Shown one piece after another: positions 1-42,267 of a stretch of 42,267 nt of DNA (the first letter of the stretch is position 1; each line of letters opens with the position of its first letter). Source of the DNA: Thiogranum sp. Its GTDB lineage: Bacteria; Pseudomonadota; Gammaproteobacteria; DSM-19610. Where the stretch lies: assembly GCA_030148915.1 (NCBI GenBank), contig JASBSN010000075.1, positions 1 through 42,267 on the forward strand, given 5' to 3'. The notes beneath the pieces are model-generated. The model was not told where the DNA came from, searched no databases, and saw only the letters and a program-made list of their open reading frames with translations. Position numbers and translations under genes: made by a program.

Positions 1-25
1 GTTTTCTGACTCGGCGGGCGGGATT

Positions 26-856
26 ATGTGGGGACGACTGCGCGAAGATCTCGACTGCATATTCGAGCGTGACCCGGCGGCGCGCACGCGTTTCGAAATC
101 GTCACCACCTACCCGGGTTTCCACGCGGTGCTGATGCACCGTCTCAGCCACCGTCTGGCGGCCCACGGCCTGCACTGGCTGGCGCGTATCCTCGCCAATG
201 TGGCGCGCTGGTTTACCGGCATCGAAATACATCCCGGCGCCAAAATCGGCCGGCGCTTTTTTATCGATCACGGCATGGGGGTGGTCATCGGCGAGACCGC
301 TGAAATTGGCGACGACTGCACCCTCTATCACGGCGTGACGTTGGGCGGCACCAGTTGGGAAAAGGGCAAGCGCCACCCGACACTGGGTAACGACGTGGTG
401 ATCGGGGCGGGCGCCAAGGTGTTAGGTCCGATTACCGTGGGGGACGATGTGCGCATCGGTTCCAATGCCGTGGTGGTAAAAGACGTGCCCGCCGGCGCCA
501 CCGTGGTCGGGGTGCCTGGGCGGGTGGTCGCCGGGGGTTCCGATGAACAGCAGGCGCGCCGCGCCGCTATCGCGCGAAAAATGGGCTTCGACGCCTATGG
601 CAGCACCACGGATGCACCGGACCCGGTCGCCAACGCGATCAACAGCATGCTCGATCACATCCATGTCATGGACCAGCGGCTGGAAGACATGTGCCGGGGT
701 CTGAAGAGCCTGGGAGCGGAAATGGCGGACCTGCAATTGCCCGATCTTGGCGCCTGCGAACTGGACACGCACTGCCCGCCGGAACCTCTTGAAAGTGTCG
801 GAAAAAGCGCTGAGATTGCGGAAAAACCCGCGAAATCCAGCCTCGATAATTCTTGA
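26..856 (+). CDS. cysE: Serine O-acetyltransferase
   Basis: This enzyme transfers acetyl from acetyl-CoA to L-serine, giving O-acetylserine, the cytoplasmic precursor of cysteine. The 276-residue protein has a helical N-terminus (about residues 1-65) and then a left-handed beta-helix of hexapeptide repeats (about 70-175). The repeats include the active-site stretches [12 protein letters not shown] and LYHGVTLGG, whose histidines are the catalytic pair in this family. After about residue 180 there is a roughly 95-residue tail with two cysteines that does not look conserved. The gene lies directly upstream of iscR, a common gammaproteobacterial arrangement that places cysteine supply beside the cysteine-consuming Isc system. 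Its stop codon overlaps the IscR-like site of the next gene. The ATG at 26 gives the expected N-terminus; the first 25 bases show nothing else. Confidence 0.93.
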
Positions 857-873
857 CTGTTTTACTAAGGTAT
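853..873 (+). promoter_or_regulatory. Probable IscR type 1 binding site in front of iscR
   Basis: The sequence starts TTGACTG and ends AAGGTAT, with TTT and TACT between. Compared by eye with the E. coli IscR type 1 consensus (TTGACT, purine, three A/T, then YAGTC, RRS, TAT), about 19 of 21 positions agree. In E. coli such sites overlap the iscR promoter and let [2Fe-2S]-IscR repress its own operon. The TTGACT may also be the -35 hexamer. No clean -10 is seen at the ideal distance. Confidence 0.6.
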
Positions 874-920
874 GGCAGTTTAGTCCCACGATTGAATAGC
901 TTGAGGCAAGGCAGGTTGGG

Positions 921-1406
921 ATGAGACTGACCAGTAAAGGCCGCTACGCGGTTACCGCGATGCTGGATCTGGCATTGCACGCTCAACGGGGCCCCGTCAC
1001 GCTGGCCGCTATTTCCGAGCGCCAGGGGATTTCACTGTCCTATCTCGAACAACTGTTTACGCGCCTGCGCAAGCACGGACTGGTGGCCAGTACCCGCGGG
1101 CCGGGTGGCGGCTATTCCCTCAGCCGTGAGGCGGGCGGGATTGCCGTGGCCGAGGTCATCACGGCGGTGGACGAAAGCGTCGACGCGACCCGTTGCGGCG
1201 GCCGCGGTGACTGTCAGGACGGTAAGCGCTGCCTGACTCACGATCTCTGGGCCGAGCTGAGCGAGCAGATCTACGATTTTCTCAACGGCATCACGCTGCG
1301 AAACCTGGTCGAGCAGGGCCATGGTACGAACAGCGCAAGCGAGAGCACCAAGGACCTCAGCGTGGCGGTAGCACCCCGGGTCAGCTGCCGCGCCGATCTC
1401 CTCTGA
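921..1406 (+). CDS. iscR: Fe-S cluster regulator IscR (Rrf2 family)
   Basis: IscR is the Rrf2-family repressor and sensor of the Isc operon. It binds a [2Fe-2S] cluster and shuts down the operon when clusters are plentiful. The N-terminal winged helix-turn-helix (residues 1-80, [21 protein letters not shown]...) is typical. The cluster ligands are visible as [18 protein letters not shown], three cysteines spaced five apart followed by the ligand His, matching E. coli IscR. At 161 residues the length is normal. The last 25 residues look unconserved. The gene sits 64 bases after cysE, with a candidate IscR box in the gap, and leads the operon. A 122-base gap separates it from iscS. Confidence 0.96.
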
Positions 1407-1528
1407 GCCCCGGGCGATGGCGCGCGCTGTGGGGCGGCGATCGGTGCAAAACTCGAAGGGTTAAACAAGGCCGCCGAGGTGGCCGGCCGCTGATTACTGC
1501 TAAAAACTGACACGAGCGTACTTAAGAC

Positions 1529-2749
1529 ATGAGCGTAAAAACACCGATCTATCTTGATTATTCGGCGACCACCCCGGTAGATCCGCGGGTGGCTGAAAAA
1601 ATGTGCCGCTTTCTCACGCCCAGCGGCGAGTTCGGCAACCCGGCCTCGCGTTCGCACATCTTCGGCTGGCACGCCGACGAGGCGGTCGAACAGGCGCGCG
1701 CCGAGGTGGCGGCACTGATCAATGCCGACCCGAAGGAAATCATCTGGACCAGCGGCGCGACCGAGTCGGACAATCTGGCGATCAAGGGCGCGGCGCATTT
1801 TTACCACAAACAGGGCAAGCACATTGTCACGCTGAAAACCGAGCACAAGGCGGTGCTCGACTCCTGCCGTCAGCTCGAACGCGAAGGCTTTGAGGTCACC
1901 TACCTGGAACCCGAGCCCAGCGGGTTGCTCGATATGGAGAAGTTCACGCAGGCGCTGCGCGAGGACACCATTGTGGTGAGTGTCATGCACGTCAACAACG
2001 AAGTCGGTGTCATCCAGGACATCGCCGCGATTGGCGAAATCTGCCGCCAACGCAAGATTATCTTCCATGTCGATGGCGCGCAGAGCGCCGGCAAGGTGGA
2101 CATCGACATGCAGAGTATGAAAGTCGATCTGATGTCTTTTTCCGCGCACAAAATTTATGGGCCCAAGGGGATCGGCGCGCTGTACGTGCGGCGTAAGCCG
2201 CGCGTGCGCCTGGAAGCCCAGATGCACGGCGGCGGCCACGAGCGCGGGCTGCGCTCGGGCACGCTGGCGACCCATCAGATCGTCGGCATGGGCGAAGCCT
2301 TCCGTCTGGCCAAAGAGGAAATGGCGGCGGACAACGCGCGACTGCTCACCTTGCGTAACCGCCTGTTGGAAGGTTTCAAAGATGTCGAGGAAGTCTATAT
2401 CAATGGCGATCTCGATCATCGCATCGCCGGTAACCTCAACATCAGCTTCAACTACGTAGAAGGCGAAAGCCTGATCATGGCGCTCAAAGATCTGGCGGTA
2501 TCATCGGGTTCGGCTTGTACCAGCGCCAGTCTCGAGCCTTCCTATGTGCTGCGCGCGCTGGGTCGCAACGACGAGCTGGCGCACAGCTCGATCCGTTTCA
2601 CCATCGGGCGCTTTACCACCGAAGAGGAAATCGACTACACCATCGACCTGGTCAAGAGCAAGATCGACAAGCTGCGTGATCTGTCGCCGCTGTGGGAGAT
2701 GTACAAAGACGGTATTGATCTGAACAGTGTCCAATGGGCCGCGCACTAG
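1529..2749 (+). CDS. iscS: Cysteine desulfurase IscS
   Basis: This PLP-dependent enzyme takes sulfur from L-cysteine as a persulfide for Fe-S assembly, tRNA thiolation and cofactor synthesis. The 406-residue protein has the full class V aminotransferase fold. It opens with [15 protein letters not shown], carries the PLP lysine in [16 protein letters not shown], and carries the mobile-loop cysteine in [14 protein letters not shown]. The C-terminus ([21 protein letters not shown]) matches E. coli IscS closely, and that tail contacts IscU in the E. coli protein. The next gene is iscA, 10 bases downstream. iscU, which normally sits between the two, is absent. Confidence 0.97.
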
Positions 2750-2759
2750 GAGCGACGGT

Positions 2760-3083
2760 ATGGCGATCACATTGACAGAAAGCGCGGCGACACGCGTCAA
2801 GACCTTTCTCGACAAGCGCGGTGCCGGTGTCGGTTTGCGCCTGGGCGTGCGTACGTCGGGTTGTTCGGGCATGGCTTACGTGCTGGAATTCGTCGATACC
2901 GTGGAGGACGTCGACCTGGTGTTTGAGCAACACGGCGTGAAAGTCGTTGTCGATCCGAAAAGCCTGATCTATCTCGACGGTACCGAGCTGGATTTCGCCA
3001 AAGAAGGGTTGAACGAAGGGTTTAAATTCAACAACCCCAACGTCAAGGACGAGTGCGGTTGTGGTGAAAGCTTTAACATCTGA
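2760..3083 (+). CDS. iscA: A-type Fe-S carrier/scaffold IscA
   Basis: IscA is an A-type iron-sulfur carrier that delivers [4Fe-4S] clusters or iron to apoproteins. The 107-residue product begins [17 protein letters not shown] and has the three family cysteines: one in [11 protein letters not shown] and two in the C-terminal DECGCGESF. The start is the ATG at 2760, with AGGAG about 8 bases upstream. An in-frame start at 2727 lies inside iscS and is not used here. Because iscU is missing from the operon, IscA follows iscS directly. It could carry more of the scaffold role here, but that is inference. A 90-base gap separates it from hscB. Confidence 0.95.
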
Positions 3084-3173
3084 GCACTGAGTACGGTGCT
3101 TTTCGTCACACGGACAGACCGCCGGCGTCGCGCGCATTTGACGCTCTGTGTCCTGCCATAAGCGTAACCGAGC

Positions 3174-3719
3174 ATGTCGTCGATTCTGACGCAGAATCAT
3201 TTTGAACTGTTTTCGCTGCCCACGCGTTACCGGCTGGAGCGCGGCGCGCTCGATGCCCGCTACCGCGAGCTGCAACGGCGCGTCCACCCGGACCGTTTTG
3301 CCGGCGCCGGCGATCGGGAGCGGCGCCTGTCCGTGCAGCAGGCGGCGCGCATCAACGAGGCCTACCAAACATTGAAAGACCCGCTGCACAGAGGACGTTA
3401 TCTGCTGACTTTGCGTGGGCAGAGCATTGCAGACGAGCAGAGCACCCACCAGGATCCCGAATTTCTTATGCAGCAGATAGAATTGCGTGAGGCTCTCGGC
3501 GAGGTGCGCGCGCAGCCCGATCCGCTGGCTGCCCTCGACCGTCTGGCGCGCGAGGTGCGCGCTCAGTACCAGGGGCTCGAAGCGGGCCTCGCCACGGCGC
3601 TTGATGAGCACAACGACACACAGGCGGCGCTTACATTCGTCCTGAAAATGCAGTACTTTACCCGCCTGCAAAATGAAGTCCAGGAGCTGGAAGCGGACCT
3701 GGAAGACGAGATGGGTTAG
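3174..3719 (+). CDS. hscB: Fe-S co-chaperone HscB (J domain)
   Basis: HscB is the J-type co-chaperone that stimulates the ATPase of HscA and, in known systems, delivers IscU to it. The 181-residue protein has an N-terminal J domain with the HPD motif at residues 38-40. A C-terminal three-helix bundle follows (from about residue 90, DPEFLMQQIELREALGEV...), which is the IscU-binding part in E. coli. The length and both domains are normal. Retention of a full IscU-binding domain in an operon without iscU suggests that a scaffold protein is encoded elsewhere. The gene is followed by an unusual 321-base gap with long hairpins. Confidence 0.95.
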   Translation: MSSILTQNHFELFSLPTRYRLERGALDARYRELQRRVHPDRFAGAGDRERRLSVQQAARINEAYQTLKDPLHRGRYLLTLRGQSIADEQSTHQDPEFLMQQIELREALGEVRAQPDPLAALDRLAREVRAQYQGLEAGLATALDEHNDTQAALTFVLKMQYFTRLQNEVQELEADLEDEMG

Positions 3720-3731
3720 TGGGCCCCTAAA

Positions 3732-3816
3732 GCGGGTTTTGACCGGGCCAAGGTTTTTGCTGCATGCGCCGCTCGCGGCGCCCTAAGCCAAAAACCTTGG
3801 CCCGGTCGAAACCCGC
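3732..3816. repeat. Long hairpin 1 between hscB and hscA
   Basis: Arms at 3732-3759 and 3789-3816 are 28 bp long and complementary at 27 positions (the one mismatch pairs T3740 with G3808, a wobble in RNA). The loop region contains a 29-bp core at 3761-3789, starting TGCATGCGCC and ending CCTAAGCC. The core is itself partly palindromic (GCGCCGC-TC-GCGGCGC). The same core recurs, inverted, in hairpin 2. The structure sits inside the isc operon and would be transcribed. It has no terminal T-run, so it is not a standard terminator. Confidence 0.9.
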
Positions 3817-3870
3817 CGGCACCGCGACCGGTTGATGCCAGAGCCGTGGTACTTCCGGTGGCTTCGTTCC

Positions 3871-3953
3871 GAGCCCCCGCCGGGCAGGTCGTCGCTGGCT
3901 TAGGGCGCCGCGAGCGGCGCATGCACCATCGACGACCTGCCCGGCGGGGGCTC
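3871..3953. repeat. Long hairpin 2 between hscB and hscA, same core inverted
   Basis: Arms at 3871-3894 and 3930-3953 are perfectly complementary over 24 bp. They start GAGCCCCCGCC and do not resemble the arms of hairpin 1. The loop holds, at 3897-3925, the exact reverse complement of the 29-bp core of hairpin 1. So the two structures share a core but have unrelated arms. The 3720-4040 gap shows no credible gene; the open frame across it is a by-product of the palindromes. Confidence 0.9.
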
Positions 3954-4040
3954 TGGGCCTGGTGCCTCCGTAACTCGTGTATTACCGAAATTAACCGCAT
4001 CATCCACTGGTTCATCCTGCGGACAGTTTGACAGATTATT

Positions 4041-5915
4041 ATGGCGCTTTTACAGATTACAGAACCCGGTCAGAGCACCGCACCGCACCAGCACCGGCTC
4101 GCGGTGGGCATTGATCTGGGTACCACCAACTCCCTGGTCGCCAGTGTGCGCAGCGGCGTGGCCGAGACTTTGCCCGATGCCGAGGGCCGCCATCTGCTGC
4201 CCTCGGTGGTGCGTTATCTGCCGAACGGTGACCGGATTGTCGGTGCCGAGGCGCGCGCCCAGGCGGCCGCCGATCCGTTGAACACCGTCGTCTCGGTGAA
4301 ACGCTTTATGGGGCGCGGTGTGGCGGATGTCAAAAGCCTGGGAACGTCGCTGCCTTACGAGTTCGTCGCCGGCGAGTCCGGCATGCCGCTGATCCGCACG
4401 GTCGCCGGTGATCGCAGCCCGGTGCAGGTATCGGCGGACATTCTCATGGAACTGCGGGCACGCGCCGAACAGACGCTGGGCGGCGAGCTGAGTGGCGTGG
4501 TGATCACCGTACCGGCCTATTTCGACGATGCCCAGCGTCAGGCCACCAAGGATGCCGGCAAACTGGCGGGCCTGGACGTGCTACGGCTGCTGAACGAACC
4601 CACGGCGGCCGCTGTCGCCTATGGACTGGATCGGGCGAGCGACGGCGTTATCGCCGTTTACGATCTGGGGGGCGGCACCTTTGATATTTCTCTCCTGCGG
4701 CTCAACCGCGGTGTTTTCGAAGTCCTGGCCACCGCCGGCGACACCGCGTTGGGCGGTGACGACATGGATCATCTGATCGCCGCCTGGATCATGCAGCAGG
4801 CGGGCATCGGCCCCGATCCGGCGCACGCTCTGCAACGCCGTCTGCTGCAGAGCGCCTGTGCGGCCAAAGAAGCGCTGACCGATCAGCCTAAGACACAGAT
4901 CGTCCTGACGCTGGACGAGGGCGCTCAGTGGCGGGGTGTGCTAACGCGCGAGCAGCTCGATGCGTTGATTGAACCGCTGCTGCGCAAGACTTTATCGCCC
5001 TGCCGGCGGGTATTGCGCGACGCCGGCCTCGATCCCGGCGAGGTCAACGAAGTGGTGTTGGTCGGCGGTTCGACCCGCGTGCCCAAAGTGCGGGCGATGC
5101 TCGCCGAGTTCTTCCAGCGGCAGCCGCTGGTGGATATCGACCCGGACCGGGTGGTCGCCGTCGGCGCGGCGATCCAAGCCGACATTCTCGCCGGTAACAA
5201 GCCGGAAGACGACATGCTGCTGCTCGATGTCATCCCCTTGTCGCTCGGCATCGAGACCATGGGCGGGCTGAGCGAAAAAATCATTCCACGCAATACCACC
5301 ATTCCGGTGGCGCGTGCGCAGGAGTTCACCACCTTCAAGGACGGCCAGAGCGCCATGGCGCTGCACGTCGTGCAGGGTGAGCGCGAGCTGGTCGAGGCGT
5401 GTCGTTCGCTGGCGCGCTTTGAGCTGCGCGATATCCCGCCGATGACCGCAGGCGCTGCGCGTATCCGCGTCACCTACCAGGTCGATGCCGACGGCCTGCT
5501 CAGCGTTACCGCCGAGGAGCAGACCAGCGGCGCCCAGGCCCACATCGAGGTCAAGCCATCCTACGGTCTGACCGACAACGAAATCGAAACCATGCTGCGC
5601 GCCTCCCTGAATAATGCCGAGGACGACATGCAGGCCCGGCGTCTGCGCGAACAGCAGGTGGAGGCCGAGCGCGTCCTGGAAGCGTTGCAGGCCGCGCTGC
5701 AACAAGACGGCGGGAAATTTCTCGACGCCGCCGAGCGCCAGGCCATGGATGCAGCCGCCGCACAGCTGGCGCAGGCGCGCAGCGGCGCCGATTATCGGGC
5801 GATCCGCGCTGCGATCGAAAAACTCGAGGCCGTCAGCAGCGTCTATGTCGAACGCCGCATGAACGCCAACATTCAGCAAGCCATGACCGGCCACGCCGTC
5901 GACGAATTTAAATAG
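4041..5915 (+). CDS. hscA: Fe-S chaperone HscA (Hsp70 family)
   Basis: HscA is the specialised Hsp70 that drives cluster release from the scaffold protein in an ATP-dependent cycle with HscB. The 624-residue protein has the N-terminal ATPase domain ([15 protein letters not shown] near residue 25; [30 protein letters not shown]). The substrate-binding domain follows from about residue 385, then a helical lid. The start [20 protein letters not shown] closely matches E. coli HscA. No good ribosome binding site precedes the ATG, and the gene lies 321 bases after hscB behind two long hairpins, so its expression may be uncoupled from the upstream genes. Confidence 0.96.
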
Positions 5916-5926
5916 GTTAACACCGC

Positions 5927-6265
5927 ATGCCGCAGATTATTTTCCTGCCCCACGAAGAAATCTGCCCCGAAGGGGCGGTGATCGAGGCCGAAGCCGGCAC
6001 CAGCATCTGCGACGCCGCGCTGGCCCACGGCATCGAAATCGAGCACGCCTGCGAAAAATCCTGTGCCTGCACCACCTGTCACGTCTATGTCCGCGAGGGC
6101 GGCGCCTCTCTCGCCGAATCGGATGAAATTGAAGACGATATGCTCGACAAAGCCTGGGGGCTGGATCCGGATTCGCGCCTGAGCTGCCAGGCCAGAGTGA
6201 GCGATAAGGATCTGGTGGTTGAGATTCCCAAATACACCATCAACATGGTCAGTGAAAATCACTAG
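5927..6265 (+). CDS. fdx: [2Fe-2S] ferredoxin, Isc type
   Basis: This adrenodoxin-type ferredoxin supplies electrons during cluster assembly. The 112-residue protein has the ligands Cys42, Cys48 and Cys51 in CEKSCACTTC, with a fourth in RLSCQARV near residue 87. The extra Cys46 is also present in E. coli Fdx. The gene starts 11 bases after hscA and is followed 10 bases later by iscX, the usual operon end. Confidence 0.96.
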   Translation: MPQIIFLPHEEICPEGAVIEAEAGTSICDAALAHGIEIEHACEKSCACTTCHVYVREGGASLAESDEIEDDMLDKAWGLDPDSRLSCQARVSDKDLVVEIPKYTINMVSENH

Positions 6266-6275
6266 GAGGGCGCCG

Positions 6276-6476
6276 ATGGGACTGAAATGGGTCGACACGC
6301 TGGATATTGCCATTGAGCTCGACGAGACACACCCGGAGGTCGATCCGACCCAGGTGCGCTTTACCGAGTTACGCGACTGGGTCCTCGCCCTGGAGGACTT
6401 CGACGATGAGCCGCAGCGCAGTGGCGAGAAAATACTGGAAGCCATACAGATGGCCTGGATTGAGGAGCGCGACTAG
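6276..6476 (+). CDS. iscX: IscX (YfhJ) Fe-S assembly accessory protein
   Basis: IscX is a small acidic protein that binds IscS and iron and modulates desulfurase activity. The 66-residue product begins MGLKWVDTLDIAIELDE, has the motif DPTQVRFTELRDWVLAL, and ends AIQMAWIEERD. This is the normal size and pattern for the family. The start is the ATG at 6276 with AGGAGG just upstream (6264-6269). A longer in-frame start overlapping fdx is less likely. It is the last gene of the isc operon. Confidence 0.93.
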   Translation: MGLKWVDTLDIAIELDETHPEVDPTQVRFTELRDWVLALEDFDDEPQRSGEKILEAIQMAWIEERD

Positions 6477-6524
6477 CGAGGGCTATTGCCGCGCACCCGT
6501 AGGCCTCCCGAAATGGTTATACGG

Positions 6525-6558
6525 GCGTCACAAATCTGTCATGTTTGCGCGGTAGGCT
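6525..6558 (+). promoter_or_regulatory. Pho-box-like promoter upstream of a small gene
   Basis: Two half-sites, GCGTCAC (6525-6531) and CTGTCAT (6536-6542), are separated by AAAT. They resemble the PhoB consensus CTGTCAT-N4-CTGTCAT; the second half is perfect and the first matches at the GTCA core. A -10-like TAGGCT (6553-6558) lies 10 bases downstream, the spacing typical of PhoB-activated promoters. The match is by eye only. Confidence 0.4.
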
Positions 6559-6590
6559 GATCGCCGATACCCTGAGACAGGACGAGAAAA

Positions 6591-6800
6591 ATGTACCGCA
6601 GCATGACGATGCCCCTGGCCGACGGTGCCGAGCAGGCAGTGCAATTGCAGGATGAAATCACCACGCTGGAAATCCGCCTGGAAGATATGGGCATGGACGG
6701 TGACTGTGCTTACGAGCGTGCCATGAGCCGCCTCTATGCGGACATGGTCGAGGAGCGCAAGCTCCGACTGGCCGCCATGGGTCAAGCGCAAGAACCCTGA
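6591..6800 (+). CDS. Small protein of unknown function
   Basis: A 69-residue acidic, methionine-rich protein (MYRSMTMPLADGAEQ...). It is predicted to be almost entirely helical, with a coiled-coil-like central stretch (VQLQDEITTLEIRLEDMGMDG). It has no signal peptide or membrane segment and I do not recognise the family. The start is preceded by GACAGGACGAG, a weak ribosome binding site, and a Pho-box-like promoter lies about 33 bases upstream. It lies between the isc operon and the proton ATPase, with 114- and 149-base gaps, and appears to be transcribed on its own. Confidence 0.55.
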   Translation: MYRSMTMPLADGAEQAVQLQDEITTLEIRLEDMGMDGDCAYERAMSRLYADMVEERKLRLAAMGQAQEP

Positions 6801-6949
6801 TCACCGCCAATCACCCTGCGCCCGCGGGCGCCGCAATAATCCCTTCACCGATCACCCCGAAAAACCTCCTCGCCGCAGGCGAAGCTATCGCCAAGCGCCG
6901 GTCATCAGTGCCATGATATGGGCAGCCCATGAGCCGGAGGATTTCCACC

Positions 6950-9388
6950 GTGGCTGAGCGTATCTCCCGTCAGGGCATTGAAGGGCTGAGCACCAGCGAG
7001 GCGCAAAAACGTCTGGCGCAATACGGCCCTAATGCTCTAGAAGAAGAAAATACCAGTGCGCTGCTCCGGTTGCTCGCTTATTTCTGGGGGCCAATCCCAT
7101 GGATGATTGAACTCGCCGCGCTGCTCTCGGCGATCGTCCGTCATTGGGCGGACTTCAGCATTATCTTCGGCTTGCTCCTATTCAACGCGCTCATCGGCTT
7201 TTGGCAGGAATACAAGGCGGCCAACGCCCTTAAAGCGCTGAAGAGCCGATTAGCGCTCAAGGCACGCGTGCTACGTGACCGGCGCTGGGGCGAGATCGAT
7301 GCGGTTGAACTGGTGCCGGGCGATATCGTGCGCCTGCGCCTCGGTGACATCGTCCCTGCCGACGCCAGGCTCGTTGAAGGCGACTATCTCTCCGTGGATC
7401 AGTCGGCGCTGACGGGCGAGTCGCTGCCGGTGGAAAAAAAAACCGGTGACACCGTCTATTCCGGTTCGGTTGTCAAACAAGGCGAAATGGTGGCGCTGGT
7501 GACCGTCACCGGGGACGACAGCTACTTCGGTCGTACGGCGAAATTGGTACAGGATGCCGGCGCGCCGTCGCACTTCCAGAAGGCCGTTCTCACGATTGGC
7601 GATTTTCTCATCTATCTGAGTCTGGCGCTGGTGGCGGCGTTGATTCTGGTGCAGCTTTTTCGCGGTTCACCGGTGTTGGAGCTGGTGCAGTTCGCCTTGA
7701 TCCTGACAGTCGCCTCGATTCCCGTCGCCATGCCCGCCGTCCTGTCGGTCACTATGGCAGTAGGTGCATTGGCGCTGTCGAAAAACAAAGCCATCGTCTC
7801 GCGCCTGCAGTCGATCGAAGAAATGGCGGGTATCGATATCCTGTGCTCGGATAAAACCGGTACGCTGACACAGAACCGTCTGACCCTGGGCAAAGCGGAA
7901 ATTTTCGCCGCCGCCGATGAGCAGGATCTGATCGTCGCTGCGGCCCTTGCCTCCCATGCGGCCAATCGCGACGCAATTGATCTGGCGGTGATTGGCGCGG
8001 TGCGAGAAGAACGAGCTCTGCAGGGTTATCAGCTCAAGCACTTCACCCCTTTCGATCCGGTCTCCAAACGTACCGAGGCCGAGGTGATCGGACCGGACGG
8101 GAAGACCGTCAGGGTCAGCAAAGGTGCGCCGCAGATCATTGTTAAACTCGCCGCGGTTGACGAGACCACCGCGGCACGAGCCGAGGGTCTGATTCAGGAG
8201 CACGCCGCCAGAGGCATGCGCAGCCTGGGCGTGGCGCGCACCGACGAGAGCGGGCGCTGGCAGTTCCTGGGTATCTTGCCGATGTTCGATCCGCCGCGCG
8301 AGGATTCGGCCCAGACCCTCCAGGAGGCGATGGCGCATGGCATAACGGTGAAGATGGTTACTGGAGACAATCTCGCCATCGCCCGGGAAACCGCCGTGCG
8401 GCTGGGTCTGGGAAAGCGTATCGAGCCCGCTACGACGCTGTTGGACAGCGACGGGTCTCAACCGGCGGACGCCGCCGAGCGCATCGACGCAGCGGACGGT
8501 TTCGCCCAGGTCTTCCCCGAGCACAAATACGGCATCGTCAAAGCCCTGCAGCAGCGGGGTCATTTGGTCGCGATGACCGGCGATGGGGTCAACGACGCAC
8601 CGGCACTGAAGCAGGCCGATGTGGGAATTGCCGTTTCCGGCGCCACCGACGCCGCCCGCGCCGCCGCCTCGCTGATCCTCACGGCACCCGGCCTGTCGGT
8701 GATCATTGGCGCGGTCGAAGAGGCCCGACGCATCTTCGAGCGCATGAATGCGTATGCGATTTACCGCATCACGGAAACGATCCGCATCATGGTTTTTATG
8801 GTGCTTTCGATGGTCGTTTTCAATTCCTATCCCATCACGGCGGTGATGATCATTCTTCTCGCCCTGCTCAACGACATCCCGATCATGGCCATTGCCAAGG
8901 ACAATACGGGGCTGGATCCGCAACCGGTGCGTTGGCAGATGCACAGGGTGTTGACTCTCGCTACGGTGCTCGGCGTTATCGGCGTGCTCGAAACTTTCCT
9001 GCTGCTGGCAATCGTCAAGATCTGGATACCGTTACCGCTGGAACAGGTACAGACGATTATTTTTCTCAAACTATCCATAGCCGGACACCTGACCCTGTTT
9101 GTCGCCCGAACGCGTCGCCCGATGCTGACCCAGCCCTATCCGGCGCCGCTGCTCATCGGGGCGATCCTGGCCACACAGCTGATAGCTGCTCTGATCGCCG
9201 GCTTCGGCCTGCTGGTCGTTGCCCTTCCCTGGTCGTATATTGGCTGGGTGTGGATTTATTGTCTGGCATGGGTGGTCGTCGAAGACGCGGTTAAAGTGGC
9301 GTTCTATCGCCATCTGGAGCGCAACACTTCCCGACACCGCAACTTTATCAGGATGCTGGGGGACCGATTGCATTTTCCCTATCGGTGA
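6950..9388 (+). CDS. P-type ATPase, P3A proton pump type
   Basis: This inner-membrane ATPase probably exports protons, as plasma-membrane H+-ATPases of plants and fungi do. The roughly 812-residue protein has the cation-ATPase N-terminal domain, the actuator motif TGES, the phosphorylation site DKTGTLTQN and the hinge TGDGVNDAPALKQADVGIAV. There are about ten membrane segments. The M4 motif is PVAMPAV, and M6 has LLALLNDIPIMAIAKD, where the Asp aligns with the proton-binding Asp of plant AHA2 (ILNDGTIMTISKD). It lacks the large-residue additions of Ca2+ or Na+/K+ pumps. The GTG at 6950 is chosen because GGAGG (6936-6940) lies 9 bases upstream; an ATG at 6929 would add seven residues. Proton specificity is inferred from motifs. 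Confidence 0.88.
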   Translation: MAERISRQGIEGLSTSEAQKRLAQYGPNALEEENTSALLRLLAYFWGPIPWMIELAALLSAIVRHWADFSIIFGLLLFNALIGFWQEYKAANALKALKSRLALKARVLRDRRWGEIDAVELVPGDIVRLRLGDIVPADARLVEGDYLSVDQSALTGESLPVEKKTGDTVYSGSVVKQGEMVALVTVTGDDSYFGRTAKLVQDAGAPSHFQKAVLTIGDFLIYLSLALVAALILVQLFRGSPVLELVQFALILTVASIPVAMPAVLSVTMAVGALALSKNKAIVSRLQSIEEMAGIDILCSDKTGTLTQNRLTLGKAEIFAAADEQDLIVAAALASHAANRDAIDLAVIGAVREERALQGYQLKHFTPFDPVSKRTEAEVIGPDGKTVRVSKGAPQIIVKLAAVDETTAARAEGLIQEHAARGMRSLGVARTDESGRWQFLGILPMFDPPREDSAQTLQEAMAHGITVKMVTGDNLAIARETAVRLGLGKRIEPATTLLDSDGSQPADAAERIDAADGFAQVFPEHKYGIVKALQQRGHLVAMTGDGVNDAPALKQADVGIAVSGATDAARAAASLILTAPGLSVIIGAVEEARRIFERMNAYAIYRITETIRIMVFMVLSMVVFNSYPITAVMIILLALLNDIPIMAIAKDNTGLDPQPVRWQMHRVLTLATVLGVIGVLETFLLLAIVKIWIPLPLEQVQTIIFLKLSIAGHLTLFVARTRRPMLTQPYPAPLLIGAILATQLIAALIAGFGLLVVALPWSYIGWVWIYCLAWVVVEDAVKVAFYRHLERNTSRHRNFIRMLGDRLHFPYR

Positions 9389-9587
9389 TCGGCGCGACCA
9401 TCAGGTTTTCATCCTTGAAAACGTATCGCCAGCGGTGCCGAGCCCGGCTGCGATGGCCTGTGCGGTCGCGGGTCGATTCTTGAGCTGCATGAATAACTAT
9501 TTCTTTTCAATAGGTTGTGCTTATAGTCGTAACTCCCGCCAGGACATTCCCGGTAAATTTGCCTGCCCCAAAAGCGCCGATTGCCAA

Positions 9588-9617
9588 TTGCCTGCATCGG
9601 CCCTGAGAAGGTACACT
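9588..9617 (+). promoter_or_regulatory. Candidate sigma-70 promoter for the rlmN block
   Basis: TTGCCT (9588-9593) and TACACT (9612-9617) are separated by 18 bases and lie about 80 bases before rlmN. The whole 9389-9697 gap (309 bases) shows no credible gene and no clear terminator. This promoter would serve the long co-directional run that starts at rlmN. Confidence 0.4.
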
Positions 9618-9697
9618 ACGCAATTAATTTTTCTGGCAAAGCTTCTGATTTTTCGGGTATTTAACCACCCGCCCCCCGCCCCGGCAGCGACAGACAC

Positions 9698-10798
9698 ATG
9701 ACACAGGACACTGACATGCAGAACCTGCTCGACCTCGATCGACCGGCGATGGTCGAATGGTTTCGCGCCCGTGGCGAGAAGCCGTTTCGTGCCCAGCAGG
9801 TGGTGAAGTGGATTCACCAGCAGGGGGTGGACGATTTCGACCTCATGACCAACCTCGCCAAGCCGCTGCGCGAGGCGCTGAAACGCGAGGCCTGCATTCG
9901 CGGGCCGGTGGTGGCGAGTGTTCAGCGTTCGGCTGACGGCACGCGCAAATGGCTGTTTGAACTGACAGACGGCAACCGCATCGAAACAGTTTATATTCCC
10001 GAGCCGGACCGGGCGACGCTGTGCATCTCTTCGCAGGTCGGGTGCGCGCTGAACTGCAGCTTCTGTTCAACCGCGCAACAGGGTTTTAACCGTAATCTCA
10101 GCGCCGCCGAAATTATCGGTCAGCTATGGATGGCCAATCGCCTGCTGGCCGCCGAGGGCCAGGCGCAGGTCTCCAATGTGGTCTTTATGGGCATGGGCGA
10201 GCCGCTGTTGAATCTCGATCAGGTGCTGCGCGCGGTGCACCTGATGCAGGATGATTTCGCCTACGCTCTGTCCAAGCGTCGCGTCACTCTGAGCACCGCC
10301 GGTGTCGTGCCCGGTCTGCAGCGTCTGGCCCGCGAGAGCGATATCAGCCTGGCCTTGTCGCTGCACGCGCCCAATGATGCGCTGCGCGATGAGTTGGTGC
10401 CGCTGAACCGCAAATACCGCATCGAAGCAGTGTTGCAGGCGTGCAAGGCGTATGTCGGCGAAGGGCGGCGACGGGTGACCATCGAGTACGTGATGCTCGC
10501 CGATGTCAACGACAGCGATCAACACGCGCATGATCTGGCCCGGGTATTGGCGCAGGTTCCCTCCAAGGTCAACCTGATTCCGTTCAACCCGTTTCCCGCC
10601 GCGCGCTATAAGCGCAGCAGCGCGCGGCGTATCGAACGCTTCCGCGATATTCTCTACGCCCACGGTGTGGTCACGATTACACGGCGCACCCGCGGTGAGG
10701 ATATCGACGCGGCCTGCGGTCAGCTGGCGGGCGATTTCGAGGATCGCACGCGGCGCCGGCAACGTATTTCAGTCGAACTCATGGGGGGCGCGGCATGA
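9698..10798 (+). CDS. rlmN: Dual-specificity 23S rRNA/tRNA (adenine C2) methyltransferase RlmN
   Basis: RlmN is a radical-SAM enzyme that methylates C2 of A2503 in 23S rRNA and A37 in some tRNAs. The 366-residue protein has the radical-SAM cluster motif CALNCSFC at Cys116, Cys120 and Cys123. The SAM-binding [11 protein letters not shown] follows. A C-terminal cysteine in [12 protein letters not shown] corresponds to the one that forms the covalent RNA intermediate. The ATG at 9698 is used, though one at 9716 ([10 protein letters not shown]) is also possible; neither has a strong ribosome binding site. Its stop overlaps the start of pilW. Confidence 0.96.
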
Positions 10799-11571
10799 TG
10801 CGCGCAGTACTTACAGGGCTGGTGCTGTCATGGCTGCTGGTAGCCTGCGCGTCGAGCGGTGGAGGCTACAGCGGCAACAAAGCCGACGATATGAGCGACC
10901 CCGCGGAGGTCAATACCCAATTGGGCATTCAATACATGCGCCGGGGCATGTATGACGCATCGCTGGAGAAACTCAAGAAGGCCATCGGCCAGAACCCGGA
11001 CCTGCAGCTGGCGCAGGTGTCGCTGGCTATCCTCTACGAACGTCTCGGCGAGGAAGATCTGGCGGCCAGTCATTACCGCAAAGCGTACCAGATCAACGAA
11101 AAGGATCCGGTCACTCTGAACGCCTACGGCCAGTATCTGTGCCGTAACGGTGATCTCAACAAGGCCGACCGTATGTTCCGCGCGGCGGCCCAGGACCCGC
11201 TTTACCAATACCCGGAAATGATCTATACCAACGCCGGCATCTGCGCCCGCAAAGGCGCCGACCTGGCCCAGGCGGAAAGCTATTTCCGTGAGGCGTTGCA
11301 ACACAACCCGAAATACCGGCCGGCTCTGCAGGAAATGGCGCGCAGCAGCTTCGCCAGCAAAGAATATCTGGCCACCCGCGCTTACCTGCAACGTCTGCAG
11401 GCGCTGACACCGTTGAGCCCGGAGTTTCTCTGGATCGGCGTGCGCGCCGAATCCGCCATGCACAATCGGGATGCCATGGCCAGTTACGCACTGGCGCTGA
11501 AAAACCGTTATCCGGAAGCGGAAGAAACCCAGGCATTGATTCAGTGGGAGCGCAAACAGGGTGAGCGTTGA
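10795..11571 (+). CDS. pilW: Type IV pilus biogenesis lipoprotein PilW/PilF (TPR)
   Basis: This outer-membrane lipoprotein pilots assembly of the PilQ secretin in type IV pilus systems. The 258-residue precursor has a signal peptide with lipobox LVAC (modified Cys18). TPR helices then run from about residue 40 to 240 (for example [20 protein letters not shown]). The position between rlmN and rodZ is the conserved gammaproteobacterial locus for this gene. It overlaps rlmN by 4 bases and rodZ by 11, indicating an operon. No other pilus genes are in the window. Confidence 0.9.
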
Positions 11572-12484
11572 GGATATCCAGAACCCGCCGCCGTCCGGGG
11601 AAGAGGGAGGGGCGCTTGGCGCTATCGGCAACCGTTTGGCGACCGCGCGTCAGCAGCAGAAACTCGAACCCGGCACCGTGGCTTCACGTCTGCACCTGAG
11701 CGTTGCGGTGGTCGACGCCCTGGAATCGGGCAATCGCACCGCGCTGCCGGCGATGACCTTTGTCCGCGGCTATATCAAGTCCTACGCCCGCCTGCTGGGC
11801 CTGGACGAAACACAGCTCCTGGCCCTGTTGCCGGAGACAGAAAACTATCGCTCGGCGCCGCTCAAGGCGGTGGGCATGAGCCGGGCGCGACGGCCGCAGC
11901 CGATCGGCAAGTGGCTGATGTGGATTGTGGCGGTCGCGGCGCTGGTGTTATTGATGGTCTACGGCGTACCGACGCTGGAGCGCGTATGGACACGCGTCCA
12001 ACAGCCCGAGGAGAGCGGCGCGCTGCAGTTGCCACTCGGTCAGCAAAACGAAGTGACGCCGCTCGCGCCTGAACCCGGAGCCGAAAGCCCGGCGGAAGAA
12101 CCGGCGGTGGTGCCGGAATCGGAGGAGCAGGGCGATGCGCCGCTGCCGCCTGCGGACACCGGCGCCGCCGCGTCGCCCACCGAGTCGCAACCGCCCTCGC
12201 CTGTGCAACCTGTTGCGACTCCCGCCGCGGTCACCGACATCTCCAGCCCCGCGTTGATTGAGCTGCGTTTTCGCCAAGACAGTTGGGTGGAAATGGAAAG
12301 TCACGGCCGCAAGTTGGTGGTCGGCATTCAGAGCGCCGGCAGTGAACGCAGCGTGCGCGCCGAGCCGCCGGTGCAGCTGCTGTTGGGTAATGCGCCGGGC
12401 GTCGAGGTGGAGTATCGCGGCCGACCGGTCGATCTGAAACCTTATCAGCGTGGTAAGGTTGCGCGCCTGACGCTGGCGGACTGA
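11561..12484 (+). CDS. rodZ: Cytoskeletal/cell-shape protein RodZ
   Basis: RodZ is a bitopic inner-membrane protein that links MreB filaments to the wall-elongation machinery. In this 307-residue protein an N-terminal helix-turn-helix domain (about 20-90: [26 protein letters not shown]) binds MreB. A single membrane helix (about 115-135: [19 protein letters not shown]) follows. Next is a Pro/Glu/Ala-rich periplasmic linker (about 145-225), and then a C-terminal beta domain of the DUF4115 type. The start is a GTG overlapping pilW. In many relatives ispG lies between rodZ and hisS; here hisS follows after 5 bases. Confidence 0.92.
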
Positions 12485-12489
12485 CAGTC

Positions 12490-13764
12490 ATGGCCGACAC
12501 TCTGCAAGCCATTCGTGGCATGAACGATATACTGCCTCAGCAGTCCTACCTGTGGCAGTTCGTCGAAAGCGGCGTGCGCAGCGTGCTGGAGTCTTATGGC
12601 TACCGCGAAATCCGCCTGCCGATTGTCGAAAAGACAGAATTGTTCAAGCGCTCGATCGGCGAAGTCACCGACATTGTCGAAAAGGAAATGTATACCTTCT
12701 CTGATCGTAACGGCGACAGCCTGACGCTGCGTCCCGAGGGTACCGCGGGGTGCGTGCGGGCCTGCATTCAGCACGGGCTGATCGCCGGCCAGGTGCAGCG
12801 CCTGTGGTACAGCGGACCGATGTTCCGTCACGAGCGTCCACAGAAAGGCCGTTATCGCCAGTTTCATCAGGTGGGTGTGGAAGTCTTTGGTCTGCGGGGT
12901 CCGGACATTGACGCCGAGCTGCTGATGTTGACGGCGCGGCTGTGGCGGCGCCTCGGTCTGACGCAGGTGAATCTGCAGCTCAACTCCCTGGGCACCGCGC
13001 CGGCGCGTGCGGCCTTCCGCGATGCGTTGGTCGAGTATCTGCGCGCGCACGAGGAACGTCTCGACGATGACAGCAGGCGACGCCTGGAGACGAACCCCTT
13101 GCGCATTCTGGACAGCAAAAACCCCGACATCCAGAGCCTGCTCGCCGAAGCACCGGTGTTGAGCGACTACCTCGACGCGGAATCGAGCGATCATTTCGCC
13201 CAGCTGTGCGCGCAGCTCGATGCCGCCGCGATCGCCTACCGTGTCAACCCAAGGCTGGTCCGCGGGCTGGATTACTACGGCGGTACGGTGTTCGAGTGGG
13301 TCACCGATCAACTGGGCGCCCAGGGCACCGTCTGTGCCGGCGGGCGCTATGACGCGCTGGTGGAGTACCTCGGCGGCAAGCCCACCCCGGCGATCGGTTT
13401 TGCCCTCGGGCTGGAGCGGCTGATCGGGTTGCTCGAGCAGCAACAGTCCGAGCTCCCGGCCGACGACCCACACCTGTATATTGTCGCCCTCGGAGAGTCG
13501 GCCCAGCGCGAAGGTCTGCTGTTGTCGGAACAATTGCGTGAAGCGCTGCCGCGCTTGCGCATCGTCACCCATTGCGGTGGCGGCAGCTTCAAAAGTCAGT
13601 TCAAAAAAGCCGACCGCAGCGGCGCGCGTTACGCACTGGTGCTCGGCGATGATGAAGTGGCGAGCCGCCAGGCCGGTCTCAAGCCACTGCGCGAGCAAAG
13701 CGAGCAGCGGCGCGTGGCCTTCGAGGCCTTGCCGCAGCACTTGGCCGAATTATTCAATTACTAG
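12490..13764 (+). CDS. hisS: Histidine--tRNA ligase
   Basis: This class II aminoacyl-tRNA synthetase charges tRNA-His in the cytoplasm. The 424-residue protein begins [16 protein letters not shown]. It shows motif 2 ([21 protein letters not shown]), the HisRS signature [15 protein letters not shown], motif 3 ([11 protein letters not shown]) and the C-terminal anticodon-binding domain (from about residue 325). The length is normal. It lies in a tight series with rodZ before and yfgM after. Confidence 0.97.
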
Positions 13765-13777
13765 ACAGGCAGGAGAG

Positions 13778-14455
13778 ATGCCGATGGTCGTACATGCCTC
13801 GGAAAAAGAACAGGTCGAAGCGTTAAGAAGCTGGTGGAAGGAAAACGGCAGCTCGCTGATAACCGGAGTGCTGCTCGGTTTGGCGCTCTTGCTGGGCTTC
13901 AAGGCCTGGCAGGGGTACCAGGAAAAACAAGCGCTGAGCGCCTCGAACACCTATGCCCAGATGCTCGCTGCGGCCGGCAGCGAACAAGGCGCGCAAGCAC
14001 AGAGCGAACAGGTGCAGGCGCTGGCCAACGAACTGATCAGTAACCATAGCGGCTCGACTTATGCAGTGCTGGCCGCCTTGATGCTCGCCCGCCAGGCGGT
14101 GGATGGCGGTGAGTTGCCGGCCGCGCAGGCGCAACTGCAATGGGCGATCGAACACACCGACTCGGAACAGATCCGCCAGAGCGCGCGCGTTCGTCTGATC
14201 CGCCTGCTCATCGATCAGGAGAACTACACGGAGGCCGAGCAGCGCCTGGGCGAGATTCAGGACGCCGGCGCCTATGCCTATCAGTTCAGCGAGCTCAGGG
14301 GAGATCTTGCCGTGGCGCGGGGCGATCAGGCCGCGGCCGCGGCGGCGTATCGCCAGGCGCTGGATCAATTGCCCGCCGGAGCGCCGAATCAGGCGCTGCT
14401 CACCGCCAAGTTGGAAAACGTCGGCGGTAGCGCCAATAGCGGTGATGCGCCCTGA
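13778..14455 (+). CDS. yfgM: YfgM: SecYEG-associated periplasmic chaperone-ancillary protein
   Basis: YfgM is an inner-membrane protein with a periplasmic TPR domain. In E. coli it associates with SecYEG and PpiD and helps pass proteins to periplasmic chaperones. The 225-residue product has a cytoplasmic N-terminus (EKEQVEALRSWWKENG), one membrane helix (about 24-44: SLITGVLLGLALLLGFKAW) and TPR-like helices to the C-terminus. The ATG at 13778 is chosen because AGGAG lies just upstream; the open frame extends far into hisS without biological support. Its stop overlaps the bamB start (TGATG). Confidence 0.9.
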   Translation: MPMVVHASEKEQVEALRSWWKENGSSLITGVLLGLALLLGFKAWQGYQEKQALSASNTYAQMLAAAGSEQGAQAQSEQVQALANELISNHSGSTYAVLAALMLARQAVDGGELPAAQAQLQWAIEHTDSEQIRQSARVRLIRLLIDQENYTEAEQRLGEIQDAGAYAYQFSELRGDLAVARGDQAAAAAAYRQALDQLPAGAPNQALLTAKLENVGGSANSGDAP

Positions 14456-15609
14456 TGCTGCGCCGGCTGATAATGGTTTTGCTGATGTCCGGCCTGCTGG
14501 GCGGCTGTTCGCTGTTCGGGAGCAAGGATAATGCGGAGCCTCCCGCGGAGCTGAAAAAGTTCGACCGCCGGGTCGAGCTGCACGAGTTGTGGAGCCACGG
14601 TGTCGGTGAGGGCACCGACCGGCAGTTTGTCAGGCTGGTGCCGACACGGGTCGACGAGCGGGTGTATGTCGCCGATCGCAGCGGAGCGATAGCGGCCTAT
14701 GAGCTGGAAAGTGGCAAACGGATTTGGCGTACCAAGACCGGTCTGACGATCTCGGCCGGTGCCGGGGTCGGTGGCGGACTGGTGCTGGCGGGCAGCAGCG
14801 AGGGCCGGCTGGTGGCGCTGGACGCCGCCAGCGGTGAGCAGCGCTGGCTGGTCGATGTACCGAGTGAAGTACTCTCGGTGCCGAGAGTTTACGATGATAT
14901 CGTTATTGTGCAAACGGTCGATGGAACGGTTTCCGCGCTGAGTGCCAAAGACGGCAAACGGCTGTGGCTCTACGACCGCTCGGTACCGGTGTTGACGCTG
15001 CGCGGCACCAGCACCCCGCTGATCGACGCCGGCGTGGTTATTGCCGGTTTTGCCAACGGCAAGCTGGCGGCGCTGGATGTGCGCAACGGGCGCGAAATCT
15101 GGAGCGCCGCGGTGGCCATTCCCCATGGACGCACCGAGTTGCAGCGCATTGTCGATCTCGACGCCGACCCGGTGATCCGCGGCGGCATCCTCTACGCCGG
15201 CAGCTTTCAGGGGCGTCTGGTAGCGGTCTCTTTGCAAGACGGGCGCGTATTGTGGAACCGGGAGATGTCGACCTATGCCGGCATTGCCGTCGATCGCAGC
15301 CTGGTGCTGGTCAGCGACGCCGATAGCGACGTCTGGGCGATAGATCGTCGCAGCGGACAATCGTTATGGAAACAGTCGGATCTGCGTCGGCGTTCTCTTA
15401 CCGGTCCGGCCAGCATCGGCGACTATGTTGCCGTGGGTGATTACGAAGGCTATCTGCACCTGTTATCGCGCAGCGACGGTGCTGTGGTCGGGCGCGAACG
15501 CGTCGACAGCGACGGTATAGGTGCGGCGCCATTGGCAATCGGCGATGACCGACTGCTGGTGCTGGGCGCCGGCGGCACGCTGTCGCTGTACCGCCTCGAA
15601 ACGCCTTAA
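14455..15609 (+). CDS. bamB: Outer-membrane protein assembly factor BamB
   Basis: BamB is a lipoprotein of the Bam complex that folds beta-barrel proteins into the outer membrane. The 384-residue precursor has a signal peptide ending LLGGC (lipid-modified Cys18). An eight-bladed beta-propeller follows, with repeated PQQ-like motifs such as LVALDAASGEQRW, VSALSAKDGKRLWLYD and VWAIDRRSGQSLW. The length is typical. It overlaps yfgM by one base and is followed 24 bases later by der, the conserved order. Confidence 0.95.
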   Translation: MLRRLIMVLLMSGLLGGCSLFGSKDNAEPPAELKKFDRRVELHELWSHGVGEGTDRQFVRLVPTRVDERVYVADRSGAIAAYELESGKRIWRTKTGLTISAGAGVGGGLVLAGSSEGRLVALDAASGEQRWLVDVPSEVLSVPRVYDDIVIVQTVDGTVSALSAKDGKRLWLYDRSVPVLTLRGTSTPLIDAGVVIAGFANGKLAALDVRNGREIWSAAVAIPHGRTELQRIVDLDADPVIRGGILYAGSFQGRLVAVSLQDGRVLWNREMSTYAGIAVDRSLVLVSDADSDVWAIDRRSGQSLWKQSDLRRRSLTGPASIGDYVAVGDYEGYLHLLSRSDGAVVGRERVDSDGIGAAPLAIGDDRLLVLGAGGTLSLYRLETP

Positions 15610-15633
15610 GCATTACTGTACGGCCGATCCCGC

Positions 15634-17034
15634 ATGCTACCCGTCATCGCTCTGATCGGCCGTCCCAATGTCGGTAAATCGACGCTGTTCAACCAGCTCA
15701 CGCGTAGCCGCGACGCGTTGGTGGCGGATTTTCCCGGCCTGACGCGCGATCGCCAGTACGGCAGCGGCAAGCTTGGCGAACGTCCGTACCTGGTGGTCGA
15801 TACCGGCGGTCTGCTCGGTGATGAGCGCGGCCTGGACGGACTGATGGCCGCCCAGGTGTGGCTGGCCGTCGAGGAGGCCGACAGTGTGCTGTTCATGCTG
15901 GATGCGCGCGATGGTATCAACCTGAGCGATCAGCAGATCGCCGAGCGCCTGCGGCGCAGCGGCAAGCCGGTGTGGCTGGCACTTAATAAGGCCGACAGTA
16001 TCGATACCACCTCGGTGGCCGCGGAGGCCTGCGCGCTGGGTTTCGGCCGACCGGTGGAAATCGCCGCGGTCCACGGACGTGGCGTCGGCGATCTGATCGA
16101 TCGTGCGCTGGCCGCCTTGCCGACATCACCGAGTCCTGATCCGGCGTTGTCCGACGAGGCGGCGCAAGGAATCCGCCTGGCCGTGGTGGGTCGTCCCAAC
16201 GTGGGTAAATCCACGCTCATCAACCGTATGCTCGGTGAACAGCGAGTGCTGGCTTTCGACCAGCCGGGCACCACGCGCGACAGCATTTATATTCCCTTCG
16301 AACGCGACGGCCAGAGCTACACCCTGATCGATACCGCGGGGGTACGGCGGCGTAGCAAGGTCAGCGAAGCGGTAGAGAAGTTCAGCGTCATCAAAACGCT
16401 GCAGGCCATTAACGATGCGCACGTGGCGATACTGGTAATCGATGCCCACGAAGGTGAATCCGCGGATCAGGACGCCTCGCTGGCCGGGCACATTATCGAC
16501 AGCGGCACGGCGCTGGTACTGGCGATCAATAAGTGGGATGGCCTCGACGACGACCAGCGCCAGTGGTTTCGCACCCAACTGGAGTGCCGTTTACCGTTCC
16601 TCGTCTTCGCCGAGCGCTTTTTCATCTCCGCGCTGCACGGCAGTGGCGTCGGTAACCTGTTTGCCGCCGTGGAGGCGGCCCATCGCGCGGCCGCTACCAA
16701 GGTGTCGACGCCGGAGCTGACCCGCCTGCTGGAGCGCGCGGTGCACGAACATCAGCCGCCGCTGGTGCAGGGACGGCGCATCAAGCTGCGCTATGCGCAT
16801 CAGGGGGGGCAGAATCCGCCGGTTATCGTCATCCACGGCAATCAGACCGAAAGGCTGCCGCACAGCTATAAACGTTATCTGAACAATTTCTTTCGCGAGG
16901 CGCTCAAATTGGTGGGCACGCCGATCCGGTTGGAGTTCAAAACGGGGGAAAATCCCTATAAAGGCCGTCGCAACAGCCTCACCGCTCGACAGCAGCGACG
17001 TCGAAAACGTATGATTCGTCATGTAAAAAAATAA
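15634..17034 (+). CDS. der: Ribosome-assembly GTPase Der (EngA)
   Basis: Der is an essential GTPase with two tandem G domains that acts in 50S subunit maturation. In this 466-residue protein the first domain starts at about residue 4 with [14 protein letters not shown]. Its other motifs are DTGG and NKAD. The second starts at about residue 184 with [14 protein letters not shown], and has DTAG and NKWD. A KH-like C-terminal domain follows, ending in a basic tail ([15 protein letters not shown]). Everything is as expected for the family. Confidence 0.97.
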
Positions 17035-17058
17035 TTGATACGGCCAATGACCCTGGTA

Positions 17059-17793
17059 ATGAAAACGAGCGGAAAATTAATCGTCGGAATGGCAGCGCTG
17101 GCGCTGCTCTCGAGCGGCTGCGCCACGCGTTCGCCCTATCAGGATGCCAGCGACCCGCTCGAACCGGTCAACCGGGCGATCTACAGCTTCAACGATTATT
17201 TCGACCGCGGCGTGGCGCGGCCGGTCGCCAGAGGCTACGTGCGCGTAGTCCCGGATTTTGCCCGTACCGGCGTGCGCAATTTCTTCCACAACCTGCTCGA
17301 GCCGGTCACCATCGTCAACGCTGCGCTCCAGGGCAAAGCGCACCAGACGGTCAGCGACACCCTGCGTTTCGGTTTCAACTCCCTGTTCGGCGTATTCGGC
17401 GTGTTTGATGTTTCCACCGGCTGGGGTCTGCCCCGACACCGGGAGGACTTCGGCCAGACCTTTGCCACCTGGGGTTTTGGCGAGGGCTGGTACCTCGTGT
17501 TGCCGTTTCTCGGACCGAGTAATGTGCGTGATGGCGTGGGCCTGATACCCGCCTCCTATGTCCAGCCGGTGCCCTACCTCACCGATGACCCTTATGTCCG
17601 CTGGGGCGCGTACGGTCTTTATTACATCAGTCAGCGCGCCGATCTGCTCTCCGCCTCCAATGTATTGGACGCCGCCGCCATTGATGCTTACCTGCAGGTG
17701 CGCGAAGCCTATCGCCAGAAACGCTGGCGGGATATCTACGACGGCAAGCCGCCGGAGCCGGATTTTTTCGACGAAGAATTGTTCAAATCCTAG
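17059..17793 (+). CDS. mlaA: MlaA (VacJ) outer-membrane lipid asymmetry lipoprotein
   Basis: MlaA sits in the outer membrane and removes mislocalised phospholipids from the outer leaflet, passing them to MlaC. The roughly 244-residue precursor has a signal peptide and lipobox SSGC (Cys21 from this start). The family signatures are DPLEPVNRAIYSFNDYFDRGVARPVA and REDFGQTFATWGFGEGWYLVLPFLGPS. The start is uncertain: ATG 17059 gives a normal lipoprotein signal, while ATG 17047 or TTG 17035 would add four or eight residues. No other mla genes are in the window. Confidence 0.93.
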   Translation: MKTSGKLIVGMAALALLSSGCATRSPYQDASDPLEPVNRAIYSFNDYFDRGVARPVARGYVRVVPDFARTGVRNFFHNLLEPVTIVNAALQGKAHQTVSDTLRFGFNSLFGVFGVFDVSTGWGLPRHREDFGQTFATWGFGEGWYLVLPFLGPSNVRDGVGLIPASYVQPVPYLTDDPYVRWGAYGLYYISQRADLLSASNVLDAAAIDAYLQVREAYRQKRWRDIYDGKPPEPDFFDEELFKS

Positions 17794-17798
17794 CCGGC

Positions 17799-18206
17799 GT
17801 GGCGGCGCATAGCAAACCTTTGCCCGACGCCGCGCGCAGCGGGGATGTGGCCGTGTTCGAGCGCTACCTGGCCGCCAGCGGCCAGGGTTATGTGCTCGCT
17901 CCCAGCGCGCAGCGCCAGCAGGTTCATGTACGCTTCTCCGGTCCGTTGCACGGCCGGGCGGTGGTGTGGGATTGCCGCCTGGTGGCCCTTGCCGGAGAGA
18001 CCACCGCCGAGGACACGCCCACGGGTGCCGCGGGGCGACGCAACTACATCGAAGTCGGTCAGCCGGGCCCGCAAGGCGTGCCGCTCAGAGTGGGGCTGGA
18101 TTTAGCCTGCATCGATCGGCCGGCAATCGAAAAAATGATCATCATGATCCGCAACTACAAACACCTGGATTACGGCCGCCATGAGTACGGCGGGTCGCGC
18201 GCGTAA
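17799..18206 (+). CDS. Protein of unknown function downstream of mlaA
   Basis: A 135-residue protein starting at a GTG five bases after mlaA, so probably co-transcribed with it. I do not recognise the family. It has no signal peptide or membrane segment. The central part reads like beta strands (VHVRFSGPLHGRAVVWDCRLVALAG), and the C-terminal third has a helical stretch with DLACIDRPAIEKMIIMIRNYKHL. The end lies three bases from the end of the convergent XRE gene. Base composition is like the neighbours. Confidence 0.6.
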   Translation: MAAHSKPLPDAARSGDVAVFERYLAASGQGYVLAPSAQRQQVHVRFSGPLHGRAVVWDCRLVALAGETTAEDTPTGAAGRRNYIEVGQPGPQGVPLRVGLDLACIDRPAIEKMIIMIRNYKHLDYGRHEYGGSRA

Positions 18207-18209
18207 GCC

Positions 18210-18602
18210 TTAGTCTCGCACGGTTACGCCGCACCGCTCCAGGTAGACCAGCACCAGTTCGCGGTGCGTTTGTCCGCACTGGCGCAACAGTTCCAGAAAA
18301 ATCTTGCGCTGGATCACTACCGCGGGGCTGAGAGCGCCAGGCGGCGGGTCGGCGCAGCGAAACGGCAAGCAGTGGCTCTGCACCGAGTCGTCGCCATTGA
18401 GCAGTACCGGGATAGGGGTTTCCAGGGCCACGGAGATACGCTCGATATTGTCCAGCCCGATATTATGTTCGGCGCGCTCGACCGCGCCGATGTAACTGCG
18501 GTTGAGACCGCTGAGTTCGGCAAGAACTTCCTGTGACCAGCCGCGGTTGGTGCGCAACAGGCGCACGCGCTGGGCAAGCTGCTTCCGTGCATTCACTTTC
18601 AT
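18210..18602 (-). CDS. XRE-family transcriptional regulator A
   Basis: This is a 130-residue DNA-binding protein. The helix-turn-helix covers about residues 9-66 ([49 protein letters not shown]). The tail of about 60 residues (ending QTHRELVLVYLERCGVTVRD) has no recognised domain. The HTH is very similar to that of the next gene upstream (18644-18958), so the two look like a duplicated pair. They resemble the small controller proteins found with restriction systems and prophages, but no such genes are nearby. The target is unknown; autoregulation is plausible. Confidence 0.8.
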   Translation of the reverse strand: MKVNARKQLAQRVRLLRTNRGWSQEVLAELSGLNRSYIGAVERAEHNIGLDNIERISVALETPIPVLLNGDDSVQSHCLPFRCADPPPGALSPAVVIQRKIFLELLRQCGQTHRELVLVYLERCGVTVRD

Positions 18603-18643
18603 GAACGCAAATTACAATGCAGTTGGGCAACAAGGTCGACAGA

Positions 18644-18958
18644 CTATGAGTAGCAGAATGCCTGATATAGGCTGTAATAGCGCTCAGACCTGCCGTAGTA
18701 GGGCGCGGTTTGTTCGCGGACCTCATTCACGCCCTCGGCGTTATCCAGCAGCAGGCATAGCGGAATGCGCAAGGCGTCGGCCAGGCGTTCCAGATTGTCC
18801 AGACTGATATTGCGTTCGGCCCGTTCCACGGCGCCGATATAGGTGCGGTGCAGGCCGCTGCGCTCGGCCAGTTGCTCCTGACTCCAGCCCTGGGTGTGGC
18901 GCAGGCGCCGCAGGTTGACCGCCAGCAGGCTGCGGCTGAGACGACTCACCGGGTACAC
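18644..18958 (-). CDS. XRE-family transcriptional regulator B
   Basis: This is a 104-residue DNA-binding protein from a GTG start. The helix-turn-helix covers about residues 9-68 ([53 protein letters not shown]). It is followed by a short Tyr-rich tail ([20 protein letters not shown]). It shares the [16 protein letters not shown] pattern with regulator A, 41 bases downstream. It lies 21 bases after the M23 peptidase gene on the same strand, so all three could form one transcript with xseA. Confidence 0.78.
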
Positions 18959-18979
18959 CCGACGCCCAGCGCTGATTGC

Positions 18980-19849
18980 TTACGGGGCAGATGCATCGGT
19001 GGCGCGTGGCGGAGCAAGAAACAGCGTCGGGTCGACGCGCGCATCGTTAAGGCTCACCGCCCAGTGCAGGTGGGGGCCGGTAACGCGGCCGGTCTTGCCG
19101 ACCAAGCCGATGACATCGCCCCGGTGCACCTGCTGACCGGGTTTGACGTCGATGCGCGACAGATGGCAGTACATGGTCACCAGCCCCTGACCATGGTCGA
19201 TAAACACAGTATTACCGTTGAAAAAGAAATCGCCGGTGTCGCTGATGCGCCCCCCGGCCGGGGCGTGTATCGGCGTACCCAGCCCCGCGGCAAGGTCCAG
19301 CCCGCTGTGCGGTTTGCGCGGCTGCTCGTTGAAAAAGCGTCGCAGGCCAAAGGGGCTGCTCACCGGGGCTTCGACCGGCAGGCGCAGGCGCAGGCTCTCT
19401 GGCGGGCGCGGATCCCAGTTTGCCAGCGCTTTTTTTATGCGCCGCTGTTCGCGAGCGATACGCACCATATCGCGTTTCTCGGGCGTCACCTTGCGCTTGT
19501 CCTTGAGGGTAATGTGCTGTTCCTGGTAATGCTTGTCGAGGACCGGGAAGGCGAGCGTGATGCGCGCGCCGTCGGCGGCGCGCAGCTGCAGCCGGTGGCT
19601 GCCCGGACGGGTGCCGAGCGGCAGGCCGATCACGGCGGTACGGGTCTCGCCGGTGGACACCAGCAGCACCGGCTTGCCATTGAAGCTGGCGCGGCTGATG
19701 GTTTGCCCGGCCGGCAAAGGCACCAGGGCCACCCCACCGGGCACCGCCTCGGCCTGCGGCAGTTCGGCACCCTGCACAGCGCCGGCCAAACACAGACCGG
19801 CGCAGGCGGCGGCAAAACGTAGTAATGCGGGTCGTGGCTTCATCATCAT
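18980..19849 (-). CDS. M23 (LytM-type) metallopeptidase, exported
   Basis: This periplasmic zinc peptidase, or LytM-family factor, acts on peptidoglycan cross-links. The 289-residue precursor has a signal peptide (to about residue 27, CLAGAVQGAE). An N-terminal beta domain covers about 30-120. The LytM domain follows from about 150, with zinc and catalytic residues visible in HSGLDLAAG (His, Asp), MYCHLS and GPHLHWAV (HxH). All are present, so it should be active. The start overlaps the end of xseA (TGATG), indicating coupling to that gene, a frequent arrangement in gammaproteobacteria. Confidence 0.9.
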   Translation of the reverse strand: MMMKPRPALLRFAAACAGLCLAGAVQGAELPQAEAVPGGVALVPLPAGQTISRASFNGKPVLLVSTGETRTAVIGLPLGTRPGSHRLQLRAADGARITLAFPVLDKHYQEQHITLKDKRKVTPEKRDMVRIAREQRRIKKALANWDPRPPESLRLRLPVEAPVSSPFGLRRFFNEQPRKPHSGLDLAAGLGTPIHAPAGGRISDTGDFFFNGNTVFIDHGQGLVTMYCHLSRIDVKPGQQVHRGDVIGLVGKTGRVTGPHLHWAVSLNDARVDPTLFLAPPRATDASAP

Positions 19850-21204
19850 GGTTCGATCTCGCGTACCTGGCTGATCACGCGTGCGTGCGCCAGCCGTGTT
19901 TGCAGCAGTTCGCCGACGGCTATATCGGTCGCCTGGCGGACGATTTTACCGGTCGAGGCGACCAGCGTGATGGAGTAACCGCGCTGCAGTGTCGCCAGTG
20001 GACTGACGGTGTCCAACGCCCGTGTAGCGCCGGCAAGCTTTTCACGCCCGACCGATAGCTGTATATTTATACAGTATTTCAGGCGTTGTGCCAACTGATC
20101 CAGGAGGGCCTGCAGGGTCTGCAGTCGGGTGCCCGGGTGGCGCTGGCGCAGACCGGCGCCGGCGGCCTGCAGACGTGATTGACGTTGCATCCGCGTGTGC
20201 TGCCAGGCGCGCAGCAGGCGCTGGTAGAGTTCGTCGAGCCGCTGGGCCTGTTGCTGCAGGCGGCGTTGCGGGGCGCACTGACGGGCGCGACCCAGCAGCC
20301 AGTCGAGCCGCTGGCGGCGCTGGCGCAGGGTCTGGCCGATGCGCGTCCCGAGGTGTTGCTGTAGTTGATCGAGGCGCGCCGCCAGCTGTACCCGATCGGG
20401 GCTGAGCAGCTCGGCGGCGGCCGAGGGCGTGGCGGCGCGTTGATCGGCGACATAATCACTGATGACGACGTCGATTTCATGGCCCACGGCGGAAACCACC
20501 GGTAGCTGGCAGGCATACACCGCGCGCGCCACGCTGAGTTCATTGAACGGCCACAGGTCTTCCAGCGAGCCGCCGCCCCGGGTCAACAGCAGCACGTCGC
20601 ACTCGCCGCGCTGCTGCGCGGTTTGCAGGGCCGCAACAATCTGCCCGGCGGCACTAGCGCCCTGCACCAGGGTCGGATAGATAATCACGGGGATCGCCGC
20701 AAAGCGCCGCTTGAGCACGGTCAGCACGTCGCGGATCGCCGCACCGCCCGGCGAGGTGATGACGCCGATACGACGCGGCCAGGCCGGCACGGCCCGCTTG
20801 TGCTCTGGCGCGAACAGACCTTCGGCACTCAGTTGCTGCTTGAGCTGTTCGAAGGCACGGCGCAGCGCCCCGTCGCCGGCTTCCTCCAGGTGATCGACAA
20901 TCAGCTGGTAGTTACCGCGCGCCTCGTAAAGGCTGACCTGCGCCTGTGCCAGGACCTGGGCGCCGTTTTCCGGCGTAAAGCTCAGGCGCGCAGCACGGTT
21001 GCGAAACAGCGCGCAGCTGACCTGGGCGCCGGCGTCTTTGAGGGTGAAGTAAAGGTGCCCCGAGGGCGGGCGCGCCAGATTGGAGATTTCGCCTGCCACC
21101 CAGATGCGGGCGAAACCGGACTCCAACAGCCGGCGCACCTCGCGGTTGAGGCGCGCCACGCTGTAGACATCGCGCTGCGGGGTAGAGTCTTGAGGTTGCT
21201 GCAT
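19846..21204 (-). CDS. xseA: Exodeoxyribonuclease VII large subunit
   Basis: The large subunit of exonuclease VII degrades single-stranded DNA with the small subunit XseB, which is not in the window. The 452-residue protein has an N-terminal OB fold (about 8-105: YSVARLNREVRRLLESGFARIWVAGEISN). The catalytic domain includes RIGVITSPGGAAIRD, LTRGGGSLEDLWPFN and SAVGHEIDVVISDYVADQRAATPSAAAE. A coiled-coil region and a C-terminal RGYSI segment follow. The start is the ATG at 21204 (MQQPQDSTPQRD); an upstream extension has no support. It is divergent from corA across 150 bases. Confidence 0.95.
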   Translation of the reverse strand: MQQPQDSTPQRDVYSVARLNREVRRLLESGFARIWVAGEISNLARPPSGHLYFTLKDAGAQVSCALFRNRAARLSFTPENGAQVLAQAQVSLYEARGNYQLIVDHLEEAGDGALRRAFEQLKQQLSAEGLFAPEHKRAVPAWPRRIGVITSPGGAAIRDVLTVLKRRFAAIPVIIYPTLVQGASAAGQIVAALQTAQQRGECDVLLLTRGGGSLEDLWPFNELSVARAVYACQLPVVSAVGHEIDVVISDYVADQRAATPSAAAELLSPDRVQLAARLDQLQQHLGTRIGQTLRQRRQRLDWLLGRARQCAPQRRLQQQAQRLDELYQRLLRAWQHTRMQRQSRLQAAGAGLRQRHPGTRLQTLQALLDQLAQRLKYCINIQLSVGREKLAGATRALDTVSPLATLQRGYSITLVASTGKIVRQATDIAVGELLQTRLAHARVISQVREIEP

Positions 21205-21354
21205 GGCGTCCAGTTTACTGCATTGGCGCCGGCGTTGCCCGCGCTGCCCGGCGGGGCCTGCGTCCGGCTTGCTGTGAAGCGCCAATGCCGATACGGTAGC
21301 GACGGGGATACGGGTTTTGTCACCGGTCCGAAGCGGCAGAGGAGCCCGGAGAGC

Positions 21355-22323
21355 ATGCGCGCACTGTTATACCACCGCAGCAACGGCGCTTTGACGGTGG
21401 GCGGGGAGGAATTGCTCAGCGTCTGGAGAAGCGATAGCGATACGCTGCTGTGGGTGGATTTTGGCGAGGAACTCACCGAACCCCAACAGCGCCGGTTGCT
21501 GGAAAGTTTCGCCCTGCACCCGCTGGCGATTCAGGACGCCTTGCGCCAGCGCCACCCACCCAAGTTGGAAACGTTCGAGGACAGCACCTTCTTGCTGCTC
21601 AAAGAGCTGGCCGCGGACGCCGACGGCATTAATTTCGCCACCGTTCAGCTGGCGGTGTTTCTCGGTGAGCGCCTCCTGGTAACCCGGCACGCCGGGCGTT
21701 CAACGGCCATCGATGAATTGTTTGCGGCGGCTGCTGCCGAGGCAGAGCTGTGGGCGCGTGGCGCCGGCGCGGTGGCGCTACGACTGTGCCGCCTGGTGAT
21801 TAATCGCTATCTGAAAATCCTCTTCGATCTGGAGCCGCGGCTCGAAGCGCTGGAAGGCGAAATCATGCGCCATCCCCGTGACGAGGTGCTGGGGGAACTG
21901 CTGAGTTACAAAACCGAGCTGAAAAAATTCCGTCGGGTGTTTCTCTATCATCAGCAGATTTTCGCCGAACTGAAATCGACGCCGCCGCCCGCTCTGGGTG
22001 TGCAGCACGCGCACCAGATCATCGATGTCTACGAACAGCAGGAGCGCGCCGGCAGTCTGGCGGCGCTATACTATGAATTGGCTTCCGATCTCATCGACGG
22101 CTATATATCCGTCGCCTCGCACCATCTTAATCAGATCATGAAGGTGCTGACGGTGGTTATGGCGATTTTTGTACCGCTGAGCTTTCTCGCCGGGATTTAT
22201 GGCATGAATTTCGAAAACATGCCGGAACTCCACTCCCGTTCCGGTTACTACATCTTGCTCGGTATCATGCTGACGATAGTTGTCGTGCTGCTGACGCTGT
22301 TTCGGAAGAAACGATGGCTGTAA
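21355..22323 (+). CDS. corA: CorA-family divalent cation channel
   Basis: A CorA-type inner-membrane Mg2+/Co2+ channel or a zinc-transporting relative. The 322-residue protein has a long cytoplasmic N-terminal domain. Two C-terminal membrane helices follow: about 262-284, which ends in the signature YGMNFENMPE, and about 295-315. A basic RKKRW tail closes it. The ATG at 21355 has GGAG about 12 bases upstream; the open frame extends far upstream, antisense to xseA, without meaning. It overlaps the following channel gene by 10 bases, suggesting joint expression of an ion channel pair. Substrate cannot be decided from sequence. Confidence 0.9.
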   Translation: MRALLYHRSNGALTVGGEELLSVWRSDSDTLLWVDFGEELTEPQQRRLLESFALHPLAIQDALRQRHPPKLETFEDSTFLLLKELAADADGINFATVQLAVFLGERLLVTRHAGRSTAIDELFAAAAAEAELWARGAGAVALRLCRLVINRYLKILFDLEPRLEALEGEIMRHPRDEVLGELLSYKTELKKFRRVFLYHQQIFAELKSTPPPALGVQHAHQIIDVYEQQERAGSLAALYYELASDLIDGYISVASHHLNQIMKVLTVVMAIFVPLSFLAGIYGMNFENMPELHSRSGYYILLGIMLTIVVVLLTLFRKKRWL

Positions 22324-24500
22324 GAGCCCTCGCCTGCCTGTTGGCGGCGCTGCTGTCGGTTACCGCCGCCTTCGCCGAATCACCGCCCGAGGCGGCGGTG
22401 CCCGATCCGGTAAAACTCAAGGCTGATTGGTGGACGTACTTCGCTCCCGCCGAGCCGCTGGACGGCGAAGCGCTGAGTCGACGCATCGAGGCGGCTGTGG
22501 CCCTGGTGCAGAGCTACGTGGACACCGCTGCAGACAGTGACAAAGCCGAACACGGCGCCCGCCGCAAACAGTTGCTCGCGGCGCTGGAAAAATTTCGCGA
22601 ATTGAAGTCGGCACCGCTCAGTGCACCTGCGGCGCTGCCGGTTTCAAGCGCCGCCGCCTACACCCTCGACGAGGCGCTGCAAAAGCACGCCGCGTGGCGC
22701 CGCCTTAAGGGCGAGGTCGATGCCGCCCGAGCGCAGCTCGGCTGGCAGGAAGTGGTGTTTGAGGACGAACGTAAACAGCAGTCGCGACAGCGCAGCCGTT
22801 ATCTGGACATGGCGCCGGGGCGCAGCGCACGCCTGCACAAGGGCCTGGACCTGATGGTCAGTCGCGTGCGCCTGGAACTGCAGCGTCTCGATCTCGAGCG
22901 CCGCCAGGCCGCGGTGCAACTCGACGAGCTGCAAGTTGAGCGGCTGCGCGCGGAACTGGATGCGCTTGCGTCGCACCTGCAAGCTTCGTCGAATGAATTG
23001 GCGCAATGGGAGCAACGCCGGGAGCGCGCCCGGCAGGCGCTTGTCGAGCTCAGCGGCGAGGTGGAACAATTGCGCGACGACGCCGTGCAGCCGCCTACCA
23101 CAATAGACCCGTCCGAGCGCACGCAGTGGCGCCTGGTGGCGGCGATCAACCTGGAGATCGCTATCGGGGTGCAGGAACTGCAAGCCATGCAGGCCCGGTT
23201 GGCCAGCCACCTGATCCGGCTGGTCAGCGCCGCGCCTGACGAGGCCGACGAATCGCCGCGGCAAGTGCTCGCCGATAACGAGCTGTTGGCGGATTCATTA
23301 GGCGAGCAACGCACGCGCTGGCAGAGCATCAGCCAGCAGGTGCGCGCGGCGGTCACCGCCGAGGCCGTGGATGGCACCGGCCAGGGCAGGGCGGGCGGGT
23401 CGAGCCGGCGGCAGATCTCAACGTTGCTTGAAGCGCTCGATCAGTCGCTCAGCCGTTTGGATCAGCAGTTGGCGGTCAATGGTTTTGTGGCTGAGTTACT
23501 CAAGGCGCGCCGGCATGCAGCAGAAGGCGGCTTGAATCGCTACTTCCAGGACGGCTGGGCGAGCCTGAGCGGTTTCTGGGCTACGGGTGTAGACCGGCTG
23601 GGCGACACGCTGTTTGAAATCAGCGAAACCCCGGTGACCACTTTGGGATTGCTGCGGGTGGTGCTGATACTCACCCTGGCCTGGTGGATCTCCAAAGGCA
23701 TTCAGCGCGCCATCGCGCGGGTTGGCGAACGGCGCGGCGCCATCAGTCAGAGCTCCCTGTACACCTTCGGGCGGCTGGTCCACTACACGGTGCTGTCGGT
23801 GGGGATTCTTATCGGCCTGTCGTCCATTGGCATCGACTTTACCAAGTTCGCGTTATTTGCCAGCGCGCTGGGTGTCGGTATCGGTTTCGGTTTGCAGACG
23901 CTGATCAGTAATTTCGTCGCCGGGCTGATTATTCTGTTCGAGAAGAGTCTGAAAGTGGGCGATTTCGTCGAACTGGAGTCGGGGGTCACCGGCGAGGTCC
24001 GGGAGATCAATATGCGCAGCACCCTGCTGACCACCAATGACAACGTGGATATCCTGGTGCCGAATTCCGAATTCGTCGGTGGACGGGTGACCAACTGGAC
24101 CATGCGCGAGGCCTACCGGCGCATCCGCGTATCTTTCGGCGTGGCTTACGGTACCGACAAGGAGATGGTAAAAAAAGCCGCTCTGGAAGCCGCCGCCGAG
24201 GTGCGCTGGACGCTCAAGGGCGTGAAAGGCCGTCAATCGCAGGTCTGGTTCGTGGAGTTCGGCGACAGCAGTCTCAACTTCGAACTGGTAGTATGGCTGA
24301 CACCCGAGGCGGTTAAACGTCCGGGTGCGGTGAACGCCGCCTATCTCTGGGAAATCGAGAGCAAACTTCGAGAGTACGCCATCGAAGTGCCTTTCCCGCA
24401 ACGCGATCTGCACTTGCGCAGTCTGTTCGGCATGAACGAAGACGAAGCGCGATCGGTATTTCCGCCGGCTGCGGGCCCACAGACCGGGGAGGCTTCGTGA
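22314..24500 (+). CDS. Large MscS-family mechanosensitive channel
   Basis: This inner-membrane channel of the MscS superfamily releases solutes under osmotic downshock. The 728-residue protein has a signal peptide (to about residue 22, TAAFAES). A long Gln/Arg/Glu-rich periplasmic coiled-coil region (about 30-400) comes next. A membrane region (about 440-545) contains the pore helix pattern FALFASALGVGIGFGLQTLISNFVAGLIILFEKSLKVGDFV. The MscS beta and alpha/beta C-terminal domains end the protein. The architecture recalls MscK or the DUF3772 mechanosensitive channels but is shorter than MscK (about 1,120 residues). It overlaps corA. Confidence 0.88.
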   Translation: MAVRALACLLAALLSVTAAFAESPPEAAVPDPVKLKADWWTYFAPAEPLDGEALSRRIEAAVALVQSYVDTAADSDKAEHGARRKQLLAALEKFRELKSAPLSAPAALPVSSAAAYTLDEALQKHAAWRRLKGEVDAARAQLGWQEVVFEDERKQQSRQRSRYLDMAPGRSARLHKGLDLMVSRVRLELQRLDLERRQAAVQLDELQVERLRAELDALASHLQASSNELAQWEQRRERARQALVELSGEVEQLRDDAVQPPTTIDPSERTQWRLVAAINLEIAIGVQELQAMQARLASHLIRLVSAAPDEADESPRQVLADNELLADSLGEQRTRWQSISQQVRAAVTAEAVDGTGQGRAGGSSRRQISTLLEALDQSLSRLDQQLAVNGFVAELLKARRHAAEGGLNRYFQDGWASLSGFWATGVDRLGDTLFEISETPVTTLGLLRVVLILTLAWWISKGIQRAIARVGERRGAISQSSLYTFGRLVHYTVLSVGILIGLSSIGIDFTKFALFASALGVGIGFGLQTLISNFVAGLIILFEKSLKVGDFVELESGVTGEVREINMRSTLLTTNDNVDILVPNSEFVGGRVTNWTMREAYRRIRVSFGVAYGTDKEMVKKAALEAAAEVRWTLKGVKGRQSQVWFVEFGDSSLNFELVVWLTPEAVKRPGAVNAAYLWEIESKLREYAIEVPFPQRDLHLRSLFGMNEDEARSVFPPAAGPQTGEAS

Positions 24501-24536
24501 GGTGCGAAAGCCACCCGACTAACACGGAAGGTGAAT

Positions 24537-25442
24537 ATGAAAATTGCAATACTATCCCGCAAACGCTCGCTTTATTCGACCACCCGTCTGATCGAGGCCG
24601 CCGAACAGCGCGGTCATGAGGCGCAGGTGATCAACACACTGCGCGCCTACATGAATATTGCCTCCAACCGCCCGGAGATCCATTACAACGGTCAGATCCT
24701 CGCCGATTTCGATGCGGTCATTCCGCGTATCGGCGCCTCGGTGACCTTTTACGGTACCGCACTGTTGCGCCAGTTCGAGATGATGGGCGTCTATCCGCTC
24801 AATGAGTCGGTGGCCATCAGCCGTTCGCGCGACAAGCTGCGCTCGCTGCAACTGCTGGCGCGCAAGGGTATCGGTCTGCCGGTCACCGGCTTCGCCCACT
24901 CGCCGGACGATATTCAGGATCTGCTCACCATGGTCGGCGGGGCGCCGGTGGTGATCAAGCTGCTGGAGGGTACGCAGGGCATCGGCGTGGTGCTGGCCGA
25001 AACGCAGAAAGCCGCCGAAAGCGTCATCGAAGCGTTTCTGGGATTGAAAGCCAACATTCTGGTGCAGGAGTACATCCGCGAAGCCGGTGGGGCGGATATC
25101 CGCTGTTTTGTTATTGGCGATAAAGTGGTGGCGGCGATGAAACGCCAGGCCGTCTCCGGAGAGTTCCGCTCTAATCTGCACCGTGGCGGCTCGGCCAGTA
25201 TCATCAAGATCACCCCCGAGGAGCGCTCAACGGCGGTGCGCGCGGCCAGCATCATGGGGCTGAACGTCGCCGGTGTGGACATCCTGCGCTCGAACCACGG
25301 CGCGGTGGTCATGGAAGTCAACTCCTCACCCGGCCTGGAAGGCATCGAGGTGGCCACCGGCAAGGATATTGCCGGCATGATTATCGATTTCATCGACCGC
25401 AACGCGCGTCCGCACCGTACTCGCACCAAGGGCAAGGGCTGA
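24537..25442 (+). CDS. rimK: RimK, ATP-grasp glutamate ligase for ribosomal protein S6
   Basis: RimK adds glutamates to the C-terminus of ribosomal protein S6. The 301-residue protein begins [22 protein letters not shown], like E. coli RimK. It carries the ATP-grasp fold: nucleotide-binding [38 protein letters not shown], and the metal-binding [14 protein letters not shown]. The ATG at 24537 is chosen because GGAAG lies 7 bases upstream; a GTG six bases earlier is possible. It lies 3 bases before an AstE-like deacylase gene, forming a two-gene unit. Confidence 0.95.
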
Positions 25443-25445
25443 TTT

Positions 25446-26492
25446 ATGCAGCATGCCGGTATCGATATCGACGGGATCCACGTTGCTGCCGGAGAACGCA
25501 TCACCCACGAGCTGCCGATCGCCAGCCTGTATTCTCACGCGCCGATGAATCTGCCGGTGCATATAGTTTGCGGCAAGAGCCAGGGTCCGCGGCTGTTCGT
25601 CAGCGCGGCCATCCACGGCGACGAAATCAACGGGGTGGAGATCATCCGCCGGCTGCTGCGTCTGCCGTTGCTCAAGCGCCTGCGCGGCACGCTGATCGCG
25701 GTGCCGATCGTCAACGTCTACGGTTTCGTCAATCGCTCGCGCTATCTGCCCGACCGACGCGATCTCAACCGCTCTTTCCCGGGCTCCGAGGGCGGCTCGA
25801 TGGCCGCACGCCTGGCGCACCGTTTTCTCGACAGTATCGTCGCCAACAGTGATTACGGCATCGACCTGCACACCGGTGCCGTGCACCGCGAAAATCTGCC
25901 GCAGGTGCGCGCCAATCTCGATGATGAGCGCACCGCGCGCCTCGCCCGCGCCTTCCACGTGCCGGTGATGCTCAACTCTGACGTGCGCGACGGTTCGTTG
26001 CGCGAAGTGGCCGCCGAGCGCGGTATTCCCATGCTGCTCTACGAGGGCGGCGAGGCGTTGCGTTTCGACGAGCACAGTATTCGTGCCGGATTGAAGGGCA
26101 TTGTTTCGGTGATGCGCAACCTGGAAATGCTGCCCAAGTCCAGTCGCGCCAGCGCGCCGCCCGCGCCCCTGGTGGCCCGCACCAGCAGCTGGGTGCGGGC
26201 CGGGCGCAGTGGCATCCTCCGCGTGACCGCGGCGCTGGGCACGCGCGTGCGCCGTGGCGATGTGATCGGCGTGATCGCCGATCCCTTCGGCGTCCAGGAG
26301 CTGGAGGTCAGCAGCAATGTCGGCGGGATTATCATCGGTCGCCACAACCTGCCACTGGTCAACGAAGGCGAGGCGCTGTTTCATATCGCCCGCTTCGAAT
26401 CGGTGAGCCAGGCCGAAAGCCAGGTTGAGGCGTTTCAGGCCGATGAGCTGCCGGTGCATCCGCTGGTGGACGAAGAGCCGCCGATCGTCTAG
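25446..26492 (+). CDS. Succinylglutamate desuccinylase/aspartoacylase family protein
   Basis: This is a zinc-dependent carboxypeptidase-like amidohydrolase of the AstE/AspA family (M14-like fold). In this 348-residue protein the zinc ligands are seen in AAIHGDEINGVE (His, Glu) and DLHTGAVHREN (His). Substrate-binding arginines lie in YLPDRRDLNRSFPGSEGG. The C-terminal part (from about residue 250) is a lipoyl-like beta barrel. It follows rimK by 3 bases, and this pairing is common. It may trim or recycle glutamyl or acyl groups in RimK-related chemistry, but its true substrate is unknown, and there are no arginine-succinyl catabolic genes nearby. Confidence 0.87.
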   Translation: MQHAGIDIDGIHVAAGERITHELPIASLYSHAPMNLPVHIVCGKSQGPRLFVSAAIHGDEINGVEIIRRLLRLPLLKRLRGTLIAVPIVNVYGFVNRSRYLPDRRDLNRSFPGSEGGSMAARLAHRFLDSIVANSDYGIDLHTGAVHRENLPQVRANLDDERTARLARAFHVPVMLNSDVRDGSLREVAAERGIPMLLYEGGEALRFDEHSIRAGLKGIVSVMRNLEMLPKSSRASAPPAPLVARTSSWVRAGRSGILRVTAALGTRVRRGDVIGVIADPFGVQELEVSSNVGGIIIGRHNLPLVNEGEALFHIARFESVSQAESQVEAFQADELPVHPLVDEEPPIV

Positions 26493-26557
26493 CCGCAGCG
26501 CCGCTCTGCCCGCCGGCCGGTGGGGTTATTTCCGCCCCGAGCCGCCCGTGCTGGCGG

Positions 26558-26586
26558 TTTACCGCGAGGGCTGCAAATCCTATAAT
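26558..26586 (+). promoter_or_regulatory. Sigma-70 promoter of guaBA
   Basis: TTTACC (26558-26563) and a perfect TATAAT (26581-26586) are separated by 17 bases and lie 36 bases before the guaB ATG. Together they are a good vegetative promoter for the guaB-guaA operon. The -10 region is followed by GC-rich GGCGCGC, a discriminator of the kind sensitive to stringent control; that last point is inference. Confidence 0.7.
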
Positions 26587-26621
26587 GGCGCGCTAACTCC
26601 AAGCCTTTCACGGTGTCCTGC

Positions 26622-28085
26622 ATGCTGCGTATTTCCGAGCAATCCCTGACTTTCGACGACGTCCTGCTGCTGCCCGACCATTCGACGGTGGTACCCAAGG
26701 ACGTCGACCTGACGACCCGCCTGACCCGCGGCATCGCCCTGAATATCCCCCTGTTGTCGGCGGCCATGGACACCGTCACCGAGTCGCGCCTGGCCATCGC
26801 CATGGCTCAGGAGGGCGGCATCGGCATTGTGCACAAGAATATGACCATCCAGCAGCAGGCCGCCCAGGTGCGGCTGGTGAAGAAATACGAAAGCGGTGTC
26901 ATCAAGGACCCCATCAGCGTTGCGCCCAACACCACCATCCGCGAGGTGCTGGAGCTGACCCGCCAGCACAACATCTCCGGCGTGCCGGTGGTGGAGGGCG
27001 AGAACCTGGTGGGTATCATCACCAACCGCGATACCCGCTTCGAGACCCGCTACGACGCGCCGGTCTCCTCGATCATGACCGGGCGCGACAAGCTGGTTAC
27101 GGTCAAGGAGGGCGCCGAACGCGCCGAGGTCATCCAACTGCTACACCAGCACCGGATCGAAAAAGTGCTGGTGGTCGATGATGCCTTCAAGCTGCGCGGA
27201 CTGATCACCGTCAAGGACATCCAAAAGGCCAGCGACAAACCCAACGCCTGCAAGGACGACCAGGGCCAGCTGCGCGTGGGCGCGGCCATCGGCGTGGGCG
27301 AGGGCACCGATGAGCGCGTCGCCGCGCTGGTCGAAGCCGGCGTGGACGTGGTCGTGGTGGATACCGCCCACGGCCACTCCGAAGGTGTGCTGCAGCGTGT
27401 CCGCTGGGTCAAGCAACACTTCCCCGACATGCAGGTGATCGGTGGCAACATCGCCACGGCGTCCGCGGCGCGTGCGCTGGTCGAAGCCGGCGCCGATGCG
27501 GTCAAGGTCGGTATCGGTCCGGGTTCGATCTGCACCACGCGGATTGTCGCCGGCGTGGGCGTGCCGCAGGTCAGCGCGGTGGCCAACGTCGCGCACGAGC
27601 TCAAGGGCAGCGGCGTGCCGTTGATCGCCGATGGCGGCATCCGCTATTCCGGTGACATGGCCAAGGCGATTGTCGCCGGCGCCTATTCGATTATGATCGG
27701 CAGCATGTTCGCCGGTACCGAAGAGGCACCGGGCGAAGTCGAGCTGTTCCAGGGGCGCTCCTATAAATCCTACCGTGGCATGGGTTCCATGGGCGCCATG
27801 GCCTCGCGCGAAGGTTCCAGCGACCGCTACTTCCAGGAGGGCAGTGACGCCGACAAGCTGGTGCCGGAAGGCATCGAGGGCCGCGTGCCCTACAAGGGGC
27901 CGCTGCAACCGGTCATCCATCAGCTGATGGGCGGCTTGCGCTCCAGCATGGGCTACACCGGGTGCGCCACCGTCGAGGAGATGCGCACCCGGCCGCAGTT
28001 CGTGCGCGTCACGAACGCCGGCATGGCCGAAAGCCATGTGCACGATGTCACCATCACCAAGGAAGCGCCGAACTATCGCTCCTGA
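26622..28085 (+). CDS. guaB: Inosine-5'-monophosphate dehydrogenase
   Basis: GuaB oxidises IMP to XMP with NAD+, the committed step of GMP synthesis. The 487-residue protein begins [21 protein letters not shown], close to E. coli GuaB. It has the TIM barrel interrupted by two CBS domains (about 95-205) and the catalytic cysteine in [18 protein letters not shown]. The flap region follows. The ATG at 26622 matches the family; a GTG nine bases earlier is in frame. guaA follows after 8 bases. Confidence 0.97.
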
Positions 28086-28093
28086 GGCCCACC

Positions 28094-29677
28094 GTGTCAC
28101 ACACTGATATTCATGCGCACCGGATTCTGATTCTCGATTTCGGCTCCCAGTACACCCAGCTGATTGCCCGCCGCGTGCGCGAGCTGGGCGTGTACTGTGA
28201 AATTCACCCCTGGGACATGAGCGCCGAGGATATCCGCGTGTTCCATCCGCGCGGCGTGATCCTCTCGGGAGGGCCGGAAAGCGTCACCGGGGGGGAGGCC
28301 GCGCCGGGCGCACCGCCGCTGATCTTTGAGCTCGGCGTGCCGGTGCTCGGTATCTGCTACGGCATGCAGAGCATGGCGGTGCAACTGGGCGGCAAAGTGG
28401 AAACGGCCGATCAGCACGAGTACGGTTACGCGCAGGTGCGCGCACACGGCCACACACGCCTGCTCAAGGATATAGAAGACCACGCCAGCCCGGAAGGCTA
28501 CGGCCTGCTGGACGTGTGGATGAGCCACGGCGATCGTGTCGTGAGCCTGCCCGATGGTTTCAAGCTCATGGCCAGCACCGAGTCGGCGCCTGTCGCCGGC
28601 ATGGCCGACGACGCGCGCGGTTATTACGCCGTGCAGTTTCACCCCGAGGTGACCCACACCCGCCAGGGCGGGCGTATCCTGCAGCGCTTTGTTATCGATA
28701 TCTGCGCCTGCGACGCGCTCTGGACCCCGGGCAATATTATCGAGGAAAGTATTGCCGGGATTCGCGCCCAGGTCGGCGACCAGGAAGTGCTGCTGGGGCT
28801 TTCTGGCGGCGTGGACTCCTCGGTGGTTGCCGCGCTGCTGCACAAGGCTATCGGCGACAAGCTGACTTGCGTGTTTGTCGACACCGGCCTGCTGCGCCAC
28901 CAGGAAGGCGATCAGGTGATGGCGACGTTCGGCGAACACATGGGGGTGCGCGTCGTGCGCGTGGACGCCGAAAGGCGTTTTTTGCGTTCGCTCGGCACCG
29001 AGTCCGACCCCGAGAAGAAGCGTAAAATCATCGGCAAGCTGTTTATCGACGTGTTCGAGGAACAGTCCGAAAAACTGAAAAACGCGCAATGGCTGGCACA
29101 GGGAACGATTTACCCGGATGTCATCGAGTCGGCCGGCGCCAAGACCGGCAAGGCGCACCTGATCAAATCGCACCACAACGTCGGCGGCCTGCCGGCCTAT
29201 ATGAAACTCAAATTGCTGGAACCGCTACGGGAGCTGTTCAAAGACGAGGTGCGCAAACTTGGCGTGGAACTCGGCCTGCCCTACGACATGGTCTATCGTC
29301 ATCCGTTCCCCGGCCCCGGGCTGGGCGTGCGCATCCTCGGCGAAGTCAAAAAGCACTACGCCGATCTGTTGCGCCTGGCCGACCATATCTTTATCGAAGA
29401 ACTGCGCCGGCATGACCTGTACGAGAAGACCAGCCAGGCGTTCGCCGTCTTTCTGCCGGTAAAATCAGTCGGCGTGACGGGCGATGGCCGACGGTATGAC
29501 TACGTCATCGCGCTGCGCGCGGTGGAAACCATCGACTTCATGACCGCCCGCTGGGCGCACCTGCCTTACGAGTTTCTGGATCTGGTGTCACGGCGCATTA
29601 TCAACGAGATCCCCGGCATTTCGCGCGTCACCTATGATATTTCCGGCAAACCGCCGGCGACGATTGAGTGGGAGTAG
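28094..29677 (+). CDS. guaA: GMP synthase (glutamine-hydrolysing)
   Basis: GuaA converts XMP to GMP using ATP and the amide of glutamine. The 527-residue protein has the N-terminal class I glutamine amidotransferase domain: Cys in [12 protein letters not shown], His/Glu in VQFHPEVTH. The ATP-pyrophosphatase domain follows ([17 protein letters not shown]). The dimerisation domain ends in the conserved PPATIEWE. The start is a GTG with GAGG nearby. The last codons and the stop lie in one copy of the 13-bp direct repeat that bounds the downstream segment. The gene stays intact because the inserted DNA supplies a TAG stop. Confidence 0.97.
29663..29675 (+). repeat. Left attachment-site repeat (attL) in guaA
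   Basis: ATTGAGTGGGAGT encodes the last residues of GuaA (I-E-W-E) plus the first base of the stop. It is identical to 42161-42173. A 13-bp match alone could occur by chance in a window this size. Its weight comes from lying exactly on the guaA terminus and from the displaced stop codon at the other copy. Confidence 0.75.
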
Positions 29678-29683
29678 ACCAGA

Positions 29684-29786
29684 TCTGGCACCGGCTGGCA
29701 CTGACAGGCACCAAGATGCAGGGAACTCACAAACCCAATAACTTGCTCGCATTGCTGTCTGGCAACATCTGGCACTGGCAGGCATC
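29684..29786 (+). repeat. Pair of imperfect 29-bp direct repeats beside attL
   Basis: Copies at 29684-29712 and 29758-29786 match at about 24 of 29 positions. Both begin TCTGGCA and contain CTGGCACTG-CAGGCA. They lie 9 and 83 bases inside the left repeat. Repeats in this position are often recombinase arm sites, but they could equally be remnants of a repeat-rich gene end. The 29678-30027 gap holds these, a 37-codon ORF and nothing else recognisable. Confidence 0.5.
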
Positions 29787-29795
29787 GGCAAGCAG

Positions 29796-29909
29796 TTACT
29801 CGAATTTTTCAATGGTATAAATCATGGTATTGCCGCACACACTATCTGCGTGATGCTCCGATACCATGCCATGTGTTTTGAGCCATTCATGGTATTTGTG
29901 ATCGAGCAT
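29796..29909 (-). CDS. Short ORF near the island's left end, possibly a gene remnant
   Basis: Reading the minus strand from ATG at 29909 gives 37 residues (MLDHKYHEWLKTHGMV...MIYTIEKFE) with a plausible protein composition. The frame stays open upstream for about 21 more codons (PKQRLFIVTFCYVQQAPKSGWY...) before a stop. It could be a small gene or the C-terminus of a decayed accessory gene. I do not recognise it. It is not like a tyrosine recombinase C-terminus. Confidence 0.3.
   Translation of the reverse strand: MLDHKYHEWLKTHGMVSEHHADSVCGNTMIYTIEKFE
29823..29896 (+). repeat. CATGGTATT repeats at the left island end
   Basis: CATGGTATT occurs at 29823-29831 and 29888-29896, with related ATGGTAT at 29812-29818 and an inverted ATACCATG at 29861-29868. 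Two further exact copies lie near the right end (42083-42091, 42095-42103). Their placement at both ends suggests recombinase arm-type sites. The left copies overlap the short minus-strand ORF. I did not count the motif exhaustively elsewhere. Confidence 0.4.
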
Positions 29910-30027
29910 GTACCACCCCGATTTGGGTGCCTGCTGAACGTAGCAAAAAGTTACTATGAATAGCCGCTGCTTAGGATGGGGTGATTACCCTAGAGTCCGA
30001 TAGGATTCTGAGTCCAGTTGTCTATTG

Positions 30028-30936
30028 TTACATCGTTCCTTGGAACTGGGGGGCTTCCTCCAATACCAGTTCGGCAAAAGCGGATGCAGCTGGACTCAGA
30101 CGTTTGTTCTCGCGTTGCACCAGATACCACTGCCGTTCCAATGGAAAGCCTTTGACATCCAGTACGCACAGTTGACCGGATGCGATCTCGGCTCGGATCG
30201 TATGTAATGACACCACACCCAGTCCCAAACCGGCTTCCACAGCGTGCTTGATCGCTTCATTTTTATTCATTTCCATAGCTGCCTGGAAGGTATGGCCGTG
30301 TTCGGTGAAAAACTTTTCCACCGCGCTGCGCGTGCCTGAGCCCTGCTCTCGTCCAATGAGTGGCTCATCAAGGAGTCTTTCAAGCGGGATGCCGGTTTCA
30401 TGCGCCAGCGCATGATTCGTGGCGGCGATGACAACGAGCGGGTTGTCCATGAATGTCTGAGCGGACAGATTGCAACCCTCCGGCGGCTGTCCCATCAGCG
30501 CGAGATCGATGACGTTGTCAGACAGGTGTTGCAGCAGGGTTTCGCGATTGACTACGTTGAGACTGATGCGCACATCAGGGTGCATAGTGCGGAACAGCGC
30601 TAGGAGACGGGCAGAGAAAATGCTTGCGGTACTGGCAGCCGATACAGTGAGTGTGCCTCCTCTCAGTCCCTGCATTTGGGCCAGCAACTGCTCCAGATTG
30701 GCCAACTCATGCTCAATCGCCTGACCTGACTTCAAGACTTCTCTGCCAGCCGTGGTGAGATGAATATGTTTGCCCATGTGCTCAAAAAGGGGAATCCCCA
30801 GTACCGCTTCCAGCTGTTTGATCTGCATGGAAACAGCTGGCTGGGTGAGGTGAAGCTCTTTACTGGCTTGTGAAAAACTCTCGCAGCGGGCCACGGTGTC
30901 GAGTATTTCGAGTTGTCGTAATGTCAGCTTACGCAT
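30028..30936 (-). CDS. cbbR: LysR-family regulator CbbR
   Basis: CbbR is the LysR-type activator that controls Calvin-cycle genes in response to metabolites such as RuBP or NADPH. The 302-residue protein has the N-terminal winged HTH (residues 5-63: LRQLEILDTVARCESFSQASKELHLTQPAVSMQIKQLE). A periplasmic-binding-like effector domain follows from about residue 90. It is divergent from cbbM across 110 bases holding a perfect inverted repeat, the classical cbbR-cbb layout. GC content is visibly lower than in the chromosomal genes to the left. The CbbR name rests on both HTH pattern and position. Confidence 0.9.
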   Translation of the reverse strand: MRKLTLRQLEILDTVARCESFSQASKELHLTQPAVSMQIKQLEAVLGIPLFEHMGKHIHLTTAGREVLKSGQAIEHELANLEQLLAQMQGLRGGTLTVSAASTASIFSARLLALFRTMHPDVRISLNVVNRETLLQHLSDNVIDLALMGQPPEGCNLSAQTFMDNPLVVIAATNHALAHETGIPLERLLDEPLIGREQGSGTRSAVEKFFTEHGHTFQAAMEMNKNEAIKHAVEAGLGLGVVSLHTIRAEIASGQLCVLDVKGFPLERQWYLVQRENKRLSPAASAFAELVLEEAPQFQGTM

Positions 30937-30942
30937 AAGAAT

Positions 30943-31000
30943 AAATAAGATTAAATAAAATAATATCTTATTTTAACTTATAAACTGTAATATTTATAAT
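30943..31000 (+). promoter_or_regulatory. CbbR operator and cbbM promoter
   Basis: A perfect 9-bp inverted repeat, AAATAAGAT-N13-ATCTTATTT, spans 30943-30973. It is followed directly by a sigma-70-like promoter: TTTAAC (30972-30977), 17 bases, TATAAT (30995-31000). The palindrome abuts and slightly overlaps the -35, as expected for LysR-type activation of cbbM, and it lies 6 bases from the cbbR start codon, allowing autorepression. The region is very AT-rich. Confidence 0.65.
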
Positions 31001-31046
31001 GATATTGTTTGAAATTTAAGCATTGCATTTTTTGCAGGAGATACCT

Positions 31047-32456
31047 ATGGCCCACGATCAATCCGGTCGCTACGCTAACCTTGATTTTAAAGAAGAGGAT
31101 CTGATTGCCGATGGCAAACATTTCCTGGTGGCTTACCGCCTGAAACCAGCCAAAGGGCATGGTTTCCTCGCCGTCGCTGCTCACGTTGCCGCCGAGTCGT
31201 CTACCGGCACCAACGTGGAAGTATCCACCACCGACGATTTCACCCGTGGTGTGGATGCACTGGTCTATGAGATCGATGAAGCTGCTTTTGGTGACAAGGG
31301 TGGGCTGGTCAAGATTGCCTATCCGGTTGAACTGTTCGACCCGAACCTGAGCGACGGCCATTACAATGTCTCGCACATGTGGTCGCTGATCCTGGGTAAC
31401 AACCAGGGCATGGGTGACCACGAAGGTCTGCGTATGCTCGACTTCCTCGTGCCTGAGTGCATGCTCAAGCGCATCGATGGTCCTTCAGCCAATATCTCCA
31501 ACCTGTGGAAGGTCATGGGCCGCCCGGAAGAAAACGGCGGCTATATCGCCGGCACCATCATCAAGCCAAAGCTGGGCCTGCGTCCTGCGCCTTTCGCCAA
31601 GGCCTGCTATGATTTCTGGCTGGGCGGCACCTTCATCAAGAACGACGAGCCGCAGGCAAACCAGCCATTCTGCCCGATGGAAGAAGTGATCCCGCTGGTC
31701 GCCGAGTCCATGGACCGTGCCCAGCAGGAAACCGGAGAAGCCAAGCTGTTCTCTGCCAACATTACCGCTGATTACCATGCGGAAATGATCAAGCGCGGTG
31801 AGTTCGTGCTGGAAGCATTCGCCAAGTATGACTCTGCCGATCACGTTGCCTTCCTGGTTGACGGCTTCGTCACCGGTCCTGCTGGTGTCACCACCTGCCG
31901 TCGCGCCTTTCCTGATACCTTCCTGCACTTCCACCGCGCAGGTCATGGTGCACTGACTTCCTACAAGTCGCCGATGGGTATGGACCCACTGTGCTACATG
32001 AAATTGGCACGCATGATGGGGGCTTCCGGTATCCACACCGGTACCATGGGCTACGGCAAGATGGAAGGCCATGCCGGTGAAACCGTTCTGGCTTACATGC
32101 TTGAACGCGACGAGTGCCAGGGCCCTTACTTCTACCAGAAGTGGTACGGCATGAAAGCAACCACACCGATCATCTCCGGCGGCATGAATGCCCTGCGTCT
32201 GCCTGGGTTCTTCGAGAACCTGGGACACGGTGACCTGATCAATACCTGTGGTGGCGGTTCCTTCGGCCACATCGATGGTCCGGCAGCCGGTGGTAAGTCT
32301 CTGGATCAGGCCTACGAGTGCTGGAAAGAAGGTGCCGACCCAATCGAGTATGCCAAACAGCATAACGAGTTTGCACGTGCATTCGAGTCATTCCCGGGCG
32401 ATGCCGACAAACTGTTTCCCGGCTGGCGCGAAATGCTGGGAATCAAGGCTGCTTAA
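31047..32456 (+). CDS. cbbM: Ribulose bisphosphate carboxylase, form II
   Basis: Form II RuBisCO fixes CO2 onto ribulose 1,5-bisphosphate as homodimer-based large subunits in the cytosol. In this 469-residue protein the active-site residues are present: Lys173 in [12 protein letters not shown], and the carbamylated Lys198 with metal ligands Asp200 and Glu201 in [16 protein letters not shown]. These match R. rubrum Lys166, Lys191, Asp193 and Glu194 with equal spacing. [19 protein letters not shown] is also typical of form II. ATG 31047 has GCAGGAG 6 bases upstream and is preferred over a start 24 bases earlier. No small subunit and no cbbQ/cbbO activase genes follow; a strong terminator closes the unit. 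Confidence 0.98.
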
Positions 32457-32495
32457 TCAAACTTAACCCCGGCCAGTCTCGGGTCAAAAGTAAAC

Positions 32496-32547
32496 GCGGT
32501 GACCTGCGGCAATGCCTTGTTGCCGATGGTCACCGCCTTCTTTAATT
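32496..32547 (+). terminator. Rho-independent terminator of cbbM
   Basis: Perfect 9-bp arms GCGGTGACC (32496-32504) and GGTCACCGC (32528-32536) enclose a second inner stem, GGCAA/TTGCC, and are followed by CTTCTTTAATT. It lies about 40 bases after the cbbM stop and could also stop transcription of the convergent isocitrate dehydrogenase gene. Confidence 0.85.
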
Positions 32548-32580
32548 AGATCCAGGCTTCCAGGAAGCGATGGGGCGACC

Positions 32581-33600
32581 CTAGTCCGCCATTTGCCGGA
32601 TTACCGCCCGGGTAAATGTCGCTGTATCCGCAGTTCCGCCAAGATCGCGCATGCGCTGTTCTGGGTCGGCCAGTGCCGCCATGATTCCCCGGCGTAGCCG
32701 ATTCGCGGCCGCGTCTTGATCCAGGTATTCGAGTAACAGGACAGCAGAAAGCATGAGTGCGGTGGGATTGGCGATGCCCTGACCCGCGATATCGGGTGCC
32801 GTACCGTGAACCGCCTCAAATATGGCGCAGCCGCCCGTCCCGAGGTTGGCGGAACAGGCCACGCCCAGACCGCCTATCAGGCCCGCCGCGAGATCAGACA
32901 GAATGTCGCCAAATAGATTGGTGGTCACGATGACGTCGAAAGTCTGCGGATCGATGACCATGCGCATGGCTGTGGCGTCCACGATCATATCGTTGAACTC
33001 GATGCCCGGGTACTCTGCCGCCACCTCCCGGCCAACTTCCAGAAACAGTCCGCCCACCATTTTGAGGATATTGGCTTTGTGAACCAGGGTGACCTTGTGA
33101 CGGGCATGGCGGCTGGCATATTCGAAGGCATACCTGATAATGCGTTCCGAGCCTTCCCGGGTAATGATGGCGATCGATTCCGCTGCATTGCGTTTGCCGA
33201 TAAAGTGCTCCACACCCGAGTACAAACCCTCGGTGTTTTCACGCACGATCACCATGTCCACGTCCGTGAACCGGCTCGGAACCCCGGGTAGTGTTTTCGC
33301 GGGGCGCACATTGGCATAGAGGTCGAAATGCTGGCGTAGTCCGACGTTGACCGAACGGAAACCCTCTCCGACGGGTGTGCCCAGCGGTCCTTTCAGGGCA
33401 ACCCTGTTTTTTTCAATGGATGTCAGTGTCTCCTCGGGCAGGGGAGTGCCGCGTGCTTCCACTGCAGCGAGTCCTGCCGGCACCCTTTCCCATTCGACTT
33501 GACCACCGGCGGCCGCGACGGCGGCAACCGTGGCAGCGGCTATTTCCGGCCCGATGCCATCGCCTTCGATCAGGGTTACTTGTTTCGTTTGATCAATCAC
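32581..33600 (-). CDS. NAD-type isocitrate dehydrogenase (beta-decarboxylating family)
   Basis: This enzyme oxidises isocitrate to 2-oxoglutarate, probably with NAD+. The 339-residue protein is of the short IDH/IMDH type: EGDGIGPEI at the N-terminus, the substrate loop RSVNVGLRQHFDLYANVRPAK (Ser as in isocitrate enzymes), and the metal-binding TNLFGDILSDLAAGLIGG. HGTAPDIAGQG has Asp-Ile where NADP-dependent E. coli Icd has Lys-Tyr, indicating NAD specificity. It starts at a GTG that overlaps the stop of a short upstream ORF. It converges on cbbM and diverges from the Hyf-like operon. Homoisocitrate or isopropylmalate activity is less likely from the substrate loop. Confidence 0.85.
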   Translation of the reverse strand: MIDQTKQVTLIEGDGIGPEIAAATVAAVAAAGGQVEWERVPAGLAAVEARGTPLPEETLTSIEKNRVALKGPLGTPVGEGFRSVNVGLRQHFDLYANVRPAKTLPGVPSRFTDVDMVIVRENTEGLYSGVEHFIGKRNAAESIAIITREGSERIIRYAFEYASRHARHKVTLVHKANILKMVGGLFLEVGREVAAEYPGIEFNDMIVDATAMRMVIDPQTFDVIVTTNLFGDILSDLAAGLIGGLGVACSANLGTGGCAIFEAVHGTAPDIAGQGIANPTALMLSAVLLLEYLDQDAAANRLRRGIMAALADPEQRMRDLGGTADTATFTRAVIRQMAD

Positions 33601-33812
33601 TGCTGAGTTATCTCCAGCGTTGTGCTGTCTGCTGCTGACTGCAATTTCACCAGTTTCTCTTCAATGCCCGCAGCGAGCGTTAATCCGGCAACGTTGTCTT
33701 TGATGAAAAAGCCATGATGATCTGTTGCCTGTGATACACATGCCCGATGGACGAACCATCGAAGGCAGGCTTGTAGAGTCCAATAGGTGATGTATAATAC
33801 ATCAATATACAC
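33597..33812 (-). CDS. Possible short upstream ORF coupled to isocitrate dehydrogenase
   Basis: An open frame of up to 71 codons ends in a TGA that overlaps the GTG start of the dehydrogenase, a layout typical of coupled genes. Only the last 40 or so residues (HHGFFIKDNVAGLTLAAGIEEKLVKLQSAADSTTLEITQQ) look protein-like. The N-terminal part runs through the opposite-strand promoter region. I do not recognise it. It may be a remnant or have a later non-ATG start. Confidence 0.25.
   Translation of the reverse strand: MYIDVLYITYWTLQACLRWFVHRACVSQATDHHGFFIKDNVAGLTLAAGIEEKLVKLQSAADSTTLEITQQ
33771..33804 (+). promoter_or_regulatory. Promoter with palindromic operator for the XRE-hyf operon
   Basis: A -35-like TTGTAG (33771-33776) and perfect TATAAT (33793-33798) are 16 bases apart. 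The -10 lies inside a perfect 17-bp palindrome, TGATGTAT-A-ATACATCA (33788-33804). An operator over the -10 fits repression, most simply by the XRE protein encoded immediately downstream. A second TATAAT at 33835-33840 lies only 5 bases before the start codon. Confidence 0.55.
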
Positions 33813-33845
33813 TTTATATCACTTAATAATCACATATAATACTAC

Positions 33846-34109
33846 ATGATAACTGCTGCCCAGATTCGCGCCGCCCGTTCTTTGCTGGGTCTTGATCAAC
33901 TCCAGCTTGCCAAGGCGTCTGGCTTGTCTCTGCCGACCATCCAGCGCATGGAGGCCAGCGACGGCCTGGTGCGCGGTAATGTGGACTCTCTGGTCAAAGT
34001 GGTGGAGGCGTTGGAGCGCGCCGGTGTGGAACTGATTGGCGATGGCGCTACCAGCGCGGGCGGCGGTCGGGGGGTGCGCTTGAAACAGGCCGGGGAGGCG
34101 AAGAAATGA
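33846..34109 (+). CDS. XRE-family regulator leading the Hyf-like operon
   Basis: This is an 87-residue DNA-binding protein with a helix-turn-helix over residues 1-60 (MITAAQIRAARSLLGLDQLQLAKASGLSLPTIQRMEASDG). The stretch VEALERAGVELIGDG is typical of small XRE regulators, and the tail is basic (GVRLKQAGEAKK). Its stop overlaps the hyfB-like start (ATGA), so regulator and complex are translationally coupled. A palindromic operator candidate lies about 40 bases upstream. Probable role: autoregulated control of the membrane complex. The inducing signal is unknown. Confidence 0.85.
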   Translation: MITAAQIRAARSLLGLDQLQLAKASGLSLPTIQRMEASDGLVRGNVDSLVKVVEALERAGVELIGDGATSAGGGRGVRLKQAGEAKK

Positions 34110-36106
34110 CCATGTCCTTCTCTTTGCAGTTGGCCGGGGGCGCTGTTGTGCTGGCGCTTTTGTCCGCCCTGGTCTCGTTTTTCACTGCTGGGGCGCGGCG
34201 ATTTATGGCTATGCCCTTATTCGCCCTGGCCGGTCTGGTGGCGCTCGTTGCCGGTGCGGGGGCCTTGATCGCTGGGGGGGTGGCTACAGCCGAGCTGCCT
34301 CTGGGCCTGCCCTGGTTGCCCTGGCAGGTTCGTCTGGACGCACTGTCCGGATTCTTTCTCTGTGTCGTCGGGGTTGTCAGTTTTGCCGTCGGCCTGTATG
34401 CACCGGGCTATTTGCGCGGTTTTGAGCATGGTAACGACTCGTTACGCGCGCTGGGTGGATTCACCGGCCTGTTCCTGGCCGGCATGCTGCTGGTGATACT
34501 GGCCGATGATGCCTTTATGTTCATGGTGGCCTGGGAACTCATGTCACTGTCGAGCTATTTCCTCGTCGTCTGGCATCACGATCACGCCGCCAACCGGCGC
34601 GCGGCCTTTCTTTACCTGCTCATGGCTCATGTCGGTGGCCTGTCCATCCTGCTGGGCTATGGTGTGCTGGCCTCCTTTGGCGGTGGCTTTACCTTCGAGG
34701 CGATGCGAGGGGCAGAGCTTTCTTTCACCTGGGCCAGTGTTGCCTTCGTACTGGCCTTTGTGGGCTTTGGTATGAAGGCGGGGCTGGTGCCGCTGCATGT
34801 CTGGCTGCCCGAAGCCCATCCGGTCGCGCCCTCGCATATTTCGGCGTTGATGTCCGGGGTGATGCTCAAGGTGGCGGTTTATGGTTTTATTCGCTTCGTC
34901 TTCGATCTCGTCGGTGACGTTCACTGGCAGTGGGGCGTGGCGGTATTGATCATCGGCAGTGTCTCGGCCCTCATGGGCGTGCTGTATGCCTTGATGCAAC
35001 ATGATCTCAAACGCCTGCTGGCCTATCACTCGGTGGAGAACATCGGCATTATCTTTATCGGTCTGGGGTTGGCGTTGCTGTTCCTGGCCGAGGGTCACAC
35101 CGTCATCGGCACCGTCGCCTTTGTCGCTGCGCTTTACCACACCATTAACCATGCCCTGTTCAAGGGGCTTTTGTTCCTCGGTGCCGGCGCCATCCTGCAC
35201 AGCGCTAACGAACGCGATCTGGAAAAGATGGGTGGCCTGTTGCGGCGCATGCCCTGGACCGGGCTGTTTTTTCTGATCGGTTGTATTTCCATTTCGGCAC
35301 TGCCGCCGTTTAACGGCTTTGTTTCCGAGTGGCTGACCTTCCAGGCAGCGCTGCAGGCCTGGCAACTGGACAGCGGGGTGTTGCGTAGCATCGTGCCGAT
35401 TGTGGCGGCGGTACTGGCGCTGACCGGTGCGTTGGCCGCGGCCTGTTTTGTCAAAGTGTACGGCGTGGCGTTCCTGGGCCAGGCGCGCAGCCGCGCCGTG
35501 CGCCGCGCCAGGCCGGTGCCCCTGAGCATGCGTGTTGGGCAGGGGATACTTGCACTGCTGTGTCTGTTGCTGGGCGTGTTGCCCACGGCTTTTATTGACT
35601 TGTTCAATACCGTCCCACAACAACTGCTGGGCCACGGCTTGCGACAGGCCACGGCCCACGGCTGGTTATGGTTGACGCCGATTTCGGCACAGACCGCCAG
35701 TTATGGCGCGCCGCTGGTGGCCATTAGCTTGTTTGCGGTGCTGGTGCTGGGCCTGTGGCTGTTTGGCCGCGGCATTCGCCGAGTACGCCTGTGCGACGCC
35801 TGGGACTGCGGTTTCGCGCCGCCGGGCAGCAGTATGCAATATACCGCCAGCGCTTTCGCTCAACCCATCCGCCGGGTGTTCGGCCTGCTGTTTCACATGG
35901 ACGATGGTGTGGAACCCCAGGAAGATGGACGCCTGCGCCATCGCCTGCAGGTGGGCGACCGGTCCTGGGACCTGTTCTATACGCCGGTTGCACGCACCGT
36001 GGAGCGTGCGTCACGGCAGGTGGTGCGCCTGCAGTCGGGCAATATTCGCATCTATCTGGGCTGGACCCTGGGAACCTTACTGGTGCTGTTATGGCTGATG
36101 GTATGA
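34106..36106 (+). CDS. HyfB-like proton-translocating membrane subunit
   Basis: A large antiporter-type subunit homologous to HyfB/HycC and NuoL/M. The 666-residue protein (E. coli HyfB 672) has about 15 membrane helices. It keeps the TM5 Glu in FMVAWELMSLSSYFLV. The charged residues of the channel are in FGMKAGLVPLHVWLPEAHPVAPSHISALMSGVMLKVAVYG, including two Lys and His. The C-terminal signature CDAWDCGFAPPGSSMQYTASAFAQPIRRVF is the HyfB/HycC type, not NuoL. GGGGAGG lies 8 bases before the ATG, which overlaps the XRE stop. An ATG six bases later is possible. Likely function: moving H+ or Na+ across the inner membrane, coupled to the G/I module. Confidence 0.88.
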   Translation: MTMSFSLQLAGGAVVLALLSALVSFFTAGARRFMAMPLFALAGLVALVAGAGALIAGGVATAELPLGLPWLPWQVRLDALSGFFLCVVGVVSFAVGLYAPGYLRGFEHGNDSLRALGGFTGLFLAGMLLVILADDAFMFMVAWELMSLSSYFLVVWHHDHAANRRAAFLYLLMAHVGGLSILLGYGVLASFGGGFTFEAMRGAELSFTWASVAFVLAFVGFGMKAGLVPLHVWLPEAHPVAPSHISALMSGVMLKVAVYGFIRFVFDLVGDVHWQWGVAVLIIGSVSALMGVLYALMQHDLKRLLAYHSVENIGIIFIGLGLALLFLAEGHTVIGTVAFVAALYHTINHALFKGLLFLGAGAILHSANERDLEKMGGLLRRMPWTGLFFLIGCISISALPPFNGFVSEWLTFQAALQAWQLDSGVLRSIVPIVAAVLALTGALAAACFVKVYGVAFLGQARSRAVRRARPVPLSMRVGQGILALLCLLLGVLPTAFIDLFNTVPQQLLGHGLRQATAHGWLWLTPISAQTASYGAPLVAISLFAVLVLGLWLFGRGIRRVRLCDAWDCGFAPPGSSMQYTASAFAQPIRRVFGLLFHMDDGVEPQEDGRLRHRLQVGDRSWDLFYTPVARTVERASRQVVRLQSGNIRIYLGWTLGTLLVLLWLMV

Positions 36107-37056
36107 ATCCAGTCGGTTGGCTATTAGCGCTCGTCCAGGCGTTATTGTATATCGCCCTGGCGCCGTTGCTGGCTGGTTGGGTGCGCAAGGTCAAGGCCCG
36201 TCTGCAAAACCGGCGCGGTGCGTCCCTTTGGCAACCCTACCAGGACTTATATAAGTTGTTCGCCAAGGAGGCGCGCATGGCGCATACCGCCTCAATATTG
36301 TTTCGCGCCGCACCATATATCGTATTTGTCGCCACCTGGCTGGCGGCTGCTGCGGTGCCTTTGCTGACCAGCGACCTTGCGACTGCCGCCATCGCCGATG
36401 TGATTGTCATTGCGGGTTTGCTGGCGCTGGCGCGTTTCTTTCTCGCCCTGGCCGGTATGGACGTGGGCACGGCCTTTGGGGGTATGGGCGCCTCACGCGA
36501 AATGTTTGTCTCGGCGCTTGCAGAACCGGCCATGTTGATGGCCGTGTTTACCCTCGCCATGACAGCGCACAGCACCAACCTGTCTGCGGTGGTCGATTAC
36601 CAGCTCGCCGGCGCCAATTTGTTGCGGCCTTCCTATGTGTTTGCCCTGGCAGGGCTTCTTCTGGTGGCCATTGCCGAGACCGGCCGCATTCCCGTGGACA
36701 ATCCCACCACCCACCTGGAACTGACCATGATTCACGAGGCCATGATCCTGGAATATTCCGGGCGTCACCTGGCGTTGATGGAATGGGCGGCGCAACTGAA
36801 ATTGTTACTCTACGGCGTGTTGATCGCTAACGTGTTTTTCCCCTGGGGTATCGCCCGGGATGTCGGCGCCGGCGCCCTGGGTCTGGCACTGGTCGTGTTG
36901 CTTGGCAAACTGATGTTGCTGGGTGTGGTATTGGCGGTGAGTGAGACCGTGCTGGCGAAGATGCGTCTGTTCCGTGCCCCGGCCTTTCTGAACCTGGCCT
37001 TGTTATTGGCGCTGCTGGGCTTGCTCAGCTACGTGATTCTGGAGGTAGGCGCATGA
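36103..37056 (+). CDS. HyfC-like membrane subunit (NuoH-related)
   Basis: This integral membrane subunit links the peripheral arm to the antiporter subunits. The 317-residue protein has about eight membrane helices and the HyfC/HycD signature AIAETGRIPVDNPTTHLELTMIHEAM. A conserved cytosolic loop RRGASLWQPYQDLYKLFAKE is the quinone-cavity-side loop in NuoH relatives. The start is the ATG at 36103, overlapping the hyfB stop (ATGA); ATG 36091 would add four residues. Key acidic residues of the family signature are intact, so the proton- or charge-coupling part seems functional. Confidence 0.87.
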   Translation: MNPVGWLLALVQALLYIALAPLLAGWVRKVKARLQNRRGASLWQPYQDLYKLFAKEARMAHTASILFRAAPYIVFVATWLAAAAVPLLTSDLATAAIADVIVIAGLLALARFFLALAGMDVGTAFGGMGASREMFVSALAEPAMLMAVFTLAMTAHSTNLSAVVDYQLAGANLLRPSYVFALAGLLLVAIAETGRIPVDNPTTHLELTMIHEAMILEYSGRHLALMEWAAQLKLLLYGVLIANVFFPWGIARDVGAGALGLALVVLLGKLMLLGVVLAVSETVLAKMRLFRAPAFLNLALLLALLGLLSYVILEVGA

Positions 37057-37739
37057 GTCTGGAACAACTGCCCATGTTGCAACAACTCATGCTGGTGCTG
37101 GCGGCGATGGTGTTGTTCACTTCTTTTGTCTTGCTGGAACAGGCACGGCTGTTGGCGGCTATTCACGCCTTTGCCTGGCAGGGCGTGCTGGTGGCGCTGG
37201 TCACCGCCATCGTGGCATCCAGCAGTGAACATTTGCACCTGTTCTTTTCCGCGGCGTTGACGCTGGGGCTGAAGGCATTGCTGATCCCGTGGATGCTGCA
37301 CCGCCTGGTGCGCCGCCTGGAGTTGGATCGTCATCGCGAGCCGCTGCGCCGCCCGGCGCTGGTGATCATGGCGGCGCTGGCGCTGGTGATCTTCAGCTAC
37401 TGGGCGGTGGTGCCCGTGGTGCAACAAGAGTTGCTGTTTACCCGCAACATTGTTGCCGTGAGTCTGGCGGTGGTGCTGATCGGCCTGTTGATGATGGTGA
37501 TTCGTACCCAGGCTGTGGCCCAGGTACTGGGGTTCATGTCCATGGAAAACGGCCTGTTCCTGGCAGCGGTATCGGCCACTGGTGGCATGCCCCTGGTGGT
37601 GGAGCTGGGCGTGGCCTTCGACGTGCTGGTGGCCATGGTGCTGTTCGGCGTGTTCTTCTTCCAGATCCGCGAAAGCATCGACTCGCTAGACGTGGACCGC
37701 ATGAACCGGCTCACCGAGCACGTGGAGGAAAAGTCGTGA
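37053..37739 (+). CDS. HyfE-like membrane subunit (NuoK-related)
   Basis: A small membrane subunit related to HyfE and, in part, to NuoK. The 228-residue protein (E. coli HyfE 216) has about seven membrane helices, a cytosolic basic loop (RLVRRLELDRHREPLRRP), and the stretch QVLGFMSMENGLFLAAVSATGGMPLVVELGVAFDVLVAMVLFGVFFFQI. This stretch carries the family's conserved membrane Glu residues (MEN and VVELG). It overlaps both neighbours by four bases. Confidence 0.85.
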   Translation: MSLEQLPMLQQLMLVLAAMVLFTSFVLLEQARLLAAIHAFAWQGVLVALVTAIVASSSEHLHLFFSAALTLGLKALLIPWMLHRLVRRLELDRHREPLRRPALVIMAALALVIFSYWAVVPVVQQELLFTRNIVAVSLAVVLIGLLMMVIRTQAVAQVLGFMSMENGLFLAAVSATGGMPLVVELGVAFDVLVAMVLFGVFFFQIRESIDSLDVDRMNRLTEHVEEKS

Positions 37740-39208
37740 ACGCCCTGCTGATCACCGTAGTGTCGCCACTGGCCGGCGCCCTGATCTTGCCGTCGCTGCG
37801 GCGTTTGTCGTGGGCGGGTTGGCTCAACGTGCTGGTGAGCACCATTACTCTGGCCGCCTCGCTGAACCTGGCCGTCACCGTGGCCGATCACGGCGTGGTG
37901 GCCAACTCGCTGTTTCGCGTGGACGCCTTTAATGTCTATCTGCTGGTGCTGACCGCCTTTGTGGGGGTGACCACTTCCATCTTTTCTCGTCCCTATATGC
38001 GTCATGTGTGCGACAGTGGCCGGGTGAGCCAGCGGGGTATGCGCCTGTATCACGCCATGTTCCAGGCCTTCATGTTCACCATGTTTTTAGCGCTGTCGAC
38101 GGATAACCTGGGCGTGTTGTGGGTTTCCGTGGAGGGCGCCACCCTGGCCACGGTGCTGTTGGTGTCGCTATACCGCACGCCGGAGGCTATCGAGGCGGCG
38201 TGGAAGTATTTTATTCTCTGTGGCGTGGGCATTGCGCTGGCCCTGTTCGGCACGGTGCTACTGTATTTCGCGGCCCAGCATGTCATCTCCGACCCGGAGG
38301 CGGGATTGAGCTGGAGCGCGCTGTATTCGGTGGCCCCGCAACTGCAACCCGCCATTATGTCCCTGGCCTTCGTGTTTCTACTGGTGGGCTACGGCACCAA
38401 AGTGGGGCTGGTGCCCATGCATCAATGGCTGCCCGATGCCCACTCTGAAGGCCCGACCCCGATGTCCGCGGTGCTCTCCGGTTTGTTGCTCAATGTCGCC
38501 CTGTACGCAGTGGTGCGCTTGAAGATGCTGGTGGACGGTTCCTTATCGGCTACGGACTCGCCGCACACGGCGGGTTATTTGTTAATGGGATTCGGCCTGG
38601 TGTCATTCCTGGTGGCGGGGCTGTTTCTGCACCGCCAGCGTGACATCAAGCGCATGTTCAGCTATTCCTCCATCGAGCACATGGGTCTGATGACCTTTGC
38701 CTTCGGACTGGGTGGGCCGCTGGCCACCTTTGGCGCCCTGCTGCACATGCTGGTGCATTCGCTCACCAAGTCGGCCATCTTTGTCACCGTCGGTCACGCC
38801 GCACACATCGCCGGCACTCAGTCCATCGACCACATTCGCGGTCTGATTCGCACCCAACCGGCGGTGGGGTGGGGATTGTTGCTCGGTGTGGCGGCCATCG
38901 CCGGTTTCCCGCCGTTCGGCGTGTTCACCAGTGAGTTTCTCTTACTGACCGCCACCATGCAGAGCCAGCCCTGGTTCACGGTGGCCTTGCTGACAGGGCT
39001 GGCGGTCGCCTTCGCGGGTTTGTTCCGCCATCTCCACCCCATGGTGTATGGCCCGGTCCCCGAAGGACAGCAGCCGGTATCCGCCAACATGCTGCCCGTC
39101 ATTGTGCACCTGGGACTGGTGTTGTGGCTGGGCCTGTCCATTCCCGGTTTCTTGTCCCGCTGGCTGGATCGGGCCACGGAACTGATCACGGGAGCGCATT
39201 TATTGTGA
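37736..39208 (+). CDS. HyfF-like proton-translocating membrane subunit
   Basis: The second antiporter-type subunit of the complex, related to HyfF and NuoN/M. The 490-residue protein has about 14 membrane helices. It keeps the TM5 Glu (VLWVSVEGATLATVLLV) and a channel Lys and His in YGTKVGLVPMHQWLPDAHSEGPTPMSAVLSGLLLNVALYA. The position that is Lys in the HyfB-like subunit (MLKVAVYG) is Asn here (LLNVALYA). The start is a GTG with GGAGGAAAA upstream, overlapping the hyfE stop (GTGA). Two antiporter subunits in one complex suggest more than one ion pathway. Confidence 0.86.
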   Translation: MNALLITVVSPLAGALILPSLRRLSWAGWLNVLVSTITLAASLNLAVTVADHGVVANSLFRVDAFNVYLLVLTAFVGVTTSIFSRPYMRHVCDSGRVSQRGMRLYHAMFQAFMFTMFLALSTDNLGVLWVSVEGATLATVLLVSLYRTPEAIEAAWKYFILCGVGIALALFGTVLLYFAAQHVISDPEAGLSWSALYSVAPQLQPAIMSLAFVFLLVGYGTKVGLVPMHQWLPDAHSEGPTPMSAVLSGLLLNVALYAVVRLKMLVDGSLSATDSPHTAGYLLMGFGLVSFLVAGLFLHRQRDIKRMFSYSSIEHMGLMTFAFGLGGPLATFGALLHMLVHSLTKSAIFVTVGHAAHIAGTQSIDHIRGLIRTQPAVGWGLLLGVAAIAGFPPFGVFTSEFLLLTATMQSQPWFTVALLTGLAVAFAGLFRHLHPMVYGPVPEGQQPVSANMLPVIVHLGLVLWLGLSIPGFLSRWLDRATELITGAHLL

Positions 39209-40791
39209 GTCGTTTCGACTGGTTGTCCGAGTATCTCGCCCGTTTGGAGGATGAACATGTGGTCGTGCGCCGTGGTGATGCGGCCCGGCTGGCGCCTGCG
39301 CATTGCTTGATCCTGGATGCGGAGGACTGGGGAAATGTGGCGCGGGTTGCCGCCGATTCGGGTTACCGCTGGGCCGGCTTATGGGGCGATCCTGTCGCTG
39401 AACAGGTGATTGTCCATGCTGGTTTCGTCCACGAGGGTGACTACCTGATATTGATCACGGAAGTGCCCTTGAGCCACCCGGTGCTGGCCTCGCATACGCC
39501 CTATTACCCCGCCGCCAACCGGCTGGAACGCCACTTGCAGGACATGCTCGGCATCGGCTTTCTGGATCACACCGACGGCCGCCGCTGGACCCGCCATCGT
39601 GCCTGGCCGGAAGGTGTTTATCCGCTGCGCAATGACTTCCCCGTATCCGGTAATTCACCCCATCGGACGCCGGCAGACAGTGATTATCCTTTTGAACGAA
39701 TTCTGGGTAGTGGGGTGTACGAGATACCCGTCGGGCCGGTGCACGCCGGTATCATTGAGCCGGGCCACTTCCGATTTCAGGCGGTGGGAGAAGAAATTCT
39801 GCGCCTGGAAGCGCGGCTGGGTTATGTGCACAAAGGCATCGAAAAGATCGCCGTGGGTCGTGATCCCGTCGGACTGGCGCGCCTTGCCGGCCGTGTTTCC
39901 GGAGACGCCACCGTCGCCCACACCTGGGCGGCCTGCATGGCCATGGAACGGGCCGCAGGCCTGGATATTCCGCCTCGGGCACTGGCCATACGCGCGATCC
40001 TGGCCGAGTGCGAGCGCGTCGCCAACCACCTGGGGGATATTGGCGCGATCTGCAATGACGTGGGCTTCACCTTTGCGCAGATGCAATTCGGCCGCTTGCG
40101 CGAAGACTGGCTACGCGGCAATCAGTCGGTGTTCGGCCACCGCCTGTTAATGGACTTCATCGTGCCCGGGGGTGTTGTTCGCAATCTGACTTATCAATGC
40201 AAGAAGATATTGCAGCCGCAACACGAGGCGCTTTCACGGGAACTGGATGATTTGCTCCCCATTATCGACGACCATTCTTCACTGGAGGATCGACTGGTCG
40301 AGACCGGTTATCTGTCTAACGAGGAGGCGCAACGGTTGGGCGTGACCGGTTATATGGGCAAGGCCAGCGGTCAGGACTACGATGTCCGGCGCGACCATGG
40401 CTATGCGCCCTACGACAGGCTGGATGTGCCATCGCCGTGTCTGATGGAAGGCGATGTTGCCGAGCGGATACGAGTCCGTGCGGAGGAGATCCGCCATTCG
40501 TTGAAGTTGATGGAACATCTGATGCGACGCCTCCCGTCGGGGCCGGTATCGGTTTCCTGGCCAGAGGTGGTTTCCAAACGGGAGGGGATAGGGTTGGTGG
40601 AAAGCTGGCGCGGCGAGATACTGAGCTTTGTGCGTTTCGGTGAGGACGGGCGAGTCGCGCGCTTCTTCCCACGGGATCCAAGCTGGTTTTCCTGGCCAGC
40701 GCTGGAGCGGCTCATCCATGGCAACATCGTGCCTGACTTTCCGGTATGCAATAAATCCGTTAATGCCTCCTATTCCGGACACGACCTGTAG
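39205..40791 (+). CDS. HyfG-like large subunit without NiFe ligands (Ehr type)
   Basis: Homologue of the HyfG/HycE large subunit, fused as usual to a NuoC-like N-terminal domain (about 1-160). In this 528-residue protein the catalytic domain starts near 170 (GSGVYEIPVGPVHAGIIEPGHFRF). In true hydrogenases motif L1 is RVCGICGFTH; here it is RVSGDATVAH (residues 230-239), so both cysteines are lost (Ser232, Ala235). The C-terminal DPCYSC motif is NASYSG here (Ser522, Gly525). All four NiFe ligands are therefore missing and hydrogenase activity is excluded. It starts at a GTG overlapping the hyfF stop. This is the hallmark of energy-converting hydrogenase-related complexes. Confidence 0.88.
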   Translation: MSRFDWLSEYLARLEDEHVVVRRGDAARLAPAHCLILDAEDWGNVARVAADSGYRWAGLWGDPVAEQVIVHAGFVHEGDYLILITEVPLSHPVLASHTPYYPAANRLERHLQDMLGIGFLDHTDGRRWTRHRAWPEGVYPLRNDFPVSGNSPHRTPADSDYPFERILGSGVYEIPVGPVHAGIIEPGHFRFQAVGEEILRLEARLGYVHKGIEKIAVGRDPVGLARLAGRVSGDATVAHTWAACMAMERAAGLDIPPRALAIRAILAECERVANHLGDIGAICNDVGFTFAQMQFGRLREDWLRGNQSVFGHRLLMDFIVPGGVVRNLTYQCKKILQPQHEALSRELDDLLPIIDDHSSLEDRLVETGYLSNEEAQRLGVTGYMGKASGQDYDVRRDHGYAPYDRLDVPSPCLMEGDVAERIRVRAEEIRHSLKLMEHLMRRLPSGPVSVSWPEVVSKREGIGLVESWRGEILSFVRFGEDGRVARFFPRDPSWFSWPALERLIHGNIVPDFPVCNKSVNASYSGHDL

Positions 40792-40794
40792 GCC

Positions 40795-41304
40795 ATGCTG
40801 AGAATACTCAATAAAATCTGGCATACCGGCACCGTTACCGAACGCCGGCCACGCGATGCGGAAATCGAGCGCTTCGGTAAGCAGGTAAAACGCGCCATCG
40901 ATCGGCGCTTTCGGGGCAGCCTTGCTATCCGGCAGGTGGATGCGGGTTCCTGTAACGCCTGCGAACTGGAGATCCACGCCCTCAACAACCCCTACTATGA
41001 TATTGAGCGCTTCGGTGTGCACTTTGTTGCCTCTCCGCGTCACGCCGATGCCTTGCTGGTGACAGGTCCGGTATCGCGGCACATGGAAACGGCATTACGC
41101 CGGACCTGGATGGCCACCCCCTCGCCCAAGTTCGTGATCGCCGCGGGCAACTGTGCCTGCGATGGTGGTGAGTTTGGCGTCTCCTATGCCAGCTGCGGTG
41201 CGGTGGAAAATGTCATCCCGGTTGACGTCAAAATTCCAGGCTGTCCGCCAACACCACGGGATCTGTTGTGGGGGATACTTGCAGCCATAGACGTGAAAGG
41301 TTAG
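40795..41304 (+). CDS. HyfI-like small subunit with one [4Fe-4S] cluster (NuoB-related)
   Basis: This is the electron-transfer small subunit, homologous to HyfI/HycG and NuoB. The 169-residue protein keeps the proximal [4Fe-4S] ligands: Cys53 and Cys56 in AGSCNACELE, Cys120 in AAGNCACDGG, and Cys150 in PGCPPTP. The hydrogenase-type CNACE pattern is used rather than NuoB's tandem CC. The N-terminal 45 residues are basic. It starts 3 bases after hyfG and is the last gene of the complex. No HyfA- or HyfH-like ferredoxin subunit is encoded nearby, so the electron donor for this cluster is unknown. Confidence 0.88.
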   Translation: MLRILNKIWHTGTVTERRPRDAEIERFGKQVKRAIDRRFRGSLAIRQVDAGSCNACELEIHALNNPYYDIERFGVHFVASPRHADALLVTGPVSRHMETALRRTWMATPSPKFVIAAGNCACDGGEFGVSYASCGAVENVIPVDVKIPGCPPTPRDLLWGILAAIDVKG

Positions 41305-41357
41305 CCGGAAAAGCATCCTTGTTTGGGTATTGCTAAAGGTAACATATATGCTACTAT

Positions 41358-41699
41358 ATGGATCATATGATTGAGGTTAGAGAATACCTCGATGCTGAGG
41401 GAAACAGTCCTTATGCCAAATGGTTCGATCGTCTGAATGTGACCGCTGCGGTCAAGGTGGCGACGGCAGTCCATCGGATGGAGCAGGGTAATTTCTCTAA
41501 CGTGAAAGGTGTTGGTGCCGGCGTCTATGAGTACCGGATTGATTTTGGCCCTGGCTATCGGATCTACTTCGGCAAGGACGGGGACCGGTTGGTGATATTG
41601 CTCGCGGGTGGTACCAAGAAGCGCCAGGATGCAGATATTACTGCCGCGAAAGGGCATTGGCGCGACTATAAGCGCCGAAAACGGCAAGAGGTGACATGA
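41358..41699 (+). CDS. RelE/HigB-like toxin of a type II toxin-antitoxin pair
   Basis: This is a predicted small toxin of the RelE/ParE superfamily, of the type annotated as addiction-module killer protein. The 113-residue protein has the typical MIEVREYLDAEGNSPYAKWFDRL start, a G-VYEYRIDFGPGYRIYFGKDGDRLVILLAGGTKKRQDADI core, and a basic C-terminus. The start may be ATG 41358 or 41367. The region just upstream (41343-41369) is AT-rich with the palindromes CATATATG and CATATG, possible operator sequence. Its stop overlaps the antitoxin start. Toxin-first order is usual for this subfamily. Confidence 0.85.
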   Translation: MDHMIEVREYLDAEGNSPYAKWFDRLNVTAAVKVATAVHRMEQGNFSNVKGVGAGVYEYRIDFGPGYRIYFGKDGDRLVILLAGGTKKRQDADITAAKGHWRDYKRRKRQEVT

Positions 41700-42022
41700 T
41701 GGCTTTGACGAAAGATTTTAAGGACACTATACAGGCTCGCGCCCAACGGGATCCGGCGTTTCGCAAGGCCCTGCTACAAGAAGGGGTCGAATGCCTGCTC
41801 GCCGGTGATGTCGATACCGGCAAGGCAGTGCTGCGTGACTACATCAACGCGACGATCGGATTCGAAGAGCTCTCCCAAGTCTTCGACAAGTCGAGCAAGA
41901 GCCTCATGCGCATGTTCGGGCCAAAAGGGAACCCCCAGGCGAGCAACCTGTTTGCGGTGATCCAATACCTGCAGGAGCAGGAAGGGATTCACCTGGAAGT
42001 CAAAGCCCGGAAGGTTGCCTAA
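41696..42022 (+). CDS. Antitoxin of the type II pair (HTH, addiction-module antidote)
   Basis: This is a DNA-binding antitoxin of the group that pairs with the preceding toxin type. The 108-residue protein has a conserved central part, GDVDTGKAVLRDYINATIGFEELSQVFDKSSKSLMRMFGPKGNPQASNLFAVIQYLQEQEG, containing the helix-turn-helix. It starts at ATG 41696, overlapping the toxin stop (ATGA), though ATG 41699 is equally possible. It should neutralise the toxin and repress the operon. The position at the right edge of the island fits a role in keeping the element in the population. Confidence 0.85.
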   Translation: MMALTKDFKDTIQARAQRDPAFRKALLQEGVECLLAGDVDTGKAVLRDYINATIGFEELSQVFDKSSKSLMRMFGPKGNPQASNLFAVIQYLQEQEGIHLEVKARKVA

Positions 42023-42082
42023 GGTGCTGTGTATCAGTGTTCAATCTGAAATTTTTCCGAGCATTTTGAAGGATTTTCTGAG

Positions 42083-42103
42083 CATGGTATTTTTCATGGT
42101 ATT
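42083..42103 (+). repeat. CATGGTATT repeats at the right island end
   Basis: Two exact copies of CATGGTATT (42083-42091 and 42095-42103) lie 3 bases apart, about 60 bases inside the right 13-bp repeat. They match the copies at the left end. The surrounding 42023-42160 stretch is AT-rich and has no gene. Confidence 0.4.
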
Positions 42104-42160
42104 CCCATTTAGCAGGAATATAAGCAATTGAATATAAAAGATAAAAAAGGCTTATATACA

Positions 42161-42173
42161 ATTGAGTGGGAGT
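42161..42173 (+). repeat. Right attachment-site repeat (attR), displaced guaA end
   Basis: ATTGAGTGGGAGT, identical to the guaA terminus, is followed by GA so that the codons read I-E-W-E-stop (TGA). The upstream flank is AT-rich island DNA. The downstream flank (42174-42267) is GC-rich like the chromosome and shows no complete gene. An ATG at 42259 at the very edge could open a gene that leaves the window. Confidence 0.75.
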
Positions 42174-42267
42174 GATGGCAGGCGCGGTGTGAGCGCGGTG
42201 GGTGAGTATCAATGCCTCGCGCTGTGACATTCGGGGCCCGCTAACCGCCGGTGCCAACATGCACGCG

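Follow-up and report, generated by a model that had tools for sequence, protein, structure and literature searches.

The locus considered here raises the question of what a membrane complex resembling a group 4 [NiFe] hydrogenase does once all four ligands of its nickel-iron site have been replaced. The window, i.e., the whole stretch of DNA analysed, comprises 42,267 nucleotides of a Thiogranum sp. draft genome (contig JASBSN010000075.1) and contains the following genes and motifs.

30028..30936, minus strand: CbbR-like LysR regulator gene, divergent from cbbM (PF03466, PF00126)
31047..32456, plus strand: cbbM, form II RuBisCO, a neighbour with unproven unit membership (NF010002, 812 bits, over cut-off; PF00016)
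32581..33600, minus strand: isocitrate/isopropylmalate dehydrogenase family gene, between cbbM and the hyf unit (PF00180)
33846..34109, plus strand: XRE-type HTH gene, 87 residues, probably the first of the unit (PF01381, E 1.7e-05)
34106..36106, plus strand: hyfB, antiporter-like membrane subunit, 666 residues (NF005086, hydrogenase 4 subunit B, 840 bits, over cut-off)
36091..37056, plus strand: hyfC, NuoH-like membrane subunit (PF00146, E 6.3e-42)
37053..37739, plus strand: hyfE, membrane subunit, 228 residues (NF008556, E 2.3e-24, below cut-off; operon position)
37736..39208, plus strand: hyfF, second antiporter-like membrane subunit, 490 residues (NF005045, 728.8 bits, over cut-off)
39205..40791, plus strand: hyfG, large subunit without Ni-Fe ligands, with NuoC-like and NuoD-like parts (PF00346, PF00329, PF00374)
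39892..39921, plus strand: former L1 motif RVSGDATVAH, HyfG residues 230-239 (alignment with relatives and E. coli)
40762..40779, plus strand: former L2 motif NASYSG, HyfG residues 520-525 (same alignment)
40795..41304, plus strand: hyfI, NuoB-like small subunit with four [4Fe-4S] cysteines, 169 residues (PF01058)

HyfG starts with GTG, comprises 528 amino acids and exceeds the cut-off of no NCBIfam model. Its best match in a PDB profile search was chain E of the FHL structure 7z0s (E 1.3e-92), and the predicted model (pLDDT 91.4) aligned with the same chain at a TM-score of 0.92 in Foldseek, so that the fold is that of E. coli hydrogenases 3 and 4 (FHL-1, Hyf). In complete agreement with the initial annotation, which had listed Ser232, Ala235, Ser522 and Gly525 as replacements of the four metal cysteines, these residues occupy the alignment columns of C241, C244, C531 and C534 of E. 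coli HycE and of C243, C246, C517 and C520 of E. coli HyfG. The four cysteines that characterize group 4 [NiFe] hydrogenases (RxCGxC, DPCxxC) are therefore absent. Moreover, the protein ends three residues past NASYSG, in contrast to HycE with its 32-residue C-terminal extension. Among 94 related large subunits, counted as distinct because the last 300 residues differ in every pair, position 232 is occupied by serine (86), alanine (five), cysteine (two) or valine (one), position 235 by serine (64), threonine (26), alanine (three) or cysteine (one) and position 522 by serine (87), asparagine (four) or alanine (three), while glycine at position 525 and Asp234 are invariant. Because the replacement positions are nearly fixed across this set, the loss of the ligands is not a matter of chance, and the ligand-less state of the large subunit is, judging from the alignment, old and fixed.

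With regard to the remaining subunits, HyfI scores above the cut-off of the NuoB subfamily model NF005012, and its C53, C56, C120 and C150 each occur in all 65 HyfI sequences scored, which bears out the earlier statement that every [4Fe-4S] ligand has been kept. Residues E144, K224, H349, K353 and E408 of HyfB are each conserved in 100% of 65 sequences, E133, K345 and E400 of HyfF in 100% and K222 in 99% of 75 sequences, and charged residues of HyfC are conserved in 68 sequences; HyfE found no match in Pfam. Four-base overlaps link the HTH gene with hyfB, hyfC with hyfE, hyfE with hyfF and hyfF with hyfG, hyfC (start at 36091 or 36103) begins within hyfB, and a gap of three bases separates hyfG from hyfI; the description of the operon as tightly overlapping and free of frameshifts thus holds. 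The HTH gene, absent from the earlier reading of the locus, probably belongs to the hyf unit: homologues lie immediately upstream of hyfB in eight of 59 loci, the present one included, and an annotated HTH gene overlaps hyfB on two Rhizobium plasmids.

Phylogenetic analysis of HyfG, rooted on complex I and comprising its own relatives and E. coli sequences in addition to ligand-bearing group 4 rows, indicated a single clade of ligand-less large subunits (SH-aLRT 94) that spans Pseudomonadota, Nitrospirota and a few other phyla. HyfG falls into this clade beside, rather than among, active group 4 hydrogenases, a placement compatible with the initial annotation. The assignment to energy-converting hydrogenase-related (Ehr) complexes, as opposed to hydrogenases, is well supported, but the proposed location of the latter between complex I and the group 4 hydrogenases needs correction, as ligand-bearing group 4 rows separate the clade from complex I whatever the root. 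HyfG thus seems to have branched off from within group 4 and not to be an intermediate; evidence on this point is moderate because published Ehr references are absent from the tree and ligand-bearing group 4 proteins are represented by just five rows, one of them long-branched.

The locus combines the features of Ehr complexes, i.e., a large subunit homologous to group 4 but lacking the ligand cysteines, a [4Fe-4S] small subunit and complex I-like membrane subunits. Likewise, a group 4-like large subunit without ligand motifs together with complex I/Hyf-type subunits has been described for the Ehr complexes of Sulfobacillus and comammox Nitrospira, the function of which is reported as unknown in the available sections of these papers (PMC4378227; PMC10284858). 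The same sections mention neither a SulP nor a cbbM neighbour, and the likeness is one of description, the sequences standing outside our tree. The same kind of gene set is present as hyfBCEFGI in Acidithiobacillus ferrooxidans and as hyfBCEFG in A. caldus, as far as the accessible text of the sources goes; there, the Acidithiobacillus complex, compared by description and not by sequence, figures as a hydrogenase or as formate-linked, unlike in our reading. Ehr-type complexes of this sort are thus already in print, one of them in Acidithiobacillus.

Could the complex still be a hydrogenase, albeit with an unusual metal site? Both the fold and an operon like those of FHL-type hydrogenases, together with HyfB and HyfF passing the NCBIfam hydrogenase 4 cut-offs, would fit, but glycine at position 525 in 94 of 94 sequences, the near absence of cysteine from the other three positions and the missing C-terminal extension render this scarcely credible. 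HydDB, furthermore, labels the large subunit encoded by hyfBCEFGI in A. ferrooxidans a non-hydrogenase (PMC7735108, in the part available). Nor does decay of a hydrogenase operon, to which the lost metal ligands could point, appear any less remote: the operon is intact and overlapping, pump and cluster residues are conserved in 65-75 homologues, and the ligand-less proteins form one clade across several phyla. The single clade, the near-fixed replacements and the conservation of pump residues as well as of cluster ligands support the earlier view that the function has been maintained. We are therefore highly confident that the locus encodes a non-hydrogenase, maintained Ehr-type pump. The complex, encoded intact here, belongs to a widespread, poorly understood group of ion-pumping membrane complexes that descend from hydrogenases but lack the nickel-iron site.

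The complex differs from complex I as well as from E. coli hydrogenases 3 and 4. Large, small and membrane subunits are homologous to those of complex I (NuoCD, NuoB, NuoH, NuoL/M/N), but the columns of E. coli NuoCD H224 and Y273, which we take to be the quinone-binding His/Tyr pair of the complex I 49-kDa subunit, hold Ile184 and Gly233 in HyfG, and NuoA and the NADH module are not among the genes of the hyf operon. In the present draft genome no match for NuoA was found and HyfG is the only NuoD-family match; replacement of complex I as a general role was rejected because four relatives (G001, G002, G007 and G009) carry the hyf unit as well as NuoA. The ferredoxin-like HyfA/HyfH electron wire of Hyf/Hyc hydrogenases was likewise not found in the unit: tblastn with E. 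coli queries (E 1e-5) against 92 sources including the present locus yielded no match for HyfA and two for HyfH, both in separate clusters and none in these operons. A formate dehydrogenase partner, though proposed in print, is unsupported here, the E. coli FdhF query having recovered one weak homologue in 96 sources.

In 15 related loci, a gene for a SulP anion transporter adjoins the operon or interrupts it, and this recurrent linkage is what is new here; in a limited literature search no earlier report of it was found. Neighbouring genes were chosen by codon-usage scoring, leftover antisense clusters (c5, c41) being excluded. Of 109 upstream proteins, 92 entered the tallies, and of 133 downstream ones, 109. 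Long and repeated-looking proteins were omitted; none of these matched SulP, while omitted downstream proteins included histidine kinase, response regulator and DUF2490 genes of methanotrophs, families that are consequently undercounted. The SulP family PF00916 occurred in 15 of the 92 upstream proteins scanned and was the commonest family there, while it was absent among the 25 families listed, of 227, for the 109 downstream neighbours. When HTH genes are skipped, SulP is found within two genes upstream of hyfB in 13 of 59 loci (divergent in one). The number of SulP genes expected by chance is 0.07, calculated with a gene number that we estimated; individual genomes carry few SulP genes, the total being 140 matches in 50 genomes with split pieces counted. 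In Methylocaldum a SulP frame is located between hyfF and hyfG, and in a genome of the same family as the present one (G017) SulP follows hyfI. Mapped on the HyfG tree, the linkage required six gains or losses, vs. 13.7 in shuffles, and at least five are forced by starred branches. No SulP gene is present within two genes upstream in 46 of the 59 loci, among them the present locus and that of Methylocaldum with its SulP inside the operon.

In the SulP tree, the 11 hyf-linked transporters from methanotrophs form one clade, sister (99/95) to a clade of 13 rows that holds all three SulP-carbonic anhydrase fusions, six of the ten carbonic-anhydrase-adjacent SulPs and four others. The best PDB match of one member of the 11-row clade (L055) is 6ki1; its deposited title is 'Low affinity sulfate transporter', and the protein is presumably cyanobacterial BicA. 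Of the 17 hyf-linked rows, the other six fall into a second subfamily; their seven-row clade contains no carbonic-anhydrase-linked row, and the sole member searched (L070) has a prestin as its best PDB match. SulP proteins also transport sulfate and other anions. As bicarbonate carriers are among the transporters of this type, the SulP neighbours of some relatives hint at a testable role in carbon uptake.

A cbbM gene is located near the hyf unit in two of 96 sources, the present locus, where the best NCBIfam model of the divergent regulator is CbbR, below its cut-off, and a Thiomonas locus (L080). RuBisCO-family matches, RuBisCO-like proteins included, were obtained in 31 of 50 carrier genomes and none in the other 19; none was present in the six Methylobacter genomes searched. 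A role restricted to the Calvin cycle was ruled out because of the former number. Antiporter-like subunits serve inorganic carbon in DAB (DabA-DabB) and in the cyanobacterial NDH-1 CO2-uptake complexes, and both have these subunits in common with the hyf complex. Among the 96 sources, dabA was found only downstream of hyf in the Accumulibacter locus (L079), which is the source of the query itself. Unlike in DAB systems, no DabA or carbonic anhydrase-like gene that would mark an inorganic carbon uptake unit was matched at the present locus with one DabA and two beta-class queries. A carbonic anhydrase beside the operon was rejected: the two beta-class queries, which jointly recovered the known genes in seven of seven control loci, found none near the hyf unit in the 96 sources. 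Outside this set, one hyf cluster of A. caldus adjoins a beta-carbonic anhydrase gene and another occurs with carbon fixation genes, according to the available part of PMC3826726.

Based on these data, we tentatively propose that the complex may be an ion pump serving the supply of bicarbonate or CO2. HyfBCEFGI would form an Ehr-type membrane pump descended from group 4 hydrogenases, with ions passing through HyfB and HyfF, HyfC acting as the coupling subunit and the [4Fe-4S] cluster of HyfI as its sole predicted redox centre, presumably fed directly by a soluble low-potential carrier; both assembly and pumping are predictions. The old Ni-Fe pocket (Ser232, Asp234, Ser/Thr/Ala235, Asn520, Ser522) may bind something else or carry protons. 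The gradient, or direct coupling, might then drive uptake, possibly of bicarbonate, by the SulP-type carrier, or the pump might sustain the supply of CO2/HCO3- for form II RuBisCO and other carboxylases. Such a role is favoured by the SulP linkage, by the sister relationship with the carbonic-anhydrase-linked SulP clade, by cbbM near two distant loci, by dabA in the Accumulibacter locus and by the hyf neighbourhoods of A. caldus. Against it stand the 46 of 59 loci without upstream SulP, the limited RuBisCO count, the breadth of SulP anions, the second SulP subfamily, the sparse cbbM and dabA and the lack of beta-carbonic anhydrase neighbours, as do the links of Nitrospira hyf to CO and formate dehydrogenases (PMC5596200, in part) and a review from 2024 on inorganic carbon genes, in which the words hyf and hydrogenase are absent (PMC10880623).

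These Nitrospira links, where one species has hyf next to carbon monoxide dehydrogenase while in others it co-occurs with formate dehydrogenase, would rather suit a general respiratory pump, in which ferredoxin, formate or CO dehydrogenase reduces HyfI, electrons pass to quinone or another acceptor and ion pumping conserves energy, SulP and RuBisCO neighbours being incidental or users of the gradient. The kept HyfI ligands and pump residues and the 19 carrier genomes without RuBisCO are consistent with it, as are proposals, in the sections at hand, of a formate dehydrogenase link for other Ehr complexes (PMC6349859) and of formate for A. ferrooxidans (PMC2621215; PMC7735108), but the replaced quinone pair, the missing HyfH/HyfA-like subunit and the single weak formate dehydrogenase homologue make this somewhat unlikely. 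SulP linkage as such would also agree with a pump for ion or pH homeostasis that works with SulP in moving sulfate or a different oxyanion instead of bicarbonate, as would the two SulP subfamilies and an Mrp/Mbh-type antiporter gene near one related locus (L062). The sister position of the larger hyf-linked SulP clade to one with carbonic anhydrase fusions, however, and the RuBisCO, dabA and published carbonic anhydrase neighbours indicate carbon, and we consider an oxyanion role improbable.

Extended to all Ehr complexes of the present clade, the proposed bicarbonate-linked pump, having retained one Fe-S cluster and the ion channels after loss of the Ni-Fe site, might represent a further use of complex I-type pumps for inorganic carbon, partnered by SulP for bicarbonate uptake in autotrophs and methanotrophs, with the highly conserved polar pocket (Asp234, Asn520, Ser522 and neighbours) as a new working site; in this general form it is doubtful. 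Published accounts, in the parts available, leave the reaction of Ehr complexes unsettled (PMC10284858; PMC4378227). Beside the published guesses, formate and CO2/pH balance, the recurrent SulP neighbours and the replaced quinone residues provide a concrete, cheaply testable proposal, and they argue against the name 'hydrogenase 4' for these operons.

Features of the window to which the following refers:
31047-32456: cbbM, form II RuBisCO gene, over the cut-off of NF010002
33846-34109: HTH gene, 87 aa, overlapping hyfB
39205-40791: hyfG, large-subunit gene, GTG start, 528 aa

Ser232 and Ala235 of HyfG (within RVSGDATVAH, residues 230-239) as well as Ser522 and Gly525 (within NASYSG, residues 520-525) align with C241, C244, C531 and C534 of E. 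coli HycE and with C243, C246, C517 and C520 of E. coli HyfG, confirming the initial annotation, according to which all four metal cysteines are replaced. Among 94 distinct related HyfG sequences, position 232 is occupied by Ser (86), Ala (5), Cys (2) or Val (1), position 235 by Ser (64), Thr (26), Ala (3) or Cys (1), position 522 by Ser (87), Asn (4) or Ala (3) and position 525 by Gly in all 94. Asp234 is invariant in the relatives, the aligned ligand-bearing enzymes having Ile or Val there; Asn520 and His312 reach 99% and 98%, respectively. Orthologues (47-66% identity) occur in 11 of 55 searched relatives of the window's genome; scanning named genomes yielded at least 80 loci.

The small subunit had been stated to retain all [4Fe-4S] ligands, and HyfI residues C53, C56, C120 and C150 are indeed each kept in 65/65 scored sequences, the window's included. 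In the antiporter-like subunits, HyfB residues E144, K224, H349, K353 and E408 are all 100% conserved (n = 65), as are E133, K345 and E400 of HyfF, with K222 at 99% (n = 75). Decay of a hydrogenase operon was rejected on the grounds of these near-fixed HyfG positions and pump residues across relatives; judged by such conservation, the hyf unit is a maintained machine, as had been claimed. The tightly overlapping operon structure was also found, with 4-base overlaps at HTH/hyfB, hyfC/hyfE, hyfE/hyfF and hyfF/hyfG, the hyfC start inside hyfB and a gap of 3 bases between hyfG and hyfI, but the unit probably starts one gene earlier than originally seen, at the HTH gene. The order HTH-hyfBCEFGI is also annotated on two Rhizobium plasmids, and an HTH gene homologous to the window's adjoins hyfB in 8/59 loci, window counted. 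A plasmid collection contained 91 records matching HyfG at E <= 1e-30, led by Rhizobium (31) and Azospirillum (16); the few matches from Escherichia, Klebsiella and Proteus plasmids may be other group 4 proteins. Directly 3' of hyfI (41358-42022) lie a gene of the Gp49 family (PF05973) and a small gene overlapping it; the two may form a toxin-antitoxin pair that has nothing to do with the complex.

The closest solved relative in a HyfG profile search was HycE of formate hydrogenlyase (7z0s, E 1.3e-92), followed by Mbh and complex I subunits, and an AlphaFold2 model (59 sequences, pLDDT 91.4) superimposed on 7z0s chain E with a TM of 0.92. A 50-row large-subunit tree with complex I as the root of our choice united the 37 ligand-less rows in one clade (SH-aLRT 94); next came one partly changed row (first cluster of locus L074) on a very long branch, then ligand-intact L078 and L129, E. 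coli HycE/HyfG, a further ligand-intact row on a long branch, L130, and complex I. The initial placement of the Ehr class between group 4 hydrogenases and complex I probably needs correcting: in this tree, ligand-bearing rows separate the ligand-less clade from complex I, wherever the root is put. The columns of E. coli NuoCD H224 and Y273, the His and Tyr that bind the quinone head group in complex I, contain Ile184 and Gly233 in HyfG, which, in contrast to complex I, lacks both. At E 1e-5, 92 sources contained no HyfA relatives and two HyfH relatives, both from separate clusters (L074, L078) and none in ligand-less units. No NCBIfam model scored HyfG over its cut-off; hyfB and hyfF exceeded hydrogenase 4 cut-offs and hyfI that of a NuoB subfamily. 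L078 (1740-3521) encodes, next to its ligand-less unit, a group 4 large subunit that bears the ligands (RICGVCSAAH ... FELCYSCTDR); in L059 (G083:C60) such a subunit lies about 12 kb from the ligand-less unit, as if one had arisen next to the other. A second cluster (L074:1-3200) encodes a HyfH-like subunit and a mixed-type large subunit (TIAGDTSIAH, DLSYCGNDL), which sits on a very long branch and may represent a stage between hydrogenase and the ligand-less clade. The draft genome of the window (99% complete) yielded no NuoA match, HyfG as the only NuoD-family match and two 51-kDa-family matches in clusters judged by eye as Rnf, and may lack complex I; NuoA was present in 11/12 same-genus genomes searched.

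Earlier work already describes Ehr complexes without ligand motifs in Sulfobacillus (PMC4378227) and comammox Nitrospira (PMC10284858) and notes that the A. ferrooxidans hyfBCEFGI cluster encodes a non-hydrogenase (PMC7735108). The Ehr kind is therefore known; the apparently new part is the SulP linkage, for which literature searches found no published report. In a review from 2024 on inorganic carbon genes (PMC10880623; word search), no word begins with "hyf" or "hydrogenase".

Neighbour scans covered 92 of 109 listed proteins upstream and 109 of 133 downstream. SulP was the commonest upstream family (15/92), followed by HTH_3 (8) when the SulP-overlapping families MFS_MOT1 (12) and STAS (8) are set aside, and was absent among the 25 listed of 227 families for the 109 downstream proteins. 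An upstream gene was called in 59 loci; in 13 of them SulP lies at most two genes upstream of hyfB, HTH not counted (divergent in L045; one intervening gene in L037 and L082). Outside this count, Methylocaldum locus L056 has a SulP frame ending at 9921 between hyfF and hyfG, and the genome G017, which belongs to the window's family, carries SulP 3' of hyfI. With 140 SulP matches, split pieces included, in 50 genomes (49 carriers and the window's own; about 2.8 each), we estimate a chance expectation of about 0.07 of 59 loci, assuming about 4,500 genes in each genome. For the 15 SulP rows, a 65-row HyfG tree implies 6 gains/losses, of which starred branches force at least 5, versus 13.7 in shuffles; on a 39-row SulP tree, the 17 hyf-linked rows need 3 changes. 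Eleven of these, which all stem from loci of Methylococcales, make up one clade whose sister group (99/95) holds 13 rows: 3/3 SulP-carbonic anhydrase fusions, 6/10 carbonic-anhydrase-adjacent SulPs and 4 others. Two of the other four carbonic-anhydrase-adjacent rows branch next; the last two, one of them on a very long branch, belong to the opposite half of the tree. One SulP of the window's genome groups with the remaining six hyf-linked rows in a 7-row clade that contains no carbonic-anhydrase-linked row. Two genes near the hyf unit of a Thiobacillus MAG (L062:14267-21204) encode a CbbR-like protein and an antiporter with MbhD/MbhE domains (PF13244, PF20501); the same contig carries a second SulP. 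At L055:12138-15870 and similar Methylococcales loci, hyfI is followed by genes for DUF2490, a histidine kinase and a sigma-54-type response regulator, perhaps hyf regulators.

The unit would act as an ion pump with the HyfI cluster as its only predicted redox centre, perhaps exposed because no HyfH cover was found; pumping might be driven by electrons from a soluble carrier or by some other event involving small molecules in the rebuilt pocket. Only the sequence facts of this mechanism are established, and from them we infer pump, electron route and anion link.

The main rival to a role in carbon uptake is a general respiratory pump. Carbon genes do occur nearby: in the window, 1.4 kb separate cbbM, accompanied by a divergent CbbR-like regulator, from the HTH gene downstream, with an isocitrate-dehydrogenase-family gene in between, and in Thiomonas (L080) hyfI is followed after about 250 bases by a 66%-identical RuBisCO gene and next by a cbbQ-like gene. 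An Accumulibacter locus has a dabA gene (PF10070) about 3.5 kb after hyfG. A. ferrooxidans hyf is placed at AFE2149-54 (PMC2621215) and cbbM listed as AFE_2155 (PMC6458275), locus tags that suggest adjacency but may stem from different annotation versions, and the A. caldus hyf cluster is reported beside a carbonic anhydrase gene and read as a hydrogenase possibly aiding CO2 and pH balance (PMC3826726). However, a cbbM-type gene is near the unit in just these 2/96 sources (window and L080), and several observations count against the carbon reading: beta-carbonic anhydrase was found in 0 of 96 sources with two queries, 46/59 loci have no SulP within two genes upstream (one, L056, has it inside the operon), RuBisCO-family matches occur in only 31/50 carrier genomes and in none of the six Methylobacter genomes searched, and in Nitrospira, according to one study, hyf clusters stand beside CO dehydrogenase or co-occur with formate dehydrogenase (PMC5596200). 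The recurrent SulP partner suggests a role in anion uptake, most likely of bicarbonate, for the gradient or for the complex itself.
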